DNA of 64,000 bases from Microbispora bryophytorum (lineage in GTDB: Bacteria > Actinomycetota > Actinomycetes > Streptosporangiales > Streptosporangiaceae). The notes below the pieces were generated by a model. The model had not been told where the DNA came from. It saw nothing but the letters and a program-made list of their open reading frames with translations, and made no database searches. The DNA is taken from contig NZ_VIRL01000018.1 of assembly GCF_006874465.1 (NCBI RefSeq), forward strand, positions 1-64,000, read 5' to 3'. The translations under genes and the position numbers were made by a program. Positions 1 through 64,000 of the stretch are shown here, in pieces (position 1 is the first letter of the stretch; each line of letters starts with the position of its first letter).

Positions 1-795
1 CTCTACTACAACAAGGAGGTGCTGAAGAAGGCCGGGGTGGACGCGGACGCGGTGAAGGACTGGGCGTCGCTGACCGCGGCGCTGGAGAAGGTCAAGGCGG
101 CGGGCAAGAAGGGCATCACGTTCTCGGGCATCGGCACCGAGGAGGGCAGCTTCCAGTTCCTGCCCTGGTTCTGGGGTTCGGGCGCGCAGCTCACGAAGCT
201 CGACTCACCCGAGGGCGTCGCGGCGCTGTCGCTGTGGGCCGACTGGGTGAAGAAGGGCTACGCCCCCACCTCGGTCATCAACAACACCCAGACCACGAGC
301 TGGCAGGAGTTCGCGACCGGGGACTTCGCCTTCGGCGAGAACGGCACCTGGCAGCTCGCCAACGCCAAGAAGACCGGCTTCGACTACGGCATCATCCCGA
401 TCCCCGCCAAGGACGGCGGCACCGCCCCCGCCCCGACCGGCGGTGAGTTCGTCACCCTTCCCGTGCAGAAGGACACCGCCCGCTACGTCGCCTCCCAGAA
501 GCTGGTGACGTGCCTGGCCAGCACCGGCAACTCCTACACCACCGACACCACGCTGTCGTACATCGCACCGACCGAGGAGGTGCAGGCCAAGCAGGTCGAG
601 CAGAACGCCGAGCTCAAGGTGTGGGTGGAGGCGGTCAAGGCCGCGAAGGGCCGCACCAGCGACAACCTGGGCACCAAGTACCCGAAGATCTCCGAGCCCA
701 TGTGGAAGGCGATGCAGGCCGCGCTGAGCGGGTCGCAGTCGGCGCAGGAGGCGCTGACGGCGGCTCAGGGCACGGCGGAAAGCGCCGTCCAGTAG
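1..795 (+). CDS. Sugar ABC transporter substrate-binding protein (3' part)
   Basis: C-terminal part of an extracellular sugar-binding protein of an ABC importer. The start, signal peptide and lipobox lie left of the window. The frame is open from base 1 and begins LYYNKEVLKKAGVD, a pattern typical of the interlobe region of family 1 solute-binding proteins, so about 264 residues remain. Further family-like features are WFWGSGAQL and FGENGTWQL. Two permeases follow on the same strand, the first starting 59 bases downstream, so this is the binding component of that importer. No ATPase gene is present; such actinomycete importers usually share a distant MsiK-type ATPase (family knowledge). The substrate is unknown, but the neighbouring glycosidase suggests an oligosaccharide. 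Confidence 0.88.
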   Translation, partial: LYYNKEVLKKAGVDADAVKDWASLTAALEKVKAAGKKGITFSGIGTEEGSFQFLPWFWGSGAQLTKLDSPEGVAALSLWADWVKKGYAPTSVINNTQTTSWQEFATGDFAFGENGTWQLANAKKTGFDYGIIPIPAKDGGTAPAPTGGEFVTLPVQKDTARYVASQKLVTCLASTGNSYTTDTTLSYIAPTEEVQAKQVEQNAELKVWVEAVKAAKGRTSDNLGTKYPKISEPMWKAMQAALSGSQSAQEALTAAQGTAESAVQ

Positions 796-854
796 CGTCC
801 GGGCCCGGGCGTCGGTCGCCGGGCCCGCCTCTGGCCGTCCAGATGAAGGAAAGC

Positions 855-1835
855 ATGAAACACGCAACACAGACGCCGGCCCCGCCGACCGCGGCGGGCC
901 GGCGGGAGCGGGCCCCGGGGCCACAGTCCGGAGGCGATCGCGGTGCACCCGTACGGCGATCGGGTCAGTGGGCGGCGTGGGCGTTCCTCGCCCCGGTGGT
1001 GGTCTACCTGCTCGCGTTCTACGTCTATCCGCTGTACCGCAACGTCGACCTGAGCCTGCGGAACTACACGGTGCGGTCGTTCGTGCAGGGCGACGCGCCG
1101 TTCACCGGGCTGGCCAACTACGGGAAGGCCGTCCGCGACGCCACGTTCGGGCCGGCGCTGTGGCACACGGTGGTGTTCACCGTGGTGTCGCTGGCCTTCC
1201 AGTTCACCATCGGGCTCGCCCTGGCCGTGTTCTTCACCCGGAACTTCCGGCTGTCGGCGACCCTGCGCGCGCTGTTCCTGGTGCCGTGGCTGCTGCCGCT
1301 GATCGTGTCGTCCTCGACCTGGTCGTGGATGCTCAACAGCGAGTCGGGCGTGGTCAACGCGGTGCTCGCGGCGGTGGGGATCGACCCGGTCAACTGGCTG
1401 ACGTCCCCCGACTGGTCGCTGTGGTCGGTGACCATCGCCAACATCTGGATCGGCATCCCGTTCAACCTGGTCGTGCTCTACAGCGGGCTGCAGGCGATCC
1501 CCTCCCACATCTACGAGGCGGCGGCCCTGGACGGGGCCAGTGCCTGGCAGCGGTTCTGGCGGGTGACCTTCCCGCTGCTGCGGCCGGTCTCGGCGATCAC
1601 GCTGCTGCTCGGGCTGGTCTACACGCTCAAGGTGTTCGACATCATCTGGATCATGACCAAGGGCGGGCCGAGCGACGCGTCCACGACGCTGGCCACCTGG
1701 TCCTATCGGCTGGGATTCGGCAACATGCTGCCCTCCTTCGGCCCCGGCGCGGCGGTGGGCAACCTCCTGATCGTGATCGCGCTGGTCTTCGGCCTCGTCT
1801 ACATCCGCGTGCAGCGACGGCAGGGGGCGGCATGA
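855..1835 (+). CDS. Sugar ABC transporter permease 1 (MalF-like)
   Basis: Inner-membrane permease of a carbohydrate ABC importer, about 326 residues. After a hydrophilic tail of about 35 residues come hydrophobic segments starting WAAWAFLAPVVVYLLAFYVY, then the family EAA loop near residue 220 (EAAALDGASAWQRFW), which contacts the ATPase. Two ATGs compete at 843 and 855. Only the second has a Shine-Dalgarno-like AAGGA just upstream, so 855 is preferred. The stop overlaps the ATG of the second permease by four bases, giving translational coupling. It acts with the binding protein at 1-795. Confidence 0.92.
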   Translation: MKHATQTPAPPTAAGRRERAPGPQSGGDRGAPVRRSGQWAAWAFLAPVVVYLLAFYVYPLYRNVDLSLRNYTVRSFVQGDAPFTGLANYGKAVRDATFGPALWHTVVFTVVSLAFQFTIGLALAVFFTRNFRLSATLRALFLVPWLLPLIVSSSTWSWMLNSESGVVNAVLAAVGIDPVNWLTSPDWSLWSVTIANIWIGIPFNLVVLYSGLQAIPSHIYEAAALDGASAWQRFWRVTFPLLRPVSAITLLLGLVYTLKVFDIIWIMTKGGPSDASTTLATWSYRLGFGNMLPSFGPGAAVGNLLIVIALVFGLVYIRVQRRQGAA

Positions 1836-2650
1836 CAACCCGGCGTACCTGGTGGCGGACCGGCCTCGGCGTGGTGTTCACCGCGCTCATGCTGTTCCCG
1901 GTCTACTGGATGATCAACGTCTCGTTCACCCGCGACCAGGACATGCGCAAGTCGCCGCCGTACTGGTTCCCCGTCCACGGGACGCTGGAGGGGTATCGCG
2001 CGGTGCTGGAGCAGCAGGGGCCCTACCTCGCCACCAGCCTCGTGGTGGGGCTGGGCACCGTGGCCCTGACGGTGGTGATCGCGGCGCCGGCGGCGTACTC
2101 GCTGGCCAAGCTGCGCCCGCGCGGCGGCGGGGTGCTGAGCTTCGTGCTGCTGATCGCGCAGATGATCCCCGGCGTGATCATGGCGATGGGGTTCTACGCG
2201 ATCTACCTGAGCACCGGCGTGCTCAACACCGTGCCGGGGCTGATCGTGGCCGACTCCACGCTGGCGGTGCCGTTCGCGGTGCTGATCTTCACCGCGTTCA
2301 TGTCCGGCATCCCCGAGGAGCTGATGCAGGCGGCCCGGGTGGACGGCGCGGGCCCGCTACGCACGTTCTGGTCGGTCGTGCTGCCGGTCTCCCGCAACTC
2401 GGTCATCACGGTGTCGCTGTTCGCGTTCCTGTGGGCCTGGTCCGACTTCGTCTTCGCCTCCACCCTCGACCAGGGCGGCGGCCGTCAGCCGATCACGCTG
2501 GGCATCTACCACTACATCGGCAACAACAACCAGGAGTGGAACGCCATCATGGCCACCGCCGTGGTCGCCTCCATCCCGGCAACCGTCCTGCTCGTCATCG
2601 CCCAGCGGTACGTCGCGGCGGGCGTCACCGCCGGCGCGGTGAAGGACTAG
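1832..2650 (+). CDS. Sugar ABC transporter permease 2 (MalG-like)
   Basis: Second membrane subunit of the importer, 272 residues with about six hydrophobic segments. The first (GLGVVFTALMLFPVYWMINV) precedes the usual periplasmic strand. The EAA-type loop is near residue 165 (LMQAARVDGAGPLRTFW). The ATG overlaps the previous stop (ATGA), so it is translated coupled to permease 1. A 14-bp tandem duplication falls exactly on the end of the gene: the segment carrying the last codons and TAG at 2637-2650 is repeated at 2651-2664, leaving a second in-line stop. Confidence 0.92.
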   Translation: MTTRRTWWRTGLGVVFTALMLFPVYWMINVSFTRDQDMRKSPPYWFPVHGTLEGYRAVLEQQGPYLATSLVVGLGTVALTVVIAAPAAYSLAKLRPRGGGVLSFVLLIAQMIPGVIMAMGFYAIYLSTGVLNTVPGLIVADSTLAVPFAVLIFTAFMSGIPEELMQAARVDGAGPLRTFWSVVLPVSRNSVITVSLFAFLWAWSDFVFASTLDQGGGRQPITLGIYHYIGNNNQEWNAIMATAVVASIPATVLLVIAQRYVAAGVTAGAVKD

Positions 2651-2714
2651 CGGTGAAGGACTAGAGGAAGCGTCCCGCATCCCGGAAGAACGCCACATCC
2701 GGGCTCGCCGCTGA

Positions 2715-2728
2715 TGTTAGCGCTAACA
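2715..2728. promoter_or_regulatory. LacI-family operator (perfect palindrome)
   Basis: TGTTAGCGCTAACA is a perfect 14-bp palindrome with the central CG of LacI/GalR-family operators. It lies 90 bases before the start of the secreted glycosidase and after the permease genes. A 13/14 match lies upstream of the GH2 gene at 12964-12977. No lacI-type gene is in the window, so the repressor must be encoded elsewhere. Confidence 0.75.
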
Positions 2729-2818
2729 CTGGGTCTCGGCGGCATCGCCGGGGCCCTGCGGGACGCCCCAAGAAAGGTGAACGTCCTGTCGTTCACACAA
2801 TGTGAAGGAGTAGCACCC

Positions 2819-5800
2819 ATGTCTCGAACGGCATTTCCCCCGGGAGGTGCTTCAGCCCCGCGCCCTGGCCGCAACCGGCTCCGGCGCGTATCCCGCCACG
2901 CCGCGGCCCTGGTGGCCGCGCTCACGAGCGCGGCCGCGGGAGCCGCCCTCTCCGCCGTGCCCGCGTCCGCCGCCGCGGACGCGGCGCCGGTCCCGGCGTC
3001 CACGCTCGTGGTGAAGGCCGACCAGCCCTTCCGCCCGGTCACGCATGTCGCGACGGGGTCCCTGTACGGCCTCGCCGACGACGCGACGCCCTCCGACGCC
3101 CTGGTCAAGGCCATCAAGCCGAACACCTTCGTCCAGATGGCCGTGGGCGGCAAGCAGCAGGCGAAGGGCGACGTGCTCGTGGTCGCCGACAAGGCGGCCC
3201 GAGCGGGTGCGAAGGTCGTGAACCGCCTGTCGGACTACTACGCGGGCTGGCCGTACAAGTTCAGCTGGGACTCCTGGCCGGGCGTGGTGGAGCAGCAGGT
3301 CAAGGCCGTCCAGGCGTCCGGAGCGACGAACATGGTGGCCTGGGAGCTGTGGAACGAGTCGGACAACACCTGGCTCTCGTCCAACGGCACCTACGAGGAC
3401 TTCTGGACGAAGACCTTCCGCCAGGTGCGATCGCTCGACCCGACCACGCCGATCCAGGGCCCGAGCTTCTCCGACAACATCAACGACATGGAGAACTTCC
3501 TGAGGAACGCGGTCGAGACCGACACGGTTCCCGACATCATCTCCTGGCACGAACTGATCAACTCGGGCAAGATCGTGGGTGACCTCGCCAAGGTCAACGC
3601 GATCATGAAGGACCTCGGCATCAGCCCCCGGCCGATCTCCATCGAGGAGTACGCGGCGCCCTCCGAGGTCGGCATCCCCGGCTCGCTGGTGGGATACATC
3701 GCGAAGTTCGAGCGATACGGCATCCACGACGCCGAGCTCGCGTTCTGGAACGGCTACGGCGCGCTCGGCGACCTGCTGACCGGCACGGGCGGGAAGCCGA
3801 ACGGCGCCTACTGGCTCTACAAGTGGTACGCCGACATGAGCGGGGACATGGTCACCACCACCCCGCCCAACGCCACCACCGGCCTCGACGGCGCCGCCGC
3901 CGTGCCCACCGACAAGAAGCAGGTCAGCGTGGTCTTCGGCGGCGCCGGCGGCGCCACCGCCGTCAAGGTCGACGGGCTGGACAAGCTCGACCTGGGCGAC
4001 ACCGTCCACGCCACGCTCGAGTACACCCCGTCGTACGGGCGCACCAACCCCGTCGCCGGCCCGATCACCATCTCCGACACCGTCTACAAGGTGACCGACG
4101 GCTCCATCACCGTGCCCGTGGCGATGAGCTCCGCCGACGCCTACCACCTGGTGGTCAGCGGCGCCGGCACGGCGACCGACCTGGAGAACACCTACCGGAT
4201 CACCAACCTCAACAGCGGGCTCGCGCTCGACACCCACGATGCGGGGACGTCGGCCGGGACCCTCGTGAACCAGGCCACCGTCGCGGGCGGCGCCACGCAG
4301 CGATGGAAGCTGGTCTCCACCGGCTCCGGCCTGGTCAAGGTCGTCAACGCGGCCAGCGGCCTGGTGCTCGGGGTGAAGGACGCCTCGTCCGGCAACGGTG
4401 CGTCCGCTGTCGTGGAGACCGACACCGGCGGCAACACCCGGCTCTGGCAGGTCGTCCCCGACGGGAAGGGCCACAACCAGCTCGTGAACTACGACACGGG
4501 CCTGGTGCTCGCCGTCGACGGCATGAGCAAGGACTCGGGCGCCCAGGTCGTGCAGTGGAGTGACACCACCGTCACGTCCTCCGGCATCGGCGGCACCCGG
4601 GTGACCGGCAAGCTCGGCAAGGCCGTCGCGCTGTCCGGAGCCAGCCAGTACGTCAACGTGCCGCGCGGCGCGGTGAGCGGCGTCACGGGCGACTTCACGG
4701 TCTCGACGTGGGTCAACCCGGCCAAGAACACGACGTGGTCGCGCGTGTTCGACTTCGGTACCGGCGCGTCGAACTACATGTTCCTGACGCTCACCAATGG
4801 CGCCGGGCTCCGGTTCGCCATCACGACCGGCGGCGCCGGCGGGGAGCAGCTGATCAGCTCCACCACGTCGCTCCCGCTCAACACCTGGTCGCTGGTGACG
4901 GTGACCGTCTCCGGCACCACCGGCACCCTCTACGTCAACGACAAGGTCGCGGGCACCAACGCCAACCTCACCCTGCACCCCTCCAGCCTGGGGAACACCA
5001 CCCAGAACTGGATCGGCCGCTCGCAGTACTCGGGAGACCCCTACCTGGCCGCCGCGGTCGACGACTTCAACGTCTACAGCCGCGCGCTGACCGCGTCCGA
5101 GGTGTCCGCCCTCGCGACCGGGCAGGCCGGCGCGGGCGACGTCCTGCGCTACACGTTCGACGAGAGCACGGGAACGGCCGTCGCGGACTCGTCGGGCAAC
5201 GGACGCAACGCGACCCTCGTCGCCAGCCCGGCGCCCGCGACGGGCGACGGCACCGTCCCCGACCATTTCTGGACCCTCGCGCCCTACCTGGCGATCAAGG
5301 GCGTCTCGGTGGCCGACGGCGCCACCGTCTCCGGCACGCCGACCTTCACCGTCGATCTCGGCGGCGCGGCGTCCGACGTGTCCTACACCTACATCGAGCT
5401 CAACCGCGACGGCGTCTGGCTGACCGACAACACCAAGGCATCCGGCAGCCACAACGACGGGCTTCACCCCAACCTCGTCGTCGACACCACCGCCTACCCG
5501 AACGGCACCTACCAGCTCAAGATCGACGCGGTCGGCACGAACGGGCTGACCACCGAGCAGACCGTCTCCTTCGTCATCGGCAACCCGCCGGCCTGGGCCG
5601 CCACCACGGTCTACGACACGGGTGACCAGGTGTCCTACCACGGATCGGTCTGGCACGCCTCGTGGTGGACGAAGAACCAGACCCCCGGCGATCCGTACGG
5701 CCCGTGGCAGGAGTTCGTGACCACGGCGGACGGCACCGCTGTCTGGACCCCGTCACGGATCTTCGACTCCGGCGACCGGGCGGACTACCAGGGCGTCGTC

Positions 5801-5872
5801 TACCAGGCGCAATGGTGGACCCGCAACCAGAAGCCGGGCGACCCGAACGGTCCCTGGAAGCGCGTCGGATAA
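2819..5872 (+). CDS. Secreted multidomain glycoside hydrolase (GH39-like, ricin, LamG, two CBM5/12)
   Basis: Large secreted glycosidase, 1017 residues. The ATG at 2819 is chosen because AAGGAG lies 8 bases upstream and a long twin-arginine-poor signal peptide ending near VPASAAADA follows. Residues about 45-350 look like a TIM-barrel catalytic domain of the GH39/GH5 type: ELWNESD (near 178) carries the likely acid/base Glu, and ISIEEYAAP (near 275) the likely nucleophile. Next come a beta domain, a ricin-type lectin (about 455-580, ending QWSD), a LamG/concanavalin fold (about 600-770), an Ig-like segment and two C-terminal CBM5/12-like modules, each with WWTxNQxPGDP. The family assignment of the catalytic domain is inference. 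It is expected to be induced with the importer through the operator at 2715. Confidence 0.85.
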   Translation: MSRTAFPPGGASAPRPGRNRLRRVSRHAAALVAALTSAAAGAALSAVPASAAADAAPVPASTLVVKADQPFRPVTHVATGSLYGLADDATPSDALVKAIKPNTFVQMAVGGKQQAKGDVLVVADKAARAGAKVVNRLSDYYAGWPYKFSWDSWPGVVEQQVKAVQASGATNMVAWELWNESDNTWLSSNGTYEDFWTKTFRQVRSLDPTTPIQGPSFSDNINDMENFLRNAVETDTVPDIISWHELINSGKIVGDLAKVNAIMKDLGISPRPISIEEYAAPSEVGIPGSLVGYIAKFERYGIHDAELAFWNGYGALGDLLTGTGGKPNGAYWLYKWYADMSGDMVTTTPPNATTGLDGAAAVPTDKKQVSVVFGGAGGATAVKVDGLDKLDLGDTVHATLEYTPSYGRTNPVAGPITISDTVYKVTDGSITVPVAMSSADAYHLVVSGAGTATDLENTYRITNLNSGLALDTHDAGTSAGTLVNQATVAGGATQRWKLVSTGSGLVKVVNAASGLVLGVKDASSGNGASAVVETDTGGNTRLWQVVPDGKGHNQLVNYDTGLVLAVDGMSKDSGAQVVQWSDTTVTSSGIGGTRVTGKLGKAVALSGASQYVNVPRGAVSGVTGDFTVSTWVNPAKNTTWSRVFDFGTGASNYMFLTLTNGAGLRFAITTGGAGGEQLISSTTSLPLNTWSLVTVTVSGTTGTLYVNDKVAGTNANLTLHPSSLGNTTQNWIGRSQYSGDPYLAAAVDDFNVYSRALTASEVSALATGQAGAGDVLRYTFDESTGTAVADSSGNGRNATLVASPAPATGDGTVPDHFWTLAPYLAIKGVSVADGATVSGTPTFTVDLGGAASDVSYTYIELNRDGVWLTDNTKASGSHNDGLHPNLVVDTTAYPNGTYQLKIDAVGTNGLTTEQTVSFVIGNPPAWAATTVYDTGDQVSYHGSVWHASWWTKNQTPGDPYGPWQEFVTTADGTAVWTPSRIFDSGDRADYQGVVYQAQWWTRNQKPGDPNGPWKRVG

Positions 5873-5890
5873 AGCCGGCCGATGTCACCG

Positions 5891-5921
5891 GGCCGGGCGT
5901 CCTCCGGGGCGCCCGGCCTTT
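5891..5921 (+). terminator. Terminator after the glycosidase
   Basis: GGCCGGGCG (5891-5899) pairs with CGCCCGGCC (5910-5918), followed by TTTC. It sits 18 bases after the glycosidase stop, between convergent genes, and may serve both strands. Confidence 0.6.
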
Positions 5922-5952
5922 CGGGCGTCCGGCCCTTCGACCCGAGGTGCGG

Positions 5953-6867
5953 CTAATCGTTTCGGGATATTTCCTGACCTTTCCCGGCGGTGTGGCCGGA
6001 GACGGATCCCAGCTTGTCGGGGTTGCTGACCACGTAGATGTCGCGCACCTGCTCCCCGTCCGCGTCGAGGTCGAGCACCATCACCGCGAGGGGCGCGTCC
6101 TCCGCGAAGACGACCACAGAGGGGTCACCGTTGACCTGGCGGTGCCGGACGTCCACGCCGCCGCGCGCGTTGGCCACGACCACCCGGGCGACCTTGTCGC
6201 GGCCGCGGATCGGACGCGGCCCGCCCACCGCCGACTTGCCTCCGCCGTCGGGCCACAGGACGACGTCCGGCGCGAGCATCTCCATCAGAGCGGGCAGGTC
6301 ACCGCCGAACGCCGCCTCGACGAAGCGCTCGGTCACCTCCCGGTGCGTACGCCGGTCGACCCGGGCGCGTGGACGCCGCGCCTGGACGTGTTCGCGGGCC
6401 CGGTGGGCGATCTGCCGGATCGCGGGCGGGCTGCGGTCCAGCATGGCGGCGATCTCGTTGTGCTGGTAGGCGAACACCTCGTGCAGGACGAACACGGCCC
6501 GCTCCAGCGGGGTGAGCGTCTCCAGGATCACCAGCAGGGCGATCGACACCGACTCCGCGCGTACCGCGGGTTCGGCGGCGTCGGGACCGGTGATCAGCGG
6601 TTCCGGCAGCCACGGGCCCAGGTAGGTCTCCTTGCGCCTGCGCAGCGCGCTCTGGTGACCGAGGGCCTGGTTGACCGCGACACGCACCAGGTAGGCGCGG
6701 GGGTTGTCGACGCCGGCCACATCCCGTGCCGCCCACGCCAGCCAGGTCTCCTGAAGCACGTCCTCGGCGTCGCCGACCGTGCCGAGCATGTTGTAGACGA
6801 TGGAGAACAACAACTCACGGTGGCCGGCGAACACCTCGGAAGCGTCGGCCGCGGGGGTTTCACGCAT
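5953..6867 (-). CDS. ECF41-type sigma factor with SnoaL-like C-terminal domain
   Basis: RNA polymerase sigma factor, 304 residues. Sigma-2 (about residues 10-80) includes NMLGTVGDAEDVLQETWLAW, and sigma-4 (about 110-165) carries the HTH. A NTF2/SnoaL-like domain follows. The three signatures I associate with the ECF41 group are visible: WLPEP in the linker, DGGGK in the extension and NPDKL near the C-terminus. In ECF41 the extension acts as a built-in regulator replacing a separate anti-sigma factor (family knowledge). Two adjacent ATGs exist (6870 and 6867); the inner one has the better spacing to AAGGAG. An NmrA-like oxidoreductase lies upstream on the same strand, the usual kind of ECF41 partner. 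Confidence 0.9.
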   Translation of the reverse strand: MRETPAADASEVFAGHRELLFSIVYNMLGTVGDAEDVLQETWLAWAARDVAGVDNPRAYLVRVAVNQALGHQSALRRRKETYLGPWLPEPLITGPDAAEPAVRAESVSIALLVILETLTPLERAVFVLHEVFAYQHNEIAAMLDRSPPAIRQIAHRAREHVQARRPRARVDRRTHREVTERFVEAAFGGDLPALMEMLAPDVVLWPDGGGKSAVGGPRPIRGRDKVARVVVANARGGVDVRHRQVNGDPSVVVFAEDAPLAVMVLDLDADGEQVRDIYVVSNPDKLGSVSGHTAGKGQEISRND

Positions 6868-6898
6868 CATGGGGCTCCTTGCCGCTAGGGATACCGGA

Positions 6899-7189
6899 TC
6901 AGCGCGTCGCGCACAGCACCAGGGCGGGATCGTGCCGGCATCGAAGCTCATCCGTTCCGGAAGGCGGCGATGTGGCCGGCCACCCAGCCGGCGTACGTCC
7001 GTGCCGGACGGCCGCTTCCCCGGCCTCCCTGTTCCGGTCCCCCCGCCATCGGGACGGCTGCAGGTCGAACGGATCGTCGATGATCGCCGACGGGACCACC
7101 ACCCTGCTCACGCCCCGCTCGGCGGCCAAGGCGAGGAGCCGGTCGGCCGAGTCGCCGAAGATGCGTGAGTCCAGGGTGATGAGGATCAT
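6899..7189 (-). pseudogene. Remnant of an NmrA/SDR-like oxidoreductase
   Basis: A 96-codon frame starts MILITLDSRIFG, resembling the first beta strand of NmrA-like proteins, but the Rossmann core is missing. Near 7010 the other minus-strand frame reads RTYAGWVAGHIAAFRNG followed by a stop at 6948-6950. That closely resembles the C-terminus of the neighbouring intact oxidoreductase (RTFAQWAADNARHF). I read this as a shrunken, frameshifted paralogue between the oxidoreductase and the sigma factor. A short functional gene cannot be excluded. Confidence 0.4.
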
Positions 7190-7208
7190 GGGTTTCGCCT
7201 TCGTGAGG

Positions 7209-8093
7209 TCAGCGCGGGCCGGTGGGCAGGAAGTGACGGGCGTTGTCGGCGGCCCATTGGGCGAACGTGCGCGGCGGCCGGCCGACGACCTGCTCGACAT
7301 CGCCGATGAGCCTGGTGGCGAAGTCGCTGGGCGTGCCGTAGACCCGCAGCAGGCTCTCCACCAGGTCCGTCTCGTCGGCTCTCTCGATCTCCGCGAACGC
7401 ACGGAAGAGGGCAAGCTGCGGACGCCGGTCCGGCACGCTCCACTCGCGGCGCACCTCGTCGGGGGTGAGCTCCTCGAACCGCAGATCGCGGCCGGTCGCC
7501 TCGGCGATGATCGCGACCATCCGCCGTGCGGTCAGCACCTCGGGGCCGGTGAGGTGGTAGGACCTGCCGCCGTGACCGTCCTGCGTCAGCACGGCCGCCG
7601 CGACGGCGCCGATGTCGTACTCGTCGACCGGCGGGCTCTGCCGATCTCCGTACGGCTCACGCACCCGCCCGGTGGTCCGCAGCGACTCGCCCCAGTCGTT
7701 GAGGAAGTTGGCCATGAACTGGGTCGGCCGCAGGAGGGTCCACTCCAGGCCGCTCGCCCTGACGGCCGGCTCCAGCGTGCCCTCCTGCCAGCCGCCCAGC
7801 ACGGTGGCCTTGGCGACTCCGGCCCGCTCCGCGAGCGCGACGATGTCGCGTCCGTTGGCGAGAGGCCGGTAGCCGACGCCGAAATTGATCAGGTGGACGG
7901 CGGTGACGCCGTCGAAGGCTCCCTCCAGGCCGGCGGCGTCGGTGAGGTCACCGCCCACAGCCTCGACGCCGTACGGCAGGACGGCGCAGCCGGGGTCCCG
8001 GGTCAGCGCCCGCACCTTCCGGCCGCGTTCGAGAAGATGGTGGACCACCTGTCGGCCGACGGTCCCGGTGGCTCCGGTGACGAGAATGGTCAT
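7209..8093 (-). CDS. NmrA-like NAD(P)-binding oxidoreductase (SDR)
   Basis: Atypical short-chain dehydrogenase of the NmrA/NAD(P)H-binding family, 294 residues, cytoplasmic. The Rossmann signature TGATGTVG is at residues 6-13. HLINFG and LLRPTQFMANF mark the second half of the fold, and the family ending RTFAQWAADNARHF is present. The start at 8093 has AAGGAG 8 bases upstream. It stands just upstream of the ECF41 sigma gene, and ECF41 genes are known to sit beside carboxymuconolactone decarboxylase, oxidoreductase or epimerase genes that they regulate. I infer it is a target of that sigma factor. The substrate is unknown. Confidence 0.85.
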   Translation of the reverse strand: MTILVTGATGTVGRQVVHHLLERGRKVRALTRDPGCAVLPYGVEAVGGDLTDAAGLEGAFDGVTAVHLINFGVGYRPLANGRDIVALAERAGVAKATVLGGWQEGTLEPAVRASGLEWTLLRPTQFMANFLNDWGESLRTTGRVREPYGDRQSPPVDEYDIGAVAAAVLTQDGHGGRSYHLTGPEVLTARRMVAIIAEATGRDLRFEELTPDEVRREWSVPDRRPQLALFRAFAEIERADETDLVESLLRVYGTPSDFATRLIGDVEQVVGRPPRTFAQWAADNARHFLPTGPR

Positions 8094-8209
8094 GCCGAGT
8101 GCTCCTTGTCGCCGTGGGTCACGCCGTCCCGCCCGCTGGGCGCGCACGGGAACGGTCACGCCTCCTAAGAGGACCGGCGGGGAGCGAAGTGTGACGTCGC
8201 GGGCGGATT

Positions 8210-8365
8210 TACCACGCGCTCGACCTGGACACGCTGTTCGAGCTCGACCTGAAGTGCCCGCTGGACGGGATGGCGACGCTTATCGGGCTCAACGAGCGCC
8301 GGGCGCGGACCACGCCGACGGCCCGCTCACCGGCTCCCTTGGCCTCCCGAAGGCTAACGATCTGA
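8210..8365 (+). pseudogene. Possible C-terminal remnant of a TetR-family regulator
   Basis: One plus-strand frame reads LDLDTLFELDLKCPLDGMATLIGLNERR (quoted in two parts: LDLDTLFELDLK and CPLDGMATLIGLNERR), resembling the last helix of TetR regulators (FEFGLxRLLDGIxALI). No HTH or start is present upstream. It occupies the gap between the divergent oxidoreductase and DUF4352 genes. The match is by eye only. Confidence 0.3.
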
Positions 8366-8451
8366 TCAGTCGGCAGGGAGAGGTAACCCGTCTCGGTGGA
8401 TCACTCGTCCCGTGATCGTCCAGTTTCACATGACCTCCCGGAGATTCACCG

Positions 8452-9213
8452 ATGACCGAGCAGCCTCCCGGCGGCTATCAGCCGGACCCTCGCCAGTTCC
8501 CGCAGCAGCCGTACCCGTACCAGGGGCCTGGGGGTCCGCAGCCTCAGCAGTACGGCCCACCTGCCTACGGTCCTCCACCCGGCTACGGCTACCCGCCTCC
8601 GCCGCGGCCGCCCAAGAAGTCGAACACAGGGCTGATCGTCCTTGCGGTGATCGGCGGGATCTGCCTGGTGCTGTTCGCCGGGTGCGGCGTCCTGGTCGCC
8701 CTCACCGGCGATAACACGAACTCCCCCACGGTGGCGACCGTACGACAAGACGAGACGGCCCCGGCCGTCGGCGACGACCAGGAGACAGAGCAGCCCGCGG
8801 ACGAGTCGGAGGACAAGACCGCGGGGAAGGTCGGCACCCCCGTCAGGGACGGCAAGTTCCAGTTCACCGTGAAGAAGGTGTCCCGCGCCGACAGTGTCGG
8901 GTCTGGGTTCACCGAGCAGAAGCCCAAGGGCGAGTTCATCCTGATCGTCATCACCGTGGAGAACATCGGCGACGAAGCCCAGTCGTTCGCCGGGTCCGTG
9001 CAGAAGCTGATCGACGCCGACGGCCGTGAGTATGAGGCCGACACCGGGGCGGCACTCTGGCTGAAAGACTCCAAGAGCATGTATGAGCAGATCAATCCAG
9101 GCCTGTCGGTGGATGGGACGGTGGTCTTCGACGTGCCGAAGGGATTGAACCCGGTGGCGATCGAGCTGCATGACTCGCTGTTCTCGGGTGGGGTTCGGGT
9201 GTCGCTGAAGTGA
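8452..9213 (+). CDS. DUF4352 membrane-anchored protein
   Basis: 253-residue protein with a Pro/Gln/Tyr/Gly-rich cytoplasmic tail (about 1-52), one transmembrane helix (about 58-84, GLIVLAVIGGICLVLFAGCG), an acidic linker and a C-terminal Ig-like domain. The last part (GEFILIVITVENIGDEAQSF, then DGTVVFDVPKG) fits the DUF4352/telokin-like family, which is secreted or surface exposed. Function is unknown. The ATG has GGAG 8 bases upstream. No clear operon partner exists. Confidence 0.82.
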   Translation: MTEQPPGGYQPDPRQFPQQPYPYQGPGGPQPQQYGPPAYGPPPGYGYPPPPRPPKKSNTGLIVLAVIGGICLVLFAGCGVLVALTGDNTNSPTVATVRQDETAPAVGDDQETEQPADESEDKTAGKVGTPVRDGKFQFTVKKVSRADSVGSGFTEQKPKGEFILIVITVENIGDEAQSFAGSVQKLIDADGREYEADTGAALWLKDSKSMYEQINPGLSVDGTVVFDVPKGLNPVAIELHDSLFSGGVRVSLK

Positions 9214-9486
9214 GCATGTGAATCTGCCCCGTCTGCCGGGCGTCTCGATGTACGGGCGGCTACGTGGCCGCCAACGACTGACCGACGTCGCCGCCAACCG
9301 TGGCCAGGACACTGTGAGGCGATGGCAAGCGCCGCGGGGATGAACGGCTCCGTGGGCGGTCGGCAGGTAGGGCTGTCCGACGAAGGCGAGCGGCGTGCCG
9401 AAGTGCGACGGGATCGTGATCGCAATCGCAGCTTGCCTCTGCGGCTCACCGGATGCGTGACCAGCCAAGACGGCAGGAGGTCACGC

Positions 9487-9822
9487 CTAGGGCAGTTCGC
9501 GGCGCGCCAGAGCTTCGGAGAAGGGCCCTCCGGTTCTCCGGGCGTACGTCATTCGCGCGCGCACCTCGCTGAGCGAGCGCGGGCGGTAACCAGGGCCCCC
9601 GCAGCAACTCTTGTGAAAGCGGACGCCCGCGTGCAGCAGCACCGAGAGCGTCCGCCAGCCTGCCCTGTCGGTACGGCGCGGTGCCGCGAAGGCGGAGCCG
9701 ACATGGACAAGCGGCTGCGCGCATCGAGGGCAGAGCCGATCGTCGAGGCCCAGGCCTGGAAACGGCTGCTTGTACGAGGCTCGGCAGGGCAAGCAGACGA
9801 AGGAGGTCTTCCCATGGGCCAT
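9487..9822 (-). CDS. Conserved small zinc-ribbon-like protein
   Basis: 111-residue protein found widely in actinomycetes and often misnamed as deoxyxylulose-phosphate synthase. The cysteines form a probable zinc ribbon: CLPC (about 10-13) and CPRC (about 32-35), followed by the conserved RFHKSCCGGPGYRPRSL. It is rich in Arg, which suggests nucleic-acid contact, but no function is known. No good Shine-Dalgarno precedes the ATG, so a leaderless transcript is possible. It stands alone, with a strong hairpin to its right. Confidence 0.7.
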   Translation of the reverse strand: MAHGKTSFVCLPCRASYKQPFPGLGLDDRLCPRCAQPLVHVGSAFAAPRRTDRAGWRTLSVLLHAGVRFHKSCCGGPGYRPRSLSEVRARMTYARRTGGPFSEALARRELP

Positions 9823-9923
9823 GCGGGCAGATTAGGCCGATCATTCGGCAAAGGCGACAGGATTCGGGCTGCCTCGCAGGAGCCGTCGTGAGGCCGTTCC
9901 ACGACATCAGTCGGCAGCGGGAG

Positions 9924-9963
9924 CCGGTCGATTCCTGGCGGCTTCCCGCCAGGAATCGACCGG
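9924..9963 (-). terminator. Strong terminator hairpin after the GH2 gene
   Basis: An uninterrupted 18-bp stem (9924-9941 with 9946-9963) closes a CTTC loop, 12 bases beyond the stop of the minus-strand GH2 gene. There is no T-run, but the stem strength is typical of high-GC terminators. Confidence 0.75.
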
Positions 9964-9975
9964 GTGAGCGGCGGT

Positions 9976-12900
9976 TCAGCCCCAGAGGGCTGAGTTGCCG
10001 AAGTTGGCGGGTTCGGTCTCGCCCGCTGCCCCGGCCGTGTCGGTGGTCGTGATCGTGATGGTGGCGTCGGGCAGGCCCGAGGACTTCGCCGTGATGGTGG
10101 TGGTGCCGGCGTAGTAGGAACGGAACTCGATCGCCATCTTCCCGTCGAAGGCCGAGACGTTCGGCGTGAAGGTGTACGACTTGCCGCCGGGCAGGATTCC
10201 CGGGCCGCTGGTGACGGTTAGTGTGACGGCGCGGGTGTCGTTGACCCAGGCGCCGGACGAGTTCCGCATCGTCACCACGAGCTGGGTGTCCGTGGCGCCG
10301 TCGTCAGTGATCGTCGTCGGGGAGTACTTCCCGGCTTCCAGCGTCATCCGGGTCGCTGTTCCGCTCGTGGATCGTTCGCGGGCCACGGGCGTGGGGTCGG
10401 CGACATTGGTGAGGCCTGTCCACCTCGACTTGTTGGCCCGGTACCAGTACCACTGGTCCTTCGGCAGCCGGTAGTAGTCGATCATGCCCATGCGGGCGAA
10501 GGCGGCACTCATGATCGTGCCGTGGTCGAAGCCCGCCCAGATGGCCAGTCCGGCGCTTCCGGTCGTGAGCGTGAACCTGGTGCCGTCGGACGGATCCGCG
10601 ACGTCGCCGTACGTCGGGTTGTATGTACCGGGCCGGTCGGAGGTGTACGACCCGTACTCCGAGACGACGTTCGGCATCCACGTGTTGGTGATCTTCCCGC
10701 CGTCGCCGTTGTAACCGGCGACGTCACTGACCGAGAGCTGGTCGAGCGAGCTGCGTTGCACGCCGCCCAGCCCTGCCTTGCGCGTCGGATCGAGCTGGTG
10801 GGAGTAGTCGCGCATCCTGCTCACCAGCGCCCTGGCGTTGTTCAGGGTGGATGAGGAGGTGAAGAACACCTCGTTGCCCATCGACCAGTTGATGATCGAG
10901 GGATGGTTGCGGTTGACCCGGATCATGTCGCGCAGGCCGTCCAAGGCGCTCTGCTCGAAGGCCGCCTGGTCGGCCGTCTTCTGCGGATAGCCGTCCGCCT
11001 GGTAGTCGTTGACGGTGCCGGTCGGCGTGGGCTCCCTGCCGGCGGTCGCGGTCGCCCAGAAGGTGGCCTCCGACCAGAGCATGACGCCGAGCCTGTCTGT
11101 GGAGTCCGCGAAGGACGGGTCGTGGGGATAGTGCGAGCCCCGGATGAAGTTCATCCCGGCCTCACGGATGTAGCGGACGTCGCGGTCGAAGCCCGAGTTG
11201 GTGACGGCGTTGCTCCAGCCGCCGTGGTCCTGGTGCGCGTCCGCCCCGACGAGCAGCGTCTTGACACCGTTGAGATAGAAGCCGTCCACCTTCCACTGCG
11301 CGCTGCGGAAGCCGAACGTGGTGTCATAGCTGTCGACGATGACACCGTTGTCGACCGCCCCGTCCGGAGTGCGGTCGATCACCAGAGAGGTGGTCACGGT
11401 GTAGAGCGCCGGGTTGTTCGGCGCCCAGAGGTCGAGACCCTGCAGCATGGCGGAGGTGTTCGAGAGAGATCCGCTCAGCGCGTCGAGCGTCGTCGTGGCC
11501 GCGGCGCCGAGTGTCCGTACGGGCGAGGTGAACGTCGCCAGCACGCCGGCCGATCCCTGCTTGCGCACCTCCTGGCGCGCGTAGACGTCGACCGCGGCGG
11601 AACCGTCGTTGCGGACCTCCGTCTGCGCTCTGACGTTGGAGCGGCGGGCGGTGATGTTCGCGCGCAGGTCGGTCTCGCTCGGATACTGCGACAGATCGAT
11701 GTTCCTGTAGTACGCCGAGTTGCTCGTGTTCCAGGCCGGGTTGGTGAGCGCGGGGGTGGTGACGAAGGTGCCGTACCAGGTGACGTGGACGTTGTCGGTG
11801 ACGTTCAGGTAGACGTCACGGTAGAGGCCGCCGCTGAACTGGTGGTCGCCCGTCCGGGGGGCGAGGTCCGGTTGCCAGCGGTTGTTCACGCGCACCGCTA
11901 TCACGTTGTCGCCGGTCCGGATCGCGCTGGTGATGTCGAAGGCGAATCCCGTATAGCCGCCCCGATGCGTGCCTGCCTTGGTTCCGTTGACCCACACATC
12001 GGTGATCGAGAACGCGCCCTCGAACTCGAGCTCGACGCGCTTGCCGTCCCAGGACGAGGGAACGGTGAAGTGCTTGCGATACCAGCCCGCACCCACGTGA
12101 AAGTTCTGCCCGCCGGTGGAGCCGCCCACGTTGTACGGCGCGTCGAAGTCGTGGGGCAACGCCACGGGGACCCATCTCGAGTCGTCGAAGCCGGCGTTCT
12201 GGGCGCCCGTCACATCCGAACGGACGAACCTCCACCCCCGGTCGAAGTTGACCTTCTGCCGTGAGCTCGATCCGGTCGGCGGGCTGCTCGACGGCGACGG
12301 CGACGGCGACGGTGACGGGGTGGGGGAGGCGGACGGCGTCGGGCTCGGTGTCGGGCTGGGCGTGGGGCTGGGCGTGGGGCTGGGTGTCGGGCTGGGGCTG
12401 CCTCCGGCGGTGCTCCACCTCTGGTTGGCCTGTCCGCTGCAGGTCCACAGGATGACCGCGGTCCCGTTGGCCGTGCCGTTGCCGTTCACGTCCAGGCACA
12501 GACCCGACTGCCCGCCGGTGATCGACCCGTCGGCGTTCTGCCGCCACTTCTGGTTGTTCTGCCCGTTGCACGACCAGATGACCACCTTCGTGCCCGGCGA
12601 GGTCCCCCCGCCGTAGGCGTCCACGCACCGCGTGCCGTTGAACGTCCGCAGCTCACCGGCCGAGGTGAACTCGAACGCCTGGTTGGCCTGCCCGTTGCAG
12701 TCCCAGATCTGCAGGGCGGTGCCCGGCGCGTCGGCGTTTCCCGCCCCATCCAGACACCGGCCCGAGGCGGTGCTGACCAACGAGGACGCGGCCGCCGCCG
12801 CCGGCGCCGCCCATGTCAGCGCCGCCGCGACCACCGTCACCATCGCGGCGGCCATCGCGGCGATCCCTGTCTTTCTGCGTACGGGTGGGGGGGAGTGCAA
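9976..12900 (-). CDS. Secreted ricin-GH2 glycoside hydrolase
   Basis: Secreted glycosidase of family GH2 (beta-galactosidase/glucuronidase type), 974 residues. A TTG start at 12900 is chosen because AGGAGG lies 4 bases upstream and a signal peptide (VRRKTGIAAMAAAMV to AAPAAAAA) follows. A ricin B-type lectin with repeated GQANQ/NNQKW motifs spans about 40-165, then a Pro-Thr-Ser linker (about 168-205). The GH2 part starts with a jelly-roll (WYRKHFTVPSSWDGKRVELE), an Ig-like domain and a TIM barrel. The acid/base Glu is in SMGNEVFF (near 673), and SEYGSY (near 745) probably holds the nucleophile. It ends in a bacterial Ig-like domain. It is probably controlled by the LacI-type site at 12964. 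Confidence 0.87.
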   Translation of the reverse strand: MHSPPPVRRKTGIAAMAAAMVTVVAAALTWAAPAAAAASSLVSTASGRCLDGAGNADAPGTALQIWDCNGQANQAFEFTSAGELRTFNGTRCVDAYGGGTSPGTKVVIWSCNGQNNQKWRQNADGSITGGQSGLCLDVNGNGTANGTAVILWTCSGQANQRWSTAGGSPSPTPSPTPSPTPSPTPSPTPSASPTPSPSPSPSPSSSPPTGSSSRQKVNFDRGWRFVRSDVTGAQNAGFDDSRWVPVALPHDFDAPYNVGGSTGGQNFHVGAGWYRKHFTVPSSWDGKRVELEFEGAFSITDVWVNGTKAGTHRGGYTGFAFDITSAIRTGDNVIAVRVNNRWQPDLAPRTGDHQFSGGLYRDVYLNVTDNVHVTWYGTFVTTPALTNPAWNTSNSAYYRNIDLSQYPSETDLRANITARRSNVRAQTEVRNDGSAAVDVYARQEVRKQGSAGVLATFTSPVRTLGAAATTTLDALSGSLSNTSAMLQGLDLWAPNNPALYTVTTSLVIDRTPDGAVDNGVIVDSYDTTFGFRSAQWKVDGFYLNGVKTLLVGADAHQDHGGWSNAVTNSGFDRDVRYIREAGMNFIRGSHYPHDPSFADSTDRLGVMLWSEATFWATATAGREPTPTGTVNDYQADGYPQKTADQAAFEQSALDGLRDMIRVNRNHPSIINWSMGNEVFFTSSSTLNNARALVSRMRDYSHQLDPTRKAGLGGVQRSSLDQLSVSDVAGYNGDGGKITNTWMPNVVSEYGSYTSDRPGTYNPTYGDVADPSDGTRFTLTTGSAGLAIWAGFDHGTIMSAAFARMGMIDYYRLPKDQWYWYRANKSRWTGLTNVADPTPVARERSTSGTATRMTLEAGKYSPTTITDDGATDTQLVVTMRNSSGAWVNDTRAVTLTVTSGPGILPGGKSYTFTPNVSAFDGKMAIEFRSYYAGTTTITAKSSGLPDATITITTTDTAGAAGETEPANFGNSALWG

Positions 12901-12963
12901 CGATCCTCCTGGGGTGCAGGCCTGACCGTGGGGGCGGCCGAGCAGCGTCGTCGCCTCGAAGAC

Positions 12964-12977
12964 TGTGAGCGCTAACA
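12964..12977. promoter_or_regulatory. LacI-family operator upstream of the GH2 gene
   Basis: TGTGAGCGCTAACA differs by one base from the perfect palindrome at 2715-2728. It lies 64 bases upstream of the TTG start of the GH2 gene, in the right place for repression. Confidence 0.65.
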
Positions 12978-13423
12978 TCGGAGCTCCGGGGTGAGCCCCC
13001 GTCTCGGGCCGCCCACCCGCGTTCCGGAGTGTCACCGAAATCGAGGCAGATCGTTTCCTGATCGGGAAGCTATTCAGCGCATCCGTCTCCGTCAATAGAC
13101 CCGATCGGTGCACCGGTGTGGGCCCTGCGACCGCCGCCGCGGGGACAGCAGAACCCGCAGTTGGATCCCCAGGTCGCGCTGTGATTGACGGTGCCGATGG
13201 CTCCGCCGGAGGCGGAAAACCTCGGATGAAAAAGTGGGAAAGTTTCAGCCGATGGTCGGCTGTCCGAACGCAGGGCGGCCCCGGACCGGTGGCCTGCCTG
13301 GCACGTCCCGGTCGGCCAAGGCGCGGTAGAGCTGCTCATGCGCCGGGTCGCGCTGGAAAGACTCAGCGGCTCGCCCGGATGGCGGCGGACCGAACCGGTC
13401 CAGATCGCCACTCCCCAGCGCTG
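12978..13423. other. Intergenic region without a recognisable gene
   Basis: About 450 bases between the GH2 operator and the DUF5997 gene. The frames here have no plausible start or domain pattern. I see no further structured element. Confidence 0.5.
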
Positions 13424-13789
13424 CTAGCGCTGCTTGAGGCGCTGTGCTTCCTTGCGCACCTCGGCCTGGACCGACCGCTCGTGCTTCAGCCACTCGGGGT
13501 CCTCCGCCTTGATGGCCTCGATCTCGGCCGTGGTGAGCGGTCCGGTGATGCCGGCCCTGGCCAGGCCCGAGTTGGAGATGCCCAGCTTCACGGCGACGAC
13601 CTGCCTGGGATGCGGACCGTTGCGCCGCAGATCGGCCAGCCACGCCGGCGGATCGGCCTGCAGCCTGTTCAGCTCATCCCTGGAGACGACTCCCTCCTGG
13701 AACTCGGCGGGAGTGGCCGAGAGGAGCACACCCAGCTTCTTGGCCGCGGTCGCGGGCTTCATCGTCTGGGTGGTTTTGAGCTTGGTCAT
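13424..13789 (-). CDS. DUF5997 family protein
   Basis: 121-residue conserved actinobacterial protein of unknown function. Landmarks are KPATAAKKLGVLLSATPAEF at the N-terminus, PPAWLADLRRNGPHPRQVVA in the middle and LTTAEIEAIKAEDPEWL near the end. It is divergent from the LysR-substrate-domain gene with only 54 bases between starts, an arrangement I believe is conserved for this family. A shared promoter region is implied. Confidence 0.8.
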   Translation of the reverse strand: MTKLKTTQTMKPATAAKKLGVLLSATPAEFQEGVVSRDELNRLQADPPAWLADLRRNGPHPRQVVAVKLGISNSGLARAGITGPLTTAEIEAIKAEDPEWLKHERSVQAEVRKEAQRLKQR

Positions 13790-13843
13790 GATGTCAAGGG
13801 TATGGCGGGAAGCCGCCTCCCCGGACATCGGTACCCTGGGCAG

Positions 13844-14575
13844 GTGACCGACAGGGAGTTCCGGCTGGCTTACGTGCCTGGGGTGACGCCCGCCAAATGG
13901 GTCGACGTCTGGGCCGAGCGTGTGCCCGACGTGCCACTCAGCCTGGTCTCCGTCGCCCCCGCCGACGTGGTGCGGCTCCTGCACGAGGGCGGCGCCGACG
14001 CCGGGTTCGTGCGGTTGCCCGTGGACCGTGCAGGGCTCAGCGTGATCCCTCTCTACGCCGAGACCACCGTGGTCGTGGTGCCGAAGGATCACGCGGTGGC
14101 CGCCGCCGACGAGGTGACCGTTGCCGATCTCGCCGACGACGAGGTGTTCCATCCGATGGACGACACCCTTGAGTGGACGGCCCTGCCGGGACGGCCGGCT
14201 TTCACGCGCCCGGACACGACGGCGGAGGCGATCCAGCTCGTGGCGGCCGGGGCCGGGCTGCTGCTGGTCCCGCAGTCGCTGGCACGCCTGCATCACCGCA
14301 AGGATCTGACCTACCGGCCGGTCGTGGAGACGCCGCAGTCGCAGATCGCGCTGGCCTGGCCCGAAAAGGCGACGACCGAACTGGTTGAGGACTTCATCGG
14401 CATCGTCCGAGGGCGTACGGCGAACAGTTCGCGGGGCCGCACCCCCGCACCTGCCCAGGAACCCGCGTCTGCGCAGGAAAAGGCGCGGAAGCAGCCGCGC
14501 GGTCCCGCTCCGGGCGGGTCGGGCCGGCGGGGCGCGCAAACCGGCCGGGGCAGGAAGGGCCGCCGTCCCCGCTGA
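13844..14575 (+). CDS. LysR substrate-binding-domain protein without HTH
   Basis: 243-residue protein that looks like the effector-binding half of a LysR regulator: RLAYVPGVTPAKWVDVW opens the fold, ADVVRLLHEGGADAGFVRLP and VAAGAGLLLVPQSLARL are typical strand-helix units. It lacks the N-terminal DNA-binding domain and ends in a basic, Pro/Arg-rich tail of about 45 residues. The GTG has no Shine-Dalgarno, but TACCCT sits about 7 bases upstream, consistent with a leaderless start. It is divergent from DUF5997. It may sense a ligand, or bind nucleic acid through the tail. Confidence 0.75.
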   Translation: MTDREFRLAYVPGVTPAKWVDVWAERVPDVPLSLVSVAPADVVRLLHEGGADAGFVRLPVDRAGLSVIPLYAETTVVVVPKDHAVAAADEVTVADLADDEVFHPMDDTLEWTALPGRPAFTRPDTTAEAIQLVAAGAGLLLVPQSLARLHHRKDLTYRPVVETPQSQIALAWPEKATTELVEDFIGIVRGRTANSSRGRTPAPAQEPASAQEKARKQPRGPAPGGSGRRGAQTGRGRKGRRPR

Positions 14576-14690
14576 ACCAGCCACCGGTCAACAGGCGTCG
14601 TCGAGTGCTTGACCGCGTACGGGGTCATGCCCGCAGCCGGGATGTACGGCGGTTTCGTAAAGGGGGCCACACGGGCGCGCCTATCGGGTA

Positions 14691-14707
14691 CTGTTTCTAA
14701 GAAACAG
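14691..14707. promoter_or_regulatory. 17-bp palindrome upstream of the first csp gene
   Basis: CTGTTTCT-A-AGAAACAG, two perfect 8-bp arms around one base, 156 bases before the cold-shock gene. AT-rich relative to its surroundings, so likely an operator or part of the promoter. Confidence 0.45.
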
Positions 14708-14862
14708 GTTGTGTCGAAGTCCCAGTTTGCGTAACAGCGCCTGTGGAGCTATGACAGCGGGCGTTACCGTACGGAGCCGAGGCTTTCCCAAGGCGGTCGG
14801 TCGCAGCAGCCCGGGGATCACACCCGTGGTCCTCGAGATCGTCTTATCAAGGAGAAAGCAAC

Positions 14863-15066
14863 ATGGCTCAGGGAACCGTCAAGTGGTTCAACGCCGAAAA
14901 GGGCTTCGGCTTCATCGCTCCCGACGACGGCACTCCGGACGTCTTCGTCCACTACTCTGCCATCGACGCTGGCGGCTACCGCTCGCTGGAGGAGAACCAG
15001 CGGGTCGAGTACACCGCGGGCCAGGGCGCCAAGGGCCCGCAGGCCGAGCAGGTTCGCCCGCTCTAA
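14863..15066 (+). CDS. Cold-shock protein 1 (CspA family)
   Basis: 67-residue single cold-shock domain protein that binds single-stranded RNA/DNA. RNP1 is KGFGFI (about 15-20) and RNP2 is DVFVHYSAI (about 28-36), both intact. AAGGAG lies 7 bases before the ATG. A leader of roughly 150 bases precedes it and a strong terminator follows, so it is monocistronic. A second copy lies at 19659. Confidence 0.96.
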
Positions 15067-15125
15067 GCGACGCTTCGCCGCCGATGCCGGGCACCTGAAC
15101 GTGGCCCGTCATCCGACGACATCCG

Positions 15126-15156
15126 GCCCCGGGCTCCTCACGGAGTCCGGGGCTTT
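15126..15156 (+). terminator. Terminator of csp 1
   Basis: A 12-pair stem (15126-15137 with 15142-15153, one G-T pair) with a TCAC loop, then TTTGT. It begins 60 bases after the stop. Confidence 0.7.
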
Positions 15157-15183
15157 GTCATGCGCCGGTGGATCCGCTCGGGC

Positions 15184-16290
15184 TCACGCCGCGGCTTTGA
15201 GCGCCTGAGCGGAGGAGTCGGCCGCCGATGGCCGGCCGGGCCCCGGCAGTGCCATCCGCAGGACGCGTTTCCATACCGACCCCGCCTGCCGGGCCAGCGA
15301 CCCGGACGTGTACGGAAGGCCGAACCGCTCGCACAGGGCGCGGACCCGGGGTGCGATCTCCGCGTACCGGTTGCTGGGCAGGTCGGGGAACAGGTGGTGC
15401 TCGATCTGGTGGCTGAGGTTGCCGCTCATGATGTGGAGGAGGCGTCCGCCGTCGATGTTGCACGAGCCGAGCAGTTGGCGGAGGTACCACTCGCCACGGG
15501 TCTCGTTCTCGAGCCGGTCCTCGGTGAAGATGTGCGCGCCCTCGGGAAAGTGACCGCAGAAGATGATTGTGTGCGCCCACACGTTGCGCGCCATGTTCGC
15601 GGTCAGGTTGCCGAGCAGGACGGGCAGGAAGGCCGGACCGGCGAGCAGCGGGAACGCGACGTAGTCCTTGACGATCTGGCGGCGTATCTTGGCCGCCACG
15701 GCGCGAGCCTGCGCGAGGGCCTCCTTCGGATCCCTTCTCCCCGACGGGATGCGCTCCAGTTCGAGGTCGTAGATGGCTATGCCGTACTCGAAGAAGAGCG
15801 CCAGCAGCGCGTTGTAGAACGGCTGGGCGAGATAGATCGGATGCCATGGCTGCTCCGGGCTGATCCGCATCGCCGAATAGCCGATGTCGCGGTCCTTGCC
15901 GAGCACGTTCGTCCAGGTGTGGTGGACGAAGTTGTGGGAGTGTTTCCACTGGTCGGCGGGGGAGGCCATGTCCCACTCCCAGGTGGTGGAGTGGATCTTC
16001 GGGTCCCGCATCCAGTCCCACTGCCCGTGCAGGACGTTGTGGCCGATCTCCATGTTCTCCAGGATCTTCGCGACGGCCAGCGCCGCCGTCCCGGCGGCCC
16101 AGGCGGGAGGCAACCAGGAGGCGAACAACAGCGCCCTCCCCGTCAGCTCTAGCTTGCGCTGGGCCGCGATGACACCCCGGATATAGGCCGCGTCCCGCTC
16201 GCCGAGGCTCGCGAGCACCTCGTCGCGGATCTTGTCCAGCTCGCGGCCGAACCCCTCGGTGTCGACAGAGGCCGGTTGTTTGGCAGGCAT
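15184..16290 (-). CDS. DesA3-like fatty acid desaturase
   Basis: Membrane-bound acyl-lipid/acyl-CoA desaturase, about 368 residues, di-iron enzyme. The three histidine boxes are present: HNVLH (near 90), HSHNFVHH (near 123) and HQIEHHLFP (near 310). Start choice: ATG 16290 has AAAGGGA upstream, while an alternative GTG at 16305 overlaps the upstream stop. It follows the ferredoxin reductase gene on the same strand with a gap of about 11 bases, an arrangement like Mycobacterium desA3 (Rv3229c) with its reductase Rv3230c. It probably introduces a double bond (delta-9 type) into stearoyl chains, with electrons from that partner. Confidence 0.9.
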   Translation of the reverse strand: MPAKQPASVDTEGFGRELDKIRDEVLASLGERDAAYIRGVIAAQRKLELTGRALLFASWLPPAWAAGTAALAVAKILENMEIGHNVLHGQWDWMRDPKIHSTTWEWDMASPADQWKHSHNFVHHTWTNVLGKDRDIGYSAMRISPEQPWHPIYLAQPFYNALLALFFEYGIAIYDLELERIPSGRRDPKEALAQARAVAAKIRRQIVKDYVAFPLLAGPAFLPVLLGNLTANMARNVWAHTIIFCGHFPEGAHIFTEDRLENETRGEWYLRQLLGSCNIDGGRLLHIMSGNLSHQIEHHLFPDLPSNRYAEIAPRVRALCERFGLPYTSGSLARQAGSVWKRVLRMALPGPGRPSAADSSAQALKAAA

Positions 16291-16301
16291 GCGTGTCCCT
16301 T

Positions 16302-17390
16302 TCACAGTTCGATCTCGACTTTGCCGATCGCCACCGACACGCAGGTCTGGATCATGTCTCCTGCGTCTCCGTGCACCTGGCCGGTCCGTACGTCACGTAC
16401 CCGGCCCGAGCGCAGGCGCGCGACGCATCCGTAGCAGATGCCCATACGGCAGCCGCTCGGCATGAGCACCCCCGCGCTCTCGCCGACGGCCAGCAACGGT
16501 GTGCCGCCGTCGGCCTCGGCTTCTCGCCCGCTCCTGGTGAAGCGGACGTGTCCCCCCGAGCCCGCTGCCGCCGCCGGCGCCAGACTGAAGCGCTCGACAT
16601 GGATCCCGTCCGCGGGCCCGATCCAGCGCGCCGCGATGTCGTCGAGCATCGCCGGCGGTCCGCACGCCCATAGGGACCGCTCGGCCCAGTCCGGGCAGAG
16701 CCGGGCCAGATCCGCGGGCCGCAGCCGTCCTTCGGTGCGGGTGTGCCGCTCGTGCAGCCGCAGCCGGGGGTATCGCGCAGCCAGGCTCCGGAGTCGCCGG
16801 CCGAAGATGACGTCGTCGGGTGTCCGCGCCGAGTGGACCAGCACGATGTCCGGTCCGTCCGCACTGTCCAGACGCAGGCCGTCCAGCATCGCCATCACCG
16901 GTGTGATGCCGCTCCCGGCGGTCACGAACAGCAGTCGCGGTGGTGGTGGCTCCGGAAGGACGAACGCCCCCTCGGGCCGTCCCAGCGTGAGCACCGCCCC
17001 GGGCATGGTGCTCCGTACCAGGTGGTCGGAGACGAGCCCGCCGCGCACGGCCTTCACCGTGACGGTGATGCGACCATCGGACCGGTCCGGGGCCGACGAC
17101 AGTGAGAAGGTCCGCCAGTGCCGCCGCCCGTCGATGTCGACGCCGATCCGGACCGACTGACCGGGACGGTGCACCGTCCAGCCCAGACCCGGGCGGATCA
17201 CCAGAGTCGCCGCGTCGCAGGTTTCCGCGTGCACCGCCTCGACCCGGCCGTACAACTCCTCCACCGCCCAGAGCGGATTGATCAACCTGAGGTAGTCCTC
17301 GGGAAGCAGCGGTGACGTCAGCCAGTGCGCGGCTCCCGACAGCCGGTGCAGGAGAGCCGCAGGGGACACGGATGCGCGTGTAAGGATCAC
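16302..17390 (-). CDS. Ferredoxin reductase partner of the desaturase
   Basis: 362-residue FAD/NAD(P)H reductase with a C-terminal plant-type 2Fe-2S ferredoxin domain. RTFSLSS marks the FAD site, GSGITPVMAML the nucleotide site, and CRMGICYGC with a later Cys (QTCVS) the iron-sulphur cluster. The GTG start at 17390 has GGAAGG a few bases upstream. It passes electrons from NADPH to the downstream desaturase, as the Rv3230c protein does for DesA3. The two genes form an operon. Confidence 0.9.
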   Translation of the reverse strand: MILTRASVSPAALLHRLSGAAHWLTSPLLPEDYLRLINPLWAVEELYGRVEAVHAETCDAATLVIRPGLGWTVHRPGQSVRIGVDIDGRRHWRTFSLSSAPDRSDGRITVTVKAVRGGLVSDHLVRSTMPGAVLTLGRPEGAFVLPEPPPPRLLFVTAGSGITPVMAMLDGLRLDSADGPDIVLVHSARTPDDVIFGRRLRSLAARYPRLRLHERHTRTEGRLRPADLARLCPDWAERSLWACGPPAMLDDIAARWIGPADGIHVERFSLAPAAAAGSGGHVRFTRSGREAEADGGTPLLAVGESAGVLMPSGCRMGICYGCVARLRSGRVRDVRTGQVHGDAGDMIQTCVSVAIGKVEIEL

Positions 17391-17652
17391 AGAGCCTTCC
17401 CGAGGCGGTCGAGGACCCAGGCCACGAAAGGGCCGTCCGTGCTGAGACATACCCGCCGTCCGCGTCCGGCACCTGTGGGCCAGGGCCATGAAGGGAGCAG
17501 GAAGCGGTTCAGGACCGGTAAGGCCCGTTGGCGGCTCGGCTACAGGAGGAGGTTCGCGGCGCCCGCAGAAAGGGCGATGTGGACGCTACGCCGGGGGTTT
17601 TGCGGGGATACCCACGTGGACCCGGTCCCATCCTCACGATGAGGAGCAGCGC

Positions 17653-17904
17653 ATGACCATGGACGCTCCCACCGGGCTGCTCTACTTGCTGAGCGTTGGC
17701 AAGGAAAAGGAACTGATTCTCCGCGTGCACGGCGCGACGCCCGCAGTCGACAGACTCGTCGACTGGATGGAGCAGGGCACTGTGGTGTCCCTTCAGATCT
17801 CCCACGAGGGCGAGCCGGGCACCTTCACCTACGTGGTCAACTTCAGGCACGTGGTGGCAGCCCGCTTCGCTCCCTACGGGTCGACACGGATCAGCAGCTT
17901 CTGA
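17653..17904 (+). CDS. Small hypothetical protein
   Basis: 83-residue protein, not recognised. GAGGAG lies 6 bases before the ATG. It is moderately hydrophobic, without a membrane helix or cysteines, and reads like a small soluble alpha/beta domain (LLYLLSVGKEKELILRVHG at the start, FRHVVAARFAPYG at the end). It stands alone next to a degenerate repeat tract. Confidence 0.6.
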   Translation: MTMDAPTGLLYLLSVGKEKELILRVHGATPAVDRLVDWMEQGTVVSLQISHEGEPGTFTYVVNFRHVVAARFAPYGSTRISSF

Positions 17905-17922
17905 GCCGTCGTATAGGGCGCG

Positions 17923-18050
17923 ATGCGGTGCTGTGCTGTTGTGCGGTGGCGTTGCCCGGTGCGGTCCGGAGCGGTTGTCCGGTGCGGTTGTCTAGTGCTG
18001 CGCGGTTGCCCGGTGCTGTGCGGTGCGGTTGTCCGGTGCTGTGGGGTGCG
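17923..18050. repeat. Degenerate tandem repeats
   Basis: At least five imperfect units resembling GCGGTTGTCCGGTGC with variable spacers fill this stretch. No gene is seen on either strand. Confidence 0.5.
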
Positions 18051-18143
18051 GCCGCCCTCGTCTTGTGGGCCACGGGCTCGTTCGCGGGCCCGCCTCCTGC
18101 GCGGCGAGGGCTTCCGCCTTCGTCGCGGCTCCGGGCCCTCCGG

Positions 18144-18836
18144 CTACGCCGGCATCGGGATGATGCGGTCCAGGCCGGTTACATGAAGTAGCCGGGACAG
18201 GTACGGGCGGGCTGCGGTCAGGGAGAGGGTGATCCCCATCGCCTTGGCGCGGCGCTGGATGCCGACCAGAACTCCCAGCCCGCAGGTGTCGCATGCCGCC
18301 ACACCCGACAGATCGATGACGAGCACGCCACTGCTGTAGCGCAGGACGTCCAGCAGATCCTCACGCAGGCCGGGACTGGTGAAGATATCGATCTCACCGG
18401 ACAACCGGATGGTCGTCGGGACCGAAGGGCAGGCTCGGCCGGGTGGCGTGGTGTCACGGACGGCGATGGAACGCGCCGGCCGGCGACGAGACGGGGTCTT
18501 TCGCGGCAGGCTTGGCAGGTGGGAGTGCGACCGGCGGTGTCGGCACCCGTCCGGCAGGTCCGCCGGCAGCGTGCTGATGTGCCCGCCGTCGTTCTCGCCG
18601 TCCACGTCCCGCGTGGCGCCGCCTTCTTTGCGGGTCGCAGTGGTGAGGAGGCCGACGGGGAGCAGGCCGAGCGTGCCCTGACCGGCGCGCATGAGCGCGG
18701 TTCCGGCAGGGCCGTTCGCGGCGTATGCCGGGCCGAGGACGGGAGCCGACCGTGGCCGGACGTCAGAGCCGACGACGGGGGCCGCTTCGGCAGGGGCGGT
18801 GGGCGGTGTGGAACAAGTGAGCAGCGTCGGTGTCAT
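18144..18836 (-). CDS. STAS-domain anti-anti-sigma factor with long N-terminal region
   Basis: 230-residue protein. The C-terminal 95 residues are a STAS domain (IRLSGEIDIFTSPGLREDLL, then VLVIDLSGVAACDTCGLGVL), the fold of SpoIIAA/RsbV anti-sigma antagonists. The phosphorylatable position is the Thr of CDTCG rather than Ser. The N-terminal 135 residues are Pro/Arg/Thr-rich and probably disordered. The start at 18836 (AGG 6 bases upstream) is favoured because a conserved leader shared with the DUF5994 gene ends exactly there. Partner kinases are not adjacent. Confidence 0.75.
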   Translation of the reverse strand: MTPTLLTCSTPPTAPAEAAPVVGSDVRPRSAPVLGPAYAANGPAGTALMRAGQGTLGLLPVGLLTTATRKEGGATRDVDGENDGGHISTLPADLPDGCRHRRSHSHLPSLPRKTPSRRRPARSIAVRDTTPPGRACPSVPTTIRLSGEIDIFTSPGLREDLLDVLRYSSGVLVIDLSGVAACDTCGLGVLVGIQRRAKAMGITLSLTAARPYLSRLLHVTGLDRIIPMPA

Positions 18837-18950
18837 GATCGCCTGGCCTGTCTTGGCCCTCGAAAAGGACCGCGTCCTGATATCTCGCCGTGGGCGACGC
18901 CGACCTGATTGCCAACGCACGAAAAGTCCTCGGTGTTTGAACATTACCTC
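18834..18950 (-). promoter_or_regulatory. Conserved leader, copy A
   Basis: About 115 bases directly before the STAS gene match copy B (28456-28570) before the DUF5994 gene. The core, 18885-18933, differs at only a few positions and begins 49 bases from the start codon. Within it TCGCC and GGCGA can form a short hairpin. It may be a promoter plus structured 5' UTR. Confidence 0.6.
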
Positions 18951-18980
18951 GTGTCATCTGGAACGGCGCTGTTCCGGAAG

Positions 18981-19017
18981 CAAGATGCAGGTTCGATTTC
19001 CCAAGATGCAGGTTCGA
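18981..19017. repeat. 16-bp direct repeat
   Basis: CAAGATGCAGGTTCGA occurs at 18981-18996 and again at 19002-19017, a 21-bp period, just before the 15-bp array. Confidence 0.6.
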
Positions 19018-19050
19018 GTTCCGCAGTGCGGTGGCCGGCGCCTCCAGCCG

Positions 19051-19140
19051 ATCAACTCCATGCCGGTCAACTCCATGCCGGTCAACTCCATGCCGGTCAA
19101 CTCCATGCCGGTCAACTCCATGCCGATCAACTCCACGGAG
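19051..19140. repeat. 15-bp tandem array, six units
   Basis: Unit GTCAACTCCATGCCG. Four exact copies (19066-19125) are flanked by a one-base variant (19051-19065) and a diverged last unit. The period is a multiple of three, so every frame stays open through it. No spacers, so it is not a CRISPR. Confidence 0.95.
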
Positions 19141-19375
19141 GACCGCCTCCAGCACGCGGGGGCGGGCCTGCCTCGCCGGAACAGGTAGTCGCCTCTGCCG
19201 CCACGACGCGTATCCCGCACCGGATCTCGTGGGCGATGTCGGAGGCGAACTGGCGCTCTTGGTCCAGAATGTCTCGCGTTGGTGGTGCCGACCGGGCGCG
19301 TCCCGCTCCACCTTGACCCGTGGCCCTGGGGGAGACGACGAGCGTCCTCCGGCCTTGGTGCGGATCCGCCATCAT
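19141..19375 (-). pseudogene. Histidine kinase remnant
   Basis: The minus strand reads LDQERQFASDIAHEIRCG, a HisKA H-box closely resembling QQRRFASDTSHELRN of the intact kinase at 25713. The region upstream lacks a sensor domain, and after the H-box the frame degenerates into the tandem array. No ATPase domain is found. I read it as a decayed kinase fragment. Confidence 0.5.
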
Positions 19376-19488
19376 GTGCTGACCTGCAGCTACGCGTGTA
19401 CGGAGACGGGTGTGCGGCGCCGCGCGGAATGCGGCTCATCCCGGCGGATAGCGGCGGGGTGTGCGTATCACGCCTCATGTGTGCTAGG

Positions 19489-19565
19489 TTGAAGGCAGTT
19501 GCAGTTGTGGTACCCATAATAAACTTGTGTGCACCTGACGGATGTAGCCTCAGGTGCATTTTTTT
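19489..19565 (+). promoter_or_regulatory. csp 2 leader with internal terminator (possible attenuator)
   Basis: An AT-rich CATAAT box at 19515-19520 is a likely -10. Shortly after, GCACCTGA (19531-19538) pairs with TCAGGTGC (19550-19557), followed by a run of seven T (19559-19565). This is a textbook intrinsic terminator lying about 94 bases before the csp ATG, inside its leader. Confidence 0.65.
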
Positions 19566-19658
19566 GTTTGCCGGTCTTCTCCGGGTGTGGGCCTATCGCG
19601 GCAACGCGGAATTCGTGACAGTGCGGATTTCGGCTACGCCTATCAAGAGGAGATTAAA

Positions 19659-19865
19659 ATGGCTTCTGGCACCGTGAAGTGGTTCAACGCGGAAAAGGGC
19701 TTCGGCTTCATCGAGCAGGACGGCGGCGGCGCCGACGTCTTCGCGCACTACTCGAACATCATTTCTCAGGGCGGCTACCGCGAGCTGCGTGAGGGCCAGA
19801 AGGTGGCCTTCGACGTCACTCAGGGTCAGAAGGGCCCGCAGGCCGAGAACATCGTTCCCGCCTGA
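19659..19865 (+). CDS. Cold-shock protein 2 (CspA family)
   Basis: 68-residue cold-shock domain protein, RNP1 KGFGFI and RNP2 DVFAHYSNI intact. It resembles csp 1 closely at the N-terminus ([15 protein letters not shown]) but differs after it ([10 protein letters not shown]). AGAGGAG precedes the ATG. Its leader contains an intrinsic terminator, and another terminator follows the gene. Cold-shock proteins can act as antiterminators in E. coli, so autoregulation through the leader is plausible inference. Confidence 0.96.
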
Positions 19866-19881
19866 CGAACAGCGCCACGTT

Positions 19882-19915
19882 TCAGGGCTCGCACCTTCAC
19901 AGGTGCGGGCCCTGA
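19882..19915 (+). terminator. Terminator of csp 2
   Basis: A 15-pair stem (one T-G pair) around a TCAC loop, followed by ATTCGTTTT, 17 bases after the stop. Confidence 0.8.
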
Positions 19916-20152
19916 TTCGTTTTCTGCTGCTGTATCGCTGCTGCGTGAGAATCGGCGGCAGCGGATGTCGGCCACAGTCGCGCGACTCCTCGACACCGGT
20001 GATCGACAGCGGGTGAAACGTCATCAGGCCAGGTAGGAGGCATGAAGCCCCGGAGATGCGAGGCCGGCGGCAGAGAGCAACCACGTCGCCAAGCCGCACA
20101 GGCTGGACCTGGTCGGCCTCACGCCGCCGGGTCTTCTCGCCGCCGGTGCCGG

Positions 20153-20566
20153 CTAGTGTCCGGCCGGGCGCTCGCGCGCGTTGTTGATGCGCAGCGCCTC
20201 GGCGAGCTGGTCTTCCAAGATGATGATCCGGCAGGCGGCTTCCACAGGAGTGCCCTGATCGACGAGTTCCCGGGCGCGCGCGGCCAGCCGCAGCTGGTAG
20301 CGGGAGTAGCGGCGATGGCCGCCGCTGGAGCGTTTCGGCTCGATCAGTTTCGCGGCGCCCAGAGCCCGCAGGAACGCGGGGCTGACACCGAGCATCTCCG
20401 CGGCCGCGCCCATGCTGTAGGCGGGGTAGTCCTCGTCGTCGAACCGATCTTCGAACTGATCTTCTGGCCGATCTTCGGCCCTCGGCCCAGGCCTGGAGCC
20501 GGCCGTGTCCGCGGTCCTGCCGTGAGTGAGCGCGTCACCCTTGCCAGCCGAGTGAGGTTGATCCAT
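20153..20566 (-). CDS. MerR-family transcriptional regulator
   Basis: 137-residue regulator. An acidic N-terminal tail (about 1-48) precedes a MerR winged helix-turn-helix (about 50-118): YSMGAAAEMLGVSPAFLRAL, then GGHRRYSRYQLRL. A short C-terminal helix follows and there is no effector domain or metal-binding Cys cluster, so it resembles HspR/BldC-like members. GGAAGGAA lies before the ATG. A strong hairpin sits in its leader. Confidence 0.85.
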   Translation of the reverse strand: MDQPHSAGKGDALTHGRTADTAGSRPGPRAEDRPEDQFEDRFDDEDYPAYSMGAAAEMLGVSPAFLRALGAAKLIEPKRSSGGHRRYSRYQLRLAARARELVDQGTPVEAACRIIILEDQLAEALRINNARERPAGH

Positions 20567-20590
20567 ACGTTCCTTCCATCACGCGCACAG

Positions 20591-20621
20591 GGGGCCCCGG
20601 CACCTGTTGTGCCGGGGCCCC
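20591..20621. promoter_or_regulatory. Strong hairpin in the merR leader
   Basis: A perfect 13-bp stem (20591-20603 with 20609-20621) around CTGTT lies 25 bases upstream of the merR ATG. No T-run follows on either strand. It could be an operator, a leader structure, or a terminator for leftward readthrough. Confidence 0.5.
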
Positions 20622-21263
20622 AAAGAGTTCAACACCATCTACCGGCTATCTGGCCGGCGTACTGTTTTCCGCGTCCGCCGTACTGAGCGGCGGTGGTGCG
20701 GGGATCGCGGATACGTGACCGTAGACCACCTTCCTATCTGTGGAACTGCGGTACCCGAGCGGCGAGACTCAGCCGGCAACGGGCGATCCTGATGGCGTCA
20801 ACACTCCCTTCAATTCTTTCCGGACCCTGTCCGGCTTCACCTGCGGCAGCGCGTCCACGATCAGGGCCCCAACCACTGCACTGGCCCACCACGTCCGACC
20901 TTCTGCCATCGACTTCAGACTTCGAACTTCATCTTGTTCAGGGCAGTCCATCGTGGTGCCGGTACTTCTGCTGCCCTGCCGAACCGTTCCTTGCGATGCG
21001 AGAAACACTAGCCCCATCGGGCACGAATGTCTACTGCGGCGAACACAGGTTTTCGTGGTCGGGCGCGACAGGCTTCCGGCGGCGCCGTCGACGAGCGGGA
21101 ACGCCGCCGGCACCCGACCTCGTTCCTGTCCAGGTCCCAATGACCTCCGGAGATCACATTGACCGAGTGCTCGTGTCCGAGGTCCCCGGGCGAACCGCGT
21201 CGGCCGATACATAGGGCCAGACGTCGCGACCGGCGCCTCCGCCCGGCGCCTCGGCGGCTATTC
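20622..21263. other. Intergenic region without a convincing gene
   Basis: About 640 bases, less GC-rich than the neighbouring genes. Two long frames exist (minus 20769-21212 and plus 20693-21214), but neither has a ribosome binding site or domain pattern. A helical stretch in the minus frame (AVVGALIVDALPQVKPDRV) is suggestive only. Confidence 0.4.
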
Positions 21264-22355
21264 CTAGGTCCGGTCCGGCGCGCCGGGTGAAGGCGGTCGT
21301 CGCAGGCGGAGGCAGAAACAGGCCCCCTCGCCCTCGCGGGGCTCATACCAGGCGTCGCCGCCGTTGCCCAGGGCGAAGCTTCGGACGATCCACAGCCCCA
21401 AGCCCGTCCCCTCTGTCTCGCGGTCAACCTCCCGCGCACGGCTGAAGCGCTCGAACAACCGGGGCACGAAAGCCTCCGGCACACCTGGCCCACGGTCGCA
21501 CACCCGGAGAAGGATCCATTCCGGCTGCCCGGTCGCGGACACCTCGACGGGCGGACGCCCATAGGCGAACGCGTTCTCCAGGTAGTTGTCCACCATCGCA
21601 GAGAACTCCCTGCGATCGACCAGGGCCTCCAGATGAGGGCTGCAGGACACGTGCACCTGCTGCGATCGTGCGTCCAGCTCGCCGAGTCGTTCAAGGAGCA
21701 CTTCGAGCACGGGGACGCGTTCCACGCGGGCGGACGCGCCTTTCGCTTCGATGGTCGACGCGGTGAGGAGCTTGCGGACGAGCCCTTGGAGCCGGGCCGT
21801 CCGATCGGCGATGCGCTCGATGATCTCGGTTCTTCGCTCCTCGGCGAGCGCGATCAGGCGGTCACGTAGCACGTCCACCAGCACGCTGATGGTGGCCAGA
21901 GGATTGTGGAGCTCATGGGCTGCGACGGCGACCGCGACGTTCTGGCGTTCCAGGGCCGCCTCCAGCTCTTGTTCGACGTGCCTGCTCCGTGTGACGTCGC
22001 GGAGCGCGGCGACGTACAGGGGCTCACCTTCCAGGGTCGTGGCGGTGACCCGCATCTCGACGACCCGTCTGCCTCCGGCGGGCAGCATCAAGTCGATCTC
22101 GGTCGCCGCGCCCGCGGCGATGGGGAAGCCGAACGGTGTGCCGATCAGCTCCTCGGCCGAGCGGGCGAAGAGCTCCGCGGCAGCGGGGTTGCAGAGCCTG
22201 ATGATTCCTTCCTTGTCGACGGCGACGATCCCGTCCGCCGAAGCCGAAACGATGACCTGGCTGATATCGTCCCGGAATTCGACGTCGTTGGGCCGGCCTG
22301 ACTCGGAGCCTCCTATGGGGTTTCCGCCAGGCGAGGACCCGCCGCCGGCACTCAC
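21264..22355 (-). CDS. PAS sensor histidine kinase in the kai operon
   Basis: Soluble histidine kinase of 363 residues, no membrane helix. A PAS domain (about 30-140: GIVAVDKEGIIRLCNPAAAE) is followed by HisKA with H-box AAHELHNPLATIS (near 165), then HATPase_c with N-box DNYLENAFAYG, G1 DRGPGVP and G2 GTGLGLWI. The GTG start overlaps the kaiC TGA by four bases (GTGA), so it is coupled to kaiC. In cyanobacteria KaiC output goes through kinase SasA, whose sensor is KaiB-like. Here a PAS kinase occupies that position, so I infer that it reads KaiC state or shares its signal. The divergent NarL regulator is a candidate partner. Confidence 0.88.
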   Translation of the reverse strand: MSAGGGSSPGGNPIGGSESGRPNDVEFRDDISQVIVSASADGIVAVDKEGIIRLCNPAAAELFARSAEELIGTPFGFPIAAGAATEIDLMLPAGGRRVVEMRVTATTLEGEPLYVAALRDVTRSRHVEQELEAALERQNVAVAVAAHELHNPLATISVLVDVLRDRLIALAEERRTEIIERIADRTARLQGLVRKLLTASTIEAKGASARVERVPVLEVLLERLGELDARSQQVHVSCSPHLEALVDRREFSAMVDNYLENAFAYGRPPVEVSATGQPEWILLRVCDRGPGVPEAFVPRLFERFSRAREVDRETEGTGLGLWIVRSFALGNGGDAWYEPREGEGACFCLRLRRPPSPGAPDRT

Positions 22356-23878
22356 CCCGACGGACCCTCTGTCACTTCGGACTCGGGCGATTCCCACGCG
22401 CCGCCGGGACTGATCGCCTCAGTGAAGCCGTGGGGGGCGCTTGTCAGGGGCTCACCGATGTGCATTCCGGTGCGGTCGATCCTGAACTGGCGAATGCTGT
22501 GGTCATGGGCGGAGCCGCGCGCCTGGAGCACGGCGATGGCGCGCTGGATCTCGACGGGCCCTGTGACATACCGGAGCTGGATCCAGACGTCGGCAAGGGC
22601 GGCGACGTCGGAGGTGATCAGCGGCGCGTTCGCCGAATTGAACCGTCCGGCAGGTGTCCCCGTGAGAAGAGTGGTTATCTCGCGCTGTCGGAGAACCGCC
22701 GTCAGCGCGATGATGAAATCGAGTAGAGTCCGCGGCGCGGCCACGCGTTCGAGCGCGGACAACGTGTCGATGACGAGCCGGCCAGGCGCGAACTCCTCAA
22801 TGGCGTTCCTGAGCTGCAGAAAGTGGTCTTCTGGAGACATCACCTCCGCGTAGCCGCACATGACTCGGAGCAGACCCGCTGCCTGCATCGCCTTGAGATC
22901 CAGACCCCAGCTCGCGGCGCTGCGGAAGAGTTGCCCGGGGGTCCCGTCGAAGGTGCACAGCAGGCAGCGCTCACCCGCCTCGACGGCGGCGGCCGCGAAA
23001 CGCAGACTCGCCATTGTCTTGCCCGCGCCGGTGGGCCCGGTGATCAGGACGATCGCGTCCCGGTAGAAGCCGCCGCCGCACATTTCGTCCAACTCGGGAA
23101 TGCCGGACGAGACGCGGGCGAGTGACGCGTGGTCGGACGGCGTGAGGAACGCGAGGGGGACCACCACGATGCCGTCCCGTGGATCGATCGTGAACAGCCA
23201 TTCTCCCGTACGGTGCTGGGCGCCGCGGAACTTGACGATCTCAACCGTCCGGGTTCGCCGACCCTGCCGGAGCACGTTGCGCAGGATGATGACATTGTCG
23301 AGGACGAAAGGCTCGACCCCGTAGCGGGTCACACCGTCGTACTCTTCGGGACGCTCCGCGGTGAGCACCGAGGTGACTCCGAGCGCGTTGAGGGCGGAGG
23401 CGATCCGGAACAGCTCATGGCGGACGATGCCGCTGTCGGTGAACTGGGTGAAGATCGCGTTGAGCGAGTCGAGCGCGACACGGCGAGCCCCGGTCTGGCG
23501 GACCGCGTGCTCGATGCGCGCCACCAGGGCGCCGAAGTCGTAGGCGCCGACGGCGGGCGTGTCCTCGCCGATACTCGCCGAGGCTTCGACGAAGGCCCAC
23601 TTTCCTTCGTCCTCCCACAGCTGTACGGGGAAGCCCAGCGAGGCTGCGTTACGGCGGATGTCGGTGGATGTCTCCTCGAAGGTGACAAACACCCCAGACT
23701 CGTTGAAGCGCATGATTCCGCGGGAGAGGAACTCAACGGCGAACAAGGTCTTACCGCTGCCGGTCGTGCCGCTCACCAGTGTGGATCGGCCCGCGGGCAA
23801 TCCGCCCAGGGTTACGTGCTCGAAGCCGCTGATCCCTGTGGGGATCCGCTCGATGGTGTTGCTGCCAGTCATCGTCAC
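22352..23878 (-). CDS. kaiC: KaiC-like double-domain ATPase
   Basis: RecA-fold clock-type ATPase, 508 residues, close to the usual 519. CI (about 1-240) has Walker A GTTGSGKT and the catalytic pair in VTFEET. CII (about 245-490) has Walker A GPTGAGKT. In CII the region equivalent to the Glu318-Glu319 pair of Synechococcus KaiC reads CTFDGTP, and that around Ser431-Thr432 reads DVAALADV, so both phospho-acceptors appear to be Ala. It should therefore hydrolyse ATP, mainly through CI, without the autophosphorylation cycle (inference). The ATG overlaps the kaiB stop (ATGA) and its stop overlaps the kinase start. Confidence 0.93.
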   Translation of the reverse strand: MTMTGSNTIERIPTGISGFEHVTLGGLPAGRSTLVSGTTGSGKTLFAVEFLSRGIMRFNESGVFVTFEETSTDIRRNAASLGFPVQLWEDEGKWAFVEASASIGEDTPAVGAYDFGALVARIEHAVRQTGARRVALDSLNAIFTQFTDSGIVRHELFRIASALNALGVTSVLTAERPEEYDGVTRYGVEPFVLDNVIILRNVLRQGRRTRTVEIVKFRGAQHRTGEWLFTIDPRDGIVVVPLAFLTPSDHASLARVSSGIPELDEMCGGGFYRDAIVLITGPTGAGKTMASLRFAAAAVEAGERCLLCTFDGTPGQLFRSAASWGLDLKAMQAAGLLRVMCGYAEVMSPEDHFLQLRNAIEEFAPGRLVIDTLSALERVAAPRTLLDFIIALTAVLRQREITTLLTGTPAGRFNSANAPLITSDVAALADVWIQLRYVTGPVEIQRAIAVLQARGSAHDHSIRQFRIDRTGMHIGEPLTSAPHGFTEAISPGGAWESPESEVTEGPSG

Positions 23879-24174
23879 TGCCCTTCCATGGGCGATGCGT
23901 CCGCGGCTGGGAGGCCCAGAGCGATGGCGGCGCGGCCGTGATCGGACAGATCCCCGATCACCCGCCGCTGTGGTGGCGGCGTGAGCCTGACGACGGTGGG
24001 GGTGGCCAGGATCCGTCCCTCCTCGGCCAGTTCTGGCCGCGCGACGGTGTCGACGACCTCGACCTCGTACATGCCGGAGAGGTGAGCGTCACACAGGAAC
24101 CGCAGGTTCACCTCCGCGGCGTGGGACCGCTCCGAGTTCCCAGCCACGTACAGCCTGAATGAGTAAGTGGTCAC
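23875..24174 (-). CDS. kaiB: KaiB-like protein
   Basis: About 99 residues, a thioredoxin-like KaiB-family protein. Family signatures: FRLYVAGNSERS near the start, PELAEEGRILATPTVVRL in the middle and PPPQRRVIGDLS near the end. In clocks KaiB binds the CI ring of KaiC. The start is uncertain: GTG 24174 (GGAG 12 bases upstream) or TTG 24192. It overlaps kaiC by four bases, so the two are made together. No kaiA is present, as in most non-cyanobacterial kai loci. Confidence 0.92.
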   Translation of the reverse strand: MTTYSFRLYVAGNSERSHAAEVNLRFLCDAHLSGMYEVEVVDTVARPELAEEGRILATPTVVRLTPPPQRRVIGDLSDHGRAAIALGLPAADASPMEGQ

Positions 24175-24650
24175 GTCAGGAACCGTCTCCAACGTTCGCA
24201 GGGCCCCGAGCTGGGGCCTTGCGGTCTACTGCTCTTCGTACCCCGAAGACGGGCAGGGACGAGCATCGGAGGAGAAGACGGCGCGCGTGGCGGATGGAGG
24301 TGTCCTCCCCACCGCTTTGCGTACGCATCAGGCATTGCCGCCCCTCGCATGGCGCCGATGCAGGTCGATCTGTTTGTGTATCACCGTGCACGCGGGGTAG
24401 CGTCATGATGAGTTCACAGGGGCAGGCCACAGTCCATAAGGGCAGGCCACAGGGTCTTCGGCCCGCTTTCGCCAGGGGGGCGCGCCCCCATCGGCCGGCT
24501 CCGAAGCAAACCTTTCTGGTCAAGCTGTGCCCAACCCGGGAGACGGGCAGAGCGGGCCCCGGCCGACCGGCGTACGGCGGCGAAACCGCTCATGAAGTGA
24601 GCAGCCATGAGCCGAGCAGTGGACAAGGCCACGGCGGGCAGGAGCATCCT
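24175..24650. other. Divergent kai/response-regulator promoter region
   Basis: About 475 bases between kaiB and the response regulator. The only structure I can point to is a 13-bp direct repeat (GGGCAGGCCACAG at 24420-24432 and 24440-24452) with a 20-bp period, about two helical turns, as expected for a dimeric regulator. No gene is supported. Confidence 0.45.
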
Positions 24651-25310
24651 GTGATCCGAGTTCTCGTGGTCGAGGATCAGCGGGCGCTCGCTGGCGCTCT
24701 TGAGATCGCGATCGACGCCCAGCCCGACCTGATTTGTGTGGGCGCCGTGGGAACGGTCGAGAACGCCGTCTCGCTCACCACGATGCGGAGTCCCGACGTC
24801 GTGCTCATGGACATTCATCTTCCGGACGTCGACGGAATCGAGGGTACGAGGCGGATCAAAGCGTCTCACCCGGATGTCCGCGTCCTCATCTTGACCGGTG
24901 ATGCCAGCCCAGACCTGTTCGCGGCCGCAGCGGCGGCAGGGGCTTCCGGATTTCTCGCAAAAGACAGTAAGTTTCCGGACATTCTCAAAGTGATCCGTGC
25001 CCCGGTCGACAAGAACATCCTTATGGTGGAGGGCGAACCACTCAAAGCGCTCCTCCAGGACCCCAGCGCACCGCCGCACGGTGGGCGCGAGAGCTGGGCG
25101 GGGCTCACCGCGCGCGAGCTGGAAGTCCTGAATCTGATGGGCGAAGGGCTCGATCCCCGTGCGATCGCTGGGCGACTCGTCGTGAGCCTTCACACCGCTC
25201 GAGGCCATGTCAAGAACGTCATGATGAAGCTGGGCGCGCACAGCCAGCTCGAAGCGGTTGTCGTGGCGACTCGGACGGGGCTTCTGCCAGGACTGCGAAA
25301 ACCTGGTTGA
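24651..25310 (+). CDS. NarL/LuxR-family response regulator
   Basis: 219-residue two-component regulator. Receiver domain about 1-120: acidic pocket VVEDQ, phospho-acceptor Asp in VVLMDIHLP (near 53), Thr in ILTGD and Lys in FLAKDS. The C-terminal LuxR HTH (about 150-215) has LTARELEVLNLMGEG and SLHTARGHVKNVMMKLG. GTG at 24651 has AGGAG upstream. It is divergent from kaiB-kaiC-kinase, and with no closer cognate kinase it is a good candidate output for that operon. The Asp-Pro after GEGLDPRAIA is a slight departure from the usual GxSNKEIA. Confidence 0.9.
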   Translation: MIRVLVVEDQRALAGALEIAIDAQPDLICVGAVGTVENAVSLTTMRSPDVVLMDIHLPDVDGIEGTRRIKASHPDVRVLILTGDASPDLFAAAAAAGASGFLAKDSKFPDILKVIRAPVDKNILMVEGEPLKALLQDPSAPPHGGRESWAGLTARELEVLNLMGEGLDPRAIAGRLVVSLHTARGHVKNVMMKLGAHSQLEAVVVATRTGLLPGLRKPG

Positions 25311-25712
25311 GCCCGCGATTCGGCCCATCTGGGGGGTGTCAGATGCACCATATGCGGGTGGCGTGGCGTCTGGCGTCTTCCTAGATTGGTGAACATGCGT
25401 CCCACCGCGGGTCACCGCGGATCTTCCCCGAACTACCGCCTTGGCGGGGTTGGGCTCAAGAGCGCCCAGTGCCGGTACCCCGGCAGAGGAAGGCGCCGCT
25501 TTGCTTCAGAGGGCACGCCGGCATGGATGCCATGAGGCCCTCGTCGTCGCCCCCGAGACATCCCGTCGTCGAGCCCCCCGGTCAAAGGCCGGGAAGGAAT
25601 TCCCGGCCGGCTTCGGAATGCACAACACTCTTCGTGACTCACGGGGATGCGGCAGGCACGCGGGCGATACCCACACACCCCGACCACTCGGTCGCGGGAA
25701 GGAAGAACTGAC
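25311..25712. other. Intergenic region, nothing recognised
   Basis: About 400 bases between the response regulator and the second kinase. Frames here lack start signals and domain patterns. Confidence 0.45.
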
Positions 25713-26576
25713 ATGGACATGAGACACGTTGAGGCTCTGTCCGGCTGTATCGACGGTATTGACATCCCCGCATCTGTCACAGACCTTGACGCGGAGGTTT
25801 CCAATCCCCTCGGTGAAGACGAGATCGCCCGGACCACCAGGGCCGTGATCTGCACGTTGAAACGGCTCAACAAGGCACTGCAGCAACAGCGGCGGTTCGC
25901 CTCCGACACGTCGCATGAGTTGCGTAACCCCCTCGCTGGGCTGCGCGCAGAGCTTGAGCAGGCTCAGTTGCATCCAGATGATGTTCATCTGCACGAGACC
26001 CTCCAACGTGCGCTGAGCGCCGTCGACCGGCTCGAGGCGATCATCGGCGATCTGCTTCTGCTGTCCCGTGTCGAGAGCGTTGTGCCGAACGGGCGGGCGC
26101 CGGTCGACCTGGCACAACTGGTCAAGGCGGAAGTCTCCCGCCGGGCGGACCGGATTCCGGTCCAGTTGTGGCTCGTCCCCGGGGTGTACGTCAAGATCGT
26201 CGGCATCCAGATCGGCCGGGCACTCACAAATCTGCTGGACAATGCCCAACGGCACGCCGAACGGGTCGTACGGGTCGAGGTCAGCCATAACGGGCGCATC
26301 GCGGAACTGGCGGTCTCCGACGACGGCGAAGGGATCGCCGAGGCCGACATCGAGCGGATCTTCGAACGATTCACCAGGCTGGACGCAGGCCGCCGCCGCG
26401 ACCGCAGCGGCACGGGCCTCGGGTTGTCGATCGCCCGTGAAATCGCTCAGGCGCATGACGGGACCCTCCATGCCGGAGACTCTCCCATTGGCGGTGCACG
26501 CTTCACGCTGCGGCTTCCCCTCGCCGCCCTTCGGGACGCCGATGGCGTCAAGAGGCCTGACCAACGGCTGCACTGA
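25713..26576 (+). CDS. Histidine kinase without sensor or membrane segment
   Basis: 287-residue kinase. A short N-terminal stretch leads straight into HisKA with H-box RRFASDTSHELRNPLAGLRAE (near 70), then HATPase_c: N-box RALTNLLDNAQRHAE, G1 DDGEGI, G2 GTGLGLSI. There is no transmembrane helix or HAMP, so it is cytoplasmic and must sense through a partner. GGAAGGAAG precedes the ATG. No response regulator is directly downstream; the NarL regulator 400 bases upstream on the same strand is the nearest. The decayed fragment at 19141 resembles it. Confidence 0.88.
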   Translation: MDMRHVEALSGCIDGIDIPASVTDLDAEVSNPLGEDEIARTTRAVICTLKRLNKALQQQRRFASDTSHELRNPLAGLRAELEQAQLHPDDVHLHETLQRALSAVDRLEAIIGDLLLLSRVESVVPNGRAPVDLAQLVKAEVSRRADRIPVQLWLVPGVYVKIVGIQIGRALTNLLDNAQRHAERVVRVEVSHNGRIAELAVSDDGEGIAEADIERIFERFTRLDAGRRRDRSGTGLGLSIAREIAQAHDGTLHAGDSPIGGARFTLRLPLAALRDADGVKRPDQRLH

Positions 26577-26986
26577 CGTGGGGGCCGGCTTCGGGCAGGG
26601 CGCCGGAAGCGAGTAGGGGCCGGGGAAACCTTGTGGTTCCGCCGGTCAGTTGCCGGTACTGCTCGGGGGGTACCGACCTCGGCACAGCGTCGCAACCAAG
26701 CGGAGTTGGCGTAGCTTCATGCCCGCCACCCCTTCCCGGCCGGGCGGTTCCGATGTGGACCGTCTCGTCTCACCCAAGAGCGGCTCCTCCACCCGAGAGC
26801 GGGGACGGGAGTCATCACCGGATGTGATGAGCTGAGCTCGGATCGCCCTGTTCCCCGCACTCACCGCGTCGATGCATCGGGCATACGTTGGAGTTCCTTC
26901 AGGTCCATCCCCCGAACCCTCCTGCCCCCTTCGGCGGATCCGCCGAGGAGACCGCGGCCGGCCTGACGGAAAGAAGGAGAGCAGCC
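26577..26986. other. Intergenic region with a 16-bp palindrome
   Basis: About 410 bases, no gene supported. TCGGCGGATCCGCCGA (26931-26946) is a perfect palindrome 40 bases before the LapA-like gene and could be an operator, though GC-rich palindromes arise by chance here. Confidence 0.4.
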
Positions 26987-27445
26987 ATGCCCGACCTGTC
27001 GAAGCCACGCGAGTCCCAGCCAGTCGAAGTGCCCACGGTCGGGCCATCCCGCCGGTTCGTCCTCGCGCGTACGCGTGCGAGCGCGATGTGGGTGGCGACC
27101 ATCACGGCGGCGTTCATCCTGCTCCTGCTGCTGATCTTCGTGCTGCAGAACGGCCAAGTGATCAGGGTTTCCTTCTTCGGCGCCGACGGAGACCTGCCTC
27201 TGGGCGTCGCGCTCCTGCTGGCCATGACCGGCGGCATTCTCGCCGTCGCACTCCCCGGAGTCGGGCGGATCATCCAGCTCCGTCGGCTCGCCCGTCGCCG
27301 GATGGTATCCACGTCGGTCGGCGACGCCTCCAAGCACCACAAGCCGCTATACGAGCCGCCTATCGGGCAGACCGTAGGGGACGGGCGTCTTCCAGCGAGC
27401 CGCGGTCCCAAGGACCGACTTCGAGCCCTCCTCACGCGTCGATGA
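26987..27445 (+). CDS. LapA-domain (DUF1049) membrane protein
   Basis: 152-residue inner-membrane protein. After about 35 soluble residues, two membrane helices follow: WVATITAAFILLLLLIFVLQ and LGVALLLAMTGGILAVALPG, separated by a loop with NGQVIRVSFFG, the classic lipopolysaccharide-assembly protein A (LapA) pattern. In actinomycetes its role is unknown. A basic cytoplasmic tail follows. AAGGAG precedes the ATG at 26987. Confidence 0.82.
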   Translation: MPDLSKPRESQPVEVPTVGPSRRFVLARTRASAMWVATITAAFILLLLLIFVLQNGQVIRVSFFGADGDLPLGVALLLAMTGGILAVALPGVGRIIQLRRLARRRMVSTSVGDASKHHKPLYEPPIGQTVGDGRLPASRGPKDRLRALLTRR

Positions 27446-27464
27446 TCCAAACGCCGACTCTGCC

Positions 27465-27782
27465 ATGAGGGCCACCGTCCGGCGCCGGCGAATCACCGCG
27501 TGTGCCGATCCTCAGGGATTTTGCATCGAAGGCGACCTCGACCGCATCAGCCTGCCCGCTCTGACCCTGGCACTGGCCTCGATGTCGAACAGCGCCGACA
27601 TCCACGTCGATCTCAGCGGCCTGGTATTCATCGATGTCGGTGGCCTGCGTGCCCTCGTCACGGCTGCTGCGCGGCTGGAGGGTGATCACTCACTGATCTT
27701 GCGGTCGGCGCCCCCGCAGACGCGACGCCTGCTCGACCTCACCGGCTGGTGCTCCGCGCCCGGTCTCACCCTTGGCGGCTGA
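27465..27782 (+). CDS. STAS-domain protein lacking the phospho-Ser
   Basis: 105 residues, essentially a single STAS domain: FCIEGDLDRISLPALTLAL, then IHVDLSGLVFIDVGGLRALV. The site normally DSSG/DSTG reads DVGG, so it cannot be switched by kinase phosphorylation in the usual way. It may be a constitutive anti-sigma antagonist or a sensor subunit. It starts 19 bases after the LapA-like gene, so they may be cotranscribed. Confidence 0.8.
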   Translation: MRATVRRRRITACADPQGFCIEGDLDRISLPALTLALASMSNSADIHVDLSGLVFIDVGGLRALVTAAARLEGDHSLILRSAPPQTRRLLDLTGWCSAPGLTLGG

Positions 27783-27882
27783 GACAGGGCCTGCCGGCCG
27801 CAGATCGATCCGCCGCCGGAAAGGTCGTTGCCGGGATCGCCAGGTCCGGCCGGTGGCGGCGCGTGGCTCACTGCGACGCAGG

Positions 27883-28458
27883 TCACCGACCGGCAGCGGC
27901 AACGGTCTGGTGCTCGGTGACGGACCCGCCTTCGTTCTCCCAGCGGAGCATGCACTCCTGGTCCGCCCGGCCGGCGCCCGGTGCGGTGGGAAGGTGCGCG
28001 GCGGCGAGGATGTCGGCCGGAGCGAGGCCCGTCGTCTTCCCGGTGACGAGCGTGAGGACCGCCTCGGCGGGCCCGCTTGCGGTGCCCGGCGGGACGACCA
28101 GCAGGACGACCGGCTCGGCGCCCGAGAGGATCAAGGTGATCACGTGGGGGTCGATGTAGCGGAACCAGCCGACTTTCACCTGGCGCCTGTGTGCCGGGAC
28201 ACGGCGCGGGATGTGGTCCCACGCGTCCCGGTACACGCCGACCCGCAGCGTGGTCCGGCCGACCCGCTGATCGACGGCGGCGATGAGGCCGGGCAGCTCG
28301 GCGGTGGCGTCGCGGGAGTAGGGCCACCACGCCCCGTCTACGGTGGCGCGCCGGTCCAGCACGGGATTCAAGGAGAGCCGGACCGCCGAGTCGATCACGG
28401 GACCCTCGGGCGCGGCGGCGCTCAGCGGCTTGGGACGAGAAAGAAGCGCTGGCACCAT
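27883..28458 (-). CDS. DUF5994 family protein
   Basis: 191-residue actinobacterial protein of unknown function. Family landmarks are VDGAWWPYSRDATAELPGLI, DAWDHIPRRV and KVGWFRYIDPHVITLI. It often accompanies STAS and signalling genes. The ATG is preceded by a leader almost identical to that of the STAS gene at 18144-18836, so the two are probably coregulated. It is convergent with the STAS gene at 27465. Confidence 0.82.
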   Translation of the reverse strand: MVPALLSRPKPLSAAAPEGPVIDSAVRLSLNPVLDRRATVDGAWWPYSRDATAELPGLIAAVDQRVGRTTLRVGVYRDAWDHIPRRVPAHRRQVKVGWFRYIDPHVITLILSGAEPVVLLVVPPGTASGPAEAVLTLVTGKTTGLAPADILAAAHLPTAPGAGRADQECMLRWENEGGSVTEHQTVAAAGR

Positions 28459-28570
28459 GACTGCCTAGCCTGTCCGGCTCCTTGCAGGGGCCGAAGCGAT
28501 GGTTCGCCGGGGGCGACGCCGACCTGACTGCCAACGCACGAAATGTCCTCGGCGCCTTCAGCCTACCTCG
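28456..28570 (-). promoter_or_regulatory. Conserved leader, copy B
   Basis: Counterpart of copy A. The core is at 28504-28552, 46 bases from the DUF5994 start, including the small TCGCC/GGCGA hairpin. Weaker identity continues through the ribosome-binding region and about 20 bases on the far side. Confidence 0.6.
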
Positions 28571-28829
28571 CCGGCTTCCGGCCTCCTGCCGCGTCCTCTC
28601 CAGCCGCCTGCCACCTGCTGATCGTCGGCGAACGGGAGGCGGCAGGATCGCGGTGAGGTGCCCGTCGGGTGCGGGTGGAGGGCGAATTCGGGTGGTGCCT
28701 CGACGGGCCATCTCAGCCGGAGATGAGCCTGACTCGGAATCGACGTTTCCCCCGCACCCTCGGCCGCGTTGACTTGAGGCAGATCAGCCGGCGCACCTCG
28801 CGTCGCTGCGACCGCCGTAAGGGGGCGCG

Positions 28830-29144
28830 ATGACCCTGAACGTGGAGTGCATGAAGGTCCGCGCCGACAGCGGGCCGAACGGGCAGGAGCGCCGCTGTGA
28901 GCACCTCGACATGCTCCCGGACGTCCGGCACGAGGCTCCCGAATGCCGGCCGTGCCTGGCCCTGGGGCTGCCCTGGTCTCACCTGCTGGTGTGCCTGACC
29001 TGCGGGTGGGTCGCCTGCTCCGATGATTCGCCCGGCGGTCACGCGCGGGCGCACTACGAGGAGACCGACCATCCGGTGGTTGCCGCACTGGATTCGGAAA
29101 CACCCCGGCGATGGTGTTACGTGCACGGACGTGCCGCCCTATAG
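28830..29144 (+). CDS. UBP-type zinc finger protein
   Basis: 104-residue protein with a ZnF-UBP fold. Metal ligands are visible in RRCEHLDMLPD, PECRPCLALG, LLVCLTCGWVACSDDS, HARAHYEETDHPVV and WCYVHG. In eukaryotes the domain binds ubiquitin tails; in bacteria the role is unknown. AAGGGGG precedes the ATG. The desaturase begins 19 bases downstream, so they are probably cotranscribed, a pairing I have no explanation for. Confidence 0.85.
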   Translation: MTLNVECMKVRADSGPNGQERRCEHLDMLPDVRHEAPECRPCLALGLPWSHLLVCLTCGWVACSDDSPGGHARAHYEETDHPVVAALDSETPRRWCYVHGRAAL

Positions 29145-29163
29145 GACGAGAGGGAAGAGGCTC

Positions 29164-30168
29164 ATGATCACCTCCGAACATATCCTGAAACGCCGGGAGG
29201 ACTACGACGGCACGTCACCGTTCCCCACGGCCGCAGAGCAGGTTTCGGCCGGCAGAGCGCAGACAGGACTGACCGCGACGATCGTCGTGCTGCCGTTCGT
29301 CGCGCTCGGAACCGGGCTCTTGCTGGCATGGGGGCACGGAGTCGTGCTCACCGATCTGCTGCTGGCCGGGGCGCTCTACATGGTGACCGGATTCGGGGTG
29401 ACCGTCGGATTCCACCGGCTGCTCACTCACGGGTCCTTCACCGCCCGCCCGTGGCTTCGGATCGCGCTGGCGGTCGCCGGGTCGATGAGCTTCCAGGGCA
29501 ACGTCATCGACTGGGTGGCCGTCCATCGACGCCATCACGCCTTCACCGACCGCCCCGGCGATCCGCACTCTCCTTACCGGTACGGCACCAGCCTGTACGG
29601 CCAGCTTCGCGGCCTTGCGCACGCCCATCTGGGCTGGCTGTTCACCGACGATCTGACGCCGGCCTCCCGCTACGCGCCCGACCTGCCCGCCGATCCGGCG
29701 ATGGTGAGAGTGGCGCGTGCCTTCCCCGCACTGTGCGCCTTGTCGCTGGGGCTGCCGTTCCTGGCCGGCTGGGCGATCAGCGGCAGCCTGTACGGCGGGC
29801 TGACCGCGTTCCTGTGGGCCGGGCTGGTTCGCATCGCCCTCCTGCAGCACGTCACCTGGAGCGTCAACTCTCTTTGCCACGTGGTCGGCAGCAGGCCTTT
29901 CGCCACTCGCCGTCATGACCGCTCGACCAACCTGTGGCCGCTGGCGGTTCTGTCGTTCGGGGAGAGCTGGCACAACGGTCACCACAGTGAACCCACCTGC
30001 GCCGTGCACGGCCTGGACCGGCACCAGATCGACCCTGCCGCCGGGCTGATCCGGCTCTTCGAGCGTCTGGGCTGGGCCACCGGCGTGCGCTGGCCCGATC
30101 CCGGCCGTGTCGAGCGCCGTCGGCGCACGGGCCTGTCCGAGGGAGCCCGCACATCCGCCGGGCCCTGA
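29164..30168 (+). CDS. Ole1-type acyl-CoA desaturase
   Basis: 334-residue membrane di-iron desaturase. Histidine boxes: HRLLTH (near 82), HRRHHAF (near 122) and HNGHH (near 275), with hydrophobic pairs between them (VLPFVALGTGLLLAW, LYMVTGFGVTVGF). It belongs to the delta-9 acyl-CoA desaturase family, distinct from the DesA3-like enzyme at 15184. Electron donors may be shared with the reductase at 16302 (inference). Together they would control membrane fluidity, in line with the two cold-shock genes nearby. Confidence 0.9.
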   Translation: MITSEHILKRREDYDGTSPFPTAAEQVSAGRAQTGLTATIVVLPFVALGTGLLLAWGHGVVLTDLLLAGALYMVTGFGVTVGFHRLLTHGSFTARPWLRIALAVAGSMSFQGNVIDWVAVHRRHHAFTDRPGDPHSPYRYGTSLYGQLRGLAHAHLGWLFTDDLTPASRYAPDLPADPAMVRVARAFPALCALSLGLPFLAGWAISGSLYGGLTAFLWAGLVRIALLQHVTWSVNSLCHVVGSRPFATRRHDRSTNLWPLAVLSFGESWHNGHHSEPTCAVHGLDRHQIDPAAGLIRLFERLGWATGVRWPDPGRVERRRRTGLSEGARTSAGP

Positions 30169-30327
30169 GGGCAGCGGCCTATCGGCACGGAATCCCCGGT
30201 CAGCGGTGGGCATGGTGATCGTCCTCCAGTCGATCGTCCGGTTCACGTCGCGGCGGCCTCCTGCGCGAGGACTTAAGGTGGGAAAACGCGGGTCCGCGTC
30301 GACGCCGCAGGCCGGAGGGGATGGCCC

Positions 30328-31266
30328 ATGGAGCTACGTCAGCTCCGTTACTTCGTGACCCTGGCCGAGGAGCTGCACTTCGGCCGGGCGGCGCTTCGTG
30401 AGCACATCGTGCAGTCCGCGCTGAGCCAACAGGTGCAACGTCTCGAACGCGAACTAGGTGTGCGCTTGCTGAATCGCAGCACCCACCACGTCGAACTGAC
30501 CCCGGCCGGCACCGCCTTCCTCATCGAGGCCCGGCAGATCCTCGACCATACGGGTAGGGCGGCGCACGCGGCCCGGAACGCCGTCGGTTCTCCGCCCACA
30601 CTCCGGGTGGGCATCGTCGACGCGGGCTACGACTCCATGCCCCGGATCCTGCAAGCCGTACAGCGACGCCATCCGGAGCTGACGATCCACCAGGTCGAGG
30701 CGAGCACTCCCGCGCAGTACCGCAAACTGGCCGACGGGCGCCTGGAGATCGGGATCGGTCTCTCCTCCCAGCTCCCCCCCGACATGGCCTCCGAGCTCAT
30801 CCGGCTCGATCCGCTGGGCGTGCTGGTTCCTGATACCCACCGCTTCGCTGCGCTGGACGGGGTGCCCGTCGCATCCTTGGCTGAGGAACTCCTCCTGCTC
30901 GGCGAGGAGGCCCAGACGCCGGAGTCCAACCAGTTCGTCCGCGAACTGTGCCGCTCAGCCGGCTTCGAGCCCACCGTCTACAAGGGAACCGTCGAGAGCA
31001 ACCACGCAGCTGAAGATCTCGTCTTCCAGCACCGCTGCGTGCTCTGCGTCCCCTCCTCCGCCCGCACATCCAACCGTCCAGGCACCGTCTGGCGGCCACT
31101 GACCGAACCAAACCCCCACTACCCTTGGTCGCTCCTGTGGCGCTCAGGCGACCCGTCTCCATACGTCAACGCCGTCATCGACACCGCCCGGCAAGTTGCC
31201 CGCCGGCTCGACTGGCTCGCAGCCCCGCGCTCGCTGAGCCCGGATTCACGGGCTGGTGCGGCATGA
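30328..31266 (+). CDS. LysR-family transcriptional regulator
   Basis: 312-residue regulator. N-terminal HTH (about 1-60): MELRQLRYFVTLAEELHFGR, then SALSQQVQRLERELGVRLLN. The C-terminal effector-binding domain is complete (LRVGIVDAGYDSMPRILQAV). GGAGG precedes the ATG. It may act on the desaturase upstream or on the GAF-ANTAR gene 21 bases downstream; the effector is unknown. Confidence 0.9.
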   Translation: MELRQLRYFVTLAEELHFGRAALREHIVQSALSQQVQRLERELGVRLLNRSTHHVELTPAGTAFLIEARQILDHTGRAAHAARNAVGSPPTLRVGIVDAGYDSMPRILQAVQRRHPELTIHQVEASTPAQYRKLADGRLEIGIGLSSQLPPDMASELIRLDPLGVLVPDTHRFAALDGVPVASLAEELLLLGEEAQTPESNQFVRELCRSAGFEPTVYKGTVESNHAAEDLVFQHRCVLCVPSSARTSNRPGTVWRPLTEPNPHYPWSLLWRSGDPSPYVNAVIDTARQVARRLDWLAAPRSLSPDSRAGAA

Positions 31267-31287
31267 CCTGAGTGTAGTTAGGTAAGC

Positions 31288-32073
31288 ATGAACGTCCAGG
31301 AGGACAACGTTTCTGCAGGTCCCTTCTGGGAGGCAGCCGTGACGCGGGAACGCCAACTGACCGACGCGTTCGCCGAGTTGACGGACACCCTTGTCGGAGA
31401 CTTCGACGTCGTCGATTTGTTACACCAGCTCACCCTGCGCTGCGTGCGACTGCTGGACGTCGATGCGGCGGGGCTGCTGCTGGTCGACCGGCAAGGGCGG
31501 CTGCGTCCGATGGCGGCCTCCACTGAGCAGGCCCGCATGCTGAAACTCCTCCAGCTCCAGGATGTGGACGGCCCCGGCCTGGATTGTTACCGCACCGGCG
31601 AGCCGGTGACCAGTGCCGATCTGATCGCCGGGGGAGGGCGCTGGCCCCGTTTCGCCGCAGCGGCGCAGCTCGCCGGCTTCGTCGCGGTCCAGGCACTGCC
31701 GATGCGCCACCGCGACAGGGTCATCGGCGCACTCACCCTGCTACGGACGGCAGCCGGCCGATTGACCACGGATGAGCTGCACATCGGGCAGGCACTGGCC
31801 AATGTCGCCACCATCAGCATCCTGCACCAGCGCGGGCTGGAGCGATACGAGGCAGCCACAGAGCAGCTACAGACCGCGCTCAACAGTCGCACGCTCACCG
31901 AGCAGGCCACGGGGATGCTGGCCGAGCGCCATCACAGCGACATGGACGACGCCTTCGACTCCTTGTGCGTCTACGCGCGCACCCGCGGCCTGCGCCTGTC
32001 GGAGGCGGCGCATGCCATCGTCCACAGCGAACACGACATCGATCAACCTCCGGCCGACGATCACAGCCGATGA
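31288..32073 (+). CDS. GAF-ANTAR domain regulator
   Basis: 261-residue protein. A GAF sensor domain (about 40-180: LRCVRLLDVDAAGLLLVDRQG) is followed by an ANTAR RNA-binding domain (about 195-250: ALNSRTLTEQATGMLAERHH). ANTAR proteins bind paired hairpins in nascent RNA and prevent termination. The ligand is unknown. ATG 31288 is used; a GTG at 31339 is an alternative. It may be cotranscribed with the LysR gene. Confidence 0.88.
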   Translation: MNVQEDNVSAGPFWEAAVTRERQLTDAFAELTDTLVGDFDVVDLLHQLTLRCVRLLDVDAAGLLLVDRQGRLRPMAASTEQARMLKLLQLQDVDGPGLDCYRTGEPVTSADLIAGGGRWPRFAAAAQLAGFVAVQALPMRHRDRVIGALTLLRTAAGRLTTDELHIGQALANVATISILHQRGLERYEAATEQLQTALNSRTLTEQATGMLAERHHSDMDDAFDSLCVYARTRGLRLSEAAHAIVHSEHDIDQPPADDHSR

Positions 32074-32228
32074 CGAGGCTTGCCGGGATCGGCCTCGTCG
32101 GCCGGAGCTCCCTTCCCACCGGCAGTTCCCATAGCTCGTGTTCTGGCGGAGCAGTCGAGTGACGTAGGAGCGGGCGCGGCCGACCTACCGGTTCGGGGTC
32201 GGAGCGGAAGTACGTAGCATCGGGTCTC

Positions 32229-32750
32229 GTGATCGTATGGATCAACGGAACCCATGGCGCAGGCAAGACGACGGCCGCTGCACTCGTGCAGCAACTGATC
32301 CCGGACTCACGGGTGTTCGACGCCGAGAAGGTAGGCGAGACGCTCATGGACATCACGCCGGGGCTGCCGGCGACGGACAACTTCCAGCACTGGCCGCCGT
32401 GGCGGCCACTCGTCGTCGAGACCGCCCGCCTCGTACTCGACTACGCCGGCGGCATTCTGGTGATGCCCATGACTGTCCTGGTCGAGCAGTACTGGCGCGA
32501 GATCAGCACCGGCCTCACCCGGCATGCCATCCCGGTACGGCACTTCGTCCTCCACGCTGACCAGGACACTCTCCGCAGGCGCATCGAGGGGGACACTCTT
32601 CTTGGCCCCTCCCCCTTCCGTCTCAAATACCTTGAGCCCTACGCCGAGGCGGCCCGCACGTGGCTACATGGCGAGGCCGAGGTCATCGACACCACGCACC
32701 TGACACCCGCCCAGGTCGCACGGCAGATCGCAGAGGCCGTCAAAGGTTGA
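32229..32750 (+). CDS. TmrB-like P-loop NTPase
   Basis: 173-residue ATP-binding protein. The P-loop is GTHGAGKTT (residues 7-15). The pattern MIVWINGTHGAGKT, then DNFQHWPPWRPL and GGILVMPMTVLVEQYW, follows Bacillus TmrB, the tunicamycin resistance protein. A resistance role here is inference; related proteins are called AAA family ATPases or kinases. GTG start, weak ribosome binding site. Its downstream end abuts an integrase remnant. Confidence 0.8.
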   Translation: MIVWINGTHGAGKTTAAALVQQLIPDSRVFDAEKVGETLMDITPGLPATDNFQHWPPWRPLVVETARLVLDYAGGILVMPMTVLVEQYWREISTGLTRHAIPVRHFVLHADQDTLRRRIEGDTLLGPSPFRLKYLEPYAEAARTWLHGEAEVIDTTHLTPAQVARQIAEAVKG

Positions 32751-32754
32751 GGTT

Positions 32755-33013
32755 CGCCCCCACGCGGAAACTGTGTGCGATCCGGCTCCCGGAGAACCTG
32801 GTGAAGGCCCTCAAGCAGCACAGGGCCGAGCAGGTCCTCAAGGAGCACAGGGCCGAGCAGGTCCTCAAGGAGCACAGGGCCGAGCAGGTCCTCAAGGAGC
32901 ACAGGGCCGAGCAGGCCGCGGAGCGCCTGGCGGCCGGATCGGCCTGGAACAACCCGTACGGCTTGGTCCTCACCACGCACATCGGGACCGCCATCGAGCC
33001 GGAGAACCTCTAG
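32755..33013 (+). pseudogene. Tyrosine recombinase fragment with internal repeats
   Basis: The frame reads PTRKLCAIRLPENLVKALKQ, then copies of KEHRAEQVL, then ERLAAGSAWNNPYGLVL and IGTAIEPENL. This is the central segment of an actinophage-type integrase (strand before the catalytic region, then the loop leading to the HxLR box), but it lacks the N-terminal domain and the catalytic HxLRH...Y part. A 9-residue tandem duplication interrupts the helix. Non-functional. Confidence 0.6.
32821..32917 (+). repeat. 27-bp tandem repeat
   Basis: Three identical 27-bp units (32821-32847, 32848-32874, 32875-32901) plus a partial fourth, in frame with the integrase fragment and encoding repeats of HRAEQVLKE. 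Confidence 0.95.
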
Positions 33014-33056
33014 CCCGACGCCCGTGAGCCGTTGGTCGGTTCGACATCCACCACGA

Positions 33057-33257
33057 TCACCTTTTCAAATCGGTGAACCACGCGATCAAGGGCCCGGCTT
33101 CTGGTTGGCCCATGTCGCAGCGGGGGCACAGAACCACGATGCCGGTACCCCGAAGGGTCTCGTTTCGAGCATTGACGAGGTGGTGCGGAACCCGGGCCGA
33201 GAGGATGCCTGCCTGGCCGCATCGTCCGCACTCGGGCGGCTCTGCTGTCAGGATGAC
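33057..33257 (-). CDS. DUF6300-like zinc-knuckle protein, start unclear
   Basis: A 66-residue minus-strand frame reads VILTAEPPECGRCGQAG, ILSARVPHHLVNARNETLRG, then TGIVVLCPRCDMGQPEAGPL and IAWFTDLKR. Two CxxC pairs (CGRC, CPRC) and the ending fit the DUF6300 family. It begins 36 bases after the dnaE stop. No ATG, GTG or TTG precedes the conserved part in frame, so either translation starts unusually or the 5' end has been lost. The match is by eye. Confidence 0.5.
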   Translation of the reverse strand, partial: VILTAEPPECGRCGQAGILSARVPHHLVNARNETLRGTGIVVLCPRCDMGQPEAGPLIAWFTDLKR

Positions 33258-33292
33258 TTCGACTCGGCTCGGGTCTCGGGTGGAGTTACTTT

Positions 33293-36200
33293 TTATGACA
33301 CAACGAGTGCGTTCGCGCCCAGGAGAACTTTGATGTCTCCGGCGAATGCGCCGTTGTTGATGTTCACCGCGTAGTCGGGGAGCTCCACAACGTTGATCTT
33401 CCGGTTGAGTCGCTCCACTCGCAAGCGGACGGGGGTTTCCCCTGGGTGTACGGTTAAAATCCGCTTGAGTTCGTGGACGAGTTCCCTGTTTATGCGTTCC
33501 TCGCGGAGGGCGATCACGATCGGCTCGCGGCCGTCGTCTTGGATGCCGGAGATGTCGAGGAACGTGATGTCGGTGGCGTTGAAAGAGATGGTGGCTTCGT
33601 CACCGTCGCCGCGCGAACGGATCCGGCCGGTGACGGAGACGACCAGGTCGGGAGCGAGGTTGGTGCCGTATAGCTGGTAGGTCTGGGGGAAGCAGGGAAC
33701 CTCAATCGACGCGTCGTGGTCTTCAATCTTGAGAATGGCCCAGACGTCGCCCTTTTTGGTGACCTTCTTGTCGACGCCTGAGATGATGCCGGCGATGCGG
33801 ACGTTTCCTGCCCCGGCCTGTCCATCAAGAACTTGAGCGATGGTCAGATCCCGGTTGCGTTCCAGAATGCGTTCGGCGCCGTGGAGCGGGTGGTCGGAAA
33901 CGTAAAGACCAAGCATTTCCCGCTCGAAGGCCAGTTTGGTCTTCTTGTCCCACTCGCCGTCCGGGACGGAGATATGGAAGACATTCCCTGCATCGCCGCC
34001 CTCGTCGAGCGCACCGAAGAGTGAGTCCTGGCCCAGTGCTTCCTTGCGCTTGACATCGATCACCGCATCAACGGCCTGCTCGTGAATCTGGATCAGCCCA
34101 TGCCGGGCATGGTCAAGTCCGTCGAACGCTCCGGCTTTGATCAAAGATTCGATTGTGCGCTTGTTGCAGACAACCTGAGGAACCTTGGTCAGGAAGTCGT
34201 TGAAGTCGGTGTAGGCGCCCTTCTTGCGACGTGCCGAGATGATGCCCTTGATGGCGTTTTCCCCGACGTTCTGGATCGCGCCCAATCCGAAGCGAACGTC
34301 TTCCCCGACGGCTGAGAACCGCAGTCCGGATTCGTTGACGTCAGGCGGTAGGACCTTGAGCTTCATGCGTCGGCACTCGGCGAGGTAGAGCGCCATGCGG
34401 TCTTTGTTGGTACCGACAGAGGTGAGCAGTGCGGCCATGTACTCGGCCGGGTAGTTGGCCTTGAGGTAGGCGGTCCAGTAGGAGACAAGACCGTACCCGG
34501 CGGTGTGGGACTTGTTGAAGCCGTAGGAACTGAACGGTTCCAGTACGTCCCAGACAGCCTTCGCTGCTTCCTCCGTGTAGCCCTTGCTGACCATGCCGGA
34601 GGAGAAGGTGGCCCACTGCTTGTCCATCTCCTCTTTCTTCTTCTTGCCCATGGCCCGGCGCAGGATGTCGGCGCCACCGAGGGTGTAGCCAGCCAGCTGC
34701 TGGGCGATGGCCATGACCTGCTCCTGGTAGACAACCAGGTGGTAGGTGGTGCCGAGGATCGGCTCAAGGGCTTCCTTGAGCGAAGGATGGATCGGGGTGA
34801 TCTCCTGCTGGCCGGCCTTGCGCAGCGCATAGTTGACGTGGGCGTTCGCCCCCATGGGGCCGGGACGGCCCAAGGCCAGGATGGACGAGATGTCTTCGAA
34901 TCGGGCCGGGGCGATCAGCTTGGTGAGGTCCCGCATCATCGAGCTGTCGAGCTGGAACACGCCGAGCGTCTCGCCGCGGGCCAGCAGCTCATAGGTCTTC
35001 TTGTCATCCAGCGGAAGGCTGAGCATGTCCAGGTCGACGCCGCGGTTGTCCTTCACGTTCTGCACCGCGTCACCGATGACGGTGAGGTTGCGCAGGCCCA
35101 GGAAGTCCATCTTCAGGGCGCCCATGGACTCGGAACTGGGTCCGTCGAAGCCGGTGATGCGGGCACCGTCGTCAGGGCGCATGAAGATCGGCATGACGTC
35201 GATCAACGGCTGAGAGGAAAGGATGACACCCGCGGCGTGAACGCCGGTGCCCCGGGTCAGCCCTTCAAGGCCGAGCGCGGTGTCGATGACCTGCTTGACG
35301 TCTTGGTCTTCTGCGTAGAGCTTCCGCAGTTCGGTCGCCTCGGCGAACCGGGGGTGCTTCTCGTCGAAGATGCCGGTGAGCGGGATTTCCTTACCCATGA
35401 CGGCCGGTGGGAAGGCCTTGGTGATCTTCTCCCCGACGGGGAAGGGGTAGCCGAGGACGCGGGCCGCGTCCTTCACCGCCGCCTTCGACTTGATCGTCAT
35501 ATAGGTGATGATCAGCGAGACGTTGTCCTCGCCATACTTCTCCGTGACGTAACGGATCATGTCGCCGCGCCGACGCTCGTCGAAGTCGAGGTCGACATCG
35601 GGCATGGAGATGCGTTCCGGGTTCAGGAACCGCTCGAACAGCAGTGAATGCTCGATGGGATCGAGTTCGGTGATGCCGGTGACGTAGGCGACCATGGAGC
35701 CGGTAGCGGATCCTCGGCCCGGCCCCAGCCAGATGCCGTTCTCCCGCGCGTAGCGGCAGATGTCGGCGACGACGAGGAAGTAGCCGGGGAAACCCATGCC
35801 CTCGATGACGCCGAGCTCGTACTCGATCCGCTCCACGACCTCGGCCGGTACGGGAGCGCCGTAACGTCGTTCCGCGCCACGCTGGGCCTCCTTGCGGAGC
35901 CAGCTCATCTCGGTCTCCCCCTCGGGGACCGGGAACTTGGCGGCGAGGTCACGATGAGCGAACACCTCGTCGTACGGCTCGACCCGCTCAGCGATCAGCA
36001 AGGTGTTCTTGCAGCCCTCGGCCCACATGTCGGAGCTGGGGTTGAGAGCCCACATCTCCTCGGCGGTGCGTACGTAGTAGCCGTTGCCGGAGAAGCGGAA
36101 CCGGCTGGGGTCGCTGAGCAGGGAGTTGGTGCCGACGCAGAGCAACGCGTCATGGGCGGTGGCCTGGTCTTCGGTCACGTAGTGGGAGTCGTTGGTGACC

Positions 36201-36877
36201 AGGGGCGGGATGCCGAGGGCCTTGCCGATCCGCAGCAGGTCCTCGCGGACCCCCGTCTCGATGGGGATCCCGCCGTGGTCCATGATCTCCAGGAAGTAAT
36301 TGTCCCGCCCGAAGATTTCCTGGTATTTGGCGGCGTGTTCCAGCGCCTTGTCGTACTGCCCGAGCCGGAGGCGGGTCTGTACTGCTCCGGACGGGCAGCC
36401 GGTGGTGGCGACGATCCCTTCGTGGTACTCCGCGAACAGCTCGTCGTCCATGCGCGGGTACTTCTTCATGTGGCCTTGAAGGGAGGCCAGCGACGAGATC
36501 CTGAACAGGTTCCGCAGGCCCTGCGCGTTGACCGCCCACATGGTCTTGTGAAGGTAGGTGCCGCTGGCCGACACGTCACCGCCCAGACCGGTGCGCTCGT
36601 CGGACTTACGCTGGTGGGGCTCTCCCCAGAACACCGGCTGCTTGTAGTGGCGGGATTCCGGACTGACGTAACCTTCGATGCCGATGATGGGCTTGACCCC
36701 GGCGGCCTTCATCCTCGACTGGAACTCGTAGGCGCCGAACATGTTGCCGTGGTCGCTCATGGCGATCGCGGGCATGCCCAGCGCGGCTGCCCGCTCGGCC
36801 AGTTTGCCGATCTTCGCCGCTCCGTCCAGCATGGAGTATTCGGTGTGAACATGCAGGTGAACGAACGAATCAGCCAC
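33293..36877 (-). CDS. dnaE: DNA polymerase III alpha subunit
   Basis: Replicative C-family polymerase, 1194 residues, full length. The N-terminal PHP domain (HLHVHTEYSMLDG, then SDHGNMFG) has its metal-binding histidines. The palm carries catalytic Asp residues in GPGRGSATGS and PDVDLDFDERRRG. Also visible are the finger region (NKSHTAGYGLVSYWTAYLKA), a (HhH)2 part, and an OB fold (IAGIISGVDKKVTKKGD). The GTG start has only a weak binding site. The DNA appears less GC-rich than its neighbours, especially the 3' third, and mobile-element scraps lie on its right. It could be a second copy rather than the housekeeping gene; the window cannot decide. Confidence 0.93.
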   Translation of the reverse strand: MADSFVHLHVHTEYSMLDGAAKIGKLAERAAALGMPAIAMSDHGNMFGAYEFQSRMKAAGVKPIIGIEGYVSPESRHYKQPVFWGEPHQRKSDERTGLGGDVSASGTYLHKTMWAVNAQGLRNLFRISSLASLQGHMKKYPRMDDELFAEYHEGIVATTGCPSGAVQTRLRLGQYDKALEHAAKYQEIFGRDNYFLEIMDHGGIPIETGVREDLLRIGKALGIPPLVTNDSHYVTEDQATAHDALLCVGTNSLLSDPSRFRFSGNGYYVRTAEEMWALNPSSDMWAEGCKNTLLIAERVEPYDEVFAHRDLAAKFPVPEGETEMSWLRKEAQRGAERRYGAPVPAEVVERIEYELGVIEGMGFPGYFLVVADICRYARENGIWLGPGRGSATGSMVAYVTGITELDPIEHSLLFERFLNPERISMPDVDLDFDERRRGDMIRYVTEKYGEDNVSLIITYMTIKSKAAVKDAARVLGYPFPVGEKITKAFPPAVMGKEIPLTGIFDEKHPRFAEATELRKLYAEDQDVKQVIDTALGLEGLTRGTGVHAAGVILSSQPLIDVMPIFMRPDDGARITGFDGPSSESMGALKMDFLGLRNLTVIGDAVQNVKDNRGVDLDMLSLPLDDKKTYELLARGETLGVFQLDSSMMRDLTKLIAPARFEDISSILALGRPGPMGANAHVNYALRKAGQQEITPIHPSLKEALEPILGTTYHLVVYQEQVMAIAQQLAGYTLGGADILRRAMGKKKKEEMDKQWATFSSGMVSKGYTEEAAKAVWDVLEPFSSYGFNKSHTAGYGLVSYWTAYLKANYPAEYMAALLTSVGTNKDRMALYLAECRRMKLKVLPPDVNESGLRFSAVGEDVRFGLGAIQNVGENAIKGIISARRKKGAYTDFNDFLTKVPQVVCNKRTIESLIKAGAFDGLDHARHGLIQIHEQAVDAVIDVKRKEALGQDSLFGALDEGGDAGNVFHISVPDGEWDKKTKLAFEREMLGLYVSDHPLHGAERILERNRDLTIAQVLDGQAGAGNVRIAGIISGVDKKVTKKGDVWAILKIEDHDASIEVPCFPQTYQLYGTNLAPDLVVSVTGRIRSRGDGDEATISFNATDITFLDISGIQDDGREPIVIALREERINRELVHELKRILTVHPGETPVRLRVERLNRKINVVELPDYAVNINNGAFAGDIKVLLGANALVVS

Positions 36878-37108
36878 TGGTGATCTCTGGCCTTTCGTGG
36901 TGGGGCGAGCGGAGACTCAACTCTATCGAGAGCCCGAAGTGGCCGTCGTGGCTCAGCTGGAAACAGGTGTTCGCCGGTGCGCGAGAGCCCTCCGATCACA
37001 CGAGAGGTCACTTGTGGTGCGGCTGCCTGGCCTGGACAGGTAGGTGCAGGTCGCGGCATCGAAGTCGTCGCCGTCCAGACACGACCTAGGGCGGAGGCGG
37101 GCCGCCGA

Positions 37109-37465
37109 TCACTCCACCGCGATGAAGTACTTCGACGCGGCTTCGAGCGTCAGCCAGTCGCCCACGAAGCCCTTCGGCACGACGAAGCCGTCGCCGGCGC
37201 CGAACTCCAGCCGCCCGCCCGCCTGGTCTACCACCGCGACCCGGCCGGTGAGGATGGAACAGATCTCCGTGTAGGGCCACGGATCCAGCCGCACGCTGCC
37301 CGGCTCACCGGTCCAGTAGCCTGCCCGCACCGATGCCGCAGTGGTCTCGAGGCCGGTGAACTCCGCCTCGGTCCACGACGGCGACGATGCGGCGTAGTCG
37401 CTCAGCGGTGGCACGTAAGGGGCACGGCCGGCCGCGCCGAGCACCGTTACCGCGGAGATGTCCAT
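37109..37465 (-). CDS. Cupin-domain protein
   Basis: 118-residue single cupin (cupin_3/DUF861-like). The beta-barrel core reads VRLDPWPYTEICSILTGRVA and GAGDGFVVPKGFVGDW, as in ethanolamine-utilisation-type and ureidoglycine-aminohydrolase-like cupins. Metal-binding His residues of classic cupins are largely absent. It starts 19 bases after the agmatinase stop, so it is part of that operon and may act on, or sense, a small nitrogen compound. Confidence 0.8.
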   Translation of the reverse strand: MDISAVTVLGAAGRAPYVPPLSDYAASSPSWTEAEFTGLETTAASVRAGYWTGEPGSVRLDPWPYTEICSILTGRVAVVDQAGGRLEFGAGDGFVVPKGFVGDWLTLEAASKYFIAVE

Positions 37466-37484
37466 CTTGTCCTCCAGATCGAAG

Positions 37485-38459
37485 TCAGCGGGATGAGAGA
37501 GGGCGGGCGCCCAGTGCCAGCAGCGACACCAGCTCGTAGGCGACGTTCGCGGCCGCGAGGCCGGTGATCTCGGCGTGGTCGTAGGACGGTGAGACCTCGA
37601 CGACGTCGGCGCCCACGATTTCCAGGCCGGCCAGCCCGCGCAGCATTACGAGCAGTTCGCGGGAGCTCAGGCCGCCGATCTCCGGCGTGCCGGTGCCGGG
37701 GGCGTGCGCCGGATCCAGCACGTCGATGTCGACCGACACGTAGACGGGCCCGCCGTCGAGGCGCGCGCGGACGTCCTGTGACACCGCCGCGGCGCCCCGC
37801 GCCTCGATGTCGTCGCTCGTGAAGACCCGGAAGCCGAGCTTGGCGTCCCGGACCAGATCGAGCGGGCTGTACAGCGGGCCGCGGATTCCCACGTGCGCGC
37901 AGCGCGTCTCGTCGAGCAGTCCTTCCTCGGCGGCGCGGCGGAACGGGGTGCCGTGCGTGTACGGCTCCCCGAAGTAGGTCTCCCACGTGTCCAGATGGGC
38001 GTCGAAGTGCAGGACCGCGATGGCCCCGTGCCGCCGCGACAGGGCGCGGAGGACCGGCAGCGTGATCGTGTGGTCGCCGCCCAGCGTCACCACCTTGGTG
38101 CCGCGGTCCAGCAGCTCGCTCACCGCCGAGTCGACGGACTCGACCGCCGCCCCGATATCGAAGGGATTGCACACCACGTCGCCCGCGTCCACGACCTGCT
38201 GCTCGGCGAACGGCTCCACGCCCAGCGCGGGGTTGAACGGGCGCAGCAGCCGCGACGACTGCCGGATGTGCCCCGGCCCGAAACGCGCGCCGGGGCGGTA
38301 GCTGACCCCGCTGTCGAACGGCACGCCGAGAAGCGCGACGTCGGCGTGCGGCACCTGGTCGAGGCGCGGCAGCCGGGCGAAGGTCGCCTCGCCGCCGTAA
38401 CGCGGTACCACCGACGCGTCGACCGGGCCGATCGGCGCGCGTTCAGGTTGCTTGGGCAT
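37485..38459 (-). CDS. speB: Agmatinase-family ureohydrolase
   Basis: 324-residue enzyme of the arginase/agmatinase superfamily, binuclear manganese. Ligand motifs are LGGDHT (near 115), HFDAHLD (near 140) and [19 protein letters not shown] (near 230). It hydrolyses agmatine, guanidinobutyrate or a related guanidine to the amine and urea; the substrate cannot be told from sequence. GAAGGAAA precedes the ATG. The dimethylformamidase-like reading frame lies 59 bases upstream and a cupin downstream, all on one strand, suggesting a small nitrogen-scavenging operon. Confidence 0.87.
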
Positions 38460-38518
38460 CGTCACGGATTTCCTTCGATCGGGCGGGGCTGGGACGGCGG
38501 CATCGGATGTCGCATCCC

Positions 38519-39779
38519 CTATCCGCCCAGCCGGTCGAGTGCGTTGCGAGTGATCTTCTCGGTGAAGAAGTCGCGGGCGACGAGGCCGTTGACCCACTCG
38601 GTGGTGCCGGTGTTGACGACCGTGCCCCCGTTGCGGGTGAACACGGCCATCATGCCGGAGCCGTACTGCCAGTCGGGGGCGTCGTCGCCGGTGGCCCGGC
38701 CGGTGAGCTCGCGCAGGCCCTGGCTCTCTCCCGGGCCGCCGCTGCCCAGCGGCACCGTGCCCGCCCAGCGGTCCTCCTCGGACGCCACGGCCGGGCACAT
38801 GGCAAGGATCTCCAGGTTCTCCGGCGCGCCGTCCTCGAAGGTCGGATAGGGCTGCCCGCGCCGGAAGGTGTACTCCACGGAGTCGAGCTCGAATGCGGCG
38901 ATGCCGATCGGCGCGGCGCCGATGACGTCGCCGTAGTACAGGTCGGTCCCCTCGAACAGCCAGTGGCCGGGACGGTAGACGGTGTACCCGCCGGAGGCGC
39001 GCGGCGCCGCGCAGCCGTAGCGAACGTATACGCCGGACGAACCGGTCAGCCCCATCGACTCCGCGGCCGGGCGGCCGATCGGCGGGTAGTCCCAGGCGGT
39101 GGTGACCAGGTGCGCGTCGTCGGTGCCCGTCACCGGGTCGGCGGCGGGATCGCGGTAGCAGATCTGCGTGCCGCCGTCGTCGGTGATGCGCACCTGCCAG
39201 AAGAAGTTGCCGCCGAATCGCGCGATGTTGCCGCCGCCGTCGACGAACCGGTCCACGGCGTCCCGCATCCGCCACGACCAGTACTCGTCATGGCCGACGA
39301 CGATCGCGCAGGCGTGCCCGGCGAGCACGCCGGGATCGGCGTCGAGGTCGTGCTGGGTGAGATAGTCCAGCTCATAGCCGGCCTCCTCGGCCCACACCAC
39401 GAACGGCGCTCATAGGTCGCCCAGAACGCGTCGGCGTGATGGCGGGAGTACCCGTTGTACCTCGTCCACTCGTACGCCTCGTACCGCGGCTCCCAGAAGG
39501 GCGGCGGCGTGAACATGTTCGACTCCCGCGGCGCGCCCGGCGGCTTGCGCAGCATGCCCCGTGCGATCGGCCGCCGCGCGGAGACCTCGTTGTCGAGGAT
39601 CTCCTGTTTGGAACCGAAATGGTGGAACAAGGACGGCTGCTGCACGCCCACGGCCGCGGCGATCTCCCGCGTCGTCGTGGCGGCGTACCCTTTTCGGCGA
39701 ACAGATTGGCGGCCTCACGGAGGATCCGGTGCCGGGTCTCGCTCTGCTCCTCCGCGCGGGCGGACTCATTCCTAGCCAT
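38519..39779 (-). pseudogene. TetR HTH fused to a dimethylformamidase large-subunit C-terminus, frameshifted
   Basis: The first 31 codons read MARNESARAEEQSETRHRIL and NLFAEKG, the start of a TetR regulator. A one-base loss in a G run near 39687 shifts the frame, and TetR continues as YAATTTREIAAAVGVQQPSL and FHHFGSKQEIL. There it passes, without a stop, into MFTPPPFWEPRYEAYEWTRY and DAFWATYERR, then shifts again near 39405 into VWAEEAGYELDYLTQHDLD and about 290 more residues like the N,N-dimethylformamidase beta subunit ([26 protein letters not shown] at the end). So a regulator and an amidohydrolase have been joined by deletion. The last frame (38519-39400) might still be translated. Confidence 0.65.
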
Positions 39780-39918
39780 TTGCGGCCACCCCCGCGAACG
39801 CCTCGGGGTCGTGGAACCGGTCGATGACGTTGCGGGTGATCGTCGAGATGTCGTTGCGGTAGCCGTCGTGCGACAGGGCGCCGCACCAGGCCATCGACCC
39901 GGCGGAGAAGACGCAGCC
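39772..39918 (-). pseudogene. C-terminal fragment of a second dimethylformamidase-like gene
   Basis: The frame reads SMAWCGALSHDGYRNDISTI, then TRNVIDRFHDPEAFAG and a stop. It parallels the end of the neighbouring copy ([10 protein letters not shown] to [11 protein letters not shown]). Its stop overlaps the TetR start. Upstream it breaks off into an unrelated fragment on the other strand. Confidence 0.6.
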
Positions 39919-40038
39919 GGCGACCCGAAGCACGCCACCGAGCTGCTCACGGCCAACGGCTGGACGGTCGCCCCCGGCGGCGTGACGACCTGTACCTCCC
40001 CGGGCACCGGCGCCGTGTCCCAGGTCATGATCGAGTGA
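39919..40038 (+). pseudogene. Family 5 (peptide) solute-binding protein fragment
   Basis: A plus-strand frame reads GDPKHATELLTANGWTVAPG and GVTTCTSPGTGA before a stop at 40036. This is the characteristic motif of oligopeptide ABC binding proteins (family 5). About 40 codons remain, with no start, wedged between the dimethylformamidase fragment and tRNA-Lys. Confidence 0.5.
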
Positions 40039-40070
40039 TCTCCCGTTGAGGAGAACGCCCAGGTCAGAGG

Positions 40071-40145
40071 TGGTGGGGCGCCAGGGACTCGAACCCTGAA
40101 CCGACGGATTAAAAGTCCGCAGCTCTGCCATTGAGCTAGCACCCC
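40071..40145 (-). tRNA. tRNA-Lys (TTT anticodon)
   Basis: Cloverleaf on the minus strand with 7-bp acceptor GGGGTGC/GCGCCCC, anticodon loop CTTTTAA, T-loop GGTTCGAGTCC and an encoded CCA end. Several gene fragments lie directly downstream of its 3' end, which could mark an integration site. Confidence 0.95.
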
Positions 40146-40272
40146 TTGGTCGTGCCCCGCGGACCCGGCCCGTGTCGCGCTGTGATCCGTGGAACACTCC
40201 CCATGATGCAGGGTACAGAGAGTACCGCGTCTTCGGCGACGCGATTGTCCCTGATCGCGGTGAACAGCGGCG

Positions 40273-41430
40273 TCAGCGGAAGGCGTCGAGGCCCGTGAGC
40301 GCCTTGCCCAGAGTGAGTAGATGCACTTCCTGGGTGCCCTCGTACGTGAGCACGGACTCCAGGTTGTTCATGTGCCTGATGACCGGATACTCCAACGTGA
40401 CCCCGTTGGCGCCGAGCACCGTACGCGCCTCGCGGGCGATGTCGAGCGCGGCCCGGACGTTGGCCAGCTTGCCGAAGCTGACCTGGGTCGGCTTCAGCTT
40501 CCCAGCGTCCTTGAGCCGGCCGAGGTGAAGGGCGGTGAGCCCGGCCTGGCCGAGTGAGACCGCCATCCAGGCCAGCTTCTCCTGGGTGAGCTGGAACGCG
40601 CCGATCGGCTTGCCGAACTGCACCCGCGTGGTGGCGTAGTCCACGGCCGCCTCCAGGCAGGCCCGGCCGGCCCCGACCACGCCCCACAGGATGCCGTACC
40701 GCGCCTCCGTGAGGCACGACAGCGGGCCCTTCAGCCCCGAGACGCCAGGCAGCACCGCGGAGGCGGGCAGCCGTACGTCGTCGAAGTACAGGGAGGCCGT
40801 GACCGAGGCCCGCAGCGACAGCTTGCGGTGGATCTCGGCGGACGAGAAGCCGGGGGCCGAGGTGGGGACGACGAAGCCACGGATGCCCTCGTCGGTGCGC
40901 GCCCACACGACGGCCACGTCGGCGATCGAGCCGTTGGTGATCCACATCTTGGCGCCGTTCAGGATCCAGTCGCCGGACGGGTCCTGCTTGGCGGTGGTGC
41001 GCATGCCGGCGGGGTCGGACCCGTGGTCGGGCTCGGTCAGGCCGAAGCAGCCGATGGCCTCCCCTGACGCCAGCCGGGGCAGCCACTCCTCCTTCTGCGC
41101 GTCCGAGCCGTACTTCCAGATGGGGAACATCGCCAGAGACCCCTGCACGGACACGAACGACCGCAGGCCGGAGTCGCCCGCCTCGAGCTCGCGGCAGGCC
41201 ACGCCGTACGAGACGGCGTCGAGCCCGGCGCAGCCGTACCCCTGGAGGTGCATGCCGAGGAGGCCGAGCGATCCCAGGGCCGGGGCGAGTTCGCGGGCGG
41301 GGAACGTGCCCTGCTCGAACCACTCGCCGACATGGGGAAGGACCTTGCCGGAGACGAGTTCCCTTACGGAGTCCCTGACCATGCGGTGCTCAGGGTCGAG
41401 CTGGTCGTCGAGCGCGAGGAGGTCGTCCAT
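40273..41430 (-). CDS. Acyl-CoA dehydrogenase, glutaryl-CoA dehydrogenase-like
   Basis: 385-residue FAD flavoenzyme. Domain order is that of the family: helical N-terminus, beta domain with IGCFGLTEPDHGSDPAGM and KMWITNGSIADVAVVWA, then C-terminal helical domain. LTYEGTQEVHLLTLGKALTG carries the catalytic Glu in the YEGT position used by glutaryl-CoA dehydrogenase. It would oxidise (and perhaps decarboxylate) glutaryl-CoA from lysine or tryptophan breakdown. The ATG 41430 is the best start. Monocistronic, beside tRNA-Lys. Confidence 0.9.
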   Translation of the reverse strand: MDDLLALDDQLDPEHRMVRDSVRELVSGKVLPHVGEWFEQGTFPARELAPALGSLGLLGMHLQGYGCAGLDAVSYGVACRELEAGDSGLRSFVSVQGSLAMFPIWKYGSDAQKEEWLPRLASGEAIGCFGLTEPDHGSDPAGMRTTAKQDPSGDWILNGAKMWITNGSIADVAVVWARTDEGIRGFVVPTSAPGFSSAEIHRKLSLRASVTASLYFDDVRLPASAVLPGVSGLKGPLSCLTEARYGILWGVVGAGRACLEAAVDYATTRVQFGKPIGAFQLTQEKLAWMAVSLGQAGLTALHLGRLKDAGKLKPTQVSFGKLANVRAALDIAREARTVLGANGVTLEYPVIRHMNNLESVLTYEGTQEVHLLTLGKALTGLDAFR

Positions 41431-41524
41431 GGCGTCAGGGTATCCGGGCGCTCTCGGGGTAGGGCCAGGGGGAATCCCGATGTGCGCCCATCCCCCGGAG
41501 AGGCACTGTGGAGGTATGAACGAG

Positions 41525-41956
41525 ATGAACACCAACGGTTCGGTCAAGCAGCTCCGCCGCACTCGGAACGGCAGGATCGTCGCCGGGGTGTGCTCGGGCG
41601 TCTCCGAGTACACCGGCATCGACGCCAACATCCTGCGCCTCGGGCTCGCCGTCGCGAGCTTCTTCGGCGGCCTCGGCGTCGGCGTCTACGCCGTCGCCTG
41701 GCTTCTCCTCCCCGAGGAGGGCAAGAACACCTCCATCGTCCAGGACCTCATCGACAAGAACAAGGACGGCCACGTCTGGCAGGACGCCAAGGCCAAGTGG
41801 GACAACGTCCAGCAGGGCTGGAACCAGGGCGGCCGCCCCACCGGCACCCCCTACCCGCCGCAGGCCCCTCAGGCCCCGCAGGCCTCCGGCTACGAGCAGC
41901 ACCCGTACGGCCGGCCCTCCGACGGCGACTCCCAGAACCAGGGTCCGCAGGCCTGA
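41525..41956 (+). CDS. PspC-domain membrane protein
   Basis: About 143-residue protein with an N-terminal PspC domain: KQLRRTRNGRIVAGVCSGVS then ANILRLGLAVASFFGGLGVG and VYAVAWLLLPEEG forming one re-entrant membrane hairpin. The tail is soluble and ends in a Pro/Gln-rich stretch. PspC proteins sense envelope stress. ATG 41525 is preferred since GGAGG lies 10 bases upstream; ATG 41516 is in frame but only one base from it. Confidence 0.85.
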   Translation: MNTNGSVKQLRRTRNGRIVAGVCSGVSEYTGIDANILRLGLAVASFFGGLGVGVYAVAWLLLPEEGKNTSIVQDLIDKNKDGHVWQDAKAKWDNVQQGWNQGGRPTGTPYPPQAPQAPQASGYEQHPYGRPSDGDSQNQGPQA

Positions 41957-41957
41957 C

Positions 41958-43250
41958 TCAGGTCGTGGCGGCCCGGACCTTGGCGATGATCTCCCTGCGC
42001 GACTCGGTCCAGAGCATGGCGAGCACGGCCGCGGCGCACAGCCCGGCCACTCCCGCCAGTGTGACGACAGCCTCTGGGCCGAGCCGCTGGGCGGCGGCGC
42101 CTCCGACGAGGATGCCGACGCCCTGGACGGCCAGCAGGCCCGACTGCACCAGCCCGAACGCCGCGGCCCGCCCCGACGCCGGAACGCACTGGACGAAGGC
42201 CGCGTTGGCCGCGAGCTGGTAGGCCGCGCCGACGCCGGACAGCACCCACAGGGCGAGCACACCCTCCAGCGGTGGCCGCATCACGCACAGAACGAGCGGC
42301 GCGCAGGTCAGCATGGCCAGCCAGCCCATGCTCCGCAGCCGTCCGGACGGTGTGACGAACCGCCCGAAGAAGAACGCGCCGATAACCATGCCCATCGGCA
42401 TCGCCGCCATCAGCAGGCCCGTGATCACCGGGACGGCCAGCCTCCCGTCGGCGAGCGCCGCGGCGTACGGAACCGCGAGGCCCTCGGGGATCACGTAGAA
42501 CCCGCACAGCCAGGCGAACAGCACGAGCGTGCGCAGCCGCCGCTCGCCGAACACCAGGCGCGTGCCGGACAGCGTCATCCGCCAGATGGACGGACGCTCG
42601 CCGTCCTCCCGCAATGGCGCGGGGCGGTGCCGCACCCCCGCGACGATCACCAGGGCCGATCCGAGGAACGTCGCGCAGTCCAGCGCCAGCGCCCGGTAGG
42701 GCCCGAGCACCGCGATCGCCGCGCCCCCGGCGGCGAACCCGAGCATCTGCACGGCCTGGTTGGTCACGTTCTGCAGGGCCGACCCCACGACGTACCGATC
42801 GCGTTCAAGGACCTCCGGCAGCAGCGCCGCGCGGGCGGCCGAGAACGGCGCGCCGAGCAGCACCACGCAGAAGACCAGCGCGCACAGCACGGGGAACGGT
42901 GTGGCGGGCAGGGCCATCGCGGCGAGCATCAGGGCGCGCAGCACGTCACACCAGAGCATGACCCGCCTGCGCGGGTACCGGTCGGCGAGCCCGGCCAGCA
43001 GGGGCCCGCCGAGGATGGGCGGCAGGTAGGTCAGCGCGTAGACGGCGGCCGTCGCCAGCGGCGAGGCGGTCCGGCTGTAGACCAGCACCGCGAGCGCCAC
43101 CTGGGCGAGCTGGTCGCCGAGCAGTGACATGCCCTGTCCGAGCCACAGGGCCCGGAACTCGGGGATCGCGGCGACCTCCCGATAGGTGGTCCGCACCTCA
43201 GGGGAACGGCGGTGCCGGCCGGACAGCCTGCCGGGCTTGGTGGCCGCCAT
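41958..43250 (-). CDS. MFS transporter
   Basis: 430-residue transporter with about 12 membrane helices, of the MFS_3 drug-efflux-like type (enterobactin exporter EntS-like group). WLGQGMSLLGDQLAQVALAV opens the first helix pair and ADRYPRRRVMLWCDVLRALM is the loop 2-3 motif A. It is convergent with the PspC gene (2 bases apart). Substrate unknown. Confidence 0.88.
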   Translation of the reverse strand: MAATKPGRLSGRHRRSPEVRTTYREVAAIPEFRALWLGQGMSLLGDQLAQVALAVLVYSRTASPLATAAVYALTYLPPILGGPLLAGLADRYPRRRVMLWCDVLRALMLAAMALPATPFPVLCALVFCVVLLGAPFSAARAALLPEVLERDRYVVGSALQNVTNQAVQMLGFAAGGAAIAVLGPYRALALDCATFLGSALVIVAGVRHRPAPLREDGERPSIWRMTLSGTRLVFGERRLRTLVLFAWLCGFYVIPEGLAVPYAAALADGRLAVPVITGLLMAAMPMGMVIGAFFFGRFVTPSGRLRSMGWLAMLTCAPLVLCVMRPPLEGVLALWVLSGVGAAYQLAANAAFVQCVPASGRAAAFGLVQSGLLAVQGVGILVGGAAAQRLGPEAVVTLAGVAGLCAAAVLAMLWTESRREIIAKVRAATT

Positions 43251-43415
43251 CTCACTCCGCAGTGGTCGCTCCGCCGGCCATGTCCGCCGGTGTACGCCGC
43301 GGCGACTGGATCTGACAATCCGTGGTCAACATGTCACTTACAGTGCCCGCCGGATGCGAGTTTTGCAACCCGCTGACGGTCCCATTTCGCGGCCCGCGAA
43401 CGCGTATCGCCGTCC

Positions 43416-43512
43416 TGACGAGGGGAAACACCGACGAGGGGAAAACGCGGACGAGGGAAACGTCGACGAGGGGAGACGCCGACGAGGGGAGACGCCGACG
43501 AGTGGAGGCGCC
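43416..43512. repeat. 15-17-bp imperfect tandem array, six units
   Basis: Six units beginning GACGAGGGGA with variable 3' parts (two adjacent units read GACGAGGGGAGACGCC). It lies between the MFS gene and the zincin gene. No spacers, so not a CRISPR. Confidence 0.9.
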
Positions 43513-43526
43513 AGGAGACACGGCCG

Positions 43527-43868
43527 TCACCAGCCGAGCTCGTGCAGTCGTTCGTCGTCGATGCCGAAGTGGTGCGCGATCTCGTGGACGACGGTGACGC
43601 GGACCTCCTCGACCACGTCGTCCTCGGTTTCGCAGATCTCCAGCGTCGGGTTCCGGTAGATCTCGATGCGATCCGGGAGAACCCCTGCATACCAGTCGCC
43701 CCGCTCGGTCAGCGGAATGCCGGTGTAGAGCCCCAGCAGACCGGGCTCGGGCGGGTCGTCCACCACCACGAGCACGACGTTGTCCATGACCTTGGCCAGA
43801 TCCGGGGGGATCGTGTCGAGCGCCTCGGCCACGAGCTCTTCGAACCTCTTCAGCGGGACGTCGATCAC
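43527..43868 (-). CDS. Minimal zincin-like metallopeptidase
   Basis: 113-residue protein with the motif VVHEIAHHFGIDDERLHELG: HExxH plus a distal His/Asp, as in the minimal zinc peptidases (metallopeptidase family, MMP-like domain). It begins MIDVPLKRFEELVAEALD. Physiological substrates are unknown. GTG start, weak binding site. It follows the ABC exporter permease by 12 bases on the same strand. Confidence 0.87.
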   Translation of the reverse strand: MIDVPLKRFEELVAEALDTIPPDLAKVMDNVVLVVVDDPPEPGLLGLYTGIPLTERGDWYAGVLPDRIEIYRNPTLEICETEDDVVEEVRVTVVHEIAHHFGIDDERLHELGW

Positions 43869-43880
43869 CGTCTCATCGTG

Positions 43881-44711
43881 TCATCGCGAGGCGGCCGTGC
43901 GGTAGCGCCGTACGGCGAGCGGTGCGAACACCGCGATGATCAGCAGCGACCAGCACAGCGCCGCCGTCACAGGGTGCTGGAGAGGCCAGGAGGCGGCGGC
44001 CGAGCCGGGGTTGCCGAACAGCTCCCGGGCGGCCGAGACGACGGCGCTCATCGGGTTCCAGTCCGCGATCGCCCGCAGCCACCCGGGCAGGCCCTCCAGT
44101 GGCACGAACGCGTTGGCCAGGAAGGTCATCGGGAACAGCCAGCCGAACGTCGCGGCGTCCGCCTGCGCGCCGTTCTTCACGAACAGCCCGATGTACGTGC
44201 CCAGCCAGATCATCGCGTACCCGAACAGGGCGAGCAGCGCGAAGCCGGCGAGTGTCCCCAGAGGGGTGCCGTGCGGACGCCATCCCGCGATCAGCAGGCC
44301 GCACACGCTCATGGTGGCGAGCGACAGCCAGTCCTTGGACAGGTCCGCCAAGCTCCGCCCGGCCAGTACGGCGGCGCGCGCGATGGGCTGGGCGCGGAAG
44401 CGGTCGATGATGCCGCGCGCCATGTCCTCGGCGACCGACGTGGCGGCGGCGACCGCGGACAGTGCCATGACCTGCATGAAGATTCCGGGCATCAGGTAGT
44501 TCCGGTAGTCGCCCCCGCCGGGCAGGCGGATCGCGCTGCCGAAGACGTATCCGAACAGGATGGTCATGATGACCGGAGCGACCAGCTCGGCGGCGATCTG
44601 GCCGGGCTGGGTGCGCAGCTGGGAGTAGCTGCGGCCCGCGATGACGAACGTGTCGCTCAGGGCCCAGCGCAGCCGTTGCGCCCTCGTCGCGGGGGGTTCC
44701 AGGGTGATCAT
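43881..44711 (-). CDS. ABC-2 type exporter permease (DrrB-like)
   Basis: 276-residue membrane subunit with about six helices. Landmarks are LVAPVIMTILFGYVFGSAI, SVAEDMARGIIDRFRAQPIA (the ABC-2 cytoplasmic signature) and FLANAFVPLEGLPGWLRAIA near the end. Its ATG overlaps the stop of the ATPase gene (ATGA). Together they form a daunorubicin-resistance-type exporter. Confidence 0.92.
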   Translation of the reverse strand: MITLEPPATRAQRLRWALSDTFVIAGRSYSQLRTQPGQIAAELVAPVIMTILFGYVFGSAIRLPGGGDYRNYLMPGIFMQVMALSAVAAATSVAEDMARGIIDRFRAQPIARAAVLAGRSLADLSKDWLSLATMSVCGLLIAGWRPHGTPLGTLAGFALLALFGYAMIWLGTYIGLFVKNGAQADAATFGWLFPMTFLANAFVPLEGLPGWLRAIADWNPMSAVVSAARELFGNPGSAAASWPLQHPVTAALCWSLLIIAVFAPLAVRRYRTAASR

Positions 44712-45667
44712 GCGGCCTCCTTCTCCTTGGTGGGCTCTTTGGCGGGCGCGTCCGTGAGCGCCAGGAACACCTCGTCCAGCGTCGGCCGGCGCAGCCCCAG
44801 GTCCTCCACGCCGACCCCGGCGGCGCCGAGGGCCGCGGCAACCCTGACCAGAGAGGCGGCGCCGTCCGAGACGGGCACGACGAGCCGCCGCTCGGCGGCG
44901 TCGATCTCGGGCTCGCCCGGGAGCACTCCGCGCACGGCCTCGACGCCGGGAGCCAGATCCGCGGCGTCGCGGAAGGCGATGCTCACCCGGTCGCCCCCCA
45001 CCTTCGCCTTGAGCGCGGACGGCGACCCGGCCGCGACCACCCGCCCGGCGTCCATGACGGCGATGCGGTCGGCCAGGTGGTCGGCCTCGTCGAGGTACTG
45101 CGTGGTGAGCAGCAGGGTCGTTCCCTCGGCGACGAGCGCGCGCAGCTCGTCCCACAGCGCGAGACGGCTGCGGGGGTCGAGGCCGGTGGTCGGCTCGTCC
45201 ATGAACAGCACCGGCGGGGAGACGATCAGGCTGGCGGCCAGGTCGAGCCTGCGCCGCATGCCGCCGGAATACGTCCGCACCGGACGGTTCGCCGCCTCGG
45301 TCAGGCCGAACCGGTCCAGCAGCTCCTCGGCCCTGCGGCGGGCCGTACGACGGGGCAGGTGGTAGAGCCGGCCGAACAGCTCCAGGTTGCGGCGTCCGGT
45401 CAGCAGCTCGTCCAGTGCCGCGTGCTGGCCGGCGAGGCCGATGCGGTAACGGAGCCGTTCTGCGTCCCCGGCCACGTCGCAGCCGGCCACCCGGGCCGAG
45501 CCGCCGTCGGGGCGCAGCAGCGTCGTCAGGACGCGCACCATCGTCGTCTTGCCCGCGCCGTTGGGCCCAAGCAGGCCGCACACCGAGCCGCGCGGCACGT
45601 CGAGGTCGACGCCCCGCAGCGCCTCGGTCGTGCCGAACCGCTTGCGTACTCCTTCCGCATGGATCAC
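44708..45667 (-). CDS. ABC exporter ATP-binding protein (DrrA-like)
   Basis: 319-residue ATPase. Walker A GPNGAGKTT (near 35), signature TYSGGMRRRLDLAASL, Walker B VLFMDEPTTGLDPRSR, and the DrrA-type C-terminal domain ending LRRPTLDEVFLALT. GTG start with AAGGAG 6 bases upstream. Divergent from a TetR gene across palindromic operators, so export is probably ligand-induced. Confidence 0.93.
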   Translation of the reverse strand: MIHAEGVRKRFGTTEALRGVDLDVPRGSVCGLLGPNGAGKTTMVRVLTTLLRPDGGSARVAGCDVAGDAERLRYRIGLAGQHAALDELLTGRRNLELFGRLYHLPRRTARRRAEELLDRFGLTEAANRPVRTYSGGMRRRLDLAASLIVSPPVLFMDEPTTGLDPRSRLALWDELRALVAEGTTLLLTTQYLDEADHLADRIAVMDAGRVVAAGSPSALKAKVGGDRVSIAFRDAADLAPGVEAVRGVLPGEPEIDAAERRLVVPVSDGAASLVRVAAALGAAGVGVEDLGLRRPTLDEVFLALTDAPAKEPTKEKEAA

Positions 45668-45674
45668 GGCATCT

Positions 45675-45706
45675 CCTTAACGCGGTTAAATTTAACAACG
45701 TTAAGG
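45675..45706. promoter_or_regulatory. TetR operator cluster
   Basis: GTTAAATTTAAC (45685-45696) is a perfect 12-bp palindrome nested between CCTTAACG (45675-45682) and its inverse CGTTAAGG (45699-45706). A further GTTAA lies at 45721. All are in the divergent promoter of the exporter and tetR genes. Confidence 0.75.
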
Positions 45707-45735
45707 ATGCATTGAACGGCGTTAAGCTGTCAACC

Positions 45736-46371
45736 GTGGCACTGGAACGGGACACGATCGTCAGGACCGCCATCCGGCTCCTGGACGAGGTGGGGCTGGA
45801 GAAGCTGACCCTGCGCAGACTCGCGACCGAGCTGGGCGTGCAGGCCCCCGCCCTCTATTGGCACTTCAAGAACAAGCAGGAACTGCTGGACGAGATGGCC
45901 GAGGCGATCTCCGTACAGGAGCCGTTGCGGCCGCTCGCCGAGGGGGAGTCGTGGGAGGAGTGGCTGGCGGAGTGGTGCAGGGGCCAGCGCCGCGCGTTCA
46001 AGTCGCACCGCGACACCGCGCGCCTCGCCGCCGGCACCCACCCCGGCACGGCCACGCTGCAGACCGTCGAGACCATCCTGGAATCGCTGCTGCGGGCCGG
46101 ATTCACCCGTACGGACGCGATGTGGGGTCTCGGCACGCTCGCGAGCTTCCTCGGCGGATTCGTCCTTGAGGAGCAGTCCGACCAGGAGCGGGGAACGAGC
46201 GACCCGGCCCTGTTCGAGGAGGCACTGGAGAGCCTCGCGCCGTACCCGAACGTGCGCGCGGTCATGGCCGAGACCAAAGGCCCGCAGACGGACGCGTCCT
46301 TCGAGCACGGTTTAGCGCTGATTTTGTCTGGAATGCGGGCACGTCTGGAGGCCCAGCCCGACGGTCGGTAA
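45736..46371 (+). CDS. TetR-family repressor of the exporter
   Basis: 211-residue regulator. N-terminal HTH: TLRRLATELGVQAPALYWHF (about 26-45), followed by KNKQELLDEMA. The C-terminal domain fits the tetracycline-repressor class (TetR_C). GTG at 45736, without a strong binding site. Divergent from the DrrAB-like genes, with palindromes in the shared promoter, so it most likely represses both. The ligand is unknown. Confidence 0.9.
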   Translation: MALERDTIVRTAIRLLDEVGLEKLTLRRLATELGVQAPALYWHFKNKQELLDEMAEAISVQEPLRPLAEGESWEEWLAEWCRGQRRAFKSHRDTARLAAGTHPGTATLQTVETILESLLRAGFTRTDAMWGLGTLASFLGGFVLEEQSDQERGTSDPALFEEALESLAPYPNVRAVMAETKGPQTDASFEHGLALILSGMRARLEAQPDGR

Positions 46372-46428
46372 CCGGAACACCGTGGTCCGGTAACCACAGA
46401 GGTCGCATCTTCGGGTAGTCAGGAAGGG

Positions 46429-48060
46429 ATGGATAACTCGCGGTTGAGGATGTTCGCCCACAGGACGGTCGGCAGTCGGCCCGCCCGTCTGTCCGCTCGC
46501 GTGCTCGCGGTCGTGCTGGCGGCGGGGGTCGGCGGATGGCTCGGGCTGGCATTCGGCGCCCAGGTGGAGACGCCGGTCGGGCCCGCCGACATCGGGATGT
46601 CCCTGGCCCCGTCCTGGAGCGGGGAGACCGTCATCGACGTACGGCCCCTCGGGACGCTCAGCTTCGACAGCCACCACGGCCCGCTGCGGCTCGACATGAC
46701 GATCGAGGCGGTCCATCCGGAGGTCGCCGAGGAGATACTCAAGAACCCCCGGTGGGCCGACCGGCTGCCGACGACCATCGAGGCCGACGTCATCTCCGGG
46801 CTGCGGAATCTCGCCCTGCGCGCGGCGCTGTTCGCCGTCGTCGCCGGGTTCCTCACCGGCCTGGTCGCCTTCCGGCGGCTGTCACGGGCGGCCTGGACAG
46901 CGGCGGGCTCGCTGGCGATGGTCGTCGTCCTCGGTGGCGTCTCCGCGCTGACGTTCAACCCCCGTTCGATCGCCGAGCCCCGGTACACCGGGCTGCTCAC
47001 GGGCGTGCCGTCCCTGGTCGGCAGCGCGCAGTCGATCGTGACCAAGTTCTCCGAATATCGCGGTCAGCTCGCCAAGCTGGTGACCAACGTGTCGCAGCTG
47101 TACGAGGCGGGGTCCAGCCTGCCGATCTTCGACCCGGATCCGGGCACCATCCGCGTGCTGCACGTCTCCGACCTGCACATCAACCCGCTGGGCTGGAACG
47201 TGATCAAGTCGCTGAAGGATCAGTTCAAGGTCGACTTCATTATCGACACCGGCGACATCAGCGACCATGGGACGAAGGCCGAGAACGAGTTCGTCAAGGA
47301 GATCGGCTCGCTCGACGTGCCGTACGTCTACGTGCGCGGCAACCACGACTCCCTGACGACCCAGCGAGCGGTCGGGAAGCAGAAGAACGCGGTCGTGCTG
47401 GACGGCGCCGCCGCCACGGTCAAGGGGCTGAGCATCTACGGCATCGGCGACCCGAGGTTCACGCCCGACAAATCCGTGCAGGCGGAGGGCGACGAGAGCA
47501 AGAGCCTCCTCGACCTCGGCCGGGCCAACGCGGCCAAGCTGACGCCGCGGGAGTGGCCCAGGTCCGCCTCCACCTCGGCCCCGGACAAGATCGCTGCTGA
47601 CATCGTGGCCGTCCACGACCCGACCGTCGGCCGGGGCCTGTCCGGGTATGCGCCGCTGGTGCTGAGCGGGCACGTCCACGCGCGGTCCACCGAGCTGCTG
47701 CCCTCGGGCACCCGCCTGATGATCCAGGGATCCACCGGCGGCGCCGGCCTGCGCGGCCTGGAACACGACGAGCCGACCCCGCTGACCGCCTCGGTGCTCT
47801 ACTTCGGCAAGAGCAGCCACCGCCTGGAGGCCTGGGACGACATCACCGTCGGCGGCCTCGGCGAGCAGTGGATCCAGTGTGAGCGTCATATCGAGCCGGA
47901 CCCTGGCCGTACAATTTTTCCCGAGTCGCCGCTGGCGCCGTCGCCGACGGCAACCGGCAGCGGCTCGCCGTCGCCGGTCGCTTTGGCATCAGGGGCAAAC
48001 GTCCCCTATGCTTCAGAGGTCTCCGACGGAAGGCGTCACGGAACAGGGCGAAAGCCTTGA
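46429..48060 (+). CDS. Membrane metallophosphoesterase
   Basis: 543-residue protein. Membrane helices at about 22-42, 125-145 and 150-172 frame a soluble part, then a calcineurin-like phosphoesterase domain: HVSDLHINPLG, DTGDISDHG, VRGNHDS, and SGHVHARS supply the binuclear metal ligands. A low-complexity Pro/Ser tail follows. The binding-site-like AGGAAGGG abuts the ATG directly, so an alternative start may exist. Substrate is unknown. Confidence 0.87.
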   Translation: MDNSRLRMFAHRTVGSRPARLSARVLAVVLAAGVGGWLGLAFGAQVETPVGPADIGMSLAPSWSGETVIDVRPLGTLSFDSHHGPLRLDMTIEAVHPEVAEEILKNPRWADRLPTTIEADVISGLRNLALRAALFAVVAGFLTGLVAFRRLSRAAWTAAGSLAMVVVLGGVSALTFNPRSIAEPRYTGLLTGVPSLVGSAQSIVTKFSEYRGQLAKLVTNVSQLYEAGSSLPIFDPDPGTIRVLHVSDLHINPLGWNVIKSLKDQFKVDFIIDTGDISDHGTKAENEFVKEIGSLDVPYVYVRGNHDSLTTQRAVGKQKNAVVLDGAAATVKGLSIYGIGDPRFTPDKSVQAEGDESKSLLDLGRANAAKLTPREWPRSASTSAPDKIAADIVAVHDPTVGRGLSGYAPLVLSGHVHARSTELLPSGTRLMIQGSTGGAGLRGLEHDEPTPLTASVLYFGKSSHRLEAWDDITVGGLGEQWIQCERHIEPDPGRTIFPESPLAPSPTATGSGSPSPVALASGANVPYASEVSDGRRHGTGRKP

Positions 48061-48133
48061 GCCCCCATCGTCTAGCGGCCTAGGACACCGCCCTTTCAAG
48101 GCGGCGGCACGGGTTCGAATCCCGTTGGGGGCA
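48061..48133 (+). tRNA. tRNA-Glu (TTC anticodon)
   Basis: Acceptor GCCCCCA/TGGGGGC, anticodon loop CTTTCAA, T-arm GGGTTCGAATCCC. No CCA encoded. The preceding metallophosphoesterase stop abuts it. Confidence 0.96.
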
Positions 48134-48241
48134 CGTGGAGCGCGTCGAGCGCACCGGATGACGGAAGGTCGAAGACCTCCCGGAAGCTGGTAAGCTAGGC
48201 AAGCCGAACAACACGGGGAGCGAAAGCCCCCCGGACATAAA

Positions 48242-48316
48242 GGTCCTGTAGAGCAGTTTGGAGTGCTCGCCACCCTGTCAAGGTGGAGGTCGCGGGTTCA
48301 AGTCCCGTCAGGACCG
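48242..48316 (+). tRNA. tRNA-Asp (GTC anticodon)
   Basis: Acceptor GGTCCTG/CAGGACC, anticodon loop CTGTCAA, T-arm GGGTTCAAGTCCC. Second in the cluster. Confidence 0.96.
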
Positions 48317-48336
48317 CGTACGGCGGCAGCCGCCGA

Positions 48337-48413
48337 GGTCAGGTAGCTCAGTTGGTACGAGCGTCCGCCTGAAAAGCGGAAGGTCGGCAGTTCGACCCTG
48401 CCCCTGACCACCA
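48337..48413 (+). tRNA. tRNA-Phe (GAA anticodon)
   Basis: Acceptor GGTCAGG/CCTGACC, anticodon loop CTGAAAA, discriminator A and encoded CCA. A decayed integrase lies just downstream, so this tRNA is a likely attachment site. Confidence 0.95.
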
Positions 48414-48430
48414 TCATCGAACAGCCCAAA

Positions 48431-48466
48431 CGCCCCGAGCGATTATGCTCCGGGGCGTTTTTGATT
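48431..48466 (+). terminator. Terminator of the tRNA cluster
   Basis: ACGCCCCG pairs with CGGGGCGT around CGATTATG-type loop sequence, followed by TTTTTG. Clear intrinsic terminator. Confidence 0.85.
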
Positions 48467-48660
48467 TCCAGTGACAGCAACGCTGACAGCAACGTCGCGG
48501 ACTATTGGGACAGTGCGATGACTGTGGAATGTCTCCGGCCGAAGTATCTCCTGATCCACGAGGACAATCGGATCCTCGGGCAGTGTCTTGATGCCGAAGA
48601 CCTCTATGTCGAGGTGACCGACGAGGACGAGTCCGTGACGATCGAACTTCTGGGGTGCCT
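48467..48660. other. Degenerate stretch downstream of tRNA-Phe
   Basis: No complete gene. The minus strand ends VAVSVAVTGNQKRPGA, which resembles the variable tail of phage-type integrases, so it may be the 3' end of the remnant that follows. A plus-strand frame (48461-48775) has no ribosome binding site. Confidence 0.35.
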
Positions 48661-48830
48661 TCATACACGTCCATTTGTGACCTCTATGGCGCTGTCTCCG
48701 ACGATCTCGCGGATCACGTGCGGAGGCACGCCCAGATCGAGGAGGAGCGAGACGGCGGTGTACCGGATGTCGTGAAATCGGGACGTCTCCAGCCCGGGCA
48801 CGCTTCCGAACCGCGTAGAAGTGCCGCAAC
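48661..48830 (-). pseudogene. Tyrosine recombinase C-terminal fragment
   Basis: The minus strand reads RFHDIRYTAVSLLLDLGVPP, then HVIREIVGDSAIEVT. It contains the catalytic HxLR-type box (here HDIRYT) and the following helix of a phage-type integrase, but is cut before the nucleophile Tyr and lacks the N-terminus. It points toward tRNA-Phe, as integrases of tRNA-inserted elements usually do. Confidence 0.65.
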
Positions 48831-49006
48831 AGTCAACCAGGGCGCGTATGGAGGTGTGGTGCGGGCAGGTTGGGCTGTAGCTGCCCGAGGAGCTGTCCAG
48901 GCAGCACTCCGGGCCCCGGGGCGCGGCCGGCACGTCCGCGGCGCCCTGTGCTCCGAGTAACGCGAGCATCCGCGCTCTCAAACCGGACCATACGGGGCCA
49001 CACTAG

Positions 49007-49043
49007 TTGCTCTCGGTTGATATTTGATAACTAAGGGTAACCT
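49007..49043 (+). promoter_or_regulatory. AT-rich promoter of the cyanophycin operon
   Basis: TTGATA (49017-49022) and TAACCT (49038-49043), or TTGCTC (49007-49012) and TAACTA (49028-49033), are candidate -35/-10 pairs, both with 15-bp spacing. The tract is strikingly AT-rich for this DNA. Confidence 0.35.
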
Positions 49044-49060
49044 CTGGTCGAGGAGGGAGC

Positions 49061-49885
49061 ATGGACGCGGACGAAGGGGATAAGCCCGGCTATCTGGGCC
49101 ACCTGCTTATCATCGGGGGCGCCGAGTGCCGCGGTTCCGGCCTGCTCGAGCGGTTCGTAGAGCTGTCTGGCGGCGAGGCGGCCCGGATCGTGCTGGTCAC
49201 TACGGCCACCGGGGCGCCCGAGGAGGTGCACGCCGACTACGAGCGGGTGTTCCGCAAGCTCGGCGTGGGCACCAGGGAACTTCGGCTGCGCGGGCGCTCC
49301 GACGCCGACGGCGAAGCCGCGGCCAAGCTCCTCGACGACGCCACGGGCGTGTTCTTCTCCGGCGGCGACCAGTCGCGGCTGCGCGCCCTGGTCGGCACGC
49401 GGGCCAACGAGATCTTGCGCGGCCGGCTGCGCGCAGGCGGCGCGGTCATCGCCGGGACCAGCGCCGGCGCCACCGCCATGGGCCGCACGATGATCCTCGG
49501 CGGCGAAGGCCCCGGCGTGTCCGCCGCCACGGTCCGCACCGGCCCCGGGCTCGGCCTGCTCCCGAAGGCGCTCATCATCGACACGCACTTCAGCGAGCGC
49601 GCCCGGCTTCCCCGGCTGCTCAGCGCCATGGCGCTCGACCTGGAGTACCTGGGCGTCGGCATCGGCGAGAACACCGGGATCCTGGTCGACGGCACCCGCT
49701 TCGAGGTGCTCGGCACCGGCGTGGCCACGGTGGCTGACGGGCGGAACGCCACGGTCATCCACGCCGCCGGGGACGAAGACCCGATCACCCTGTCCGGTGT
49801 CCGGCTGCACCTGCTGCCCGCCGGGTGCGTCTTCGACATCGCGACCCGCGAGGCCACCATCGGGCCCGCGCACGACCGGTACTGA
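49061..49885 (+). CDS. cphB: Cyanophycinase
   Basis: 274-residue serine exopeptidase (family S51) that cuts cyanophycin, multi-L-arginyl-poly-L-aspartate, into beta-Asp-Arg dipeptides. GTSAGA carries the nucleophilic Ser (near 152), with GGDQSRL before it and DTHFSER after it, all as in the family. GAGGAGG precedes the ATG. The synthetase starts 44 bases downstream on the same strand, so making and breaking the polymer are encoded together. Confidence 0.92.
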   Translation: MDADEGDKPGYLGHLLIIGGAECRGSGLLERFVELSGGEAARIVLVTTATGAPEEVHADYERVFRKLGVGTRELRLRGRSDADGEAAAKLLDDATGVFFSGGDQSRLRALVGTRANEILRGRLRAGGAVIAGTSAGATAMGRTMILGGEGPGVSAATVRTGPGLGLLPKALIIDTHFSERARLPRLLSAMALDLEYLGVGIGENTGILVDGTRFEVLGTGVATVADGRNATVIHAAGDEDPITLSGVRLHLLPAGCVFDIATREATIGPAHDRY

Positions 49886-49929
49886 CCACCGCCGGCCCGC
49901 CCATCCGCCCAACCCTTGGGGAGTGTCAC

Positions 49930-52695
49930 GTGCGTCTCGACGACCTGCGTCACCTGAGCGGACCTAACTCATTCAGCACCCGGCCGGTCATCGTCGCGCG
50001 GCTCGAGCTCGAGGAGCTGACCGACCGGAAGACCACCGAGTACCCGGGCTTCGCCGGCCGGCTGACCGCGACCCTACCCGGGCTGGCCGAGCACCACTGC
50101 GCGGCCGGGCGTCCGGGCGGGTTCCTGGAGGCGATGGCCAGGGGCACCTACTTCGGCCACGTCACCGAGCACGTGGCGCTGGAGCTGTCCAGCCTGGTGG
50201 GCCGCGACGTGTATCTGGGCCGGACCATGTGGGCCGGCGCCGACGGCCGCTACGACGTGATGACCGAGTGCCCGCAGGACGAGCCCGCGCAGTCCTCGGT
50301 GCCTGCCGAGCTGCTGGAACTGGCCATCACCACGGTCAAGCGCATTCTTCTTGAACGCATGCCCGACCTGCCGCTCGAACTGGCCAGGATCGCTCGGGTC
50401 GTGGAGCGGGAGCGCCTCGGCGTGAGTACGGCCGCGCTCGCGGGCGCGGCCCGTAGCCGGGGAATACCGGTCCGCCGGGTCGGTCAGCTGAGCATGCTGC
50501 GGCTCGGCTACGGGCGCTATCGCCGGCTGGTGTGGGCCGCGGCGACCGAGCAGACGTCGGTGATCGGTGTGGACATCGCGGCCGACAAGATGCTGGCCAA
50601 GCAGCTGCTGGCCGGCGCGGGCATCCCGGTGCCCGATGGGGTGGTGGCCTGGAGCGCGGCCGACGCCGCCGGAGCGCTGGGCCGGCTCGGTGGGCCGGTC
50701 GTGATCAAGCCGCTCCGCGGCAACCACGGTGCCAACGTGACCGTCGGCGTGACCACCGCCGCGGCCGCGGTCGCCGCATACGCCCAGGCGGCGGCCGACG
50801 GCGAGGGCGCGATCGTGGAGAAGTTCGTGCCCGGCACCGACTACCGGGTGCTGGTGGTCGACGGCCAGGTGGTGGCCGCGGCCGAGCTGCGGCCGGCGTC
50901 GGTGACCGGGGATGGTGTTTCGGACATCGCCCAACTCGTCGACGTGGTGAATGCCGACCCCCGCCGGGGCGAGGGCCACTCCCGAGAGCTGACCAAGATC
51001 AAATTGGACGAGCGCGCGCTCGCGCACCTGGAGACCCAGGGCCTGGGCCCGGCGTCGGTCCCGGCCCGCGGCCGGCTCGTGACCCTGCGCCGGAACGCGA
51101 ACCTGTCCACCGGCGGAACCAGCCGCGACGTGACCGACCTGGTGCACGAGGACGTGGCCGACGTGTGCCGCCGGGCCGCGGCCGTGGTCGGCCTAGACAT
51201 CTGTGGCATCGACATGCGGCTGGCCGACATCGCGGCACCGATGCCGTGCGGCGCGGCAGGTCACGGCGGGGCTGAGCCCGGGGCTGTGATCGAGATCAAC
51301 GCGTGCCCGGGGCTGCGGATGCACCTGTTCCCGGCCGAGGGGGCGCCGCGGGACGTGGCCGGCGCGGTGATCGACAGCCTGTACCCACCCGGCGCTCCAT
51401 CTCGGGTCCCGGTCGTCGCGGTCACCGGGACCAACGGGAAGACCACGACGGTCCGCATGATCGGCCACATCCTGAGCAAGGCCGGGATGCGGGTGGGGAT
51501 GTCCACCACGGACGGGGTCTACTCCGGCGGCCGGCTGGTCTACGACGCCGACGCCTCGGGCCCGCGGTCCGCGGACATGGTGCTCGACGACACCAGCATC
51601 GATGCCGCGGTGCTGGAGACGGCGCGCGGCGGGATCATCCGCGGTGGGCTCGGCTACGACCAGGCCGACGTGGCCGTGGTCACCAACATCACCGCCGACC
51701 ACCTGGGCGCGGACGGCGTGGAAGATCTCGATGAGCTGGTCGAGGTAAAGGCGCTGGTCGCCGAGGAGGTTCGCGAGGGCGGGACCGTGGTGCTGAACGC
51801 CGACGACCCGGTGGTCGCCGCGCTCGCCGACCGGCCGCGGGTGCACAGGCACGCGTCCGTGATCAGGTATTTCAGCCTGGTGAACGGCAACCCGGTCATC
51901 GAACGGCACCGGCAGGCGGGCGGCCTGGCCTACGAGCTTCGCAACGGCGAGCTGGTCGAGTTCGATACGGACCGGGAGCGGGCGCTGCTCGCCGTGGCCG
52001 AGCTGCCCGGCGCGTTCGGCGGGCTCGCCCCGCACGTGATCGCGAACGCGCTGGCCGCGGTGGCGGCCTGCCGTGGGCTCGGGGTCAGCGTCAAGGACAT
52101 CCGGCGCGCACTGGGCACGTTCACGCCGGGCGAGTCGAACCCGGGGCGCGGCAACGTCTACATGGCCGGCGGCGGCCCGGTGATCCTGGACTACGGCCAC
52201 AACGCCGCAGCGCTCGACGCGACCGGCCGCATGATCAACGATGTGTGGGGCGGCGAGCCCGTTGCCGCGATCACGCTGCCCGGCGACCGCCGCGACGACC
52301 TGGTGGCCCGCTCGGCCGAGGCCGTCGCCGCGTGGTTCGGCCGGGTCGTCGTCTACGAGGACGCCGACAAGCGCGGCCGCCGGCCCGGTGAGATGACCGG
52401 CCTGATCACCGCGGCCATGCGCCGGGCCCGGCCCGGCATTGGCCTCGCCACCGCCGAAGGACCGCAGGCCGCCCTGCGCATCGCGGTCACGATGGCCGCC
52501 GGCCACCCGGTCCTGTTCGTCTACGAGAAGCTAGCCATGGCCCGCCAGGCCCTCGAGGCCCTGAACGCCCGCCCCTGGCCCGCCGACGCAGTCCCGCCCG
52601 CACCCACCGACGCGGCCCCGCCTGCTCCTTCTATCGAGACGCCGCAATCATGGATGGCTGGAAGCCCCCTCCGGGGGATGAAGGCGAAGGGGTGA
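49930..52695 (+). CDS. cphA: Cyanophycin synthetase
   Basis: 921-residue ATP-dependent polymerase that adds Asp then Arg to a growing chain. N-terminal domain about 1-160. ATP-grasp domain about 170-480 (KPLRGNHGANVTVGV; metal site EINACPGLRMH). Mur-ligase-like domain from about 490 (GTNGKTTT P-loop; DYGHNAAALDA). GTG at 49930 with GGGGAG upstream. The family is usually nearer 870-900 residues; the last 30-40 here are Pro/Ala-rich and end in WMAGSPLRGMKAKG, apparently read into a mobile-element remnant. The enzyme core looks intact, so a storage polymer of nitrogen and carbon is predicted. Confidence 0.92.
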   Translation: MRLDDLRHLSGPNSFSTRPVIVARLELEELTDRKTTEYPGFAGRLTATLPGLAEHHCAAGRPGGFLEAMARGTYFGHVTEHVALELSSLVGRDVYLGRTMWAGADGRYDVMTECPQDEPAQSSVPAELLELAITTVKRILLERMPDLPLELARIARVVERERLGVSTAALAGAARSRGIPVRRVGQLSMLRLGYGRYRRLVWAAATEQTSVIGVDIAADKMLAKQLLAGAGIPVPDGVVAWSAADAAGALGRLGGPVVIKPLRGNHGANVTVGVTTAAAAVAAYAQAAADGEGAIVEKFVPGTDYRVLVVDGQVVAAAELRPASVTGDGVSDIAQLVDVVNADPRRGEGHSRELTKIKLDERALAHLETQGLGPASVPARGRLVTLRRNANLSTGGTSRDVTDLVHEDVADVCRRAAAVVGLDICGIDMRLADIAAPMPCGAAGHGGAEPGAVIEINACPGLRMHLFPAEGAPRDVAGAVIDSLYPPGAPSRVPVVAVTGTNGKTTTVRMIGHILSKAGMRVGMSTTDGVYSGGRLVYDADASGPRSADMVLDDTSIDAAVLETARGGIIRGGLGYDQADVAVVTNITADHLGADGVEDLDELVEVKALVAEEVREGGTVVLNADDPVVAALADRPRVHRHASVIRYFSLVNGNPVIERHRQAGGLAYELRNGELVEFDTDRERALLAVAELPGAFGGLAPHVIANALAAVAACRGLGVSVKDIRRALGTFTPGESNPGRGNVYMAGGGPVILDYGHNAAALDATGRMINDVWGGEPVAAITLPGDRRDDLVARSAEAVAAWFGRVVVYEDADKRGRRPGEMTGLITAAMRRARPGIGLATAEGPQAALRIAVTMAAGHPVLFVYEKLAMARQALEALNARPWPADAVPPAPTDAAPPAPSIETPQSWMAGSPLRGMKAKG

Positions 52696-52699
52696 TCTG

Positions 52700-53013
52700 C
52701 TTTGTCACGCATTCGGCCTTGGCGCGGAAGTCGGGGTCCGCGATGAAGATCCAGGAGCGGTGCTGCCAGGGCTTGATCGAATCCTGGGCCAGCCGGCGAC
52801 GCACAGTGGAGGCTGACACGAACGTGGCGATGCCCCGCTCCATGGTGCCCGTCTCACGGGCGACGCGAGCGTTGGAGCGCCGCGCGCCGCGTGCAGGACG
52901 CCCTGCGCGCGCAAGCGCAACCGATACTCGGTCTTGTGCCTGTAGGCCATCTTCTTCAGCCGCTTGCGCTCGGCGGCGGTCGGCGCTGTCGGGCGGGCCA
53001 GGGCAACGGGCAT
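52700..53013 (-). pseudogene. IS630-family transposase remnant
   Basis: One minus-strand frame reads ERKRLKKMAYRHKTEYRLRL and RAQGVLHAARG. After a frameshift near 52885 another reads SNARVARETG, then SASTVRRRLAQDSIKPWQHR and SWIFIADPDFRAKA. Both match the N-terminal HTH region of IS630 transposases. The DDE catalytic domain is missing. No clear inverted repeats remain. Confidence 0.7.
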
Positions 53014-53112
53014 GAGACGAGGGCCGATCGAGAGGTAGCCGGTGGTCGGACGGTGTCCTGTCCGTTAATGCGCGGGTGGTCGGGCTTGCCGGGCCTGATC
53101 GCGGCTGCTGGG

Positions 53113-53667
53113 TCAGCTCTCGGCGAGTCGTGCCTTCTTGACCTTGTTGCCGCAGGTGTTCATGGAACACCAACGGCGGTTGGCTCCGCGGCTGGTGTCA
53201 AGGAAGAGCCCCGCGCATCCGGGGCCCTCGCAGTTCTTGATGCGGCTGCGGTGGGGGCCCCCGAGGATGTGGATGGCATCCGTGGCCAGGACCCCGAGGG
53301 CGTCACCGACAGGCGTCGTCTCGGTCAGGTGCCATCCTGCGAGATCGCCTTTGAGCGCGGCCTTCGCGTGCCCAGCGGCCGCGACCGTGTTGAGAGTGCG
53401 GACATCCTTCGAATCGGGCTGTTCACCTGCGGCGATCGCCGACCCGATGCGGTAGATCGCCTCGCGCAGCTCGACGGCGTCCTTCAGATCGGTCAGCGAC
53501 ACGTCCGCGGCGTCAAGCCCTGTGGCCTGCAGCCACATCTTCAGTCGTGCGGGGTCAGTCAGCCGCTCTCGCGGCGCCATGCCGGCTCGATCGCTGACGG
53601 TGGCAGTGAACCGGAACGCCAGGACCTCGTTGTCCATTCGGAACACACGACGTACGTCCTCGGTCAT
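53113..53667 (-). CDS. CGNR zinc finger / ABATE-domain regulator
   Basis: 184-residue putative transcription factor. An N-terminal ABATE stress-sensor-like domain (about 1-140) is followed by a CGNR zinc finger near the C-terminus: CEGPGCAGLFLD, then RRWCSMNTCGNKVKKARLA, with four Cys ligands. GGAGG lies 6 bases before ATG 53667. Divergent from the dehydrogenase, which it may control. Confidence 0.85.
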   Translation of the reverse strand: MTEDVRRVFRMDNEVLAFRFTATVSDRAGMAPRERLTDPARLKMWLQATGLDAADVSLTDLKDAVELREAIYRIGSAIAAGEQPDSKDVRTLNTVAAAGHAKAALKGDLAGWHLTETTPVGDALGVLATDAIHILGGPHRSRIKNCEGPGCAGLFLDTSRGANRRWCSMNTCGNKVKKARLAES

Positions 53668-53814
53668 TCCAGCCTCCGCAGTGAGCGACAGCACCTTTCG
53701 AACCGTCTCAGCCGGTTCGACGCAATCGTACCTCCATGACATCGTGGAACTGCCTGAGGCGGTTCACAGAGAGGGTTCTCCAGGAGTGACATCGCGGTCA
53801 TCGGTCTGGGAGCA

Positions 53815-54645
53815 ATGGGGCGGCCCATCGCACGCAACCTCCTGAGGGCCGGGTACGACGTCGTGGTGTGGAACCGCTCCGACAGGCCCGCGGACGAGCT
53901 TGTCGCGGCGGGTGCCCGTCGAGCCGCCTCGGTCGCAGAGGCCATGCACTCGTCGGTGGTCCTCTCGGTCCTGGCCGATGACCGGGCCGTCGCCGAGACG
54001 TTCATCGACTCCGGTGTTCTCGCTCAGGCCCCGGGCGGGACCGTTCACGTCAACCTCGCGACGGTGAGCGCCGGCCTGGCTCGCCGGGCCGGCGCAGCGC
54101 ACGCTGAGCATGGAGTCGGGTACGTCGCGGCACCAGTCTTCGGCCGTGTTCCGGTCGCCGAAGCCGGAGCACTCAACATCCTCGCGGCGGGCGAGCAGGG
54201 GCTGATCGACCGCGTGCAGCCGCTCTTCGACGTGATCGGCTCGCGGACCTGGCGACTCGGCGATCGTCCCGAGCAGGCCAACATCGTGAAGATCCTCGGT
54301 AACTACCTGATCGCCTGTGCGATCCAGTCGCTGGGCGAGGCTGTCAGCCTCGCGGAAGGCGCCGGTGTCGACTCGGGGCAGTTCGTCGAACTGCTGACCT
54401 CGACACTCTTCCCGGGAGCCGTCTACGCCGGCTACGGGTCGATGATTGCCGAACGGCGCTACCAGCCGCCCGGATTCACCACAGTCCTGGGCCGCAAGGA
54501 CCTCCACCTCGCGCTCGACGCAGCGAACGACCACGACATTCCGCTCCCGATCGGTGAACTCCTGCGGACGGTCTTCGATCAGGCCATCGCCGACGGTCGC
54601 GGGGCGGACGACTGGGCGGTCATCGCGGAACAGCAGCCGCGGTGA
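53815..54645 (+). CDS. NAD(P)-dependent beta-hydroxyacid dehydrogenase with damaged 5' end
   Basis: 276-residue member of the 3-hydroxyisobutyrate/6-phosphogluconate-type dehydrogenases. Catalytic Lys region: ANIVKILGNYLIACAIQSLG; C-terminal helical domain complete. The first usable ATG (53815) begins MGRPIARNLLRAGYDVVVWN. The nucleotide-binding first strand, DIAVIGLGA, is encoded just upstream in frame, but there is no start codon for it. A GTG with AGGAG exists a base out of frame (53786). A small deletion at the start is likely; the gene may be inactive or use an unusual start. Confidence 0.75.
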   Translation: MGRPIARNLLRAGYDVVVWNRSDRPADELVAAGARRAASVAEAMHSSVVLSVLADDRAVAETFIDSGVLAQAPGGTVHVNLATVSAGLARRAGAAHAEHGVGYVAAPVFGRVPVAEAGALNILAAGEQGLIDRVQPLFDVIGSRTWRLGDRPEQANIVKILGNYLIACAIQSLGEAVSLAEGAGVDSGQFVELLTSTLFPGAVYAGYGSMIAERRYQPPGFTTVLGRKDLHLALDAANDHDIPLPIGELLRTVFDQAIADGRGADDWAVIAEQQPR

Positions 54646-55102
54646 CCGCCGTGGGCCGATGACCGTGGCCGCGGCCTGGTGATCGCGCCGCGAGGCGGCT
54701 CTTCGCGTTCTCTTGGTGCCGTTGACGCTGCTCGCGGGTGGGCTCATCGTCACCCCTGACAGCTGACGTGGTGACACGCACACCGCTGGATGCGAAGTCG
54801 ACGCCCGAAGGACTTCCGGAGCCGACCACTAAGCACGTCGCGGCAGCATGTAGGGGATCCAGCGGGAAGGCTTACCGCACGAGCCCCGTGAGTAGAGCTC
54901 GCCACGTCTGCCAGTGCGGGAGGTTCGGGGCCCGGACGCCGGGAACGCGCGGTCGCGACGGGCGCCCTGCTGGGAACGTCCGAGGCGCAGGCGCATCCCC
55001 GAACGGGAGCCAAGCCCAAACCCACGGTGGGGCGGGTGCTTGTCCGCACCGCCCGTAGCACGACCGACCTGCTGTGCTGGTCCGCCGGCGACGACACGTC
55101 TA
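54646..55102. other. Intergenic region, nothing recognised
   Basis: About 450 bases between the dehydrogenase and the PAS gene. Short frames exist in all directions but none carries a binding site or recognisable pattern. Confidence 0.45.
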
Positions 55103-55624
55103 TCAGGCTCTACGGCTGGAGCACTGGCCGGCAGCGGGATCCCGAGCTACAGCTGGAGTATCAGGCAGCATTTCCCTTTCGAAGGATTCGCGTCCCGACT
55201 CGTCGAACCGCGCGCAGAGCTCCTGTATTTCGTCCTTGAGAAGCACGACCTGAGAGAAACCGACCAGTTCGCCATCGACCCGGATCGGTGAGACCGTGAC
55301 CAGGATCGTGGTTCTTCCGTAGGGCCTGGCGACGTAACTTACCGGCTCGACGCGGCCTTCCTCGAAAAGCCGGAGCATGGCGTCGAAACGGGGATTGGTC
55401 ACCGCTCGGCGATGTCGCTTCCGGACGTCGTTTCCGATGTATTCGGGCTTCCGGTCGAGGTGCTCCGAAGCCCACTTGTTGTAATACATCACCGTTCCGT
55501 GGCGGTCGAGGACGGTGACTCCGAATCCAGCCTGATCGATTAGCCGGTCCGCCCACTGGTCCAGGCTCCAGTCCGTGGCGATGCGGCTTTCAGCAACTTC
55601 GGCCGGCTCGACCTGAGATGACAT
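55103..55624 (-). CDS. PAS-domain protein
   Basis: 173 residues with one PAS domain (about 20-140): DQAGFGVTVLDRHGTVMYYN starts the fold, and TTILVTVSPIRVDGELVGFS ends it. No output domain is attached, so it must work through a partner. GGAGG lies before ATG 55624. Divergent from the LysR gene with 150 bases between. Confidence 0.8.
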   Translation of the reverse strand: MSSQVEPAEVAESRIATDWSLDQWADRLIDQAGFGVTVLDRHGTVMYYNKWASEHLDRKPEYIGNDVRKRHRRAVTNPRFDAMLRLFEEGRVEPVSYVARPYGRTTILVTVSPIRVDGELVGFSQVVLLKDEIQELCARFDESGRESFEREMLPDTPAVARDPAAGQCSSRRA

Positions 55625-55772
55625 CAATACCTCCGAAGAGGGGAGTGATGGATATCCGCCGTTCAGAGTCTGGGCGTTTGGGCCCGAGTTCACAATGAGT
55701 CTTTTTTGGAGTGACCCTTCGGCTGAGCCGGAGGCTCCTCGGGATGGGACTGATGGGAGTAGCGTCTCGGCC

Positions 55773-56702
55773 ATGGCGTACGACCTGACCGATCTCCAGC
55801 TGTTCCTGCAGGTGGTGGACCATGGCAGCATCACCGGGGGTGCGGACCGGTCGCACCTGTCGCTGGCTTCGGCCAGCGCGAGGATCAACGCGATGGAGAA
55901 GGCTCTGGGGGCGCCGCTTCTGATCCGGCATCGCCGTGGCGTTGTGCCGTCACCGGCAGGGTGGCTCCTGGTGGCCCATGCCCGTGAGGTCGTTGGGCAG
56001 ATTGCTCGAATGCGTTCTGAATTGTCCCGCTATTCTGACGGCCTGCGGTCCACATTGGTGATCTCGGCGAACACTTCGGCGACCGAAACGCTCGTGTCGT
56101 CGGTGATAGTCGACTTCCTGGCCGACAATCCCGACATCGACCTGGAACTGGAGGAGCGGCCGAGCCATGAGATCGTCGCCGCCGTCACCGACGGCCGGGC
56201 GGAACTGGGGATCATCGCCGATACCGTGGACTCGGGCCGGCTGGAACGGGCGGTGCTGCGTCCCGACCCGCTGGTCGTCATCACACGGCCAGGCCATGCT
56301 CTGGCCGCGCGTGCTCATGTCGCGTTCAGCGAGTGCCTCGGCCACCCGTTCGTCGGCTACACCGAGGGAAACCCGTTGCAGGAGCATCTGAACGGGCAGA
56401 CCCAGCCGCTCGGGCTCCGGCCTCGCTACCGGGCGCATCTGCCGACCACGGAGGCGATCTGCGGCGCGGTAGCGGCCGGCGTCGGCATCGCCGTGGTTCC
56501 CGCGCGCGCGGTCGTCCGTTGGCGGCGTACCTACGACCTGCGGATCGTGGACCTGACGAATCCCTGGGCGAAGCGCAACCTGCTGTTGTGCGGCCGGCGC
56601 TGGTCCGGGCTCTCCGAAGCCGCGGCGGCGCTCGCCGCCCGCCTCAGAGCGCACGGGGCGCCCGCCGCCACACCGGGTGACGGCGGCGCCGAAGGCGCGT
56701 AG
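55773..56702 (+). CDS. LysR-family transcriptional regulator
   Basis: 309-residue LysR regulator. HTH: YDLTDLQLFLQVVDHGSITG, then LASASARINAMEKALG. The effector domain is complete (LVISANTSATETLVSSVIVD). Its 3' end is 8 bases from the convergent FAD oxidoreductase. It may regulate the PAS gene or the oxidoreductase cluster. Confidence 0.9.
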   Translation: MAYDLTDLQLFLQVVDHGSITGGADRSHLSLASASARINAMEKALGAPLLIRHRRGVVPSPAGWLLVAHAREVVGQIARMRSELSRYSDGLRSTLVISANTSATETLVSSVIVDFLADNPDIDLELEERPSHEIVAAVTDGRAELGIIADTVDSGRLERAVLRPDPLVVITRPGHALAARAHVAFSECLGHPFVGYTEGNPLQEHLNGQTQPLGLRPRYRAHLPTTEAICGAVAAGVGIAVVPARAVVRWRRTYDLRIVDLTNPWAKRNLLLCGRRWSGLSEAAAALAARLRAHGAPAATPGDGGAEGA

Positions 56703-56710
56703 ACGCCTTG

Positions 56711-58093
56711 TCAGCGGAGGGGCGGGATGTTGTGGTTGATCCGGAACAGGTTCGCTGGGTCGTACCGCCCCTTGATCTCGCGTAGCCGCGGATATGCCTC
56801 CTCCGACCAGGCCAGCGCCGCGGTCCGCGGATCCGCGTCGCCCCCGAACATGAAGTTCAGATACCGGCGGCCGGTCGACCACGGTGCCAGGGCGTCGATC
56901 AGCGTCTGCTCGTAGCCGTGCAGAGCCGTGGCGTCGGGCGGGCCGCCCGCCGCCACGAGGAAGACGTTGTAGAGCGTCGCGTCGCGGTTTCCGACCGCGT
57001 TCGGCACCGCCGGCGGCCGGGCCAGCGCCCCGCCCATGTGACGGATCTCCGCCAGAACCAACGGCGAGGCCGCGTCCGGGCCGGCCAGCCGGAGGAACTC
57101 GTCCACCGCCTTGGCCGGCAACTCGCTCAGGAGGGCGCCATGCTCGAACAACGGCAGCGGGTCGATCGGGTCGTTGTGCACCGCCGCGACCGCCGAGTAC
57201 GGCATCTCGCCGACCGCGTCGATGATCGGCTCGCCCAGTGCCCGGAACGGCGCGACCAGCCGTTCGCCTTCCGCCGGGTCTCCGAGGTACGTGATCCGCA
57301 GATGGGCCACCAGCCGGTCGCGCAGCGGTTCCGGCACGAACGGCAACGCGGGGAGGTGCAGCAACCCGACCGAGCCTGACATCTCCTCCGGCACGTCGGC
57401 CGTCCACTCCCGGAACAGGTGCAGCACCTTCCCCGACAACTCGCCGGGAAAGAAGATGCCGCCGCCGTAGAAGCCGCGGATCGGGAACAGGTCGAACTCG
57501 ATCGCCACCACGACCCCGAAGTTGCCCTTCCCGCCGCGCAGCGCCCAGAACAGGTCGGGCTCGGATTCCGCGGTGACACGGCGCAACCGGCCGTCCGCGG
57601 TCACGACCTCCAGGGCGGTGACGTGGTCGGCGGCGTAACCGTGTTTGCGGCCGAACGGCCCCAGACCTCCGCCCAGGGTGTAGGAGACGACCGTCACCGT
57701 CGGCGACGAGCCGTTCAGACCCGCCAGACCCACCTTGGCTGCCTGCTCGATGAACTCGCCCCACCGGACGCCCGCCTCGACCCGGGCCGTGCGAGCGCCC
57801 GCGTCGATCGCCAGCCCGCTCAGGCGCCGCGTCGTGATCAGGACCGAGCCCGTCGACGGCACCGAGCTGCCGTGACCCGCGCCCAGCACCGCGACCGGCA
57901 GGTGATGAGCCGCGGCGAACTTCACCGCGGCCTGTACGTCGGCCGCGTTCTCGGCGCCGACCACGACGGACGGCGCGTGCACCGTTGTCAGGTTGTAGGT
58001 GCGAAGCTCCTCCGCGTAGCCCTCGTCCTCCGGTAGGAGAACGGTGCCGGTCACGTTCGCTCGAAGGTCGCCAATGGACAATCGCGTACTCAC
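56711..58093 (-). CDS. FAD-linked oxidoreductase (BBE family)
   Basis: 460-residue flavoenzyme. FAD_binding_4 domain with GAGHGSS (near 96), where the His would carry covalent FAD; the usual second anchor, Cys, is not evident (SYTLGGGLGPFG). The berberine-bridge-like C-terminus is present: NHNIPPLR at the end follows YDPANLFRI. No signal peptide. Substrate unknown; such enzymes oxidise sugars, alkaloids or polyketides. GTG start. It heads a minus-strand row with two hydrolases (order of transcription: 59935 hydrolase, 59108, this). Confidence 0.88.
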   Translation of the reverse strand: MSTRLSIGDLRANVTGTVLLPEDEGYAEELRTYNLTTVHAPSVVVGAENAADVQAAVKFAAAHHLPVAVLGAGHGSSVPSTGSVLITTRRLSGLAIDAGARTARVEAGVRWGEFIEQAAKVGLAGLNGSSPTVTVVSYTLGGGLGPFGRKHGYAADHVTALEVVTADGRLRRVTAESEPDLFWALRGGKGNFGVVVAIEFDLFPIRGFYGGGIFFPGELSGKVLHLFREWTADVPEEMSGSVGLLHLPALPFVPEPLRDRLVAHLRITYLGDPAEGERLVAPFRALGEPIIDAVGEMPYSAVAAVHNDPIDPLPLFEHGALLSELPAKAVDEFLRLAGPDAASPLVLAEIRHMGGALARPPAVPNAVGNRDATLYNVFLVAAGGPPDATALHGYEQTLIDALAPWSTGRRYLNFMFGGDADPRTAALAWSEEAYPRLREIKGRYDPANLFRINHNIPPLR

Positions 58094-58112
58094 GGGGAAG
58101 TGGCCTTTCTGG

Positions 58113-59108
58113 TTACTTCAAGAAGGTGAGCAGGCGCTGGGTCATCTCGTCGGGATGTTCCTCGTAGATCCAGTGGCCGGAATCGGGGACGACGACGCCG
58201 GTGACGTTCTTCGCGTACCGCTTCACCTGGTCCGCCACGGCGGAGCCGAGGCTCGCGGAAGCGCCGATCGCGAGGACGGGCATGGTGAGCTTGTGCTTGC
58301 GGTAGACGGCGTTGTCCTTAATGTCCTGCGGCAGTGTGCGGAACCACGCGAAGCTCGCTTCGAGGTGCGCCTTGTCCCGCAGGTAGCCGGCGAAGACCGA
58401 AATTTCGTCCGGAGTGACGGCGCCCCGCTTGACCTCGAGGTTCTCGATGAATTTGCCGGTCCACGACGTCTCGCGGCCGGTGATGAGGTCTTCGGGCAGG
58501 CCGTTGGTGAGCGCGAAGAAGCCGAAGTGCCACAAGCCGGGACCGTCCGCGGTCAGTGACGGGTAGGAGTAGATGCCGGGGTCGGGGATCGGCGCCTCGC
58601 TGAGCACCAGTTTCCGCACGTCCGCCGGATGCGCGGCGGCATACGAGTACGCGACCATGGTGCCGATGTCGTGCCCGACGATGCGGAGATCCTTGTCGCG
58701 TCCGAGTCGCACCAGCAGCGCGTGCAGTTCCGCGGCCATCGTCTTCTTGTCGTAGCCGGCCGCCGGGGCGTCGCTGCGTCCGGCGCCGGGCAGGTCGGGG
58801 GCGATGACCGTGTAATGCTCGGCCAGCGCCGGCATGATGTGCCGCCACTCGTACCAGGTCTGCGGGTATCCGTGGATCAGGACCAGAGTCGGTCCGTGGC
58901 CGCCGATCACGTAGTTGATGCCGAGCGAGCCGGCCTGCACCTTGTGTTCGGAGAATCCGGCGGGCATCTCCTCTTTCACGGAGTGGGCGGTCGTCGGCGA
59001 AGCGGCGCTCACCGGTCCGGTGACGACGACGGACGTCAGTCCGACCGCCGCGGCCATGGCGAGCAGTCCCAGACTGCGCAGTTTGAACAAGCTGAGGGAA
59101 GGTCTCAT
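58113..59108 (-). CDS. Secreted epoxide-hydrolase-like alpha/beta hydrolase
   Basis: 331-residue alpha/beta hydrolase with a signal peptide (LRSLGLLAMAAAVGLTSVVV, cleavage near VSAAS). Oxyanion motif HGYPQTW, nucleophile Asp in VGHDIGTMVA, and His in DSGHWIYEEHP. The Asp nucleophile points to epoxide hydrolase or haloacetate dehalogenase rather than esterase. ATG 59108, no strong binding site. Followed closely by the FAD oxidoreductase. Confidence 0.87.
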   Translation of the reverse strand: MRPSLSLFKLRSLGLLAMAAAVGLTSVVVTGPVSAASPTTAHSVKEEMPAGFSEHKVQAGSLGINYVIGGHGPTLVLIHGYPQTWYEWRHIMPALAEHYTVIAPDLPGAGRSDAPAAGYDKKTMAAELHALLVRLGRDKDLRIVGHDIGTMVAYSYAAAHPADVRKLVLSEAPIPDPGIYSYPSLTADGPGLWHFGFFALTNGLPEDLITGRETSWTGKFIENLEVKRGAVTPDEISVFAGYLRDKAHLEASFAWFRTLPQDIKDNAVYRKHKLTMPVLAIGASASLGSAVADQVKRYAKNVTGVVVPDSGHWIYEEHPDEMTQRLLTFLK

Positions 59109-59137
59109 CGATGGCTCCAGGGGGAAGAGGAACGGTC

Positions 59138-59935
59138 CTACAGGGACTGCCGGCGCAGCCAGGTCAGCGCGGTGTCGGCGACCTCTCGCCAGCCCGCGTC
59201 GATGGTCAGCGAGTGACCCCGGTCGGGGAACGCGGTGATGTCGGTGACGGCGTCAGAGTGCCGGTACTGCTTGAGCGTCGCGCGGACGACCGTCTCCGGG
59301 ACGGTGTGGTCCTTGCCGCCGGTCATCAGCAGCAGCGGGCCGCGTGCCTGGTTGGCGGTGTCGACCTTGGCCGGTGAGTGCGGGTTGAAGTTGGCGGCGG
59401 CCGCCTCGAACAGCGGCTTGCCGGGCGCGGGGATCGTCCATCGCTCATACAGCGCGTCCGACTCGGCCTCGGAGATGGCGTTGCCGAACGCGAACCGGAA
59501 CTGCTCGGCGGTCAGCGAGACCGCACGGTGCTTGTTGGCGGGGTTCTTGAACACCGGCAGCGTGGCGCGCAGCGCGGACAGCGGGAGCGGCAGGACGCCC
59601 TTGATCTGCGCGGCGTCGATCGCGACGGCGGCGCGGGCCAGGTCCTGTCCGAGCAGCTTCTGCGCGATCATTCCGCCGAAGGAGTGGCCGACGAGGATCG
59701 GCGGGGTGTCCAGGGTGCGGATGATCCCGGCGAAGTGCTCCACGACGTCGTCGATGCCATGGTCGGCGATGCTTTCGGGGTTCTCGCGCGCCTCGGCCAC
59801 GGTGTCGGGGTCGCCGGGCCAGCCGGGGGCGGACGGCGCGTAGCCCGCGTCGCCGAACATCTCGATCCAGGGGGTCCACGACGTGGCGTGCAGCCACAGG
59901 CCGTGAATGAAGATGACGGGGATCGGTGTCGTCAT
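59138..59935 (-). CDS. Alpha/beta hydrolase
   Basis: 265-residue cytoplasmic hydrolase. HGLWLHATSW is the oxyanion region, GHSFGG carries the nucleophile Ser (near 92), and FPDRGHSLTID the His. GGAGG lies 5 bases before ATG 59935. It lies 29 bases upstream of the secreted hydrolase, so they may be cotranscribed. Substrate unknown. Confidence 0.87.
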   Translation of the reverse strand: MTTPIPVIFIHGLWLHATSWTPWIEMFGDAGYAPSAPGWPGDPDTVAEARENPESIADHGIDDVVEHFAGIIRTLDTPPILVGHSFGGMIAQKLLGQDLARAAVAIDAAQIKGVLPLPLSALRATLPVFKNPANKHRAVSLTAEQFRFAFGNAISEAESDALYERWTIPAPGKPLFEAAAANFNPHSPAKVDTANQARGPLLLMTGGKDHTVPETVVRATLKQYRHSDAVTDITAFPDRGHSLTIDAGWREVADTALTWLRRQSL

Positions 59936-60101
59936 GGTGCCTCCACATGTGTTCTTGTCTGTCGCAGCAGGAGAACACCGGCGCCGGAGGCTTCGTAACA
60001 GGGAAAGTCCACAGTCCCCCCGCGTCGCATGCCACAGGCGGTGTGATTTTCTGACTTCGTAGCGCATGAGACCTTCCGCTCGTTTTCCGGCGAGAATGTT
60101 C

Positions 60102-62942
60102 ATGTCGGAGGTGACAAACGGCGCTCCGCCACGACTGGCACTGGGAGGGTTCGGGCACGTGGACCCTGATGTGGCGGACGAGTCGTTCGTCGGCCGTGCG
60201 CGTGAGTCCGACCGGCTTCGGTACTGTGCGGACAAGGTCAGGGCAGGTGACTCCTGGCTGGCCGTCATCGAGGGTGAGGCCGGGATCGGCAAGAGTGCCC
60301 TCGTACGCAGGTTCGCCGCGGCGCTGGACGACTTCACCGTCCTCCGGGCGATCGGGGACCCGTCGGAGGCCGACCTGCCGTACGGCGTGATCGGACAGCT
60401 GGCCCGGCATGTGGACCGAGCGGTGCTGCAACAGTTCCCCCTGCTGGCCGAGAGCCCGCCCGCGGGGACGAATCCGCACGTGGTCGGCGGGCAGTTGCTG
60501 CTCCTGCTGGGCGCGTTGCAGGAGTCCGGGAATCCCGTCGCCGTGATCGTGGACGACGTCCAGTGGGCGGACCGGTTGTCGGTCCAGATGCTGGGCTTCG
60601 TTCTGCGCCGTCTCTGGGCGGACCGGGTCCTGACGATTCTGGCCACCCGGCCGGAAGCCGAAGCGTCCGGCGAAATCCTGGAGAGGCTGCTGCGCTCGTC
60701 GGAGCGGACGGTGAAGGTCGACCTGGGCGGGCTCGGCCGCGACGAGATCGCGGAGCTGGCGCAGGCCCTGATCGAAGGCCGGTTGGCGCCGGGCCTGGCC
60801 GACCGGCTGCACGCCTACACCCGGGGGCACCCGCTGTACGTCCGGACCGTGCTGGCGGAGATCCCCGCCGAGGTGCTGCGAGACGGCATGTTGGAGCGCT
60901 GGCCCGTCCCGCGATCGCTTCAGGTCGGGATCAGGGCGCAACTGGACCGTCTCCCACAGGAGTCCCGCGACCTCCTGGAGGCGATGGCGGTGCTGGACGC
61001 GCAGGTTCCGCTGTCGGCGGCCGGCCGGCTCGCCGGCCTCCCGGACCCGGCGCGCGCACTCGGGCCTGCCCTGGCTGCCGGGCTCGCGCTGTGGTGGCCC
61101 AAGGAACCCCAGAGCCCCGTCGCCCTGGTGCACGCGCTCCAGCGCGACACGATCTACGACTCGCTCGCCCCCGAACGGCGTCGCCTTCTGCACGCCGGCG
61201 CGGCTGCGCTCGTGGGCACGGCCGCCAGTTGGGCCCATCGGGTCGCGGCTGCCACGACCACCGACGCCCGGCTCTCCGACGAGCTCGACCGGTCCGGAAT
61301 GGAAGAGGCGGCGAGCGGGCGCAACGCCGTGGCCGCCACCCGCCTCCTGTGGGCATCGTCTCTGTCGGCCGACCGCGCGGACCGCGAACGACGGCTCCTC
61401 ACCGCCTGTGCCCAGTCGCTGCTCACCATGCAGCCCGGCTGGGCCGCGAACCTGCGGCAGCAGGTGGAGGACTGCTCGCCGGGGCCGCTGCGCAGCTGCG
61501 TCCTGGGGACCCTGGACATGATGGCGGGCCGGTTCGCCACCGCCGAGGCGCACCTCACCCAGGCATGGCAGGAGGCTCTGTCGCTCCCGAAGCCCGGCTG
61601 GGTGGCCGTACTGGCCGGCACCTTCCTGACCAACATCATGCTCTGGCGCGGGCGGGGCGCCGAGACGGTGGAGATCGCCCGCCGCACCCTGGCGACAGGC
61701 GATCTCGACCCTGCGACGACCGACTTCACCCGCGCGGCCCTGGCGACCGGCCGGCTCTGGCACGAAGGTCCGCGCGCGGCACTGCGGGACCTCGCGCATC
61801 TGCCGGTCCAGGGCACCACGGTGGGCAACCACAGTCTCGACACGCTGGCCACGCGCGGCGTCCTGCGTCTGTTCCTGGGCGAGCTCTCCGCGGCGCGCGC
61901 CGATCTTCAGATCGTGGCGCAACGCGACCAGCAGGGGGCCGGATCCAAGTTCGGCCCCCTGACGATCTCCCTTCTGTCCGTCGTCCACTACGTCGCCGGT
62001 GACTGGGACGAGAGCGAGTCCACCGCGGAGCGGGCCCTGGCCGTCGCGTCGTCCCAGGACCAGCTGGTGGGTGAGGCCCCGGCCGGTTTCGCGGCCGTCT
62101 GCGTCAAGGCCGGCCGGGGCGAGTGGGACATCGCGCAGCGGCACCTCGACGACCTGGCGCGGATCGCGCAGTCCCTCGACTCGGCAGGCGAGATCGTCTA
62201 CTCGGCCCTGGCGGCCGCGACCGTGGCCCAGGCCAGGGGCGACCACAGGGCCATGCTGCGCTCGCTCCGGCCGCTGCTCGACGGGACGGCCGAAGACGGC
62301 CGGTTCCGCCTGCGGTACAAGCCCTTCTGGCTGTGGCAGCAGTCGCTGCTCGTCGAGGCGCTGACCGGCACCGGACGGGTGGACGCCGCAGCGGTGGCAC
62401 TGCGTGAACTGCGGGCGGCCTACGACGGCGACGGCTATCTCGGGGTCGTCATCGCCGGACTCGGCGGTCGGCTCGCCGAAGCCCAGGGCCGTCCGCACGA
62501 CGCCCTCGCGATCTATGAGCAGGCCGTCGCCGCCGACGCGGACGGCGACACCGGGCCCCTTCACCGGGCCATTGTGGAACAGGCCTACGGAAGGCTTCTC
62601 CTGGCCACCGGTTCCACGTCGCGCCGGGAGGCGGCAGCGTGGCTCCACAAGGCTCACGGCCGTTTCAGCACGTTGCGCGCCGTGCCGTTCGCCCGGCGGT
62701 GCGAGGCCGATCTGTCCGCGAGCGGGCTCACGGCGTTCGAGAAGGATCCCGGCCGGCTGTCGGCGCTGACGGAACGCGAGCTGTCCGTGGCACACCTCAT
62801 CGCGAGCGGACGGACGAACCAGGCGGCCGCGGCGGAGCTCTACGTCAGCCAGAAGACCGTCGAATACCACCTGTCCCGCATCTACGCCAAGCTCGGCATT
62901 TCCTCCCGCCGCCAGCTCGCCGAGGCCCTTCGCTCCGCGTGA
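60102..62942 (+). CDS. LAL-type LuxR-family regulator
   Basis: 946-residue large ATP-binding regulator of the LuxR family. AAA/NTPase domain (about 30-300) with Walker A EGEAGIGKSALV and Walker B VIVDDVQWADR. A middle of helical TPR-like repeats spans about 350-860. The C-terminal HTH is LTERELSVAHLIASGRTNQA, then YVSQKTVEYHLSRIYAKLGI. Possible starts are ATG 60066, 60096 and 60102. Such regulators govern secondary metabolism or sugar use. Divergent from the hydrolases, which are candidate targets. Confidence 0.9.
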   Translation: MSEVTNGAPPRLALGGFGHVDPDVADESFVGRARESDRLRYCADKVRAGDSWLAVIEGEAGIGKSALVRRFAAALDDFTVLRAIGDPSEADLPYGVIGQLARHVDRAVLQQFPLLAESPPAGTNPHVVGGQLLLLLGALQESGNPVAVIVDDVQWADRLSVQMLGFVLRRLWADRVLTILATRPEAEASGEILERLLRSSERTVKVDLGGLGRDEIAELAQALIEGRLAPGLADRLHAYTRGHPLYVRTVLAEIPAEVLRDGMLERWPVPRSLQVGIRAQLDRLPQESRDLLEAMAVLDAQVPLSAAGRLAGLPDPARALGPALAAGLALWWPKEPQSPVALVHALQRDTIYDSLAPERRRLLHAGAAALVGTAASWAHRVAAATTTDARLSDELDRSGMEEAASGRNAVAATRLLWASSLSADRADRERRLLTACAQSLLTMQPGWAANLRQQVEDCSPGPLRSCVLGTLDMMAGRFATAEAHLTQAWQEALSLPKPGWVAVLAGTFLTNIMLWRGRGAETVEIARRTLATGDLDPATTDFTRAALATGRLWHEGPRAALRDLAHLPVQGTTVGNHSLDTLATRGVLRLFLGELSAARADLQIVAQRDQQGAGSKFGPLTISLLSVVHYVAGDWDESESTAERALAVASSQDQLVGEAPAGFAAVCVKAGRGEWDIAQRHLDDLARIAQSLDSAGEIVYSALAAATVAQARGDHRAMLRSLRPLLDGTAEDGRFRLRYKPFWLWQQSLLVEALTGTGRVDAAAVALRELRAAYDGDGYLGVVIAGLGGRLAEAQGRPHDALAIYEQAVAADADGDTGPLHRAIVEQAYGRLLLATGSTSRREAAAWLHKAHGRFSTLRAVPFARRCEADLSASGLTAFEKDPGRLSALTERELSVAHLIASGRTNQAAAAELYVSQKTVEYHLSRIYAKLGISSRRQLAEALRSA

Positions 62943-62973
62943 GCCTCGCCCGGCCCGACCCTGGGATCGACGA

Positions 62974-62990
62974 CTAGGGGGCGTCCCTAG
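62974..62990. promoter_or_regulatory. CTAGGG palindrome
   Basis: CTAGGG and CCCTAG separated by five bases. Resembles, loosely, the operator of the PAS-LuxR regulator PimM. It lies 32 bases after the LAL gene and 123 bases before the next gene, so it probably belongs to that promoter. Confidence 0.4.
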
Positions 62991-63112
62991 TGTCCCGGCC
63001 GGGCACTGAGTGCTTCCCTCTTCTAGTGGTGCCCGCTCAGGCGCGGGTTGATCGACGCCTCCGTGAGGGCCTTCGGGGGTCATGGACCCACCGCTGAGAA
63101 GGAGTGGTCCCC

Positions 63113-64000
63113 ATCGCCGATCCACTCAGCTTCGCGGAGGTGCTGCGCCGCCATCGGCACGCGGCGCGTCTCACGCTGGAACAGCTCGCCGAGGCCTCAG
63201 GGGTGAGCGCCCGAAGCCTGTCCAACATGGAGCGGGGACGCAGCAGAGGACCTCAGCACCGGACCGTCACCGCTCTCGCGGACGCACTCGCTCTCGATGA
63301 GAGCGCCCGCAGGCAGCTCGTCGAACTGGCGCGGGACGGCCGCCTGCGGGATCACTGGACCCGCCCGACCGGTCTGTGCGCGCTCCCGCGATCCGTCGGC
63401 GACTTCACCGGCCGGGCCCCGGAGCTGGCCTGGACGAACGATCTGGTGCACGCCGACGCCTCGCCGGGGGTGGCCGGCGTCGGGCTGATCACCGGCCCTG
63501 CCGGTCTGGGGAAGACCACGTTCGCCGTTCGCGCCGCCCATGCCCTGCGACCCGATTTTCCGGACGGGGTGTTCTTCCTCGATCTGTTCGGCATGTCCCC
63601 GCACCCCGTCGCCGCCGGAGAGGCTCTGGCGCTGCTGCTTCGTGCGCTCGGCGTCGAGGACCGAGATATGCCCGGTGACGTCCCCGATCGCGCCTCCTTG
63701 TATCGGTCGCTGCTTGAGGGGAAGCGCGTTCTGGTCGTGCTCGACAACGCCGCCTCCGAGGAGCAGATCCGGCCACTGCTGCCGGGCGGCAGCCACGGCC
63801 GGGTCCTGATCACCAGCCGCCGGCTGCTGGCGGGCCTGGAGGGGGTACGCCGGCTCAGCCTGGGACCCCTGCCCCTGGCGGAGGCCACCGAACTGCTGAC
63901 CGGGATCGTGGGCGACCGCTCCGCATCGGACGGCGAGCGGGCGCTGACGCAGCTCGCGCAGGTGTCCGGCGGCCTGCCTCTCGCGCTGCGGATCATCGGG
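63113..64000 (+). CDS. HTH-NB-ARC regulator (5' part)
   Basis: Regulator open to the right edge, about 296 residues so far. N-terminal XRE-type HTH: FAEVLRRHRHAARLTLEQLA, then SGVSARSLSNMERGRS. NB-ARC domain starts near 95: ITGPAGLGKTTFAV (P-loop), RVLVVLDNAASEEQIRPL (Walker B). The best Shine-Dalgarno (AAGGAG, 63099-63104) is 8 bases from an ATC at the expected start; the only in-frame standard codon, GTG 63104, overlaps that site. The start therefore seems non-standard or mutated. Related proteins act on antibiotic clusters or stress genes. Confidence 0.85.
   Translation, partial: MADPLSFAEVLRRHRHAARLTLEQLAEASGVSARSLSNMERGRSRGPQHRTVTALADALALDESARRQLVELARDGRLRDHWTRPTGLCALPRSVGDFTGRAPELAWTNDLVHADASPGVAGVGLITGPAGLGKTTFAVRAAHALRPDFPDGVFFLDLFGMSPHPVAAGEALALLLRALGVEDRDMPGDVPDRASLYRSLLEGKRVLVVLDNAASEEQIRPLLPGGSHGRVLITSRRLLAGLEGVRRLSLGPLPLAEATELLTGIVGDRSASDGERALTQLAQVSGGLPLALRIIG

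Follow-up and report, generated by a model that had tools for sequence, protein, structure and literature searches.

A KaiA-less kaiB-kaiC module of actinomycetes with an altered KaiC CII domain, probably acting in signalling and not as a daily clock

Genetic organization of the locus

The 64,000-nucleotide stretch of DNA from the soil actinomycete Microbispora bryophytorum analysed here (contig NZ_VIRL01000018.1, hereafter the window) carries kaiB, kaiC and a PAS histidine kinase gene on the minus strand, together with a divergent gene encoding a NarL-type response regulator. These four genes, initially recognised in a sequence-only reading, were all confirmed at their positions. A second histidine kinase gene, missing from that reading and found in Microbispora and its nearest relatives, was identified as a fifth conserved gene. 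The features discussed below are the following:

21264-22355, minus strand: HK1, a PAS-HisKA-HATPase kinase of 363 aa, with a GTG start overlapping the kaiC stop and phospho-acceptor His147
22352-23872, minus strand: kaiC, 506 aa, two RecA-like domains, ATG start at 23872 (alternative GTG at 23878)
22598-22603, minus strand: Ala424-Ala425 of KaiC, equivalents of the CII phosphosite pair S431-T432 by alignment to 7dye
22943-22948, minus strand: Asp309-Gly310 of KaiC, equivalents of the CII catalytic pair E318-E319 by alignment to the numbered PDB chain 7dye
23875-24174, minus strand: kaiB, 99 aa, GTG start, Pfam KaiB
23914-23922, minus strand: kaiB fold-switch codons Ala85 and Gly87
24175-24650: intergenic region shared by kaiB and the regulator gene
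24651-25310, plus strand: NarL/LuxR-type response regulator (REC-LuxR), divergent from kaiB, Pfam Response_reg and GerE
25713-26576, plus strand: HK2, the second histidine kinase (HisKA and HATPase_c), beyond the regulator

The GTGA overlap described between kaiC and the kinase gene is correct. The proposed ATGA fusion of kaiB to kaiC is not, since the kaiB TGA stops two bases short of the best-placed kaiC start (ATG 23872, with GGAAGGG upstream), and a GTGA overlap arises only under the alternative start GTG 23878. This junction was similar in all four relatives read. Genes that overlap or nearly abut in this way point to translational coupling, not to the fixed stoichiometry deduced from gene fusion. 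The most likely start of the regulator is GTG 24651, a longer ORF from 24159 crossing the intergenic region. This region contains the hexamers TTGTGT (24374-24379) and TAGCGT (24398-24403), separated by 18 bases and oriented towards the regulator; because a scan of the region for sigma-70 consensus and terminator sequences found nothing, a promoter role for this pair is only a guess. Its TAnC.TC columns were conserved in 10 of 10 aligned sequences, and it has two short two-copy direct repeats, with no inverted repeat detected by the repeat search.

Family assignment of the products

Profile searches placed the KaiB, KaiC and HisKA products above the Pfam cut-offs. The window KaiB belongs to the KaiB family (PF07689, 80.1 bits for a cut-off of 27), with matches to PDB KaiB chains down to 9.9e-21. 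The window KaiC is a double-domain KaiC, matching PF06745 over two stretches (345.3 bits, cut-off 26.6), NF006799 (557.4 bits, cut-off 408) and KaiC structures down to 3.1e-152. Both proteins scored below the NCBI cut-offs of the circadian equivalogs, with 458.4 for KaiC against TIGR02655 (cut-off 546.25) and 80 for KaiB against TIGR02654 (cut-off 145.3). As the sequence-only reading had supposed, kaiA is absent: a search across the genome gave no KaiA match and was positive in a Synechococcus control.

HK1 matched the Pfam profiles HisKA (44 bits, cut-off 26.9), HATPase_c (70.9, cut-off 26.4) and PAS (38.2, cut-off 22.6). In SasA, a KaiB-like domain mediates KaiC binding. HK1 has a PAS domain at its N-terminus instead and no KaiB match, the single KaiB match of the whole genome being the kaiB gene itself; a SasA homologue was thus rejected, and the idea that this kinase takes the place of SasA found no support. 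The divergent regulator has the LuxR output first proposed (Response_reg, 80 bits, cut-off 30.2; GerE, 48.8, cut-off 23.5). Both two-component residues are present, the H-box His being conserved in 22 of 22 aligned kinases and the receiver Asp in the 14 aligned regulators (alignment read by eye). No sensor domain was recognised by Pfam in HK2. Of 29 loci, 10 were found to have HK2 next to the module, and these form one branch of the 94-row KaiC tree.

Distribution among actinomycetes

The gene block recurs across actinomycete genomes and is more than a chance association. Its distribution is patchy, with 4 of 15 genomes in the genus of the window and 6 of 392 in the genus of S. abyssalis. At five Streptomyces loci, the kinase gives way to a SpoIIE-type phosphatase (145-152 bits) that follows the same PAS domain; this domain was 52-64% identical in the two compared. 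A divergent regulator was found at 16 of the 23 loci of the kinase type and at none of the four SpoIIE-type loci with visible upstream DNA, a regulator/kinase association that p = 0.019 overstates because these four loci represent one clade. In one locus (L058), kaiBC is present and such a PAS gene was not found. A search for a plasmid-borne relative of the clade gave only KaiCs below 60% identity, in 67 records, and hence no such relative there.

Cold-shock, STAS and desaturase genes, reported as the setting of the module, do occur in its vicinity in the window. They were rejected as module members, as they were not found beside the module in two other genomes (G001 and G023): a search with 13 neighbour proteins recovered only HK2 from the 20-kb stretches of these two genomes, and a third (G009) shares several of the other neighbour genes. 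Stress, redox or light, the inputs suggested in the sequence-only reading, are therefore at most conjectural, the stress-type neighbours in particular not having been found at the module in G001 or G023. GAF-ANTAR genes, which are common in actinomycetes, were observed near 7 of 25 loci. Titles and abstract starts of the open-licence literature, a scope that leaves out many subscription journals, gave no description of kaiBC from Streptomyces, Microbispora or their kin, and the available portions of PMC10173096 and PMC8874327 hold nothing on actinomycete kaiBC.

A conserved CI and an altered CII domain in KaiC

The KaiC proteins of the module form a single clade (29 of 94 rows, support 1.0). 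The same clade was recovered in two other trees, with 100/100 for 19 rows, in a tree that left out L011-L014 and whose bootstrap had not settled, and with 1.0 for 25 of 117 rows. Duplicates were removed (L136, L138, L179 and G005, identical to L048, L049, L059 and L047, respectively), and residues were compared between 29 clade and 65 outgroup sequences. Relatives came partly from a scan with the CI peptide patterns GKTLFAVE and GVFVTFEE, from which the best 80 of at least 559 confirmed candidates were taken. CI conservation in these rows is partly by construction, and the pattern columns were therefore omitted from the comparison of the two domains.

The CI residues of a phosphorylation clock are retained in the window KaiC, with EE at E77/E78 and the Walker A motif GTTGSGKT. 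Across the clade, position 78 is Glu in 29 of 29 members, position 77 is Glu in 25 and Asp in four, and both Walker Lys are kept in all 29. The CII residues are replaced, with Asp-Gly at E318-E319, Ala-Ala at S431-T432 and Gln at K457, a residue that contacts the gamma-phosphate. At position 318, 28 of the 29 clade members carry Asp (L061 keeps Glu) versus Glu in 65 of 65 outgroup sequences, all of which also keep E319. Similarly, Lys457 is found in 1 of 29 versus 65 of 65 (Gln in 27 of the 29), Arg393 in none versus 65 of 65 (Leu in 27), Thr426 in 1 versus 65, Ser431 in 2 versus 64, and Thr432 in none versus 63. Weak catalysis might persist with Asp in position 318. Ser occupies position 432 in 16 members, and three (L050, L054 and L178) have acceptors at both 431 and 432; as 16 of 29 thus keep an acceptor, single-site phosphorylation is possible outside the branch of the window, whose KaiC, like those of 12 other members, has none.

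Outgroup-conserved columns were changed in the clade at 6 of 85 positions in CI and 32 of 119 in CII (p = 2.4e-4), and at 6 of 85 versus 30 of 119 with the 14 members found without patterns (p = 7.1e-4), these Fisher tests treating related sequences as independent. Omega values of 0.35-0.44 for CII and 0.17-0.31 for CI indicate that CII is still constrained; only the C-terminal kaiC tail taken alone reached 0.69-1.42, and omega was below 0.5 for all five module genes.

KaiB and its predicted fold

Ala85 and Gly87 of the window KaiB correspond to G89 and D91, the two known fold-switch positions of Thermosynechococcus KaiB. All 25 clade members compared have a residue other than Gly at 89 and Gly at 91. 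None of the 25 loci tallied has lost kaiB, which has changed in step with the altered KaiC; the Ala/Gly pair is also seen outside the clade, in 6 of 65 outgroup KaiBs adjoining a phospho-competent KaiC. An AF2 model of the window KaiB predicted the thioredoxin-like, KaiC-binding (fold-switched) topology (pLDDT 85.4), and one control KaiB gave a weaker model (pLDDT 67.5) of the ground-state topology, although AF2 predictions of KaiB may reflect training memory (PMC11344769). The nearest solved structures were a fold-switch-stabilised KaiB and, closest, Legionella pneumophila KaiB (Lpp1115, 4kun; 41% identity over the aligned region), which crystallised in the fold-switched state (PMC10808063).

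Comparison with known Kai systems

Like the KaiABC/SasA-RpaA system of Synechococcus elongatus, the locus combines KaiB, KaiC, a histidine kinase and a response regulator. Unlike it, the window system is devoid of KaiA, its kinase has no KaiB-like domain, and the CII kinase residues and phosphosites are replaced; the regulator is of the NarL/LuxR type, whereas RpaA is OmpR-type. The combination of KaiB and KaiC without KaiA recalls the Rhodobacter (Cereibacter) sphaeroides KaiBC hourglass. The R. sphaeroides KaiC, however, is a 568-aa chain that ends in a long coiled-coil and undergoes autophosphorylation at S413/S414, whereas the window KaiC is without acceptors and, with 506 aa, has a tail of only about 30 residues beyond CII. 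It shares 38% identity with the nearest plasmid KaiC of the R. sphaeroides type. Non-cyanobacterial contexts with kaiB-kaiC and a kinase gene directly downstream appear in the Ramlibacter genome paper (PMC3164672), where almost all members of the kaiB-linked KaiC group have phosphorylable residues; in contrast, the clade described here has lost them partly or wholly. Finally, PMC11832031 reports 50 myxobacterial KaiC homologues lacking both phosphosites, as here; according to that paper few myxobacteria have kaiB, unlike the present clade where kaiB is kept.

A proposed CI-gated switch and its alternatives

Since the parts of KaiC used for self-phosphorylation are altered in this lineage, the module probably does not keep daily time but works as a switch in signalling. 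The interpretation that we favour, with reasonable though not strong confidence, is a KaiB-KaiC switch gated by the CI ATPase and signalling through a dedicated PAS protein, in which KaiC would have given up the CII phosphorylation cycle, and not a phosphorylation clock. KaiC would form an ATP-dependent double ring whose CI domain, given its residues, should still hydrolyse ATP. The post-hydrolysis, ADP-bound state of CI would recruit KaiB, by analogy with R. sphaeroides, in which KaiB binding depends on this state with a marginal effect of phosphorylation (PMC10076222). With KaiB predicted to be largely in its binding fold beforehand, the slow refolding step would be reduced. CII would bind nucleotide and act as a structural or allosteric ring, presumably making no phosphoserine or phosphothreonine mark in the window KaiC, where both acceptors are replaced. 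Assembly would be set by the ATP/ADP state, and perhaps by a PAS ligand. Gene order and the output swap suggest that the PAS domain of HK1, a soluble kinase, reads this assembly, gene order being what points to a PAS-Kai contact; HK1 would then phosphorylate the divergent regulator, and in the Streptomyces branch the same PAS domain would drive the SpoIIE-type phosphatase instead. Against KaiB binding in the present case speaks the S. elongatus KaiC-AA, which remains in a non-KaiB-binding state (PMC5007536), unless gating is R. sphaeroides-like.

It is unlikely that the module conceals a timer, a slow hourglass read by HK1 and driven solely by ATP hydrolysis in CI, to which some species might add phosphorylation of the single site 432. 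CI is intact at the residues examined, Ser432 persists in the members counted above, and R. sphaeroides KaiBC works as an hourglass without KaiA (PMC10076222), but the acceptor-less KaiCs, the prevalence of Gln457 and a KaiB predicted to be pre-switched, which would leave little delay, argue against it. We regard as rather improbable that KaiB and KaiC are passengers of an ordinary two-component system that merely adjoins kaiBC, even though a histidine kinase or GGDEF/EAL gene often lies downstream of kaiC or kaiB outside cyanobacteria (PMC3164672): where the output domain differs, it is the PAS domain and not the kinase that remains next to kaiC, and no regulator turned up at the four loci, all of one clade, that lack the kinase and have visible upstream DNA. 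Decay of CII in a relic on its way out, surviving in few genomes, would fit the patchy distribution and the greater divergence of CII; it is disfavoured and distinctly improbable, as the replacements are specific and not random (Asp318, Gln457 and Leu393), selection acts on all five genes and on CII, and gene order is kept. A standard phosphorylation cycle at other CII residues, for which Ser/Thr near the interface such as T420 and S421 of the window KaiC remain, is highly improbable with both the general base and K457 replaced.

The CI-gated switch preferred here upholds the core of the sequence-only interpretation, namely a Kai signalling module outside the cyanobacteria that is self-contained, lacks KaiA, is conserved in synteny and probably serves something other than time, for which the altered CII phosphoswitch gives a reason; the kinase in the place of SasA and the fixed stoichiometry are the parts that found no support. 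The changes in CII and in KaiB, HK2 and the output swap in relatives had escaped that reading. A more specific version is put forward tentatively. Evolution may have removed both known delay parts, the CII phosphoswitch and the slow refolding of KaiB, and kept CI, KaiB and the PAS reader. The result would be a fast sensor ring for ATP/ADP energy charge with a plug-in output, namely a kinase with a NarL regulator in most lineages, exchanged in one Streptomyces branch for partner switching by a SpoIIE-type phosphatase.

Biological significance

The clock has been dissected in the laboratory with mutants such as KaiC-AA and fold-locked KaiB. Here, a whole clade carries comparable changes in genes still under selection, and offers a natural experiment on what turns a Kai ring into a clock. 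If KaiB does bind this KaiC by the CI nucleotide state alone, Kai-ring signalling would be separated from timekeeping, and a PAS reader with two interchangeable outputs would provide a handle on Kai signalling without SasA.

Gene organization and distribution of the module

The module lies on contig C47 of a 7.85-Mb genome, with a second histidine kinase beyond its regulator:

23875-24174, minus strand: kaiB (Pfam)
22352-23872, minus strand: kaiC (Pfam)
21264-22355, minus strand: HK1, a PAS-HisKA-HATPase kinase (Pfam)
24651-25310, plus strand: NarL-type regulator, divergent from kaiB-kaiC-HK1 (Pfam)
25713-26576, plus strand: HK2, the second histidine kinase

The kaiC stop and the HK1 start overlap in GTGA, as the sequence-only reading had it, but its ATGA fusion of kaiB to kaiC was inexact, since 2 bases separate them at the best kaiC start. 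The lack of kaiA that it claimed was borne out, with no KaiA match in the genome, which holds a single KaiB match. Between the divergent genes, a TTGTGT-18-TAGCGT element (24374-24403) points at the regulator; a sigma-70 scan of this region did not pick it up, and its TAnC.TC columns are kept in 10/10 aligned intergenic regions. A 20-base tandem duplication (24411-24450, 85% alike) is absent from three aligned Microbispora relatives. Farther out, a 15-base unit is repeated 6.3 times in tandem (19042-19135), with the STAS and cold-shock genes on either side. A GAF-ANTAR gene lies at 31288-32073, and 7 of 25 loci have a related gene close to the module.

Within its own genus the module turns up in 4 of 15 genomes; a search of the order (E 1e-100) gave 13 of 200, and one of the genus of Streptomyces abyssalis 6 of 392. 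Among 394 genomes sampled from the class, the window-type module occurred only in the window's genome and G001, the other 10 matches (E 1e-60) being 36-47% identical. Named carriers among the best 80 of 559 confirmed candidates include members of Microbispora, Streptosporangium, Sphaerisporangium, Acrocarpospora, Saccharopolyspora, Kutzneria, Actinopolymorpha and Streptomyces. The window shares its module flanks with the carrier genome G009, and not with G001 or G023. HK2 adjoins the module in 10 of 29 non-redundant loci, which form one tree branch.

A KaiC clade with an altered CII domain

Window-type KaiCs fall on one side of a single branch (support 100/100 for 19 rows, 1.0 for 25 of 117 and 1.0 for 29 of 94). 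Closest to them in the 117-row tree are other Actinomycetota KaiCs, L063, L082 (0.63) and L166 (0.99), all with E318-E319, T432 being already lost in L166. With residue numbers mapped via PDB chain 7dye, the 29 clade KaiCs show E318 replaced by Asp in 28, K457 by Gln in 27 and R393 by Leu in 27, while E319 remains Glu in 23. A single sequence has Thr at 426 and two have Ser at 431; position 432 is never Thr and is Ser in 16. Thirteen, the window's included, have no Ser/Thr/Tyr acceptor at 431 or 432, and three (L050, L054, L178) have acceptors at both. All 65 outgroup KaiCs keep E318, E319, T426, K457 and R393; 64 have S431 and 63 have T432. In the clade's CI domain, E78 and both Walker lysines are kept in 29/29 and E77 in 25/29 (Asp in the other four). 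Outgroup-conserved columns were changed in 6/85 cases in CI versus 32/119 in CII (p 2.4e-4, excluding the columns of the two CI peptides used as scan patterns). Within Microbispora, omega is 0.35-0.44 for CII versus 0.17-0.31 for CI, and CII is still evolving under constraint. Because this constraint persists and the replacements are specific, CII looks like a domain that has changed its role rather than decayed.

The sole clade member with Glu at 318 is L061 (Saccharopolyspora rhizosphaerae), either a reversion or a separate change, its relatives L050 and L051 having Asp. From 31 additional Actinomycetota loci, 27 KaiCs could be read, and 25 of them keep E318. The residue was lost separately in L145 and L147 (genomes G665 and G653), a second actinomycete pair with E318 changed to Asp, K457 to Gly and no phosphosites; no kaiB was found within about 1.5 kb on each side of these genes. 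In eight other Actinomycetota loci (L013, L014, L148, L149, L150, L154, L158, L162), kaiC is followed by two kaiB-like genes in tandem, and most of these KaiCs have about 550 aa or more.

KaiB fold-switch positions

Two KaiB positions were compared, the equivalents of G89 and D91 in Thermosynechococcus KaiB. The former is Ala in 21, Phe in two and Leu in two of 25 clade KaiBs, and the latter is Gly in all 25; among 65 outgroup KaiBs, Gly-Asp is commonest (35) and Ala-Gly occurs in six. The laboratory double mutant G89A/D91R is described as moving KaiB to the KaiC-binding fold (PMC8059507); position 91 is Arg there and Gly in the clade. From 16 clade sequences, AlphaFold2 predicted the fold-switched order beta-alpha-beta-alpha-beta-beta-alpha (pLDDT 85.4); the closest structural matches of this model are KaiB of Legionella and fold-switch-stabilised KaiB. 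An equal-depth control headed by a cyanobacterial KaiB gave the ground-state order (pLDDT 67.5), with ground-state crystals at ranks 1-17 of its nearest structures. The reliability of AlphaFold2 on fold switchers has been doubted in print (PMC11344769, PMC10836070), and those doubts hold here too.

A PAS output that can be swapped

The phospho-acceptor His of HK1 is kept in 22/22 aligned sequences. In five Streptomyces loci (L053, L054, L176-L178), whose KaiCs group together (0.895), the gene behind kaiC joins the same PAS (64% identity over 109 residues in L053, 52% over 130 in L054) to a phosphatase of SpoIIE type (scoring 145.2 bits in L053 and 151.7 in L054; L176-L178 assigned by similarity). 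The four of these with visible upstream DNA showed no divergent regulator; it is present in 16 of 23 kinase-type loci (L059 being only partly visible). Since PAS is retained with the phosphatase and the regulator was not found there, gene content indicates that the fixed partner of kaiBC is PAS, not the kinase, and that the regulator accompanies the kinase. In L058, kaiBC is present and no such PAS gene was found.

Proposed working and significance

The gene families, residues, gene order, clade and output swap are observed here, and the KaiB fold is predicted; how the parts work together is a proposal. KaiB would be recruited through ATP hydrolysis by CI, with CII leaving no phosphate mark, and the ring would be read by PAS, driving either HK1 and then the regulator, or the phosphatase. 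The R. sphaeroides system, where KaiB binding is reported as nucleotide-gated and phosphorylation as marginal (PMC10076222), favours such CI gating; S. elongatus KaiC-AA, reported to remain in a non-KaiB-binding state (PMC5007536), counts against it. Outside cyanobacteria, kaiBC with a downstream kinase is described as common, and almost all kaiB-linked KaiCs of that survey as keeping phosphorylable residues (PMC3164672). Myxobacteria, where kaiB is reported to be rare, have KaiCs without phosphosites (PMC11832031), and SasA homologues outside cyanobacteria are reported to lack the KaiB-like domain (PMC5520375). To these, our analysis adds a kaiB-linked clade in which CII and KaiB have changed in coordination and the output attached to PAS is interchangeable.
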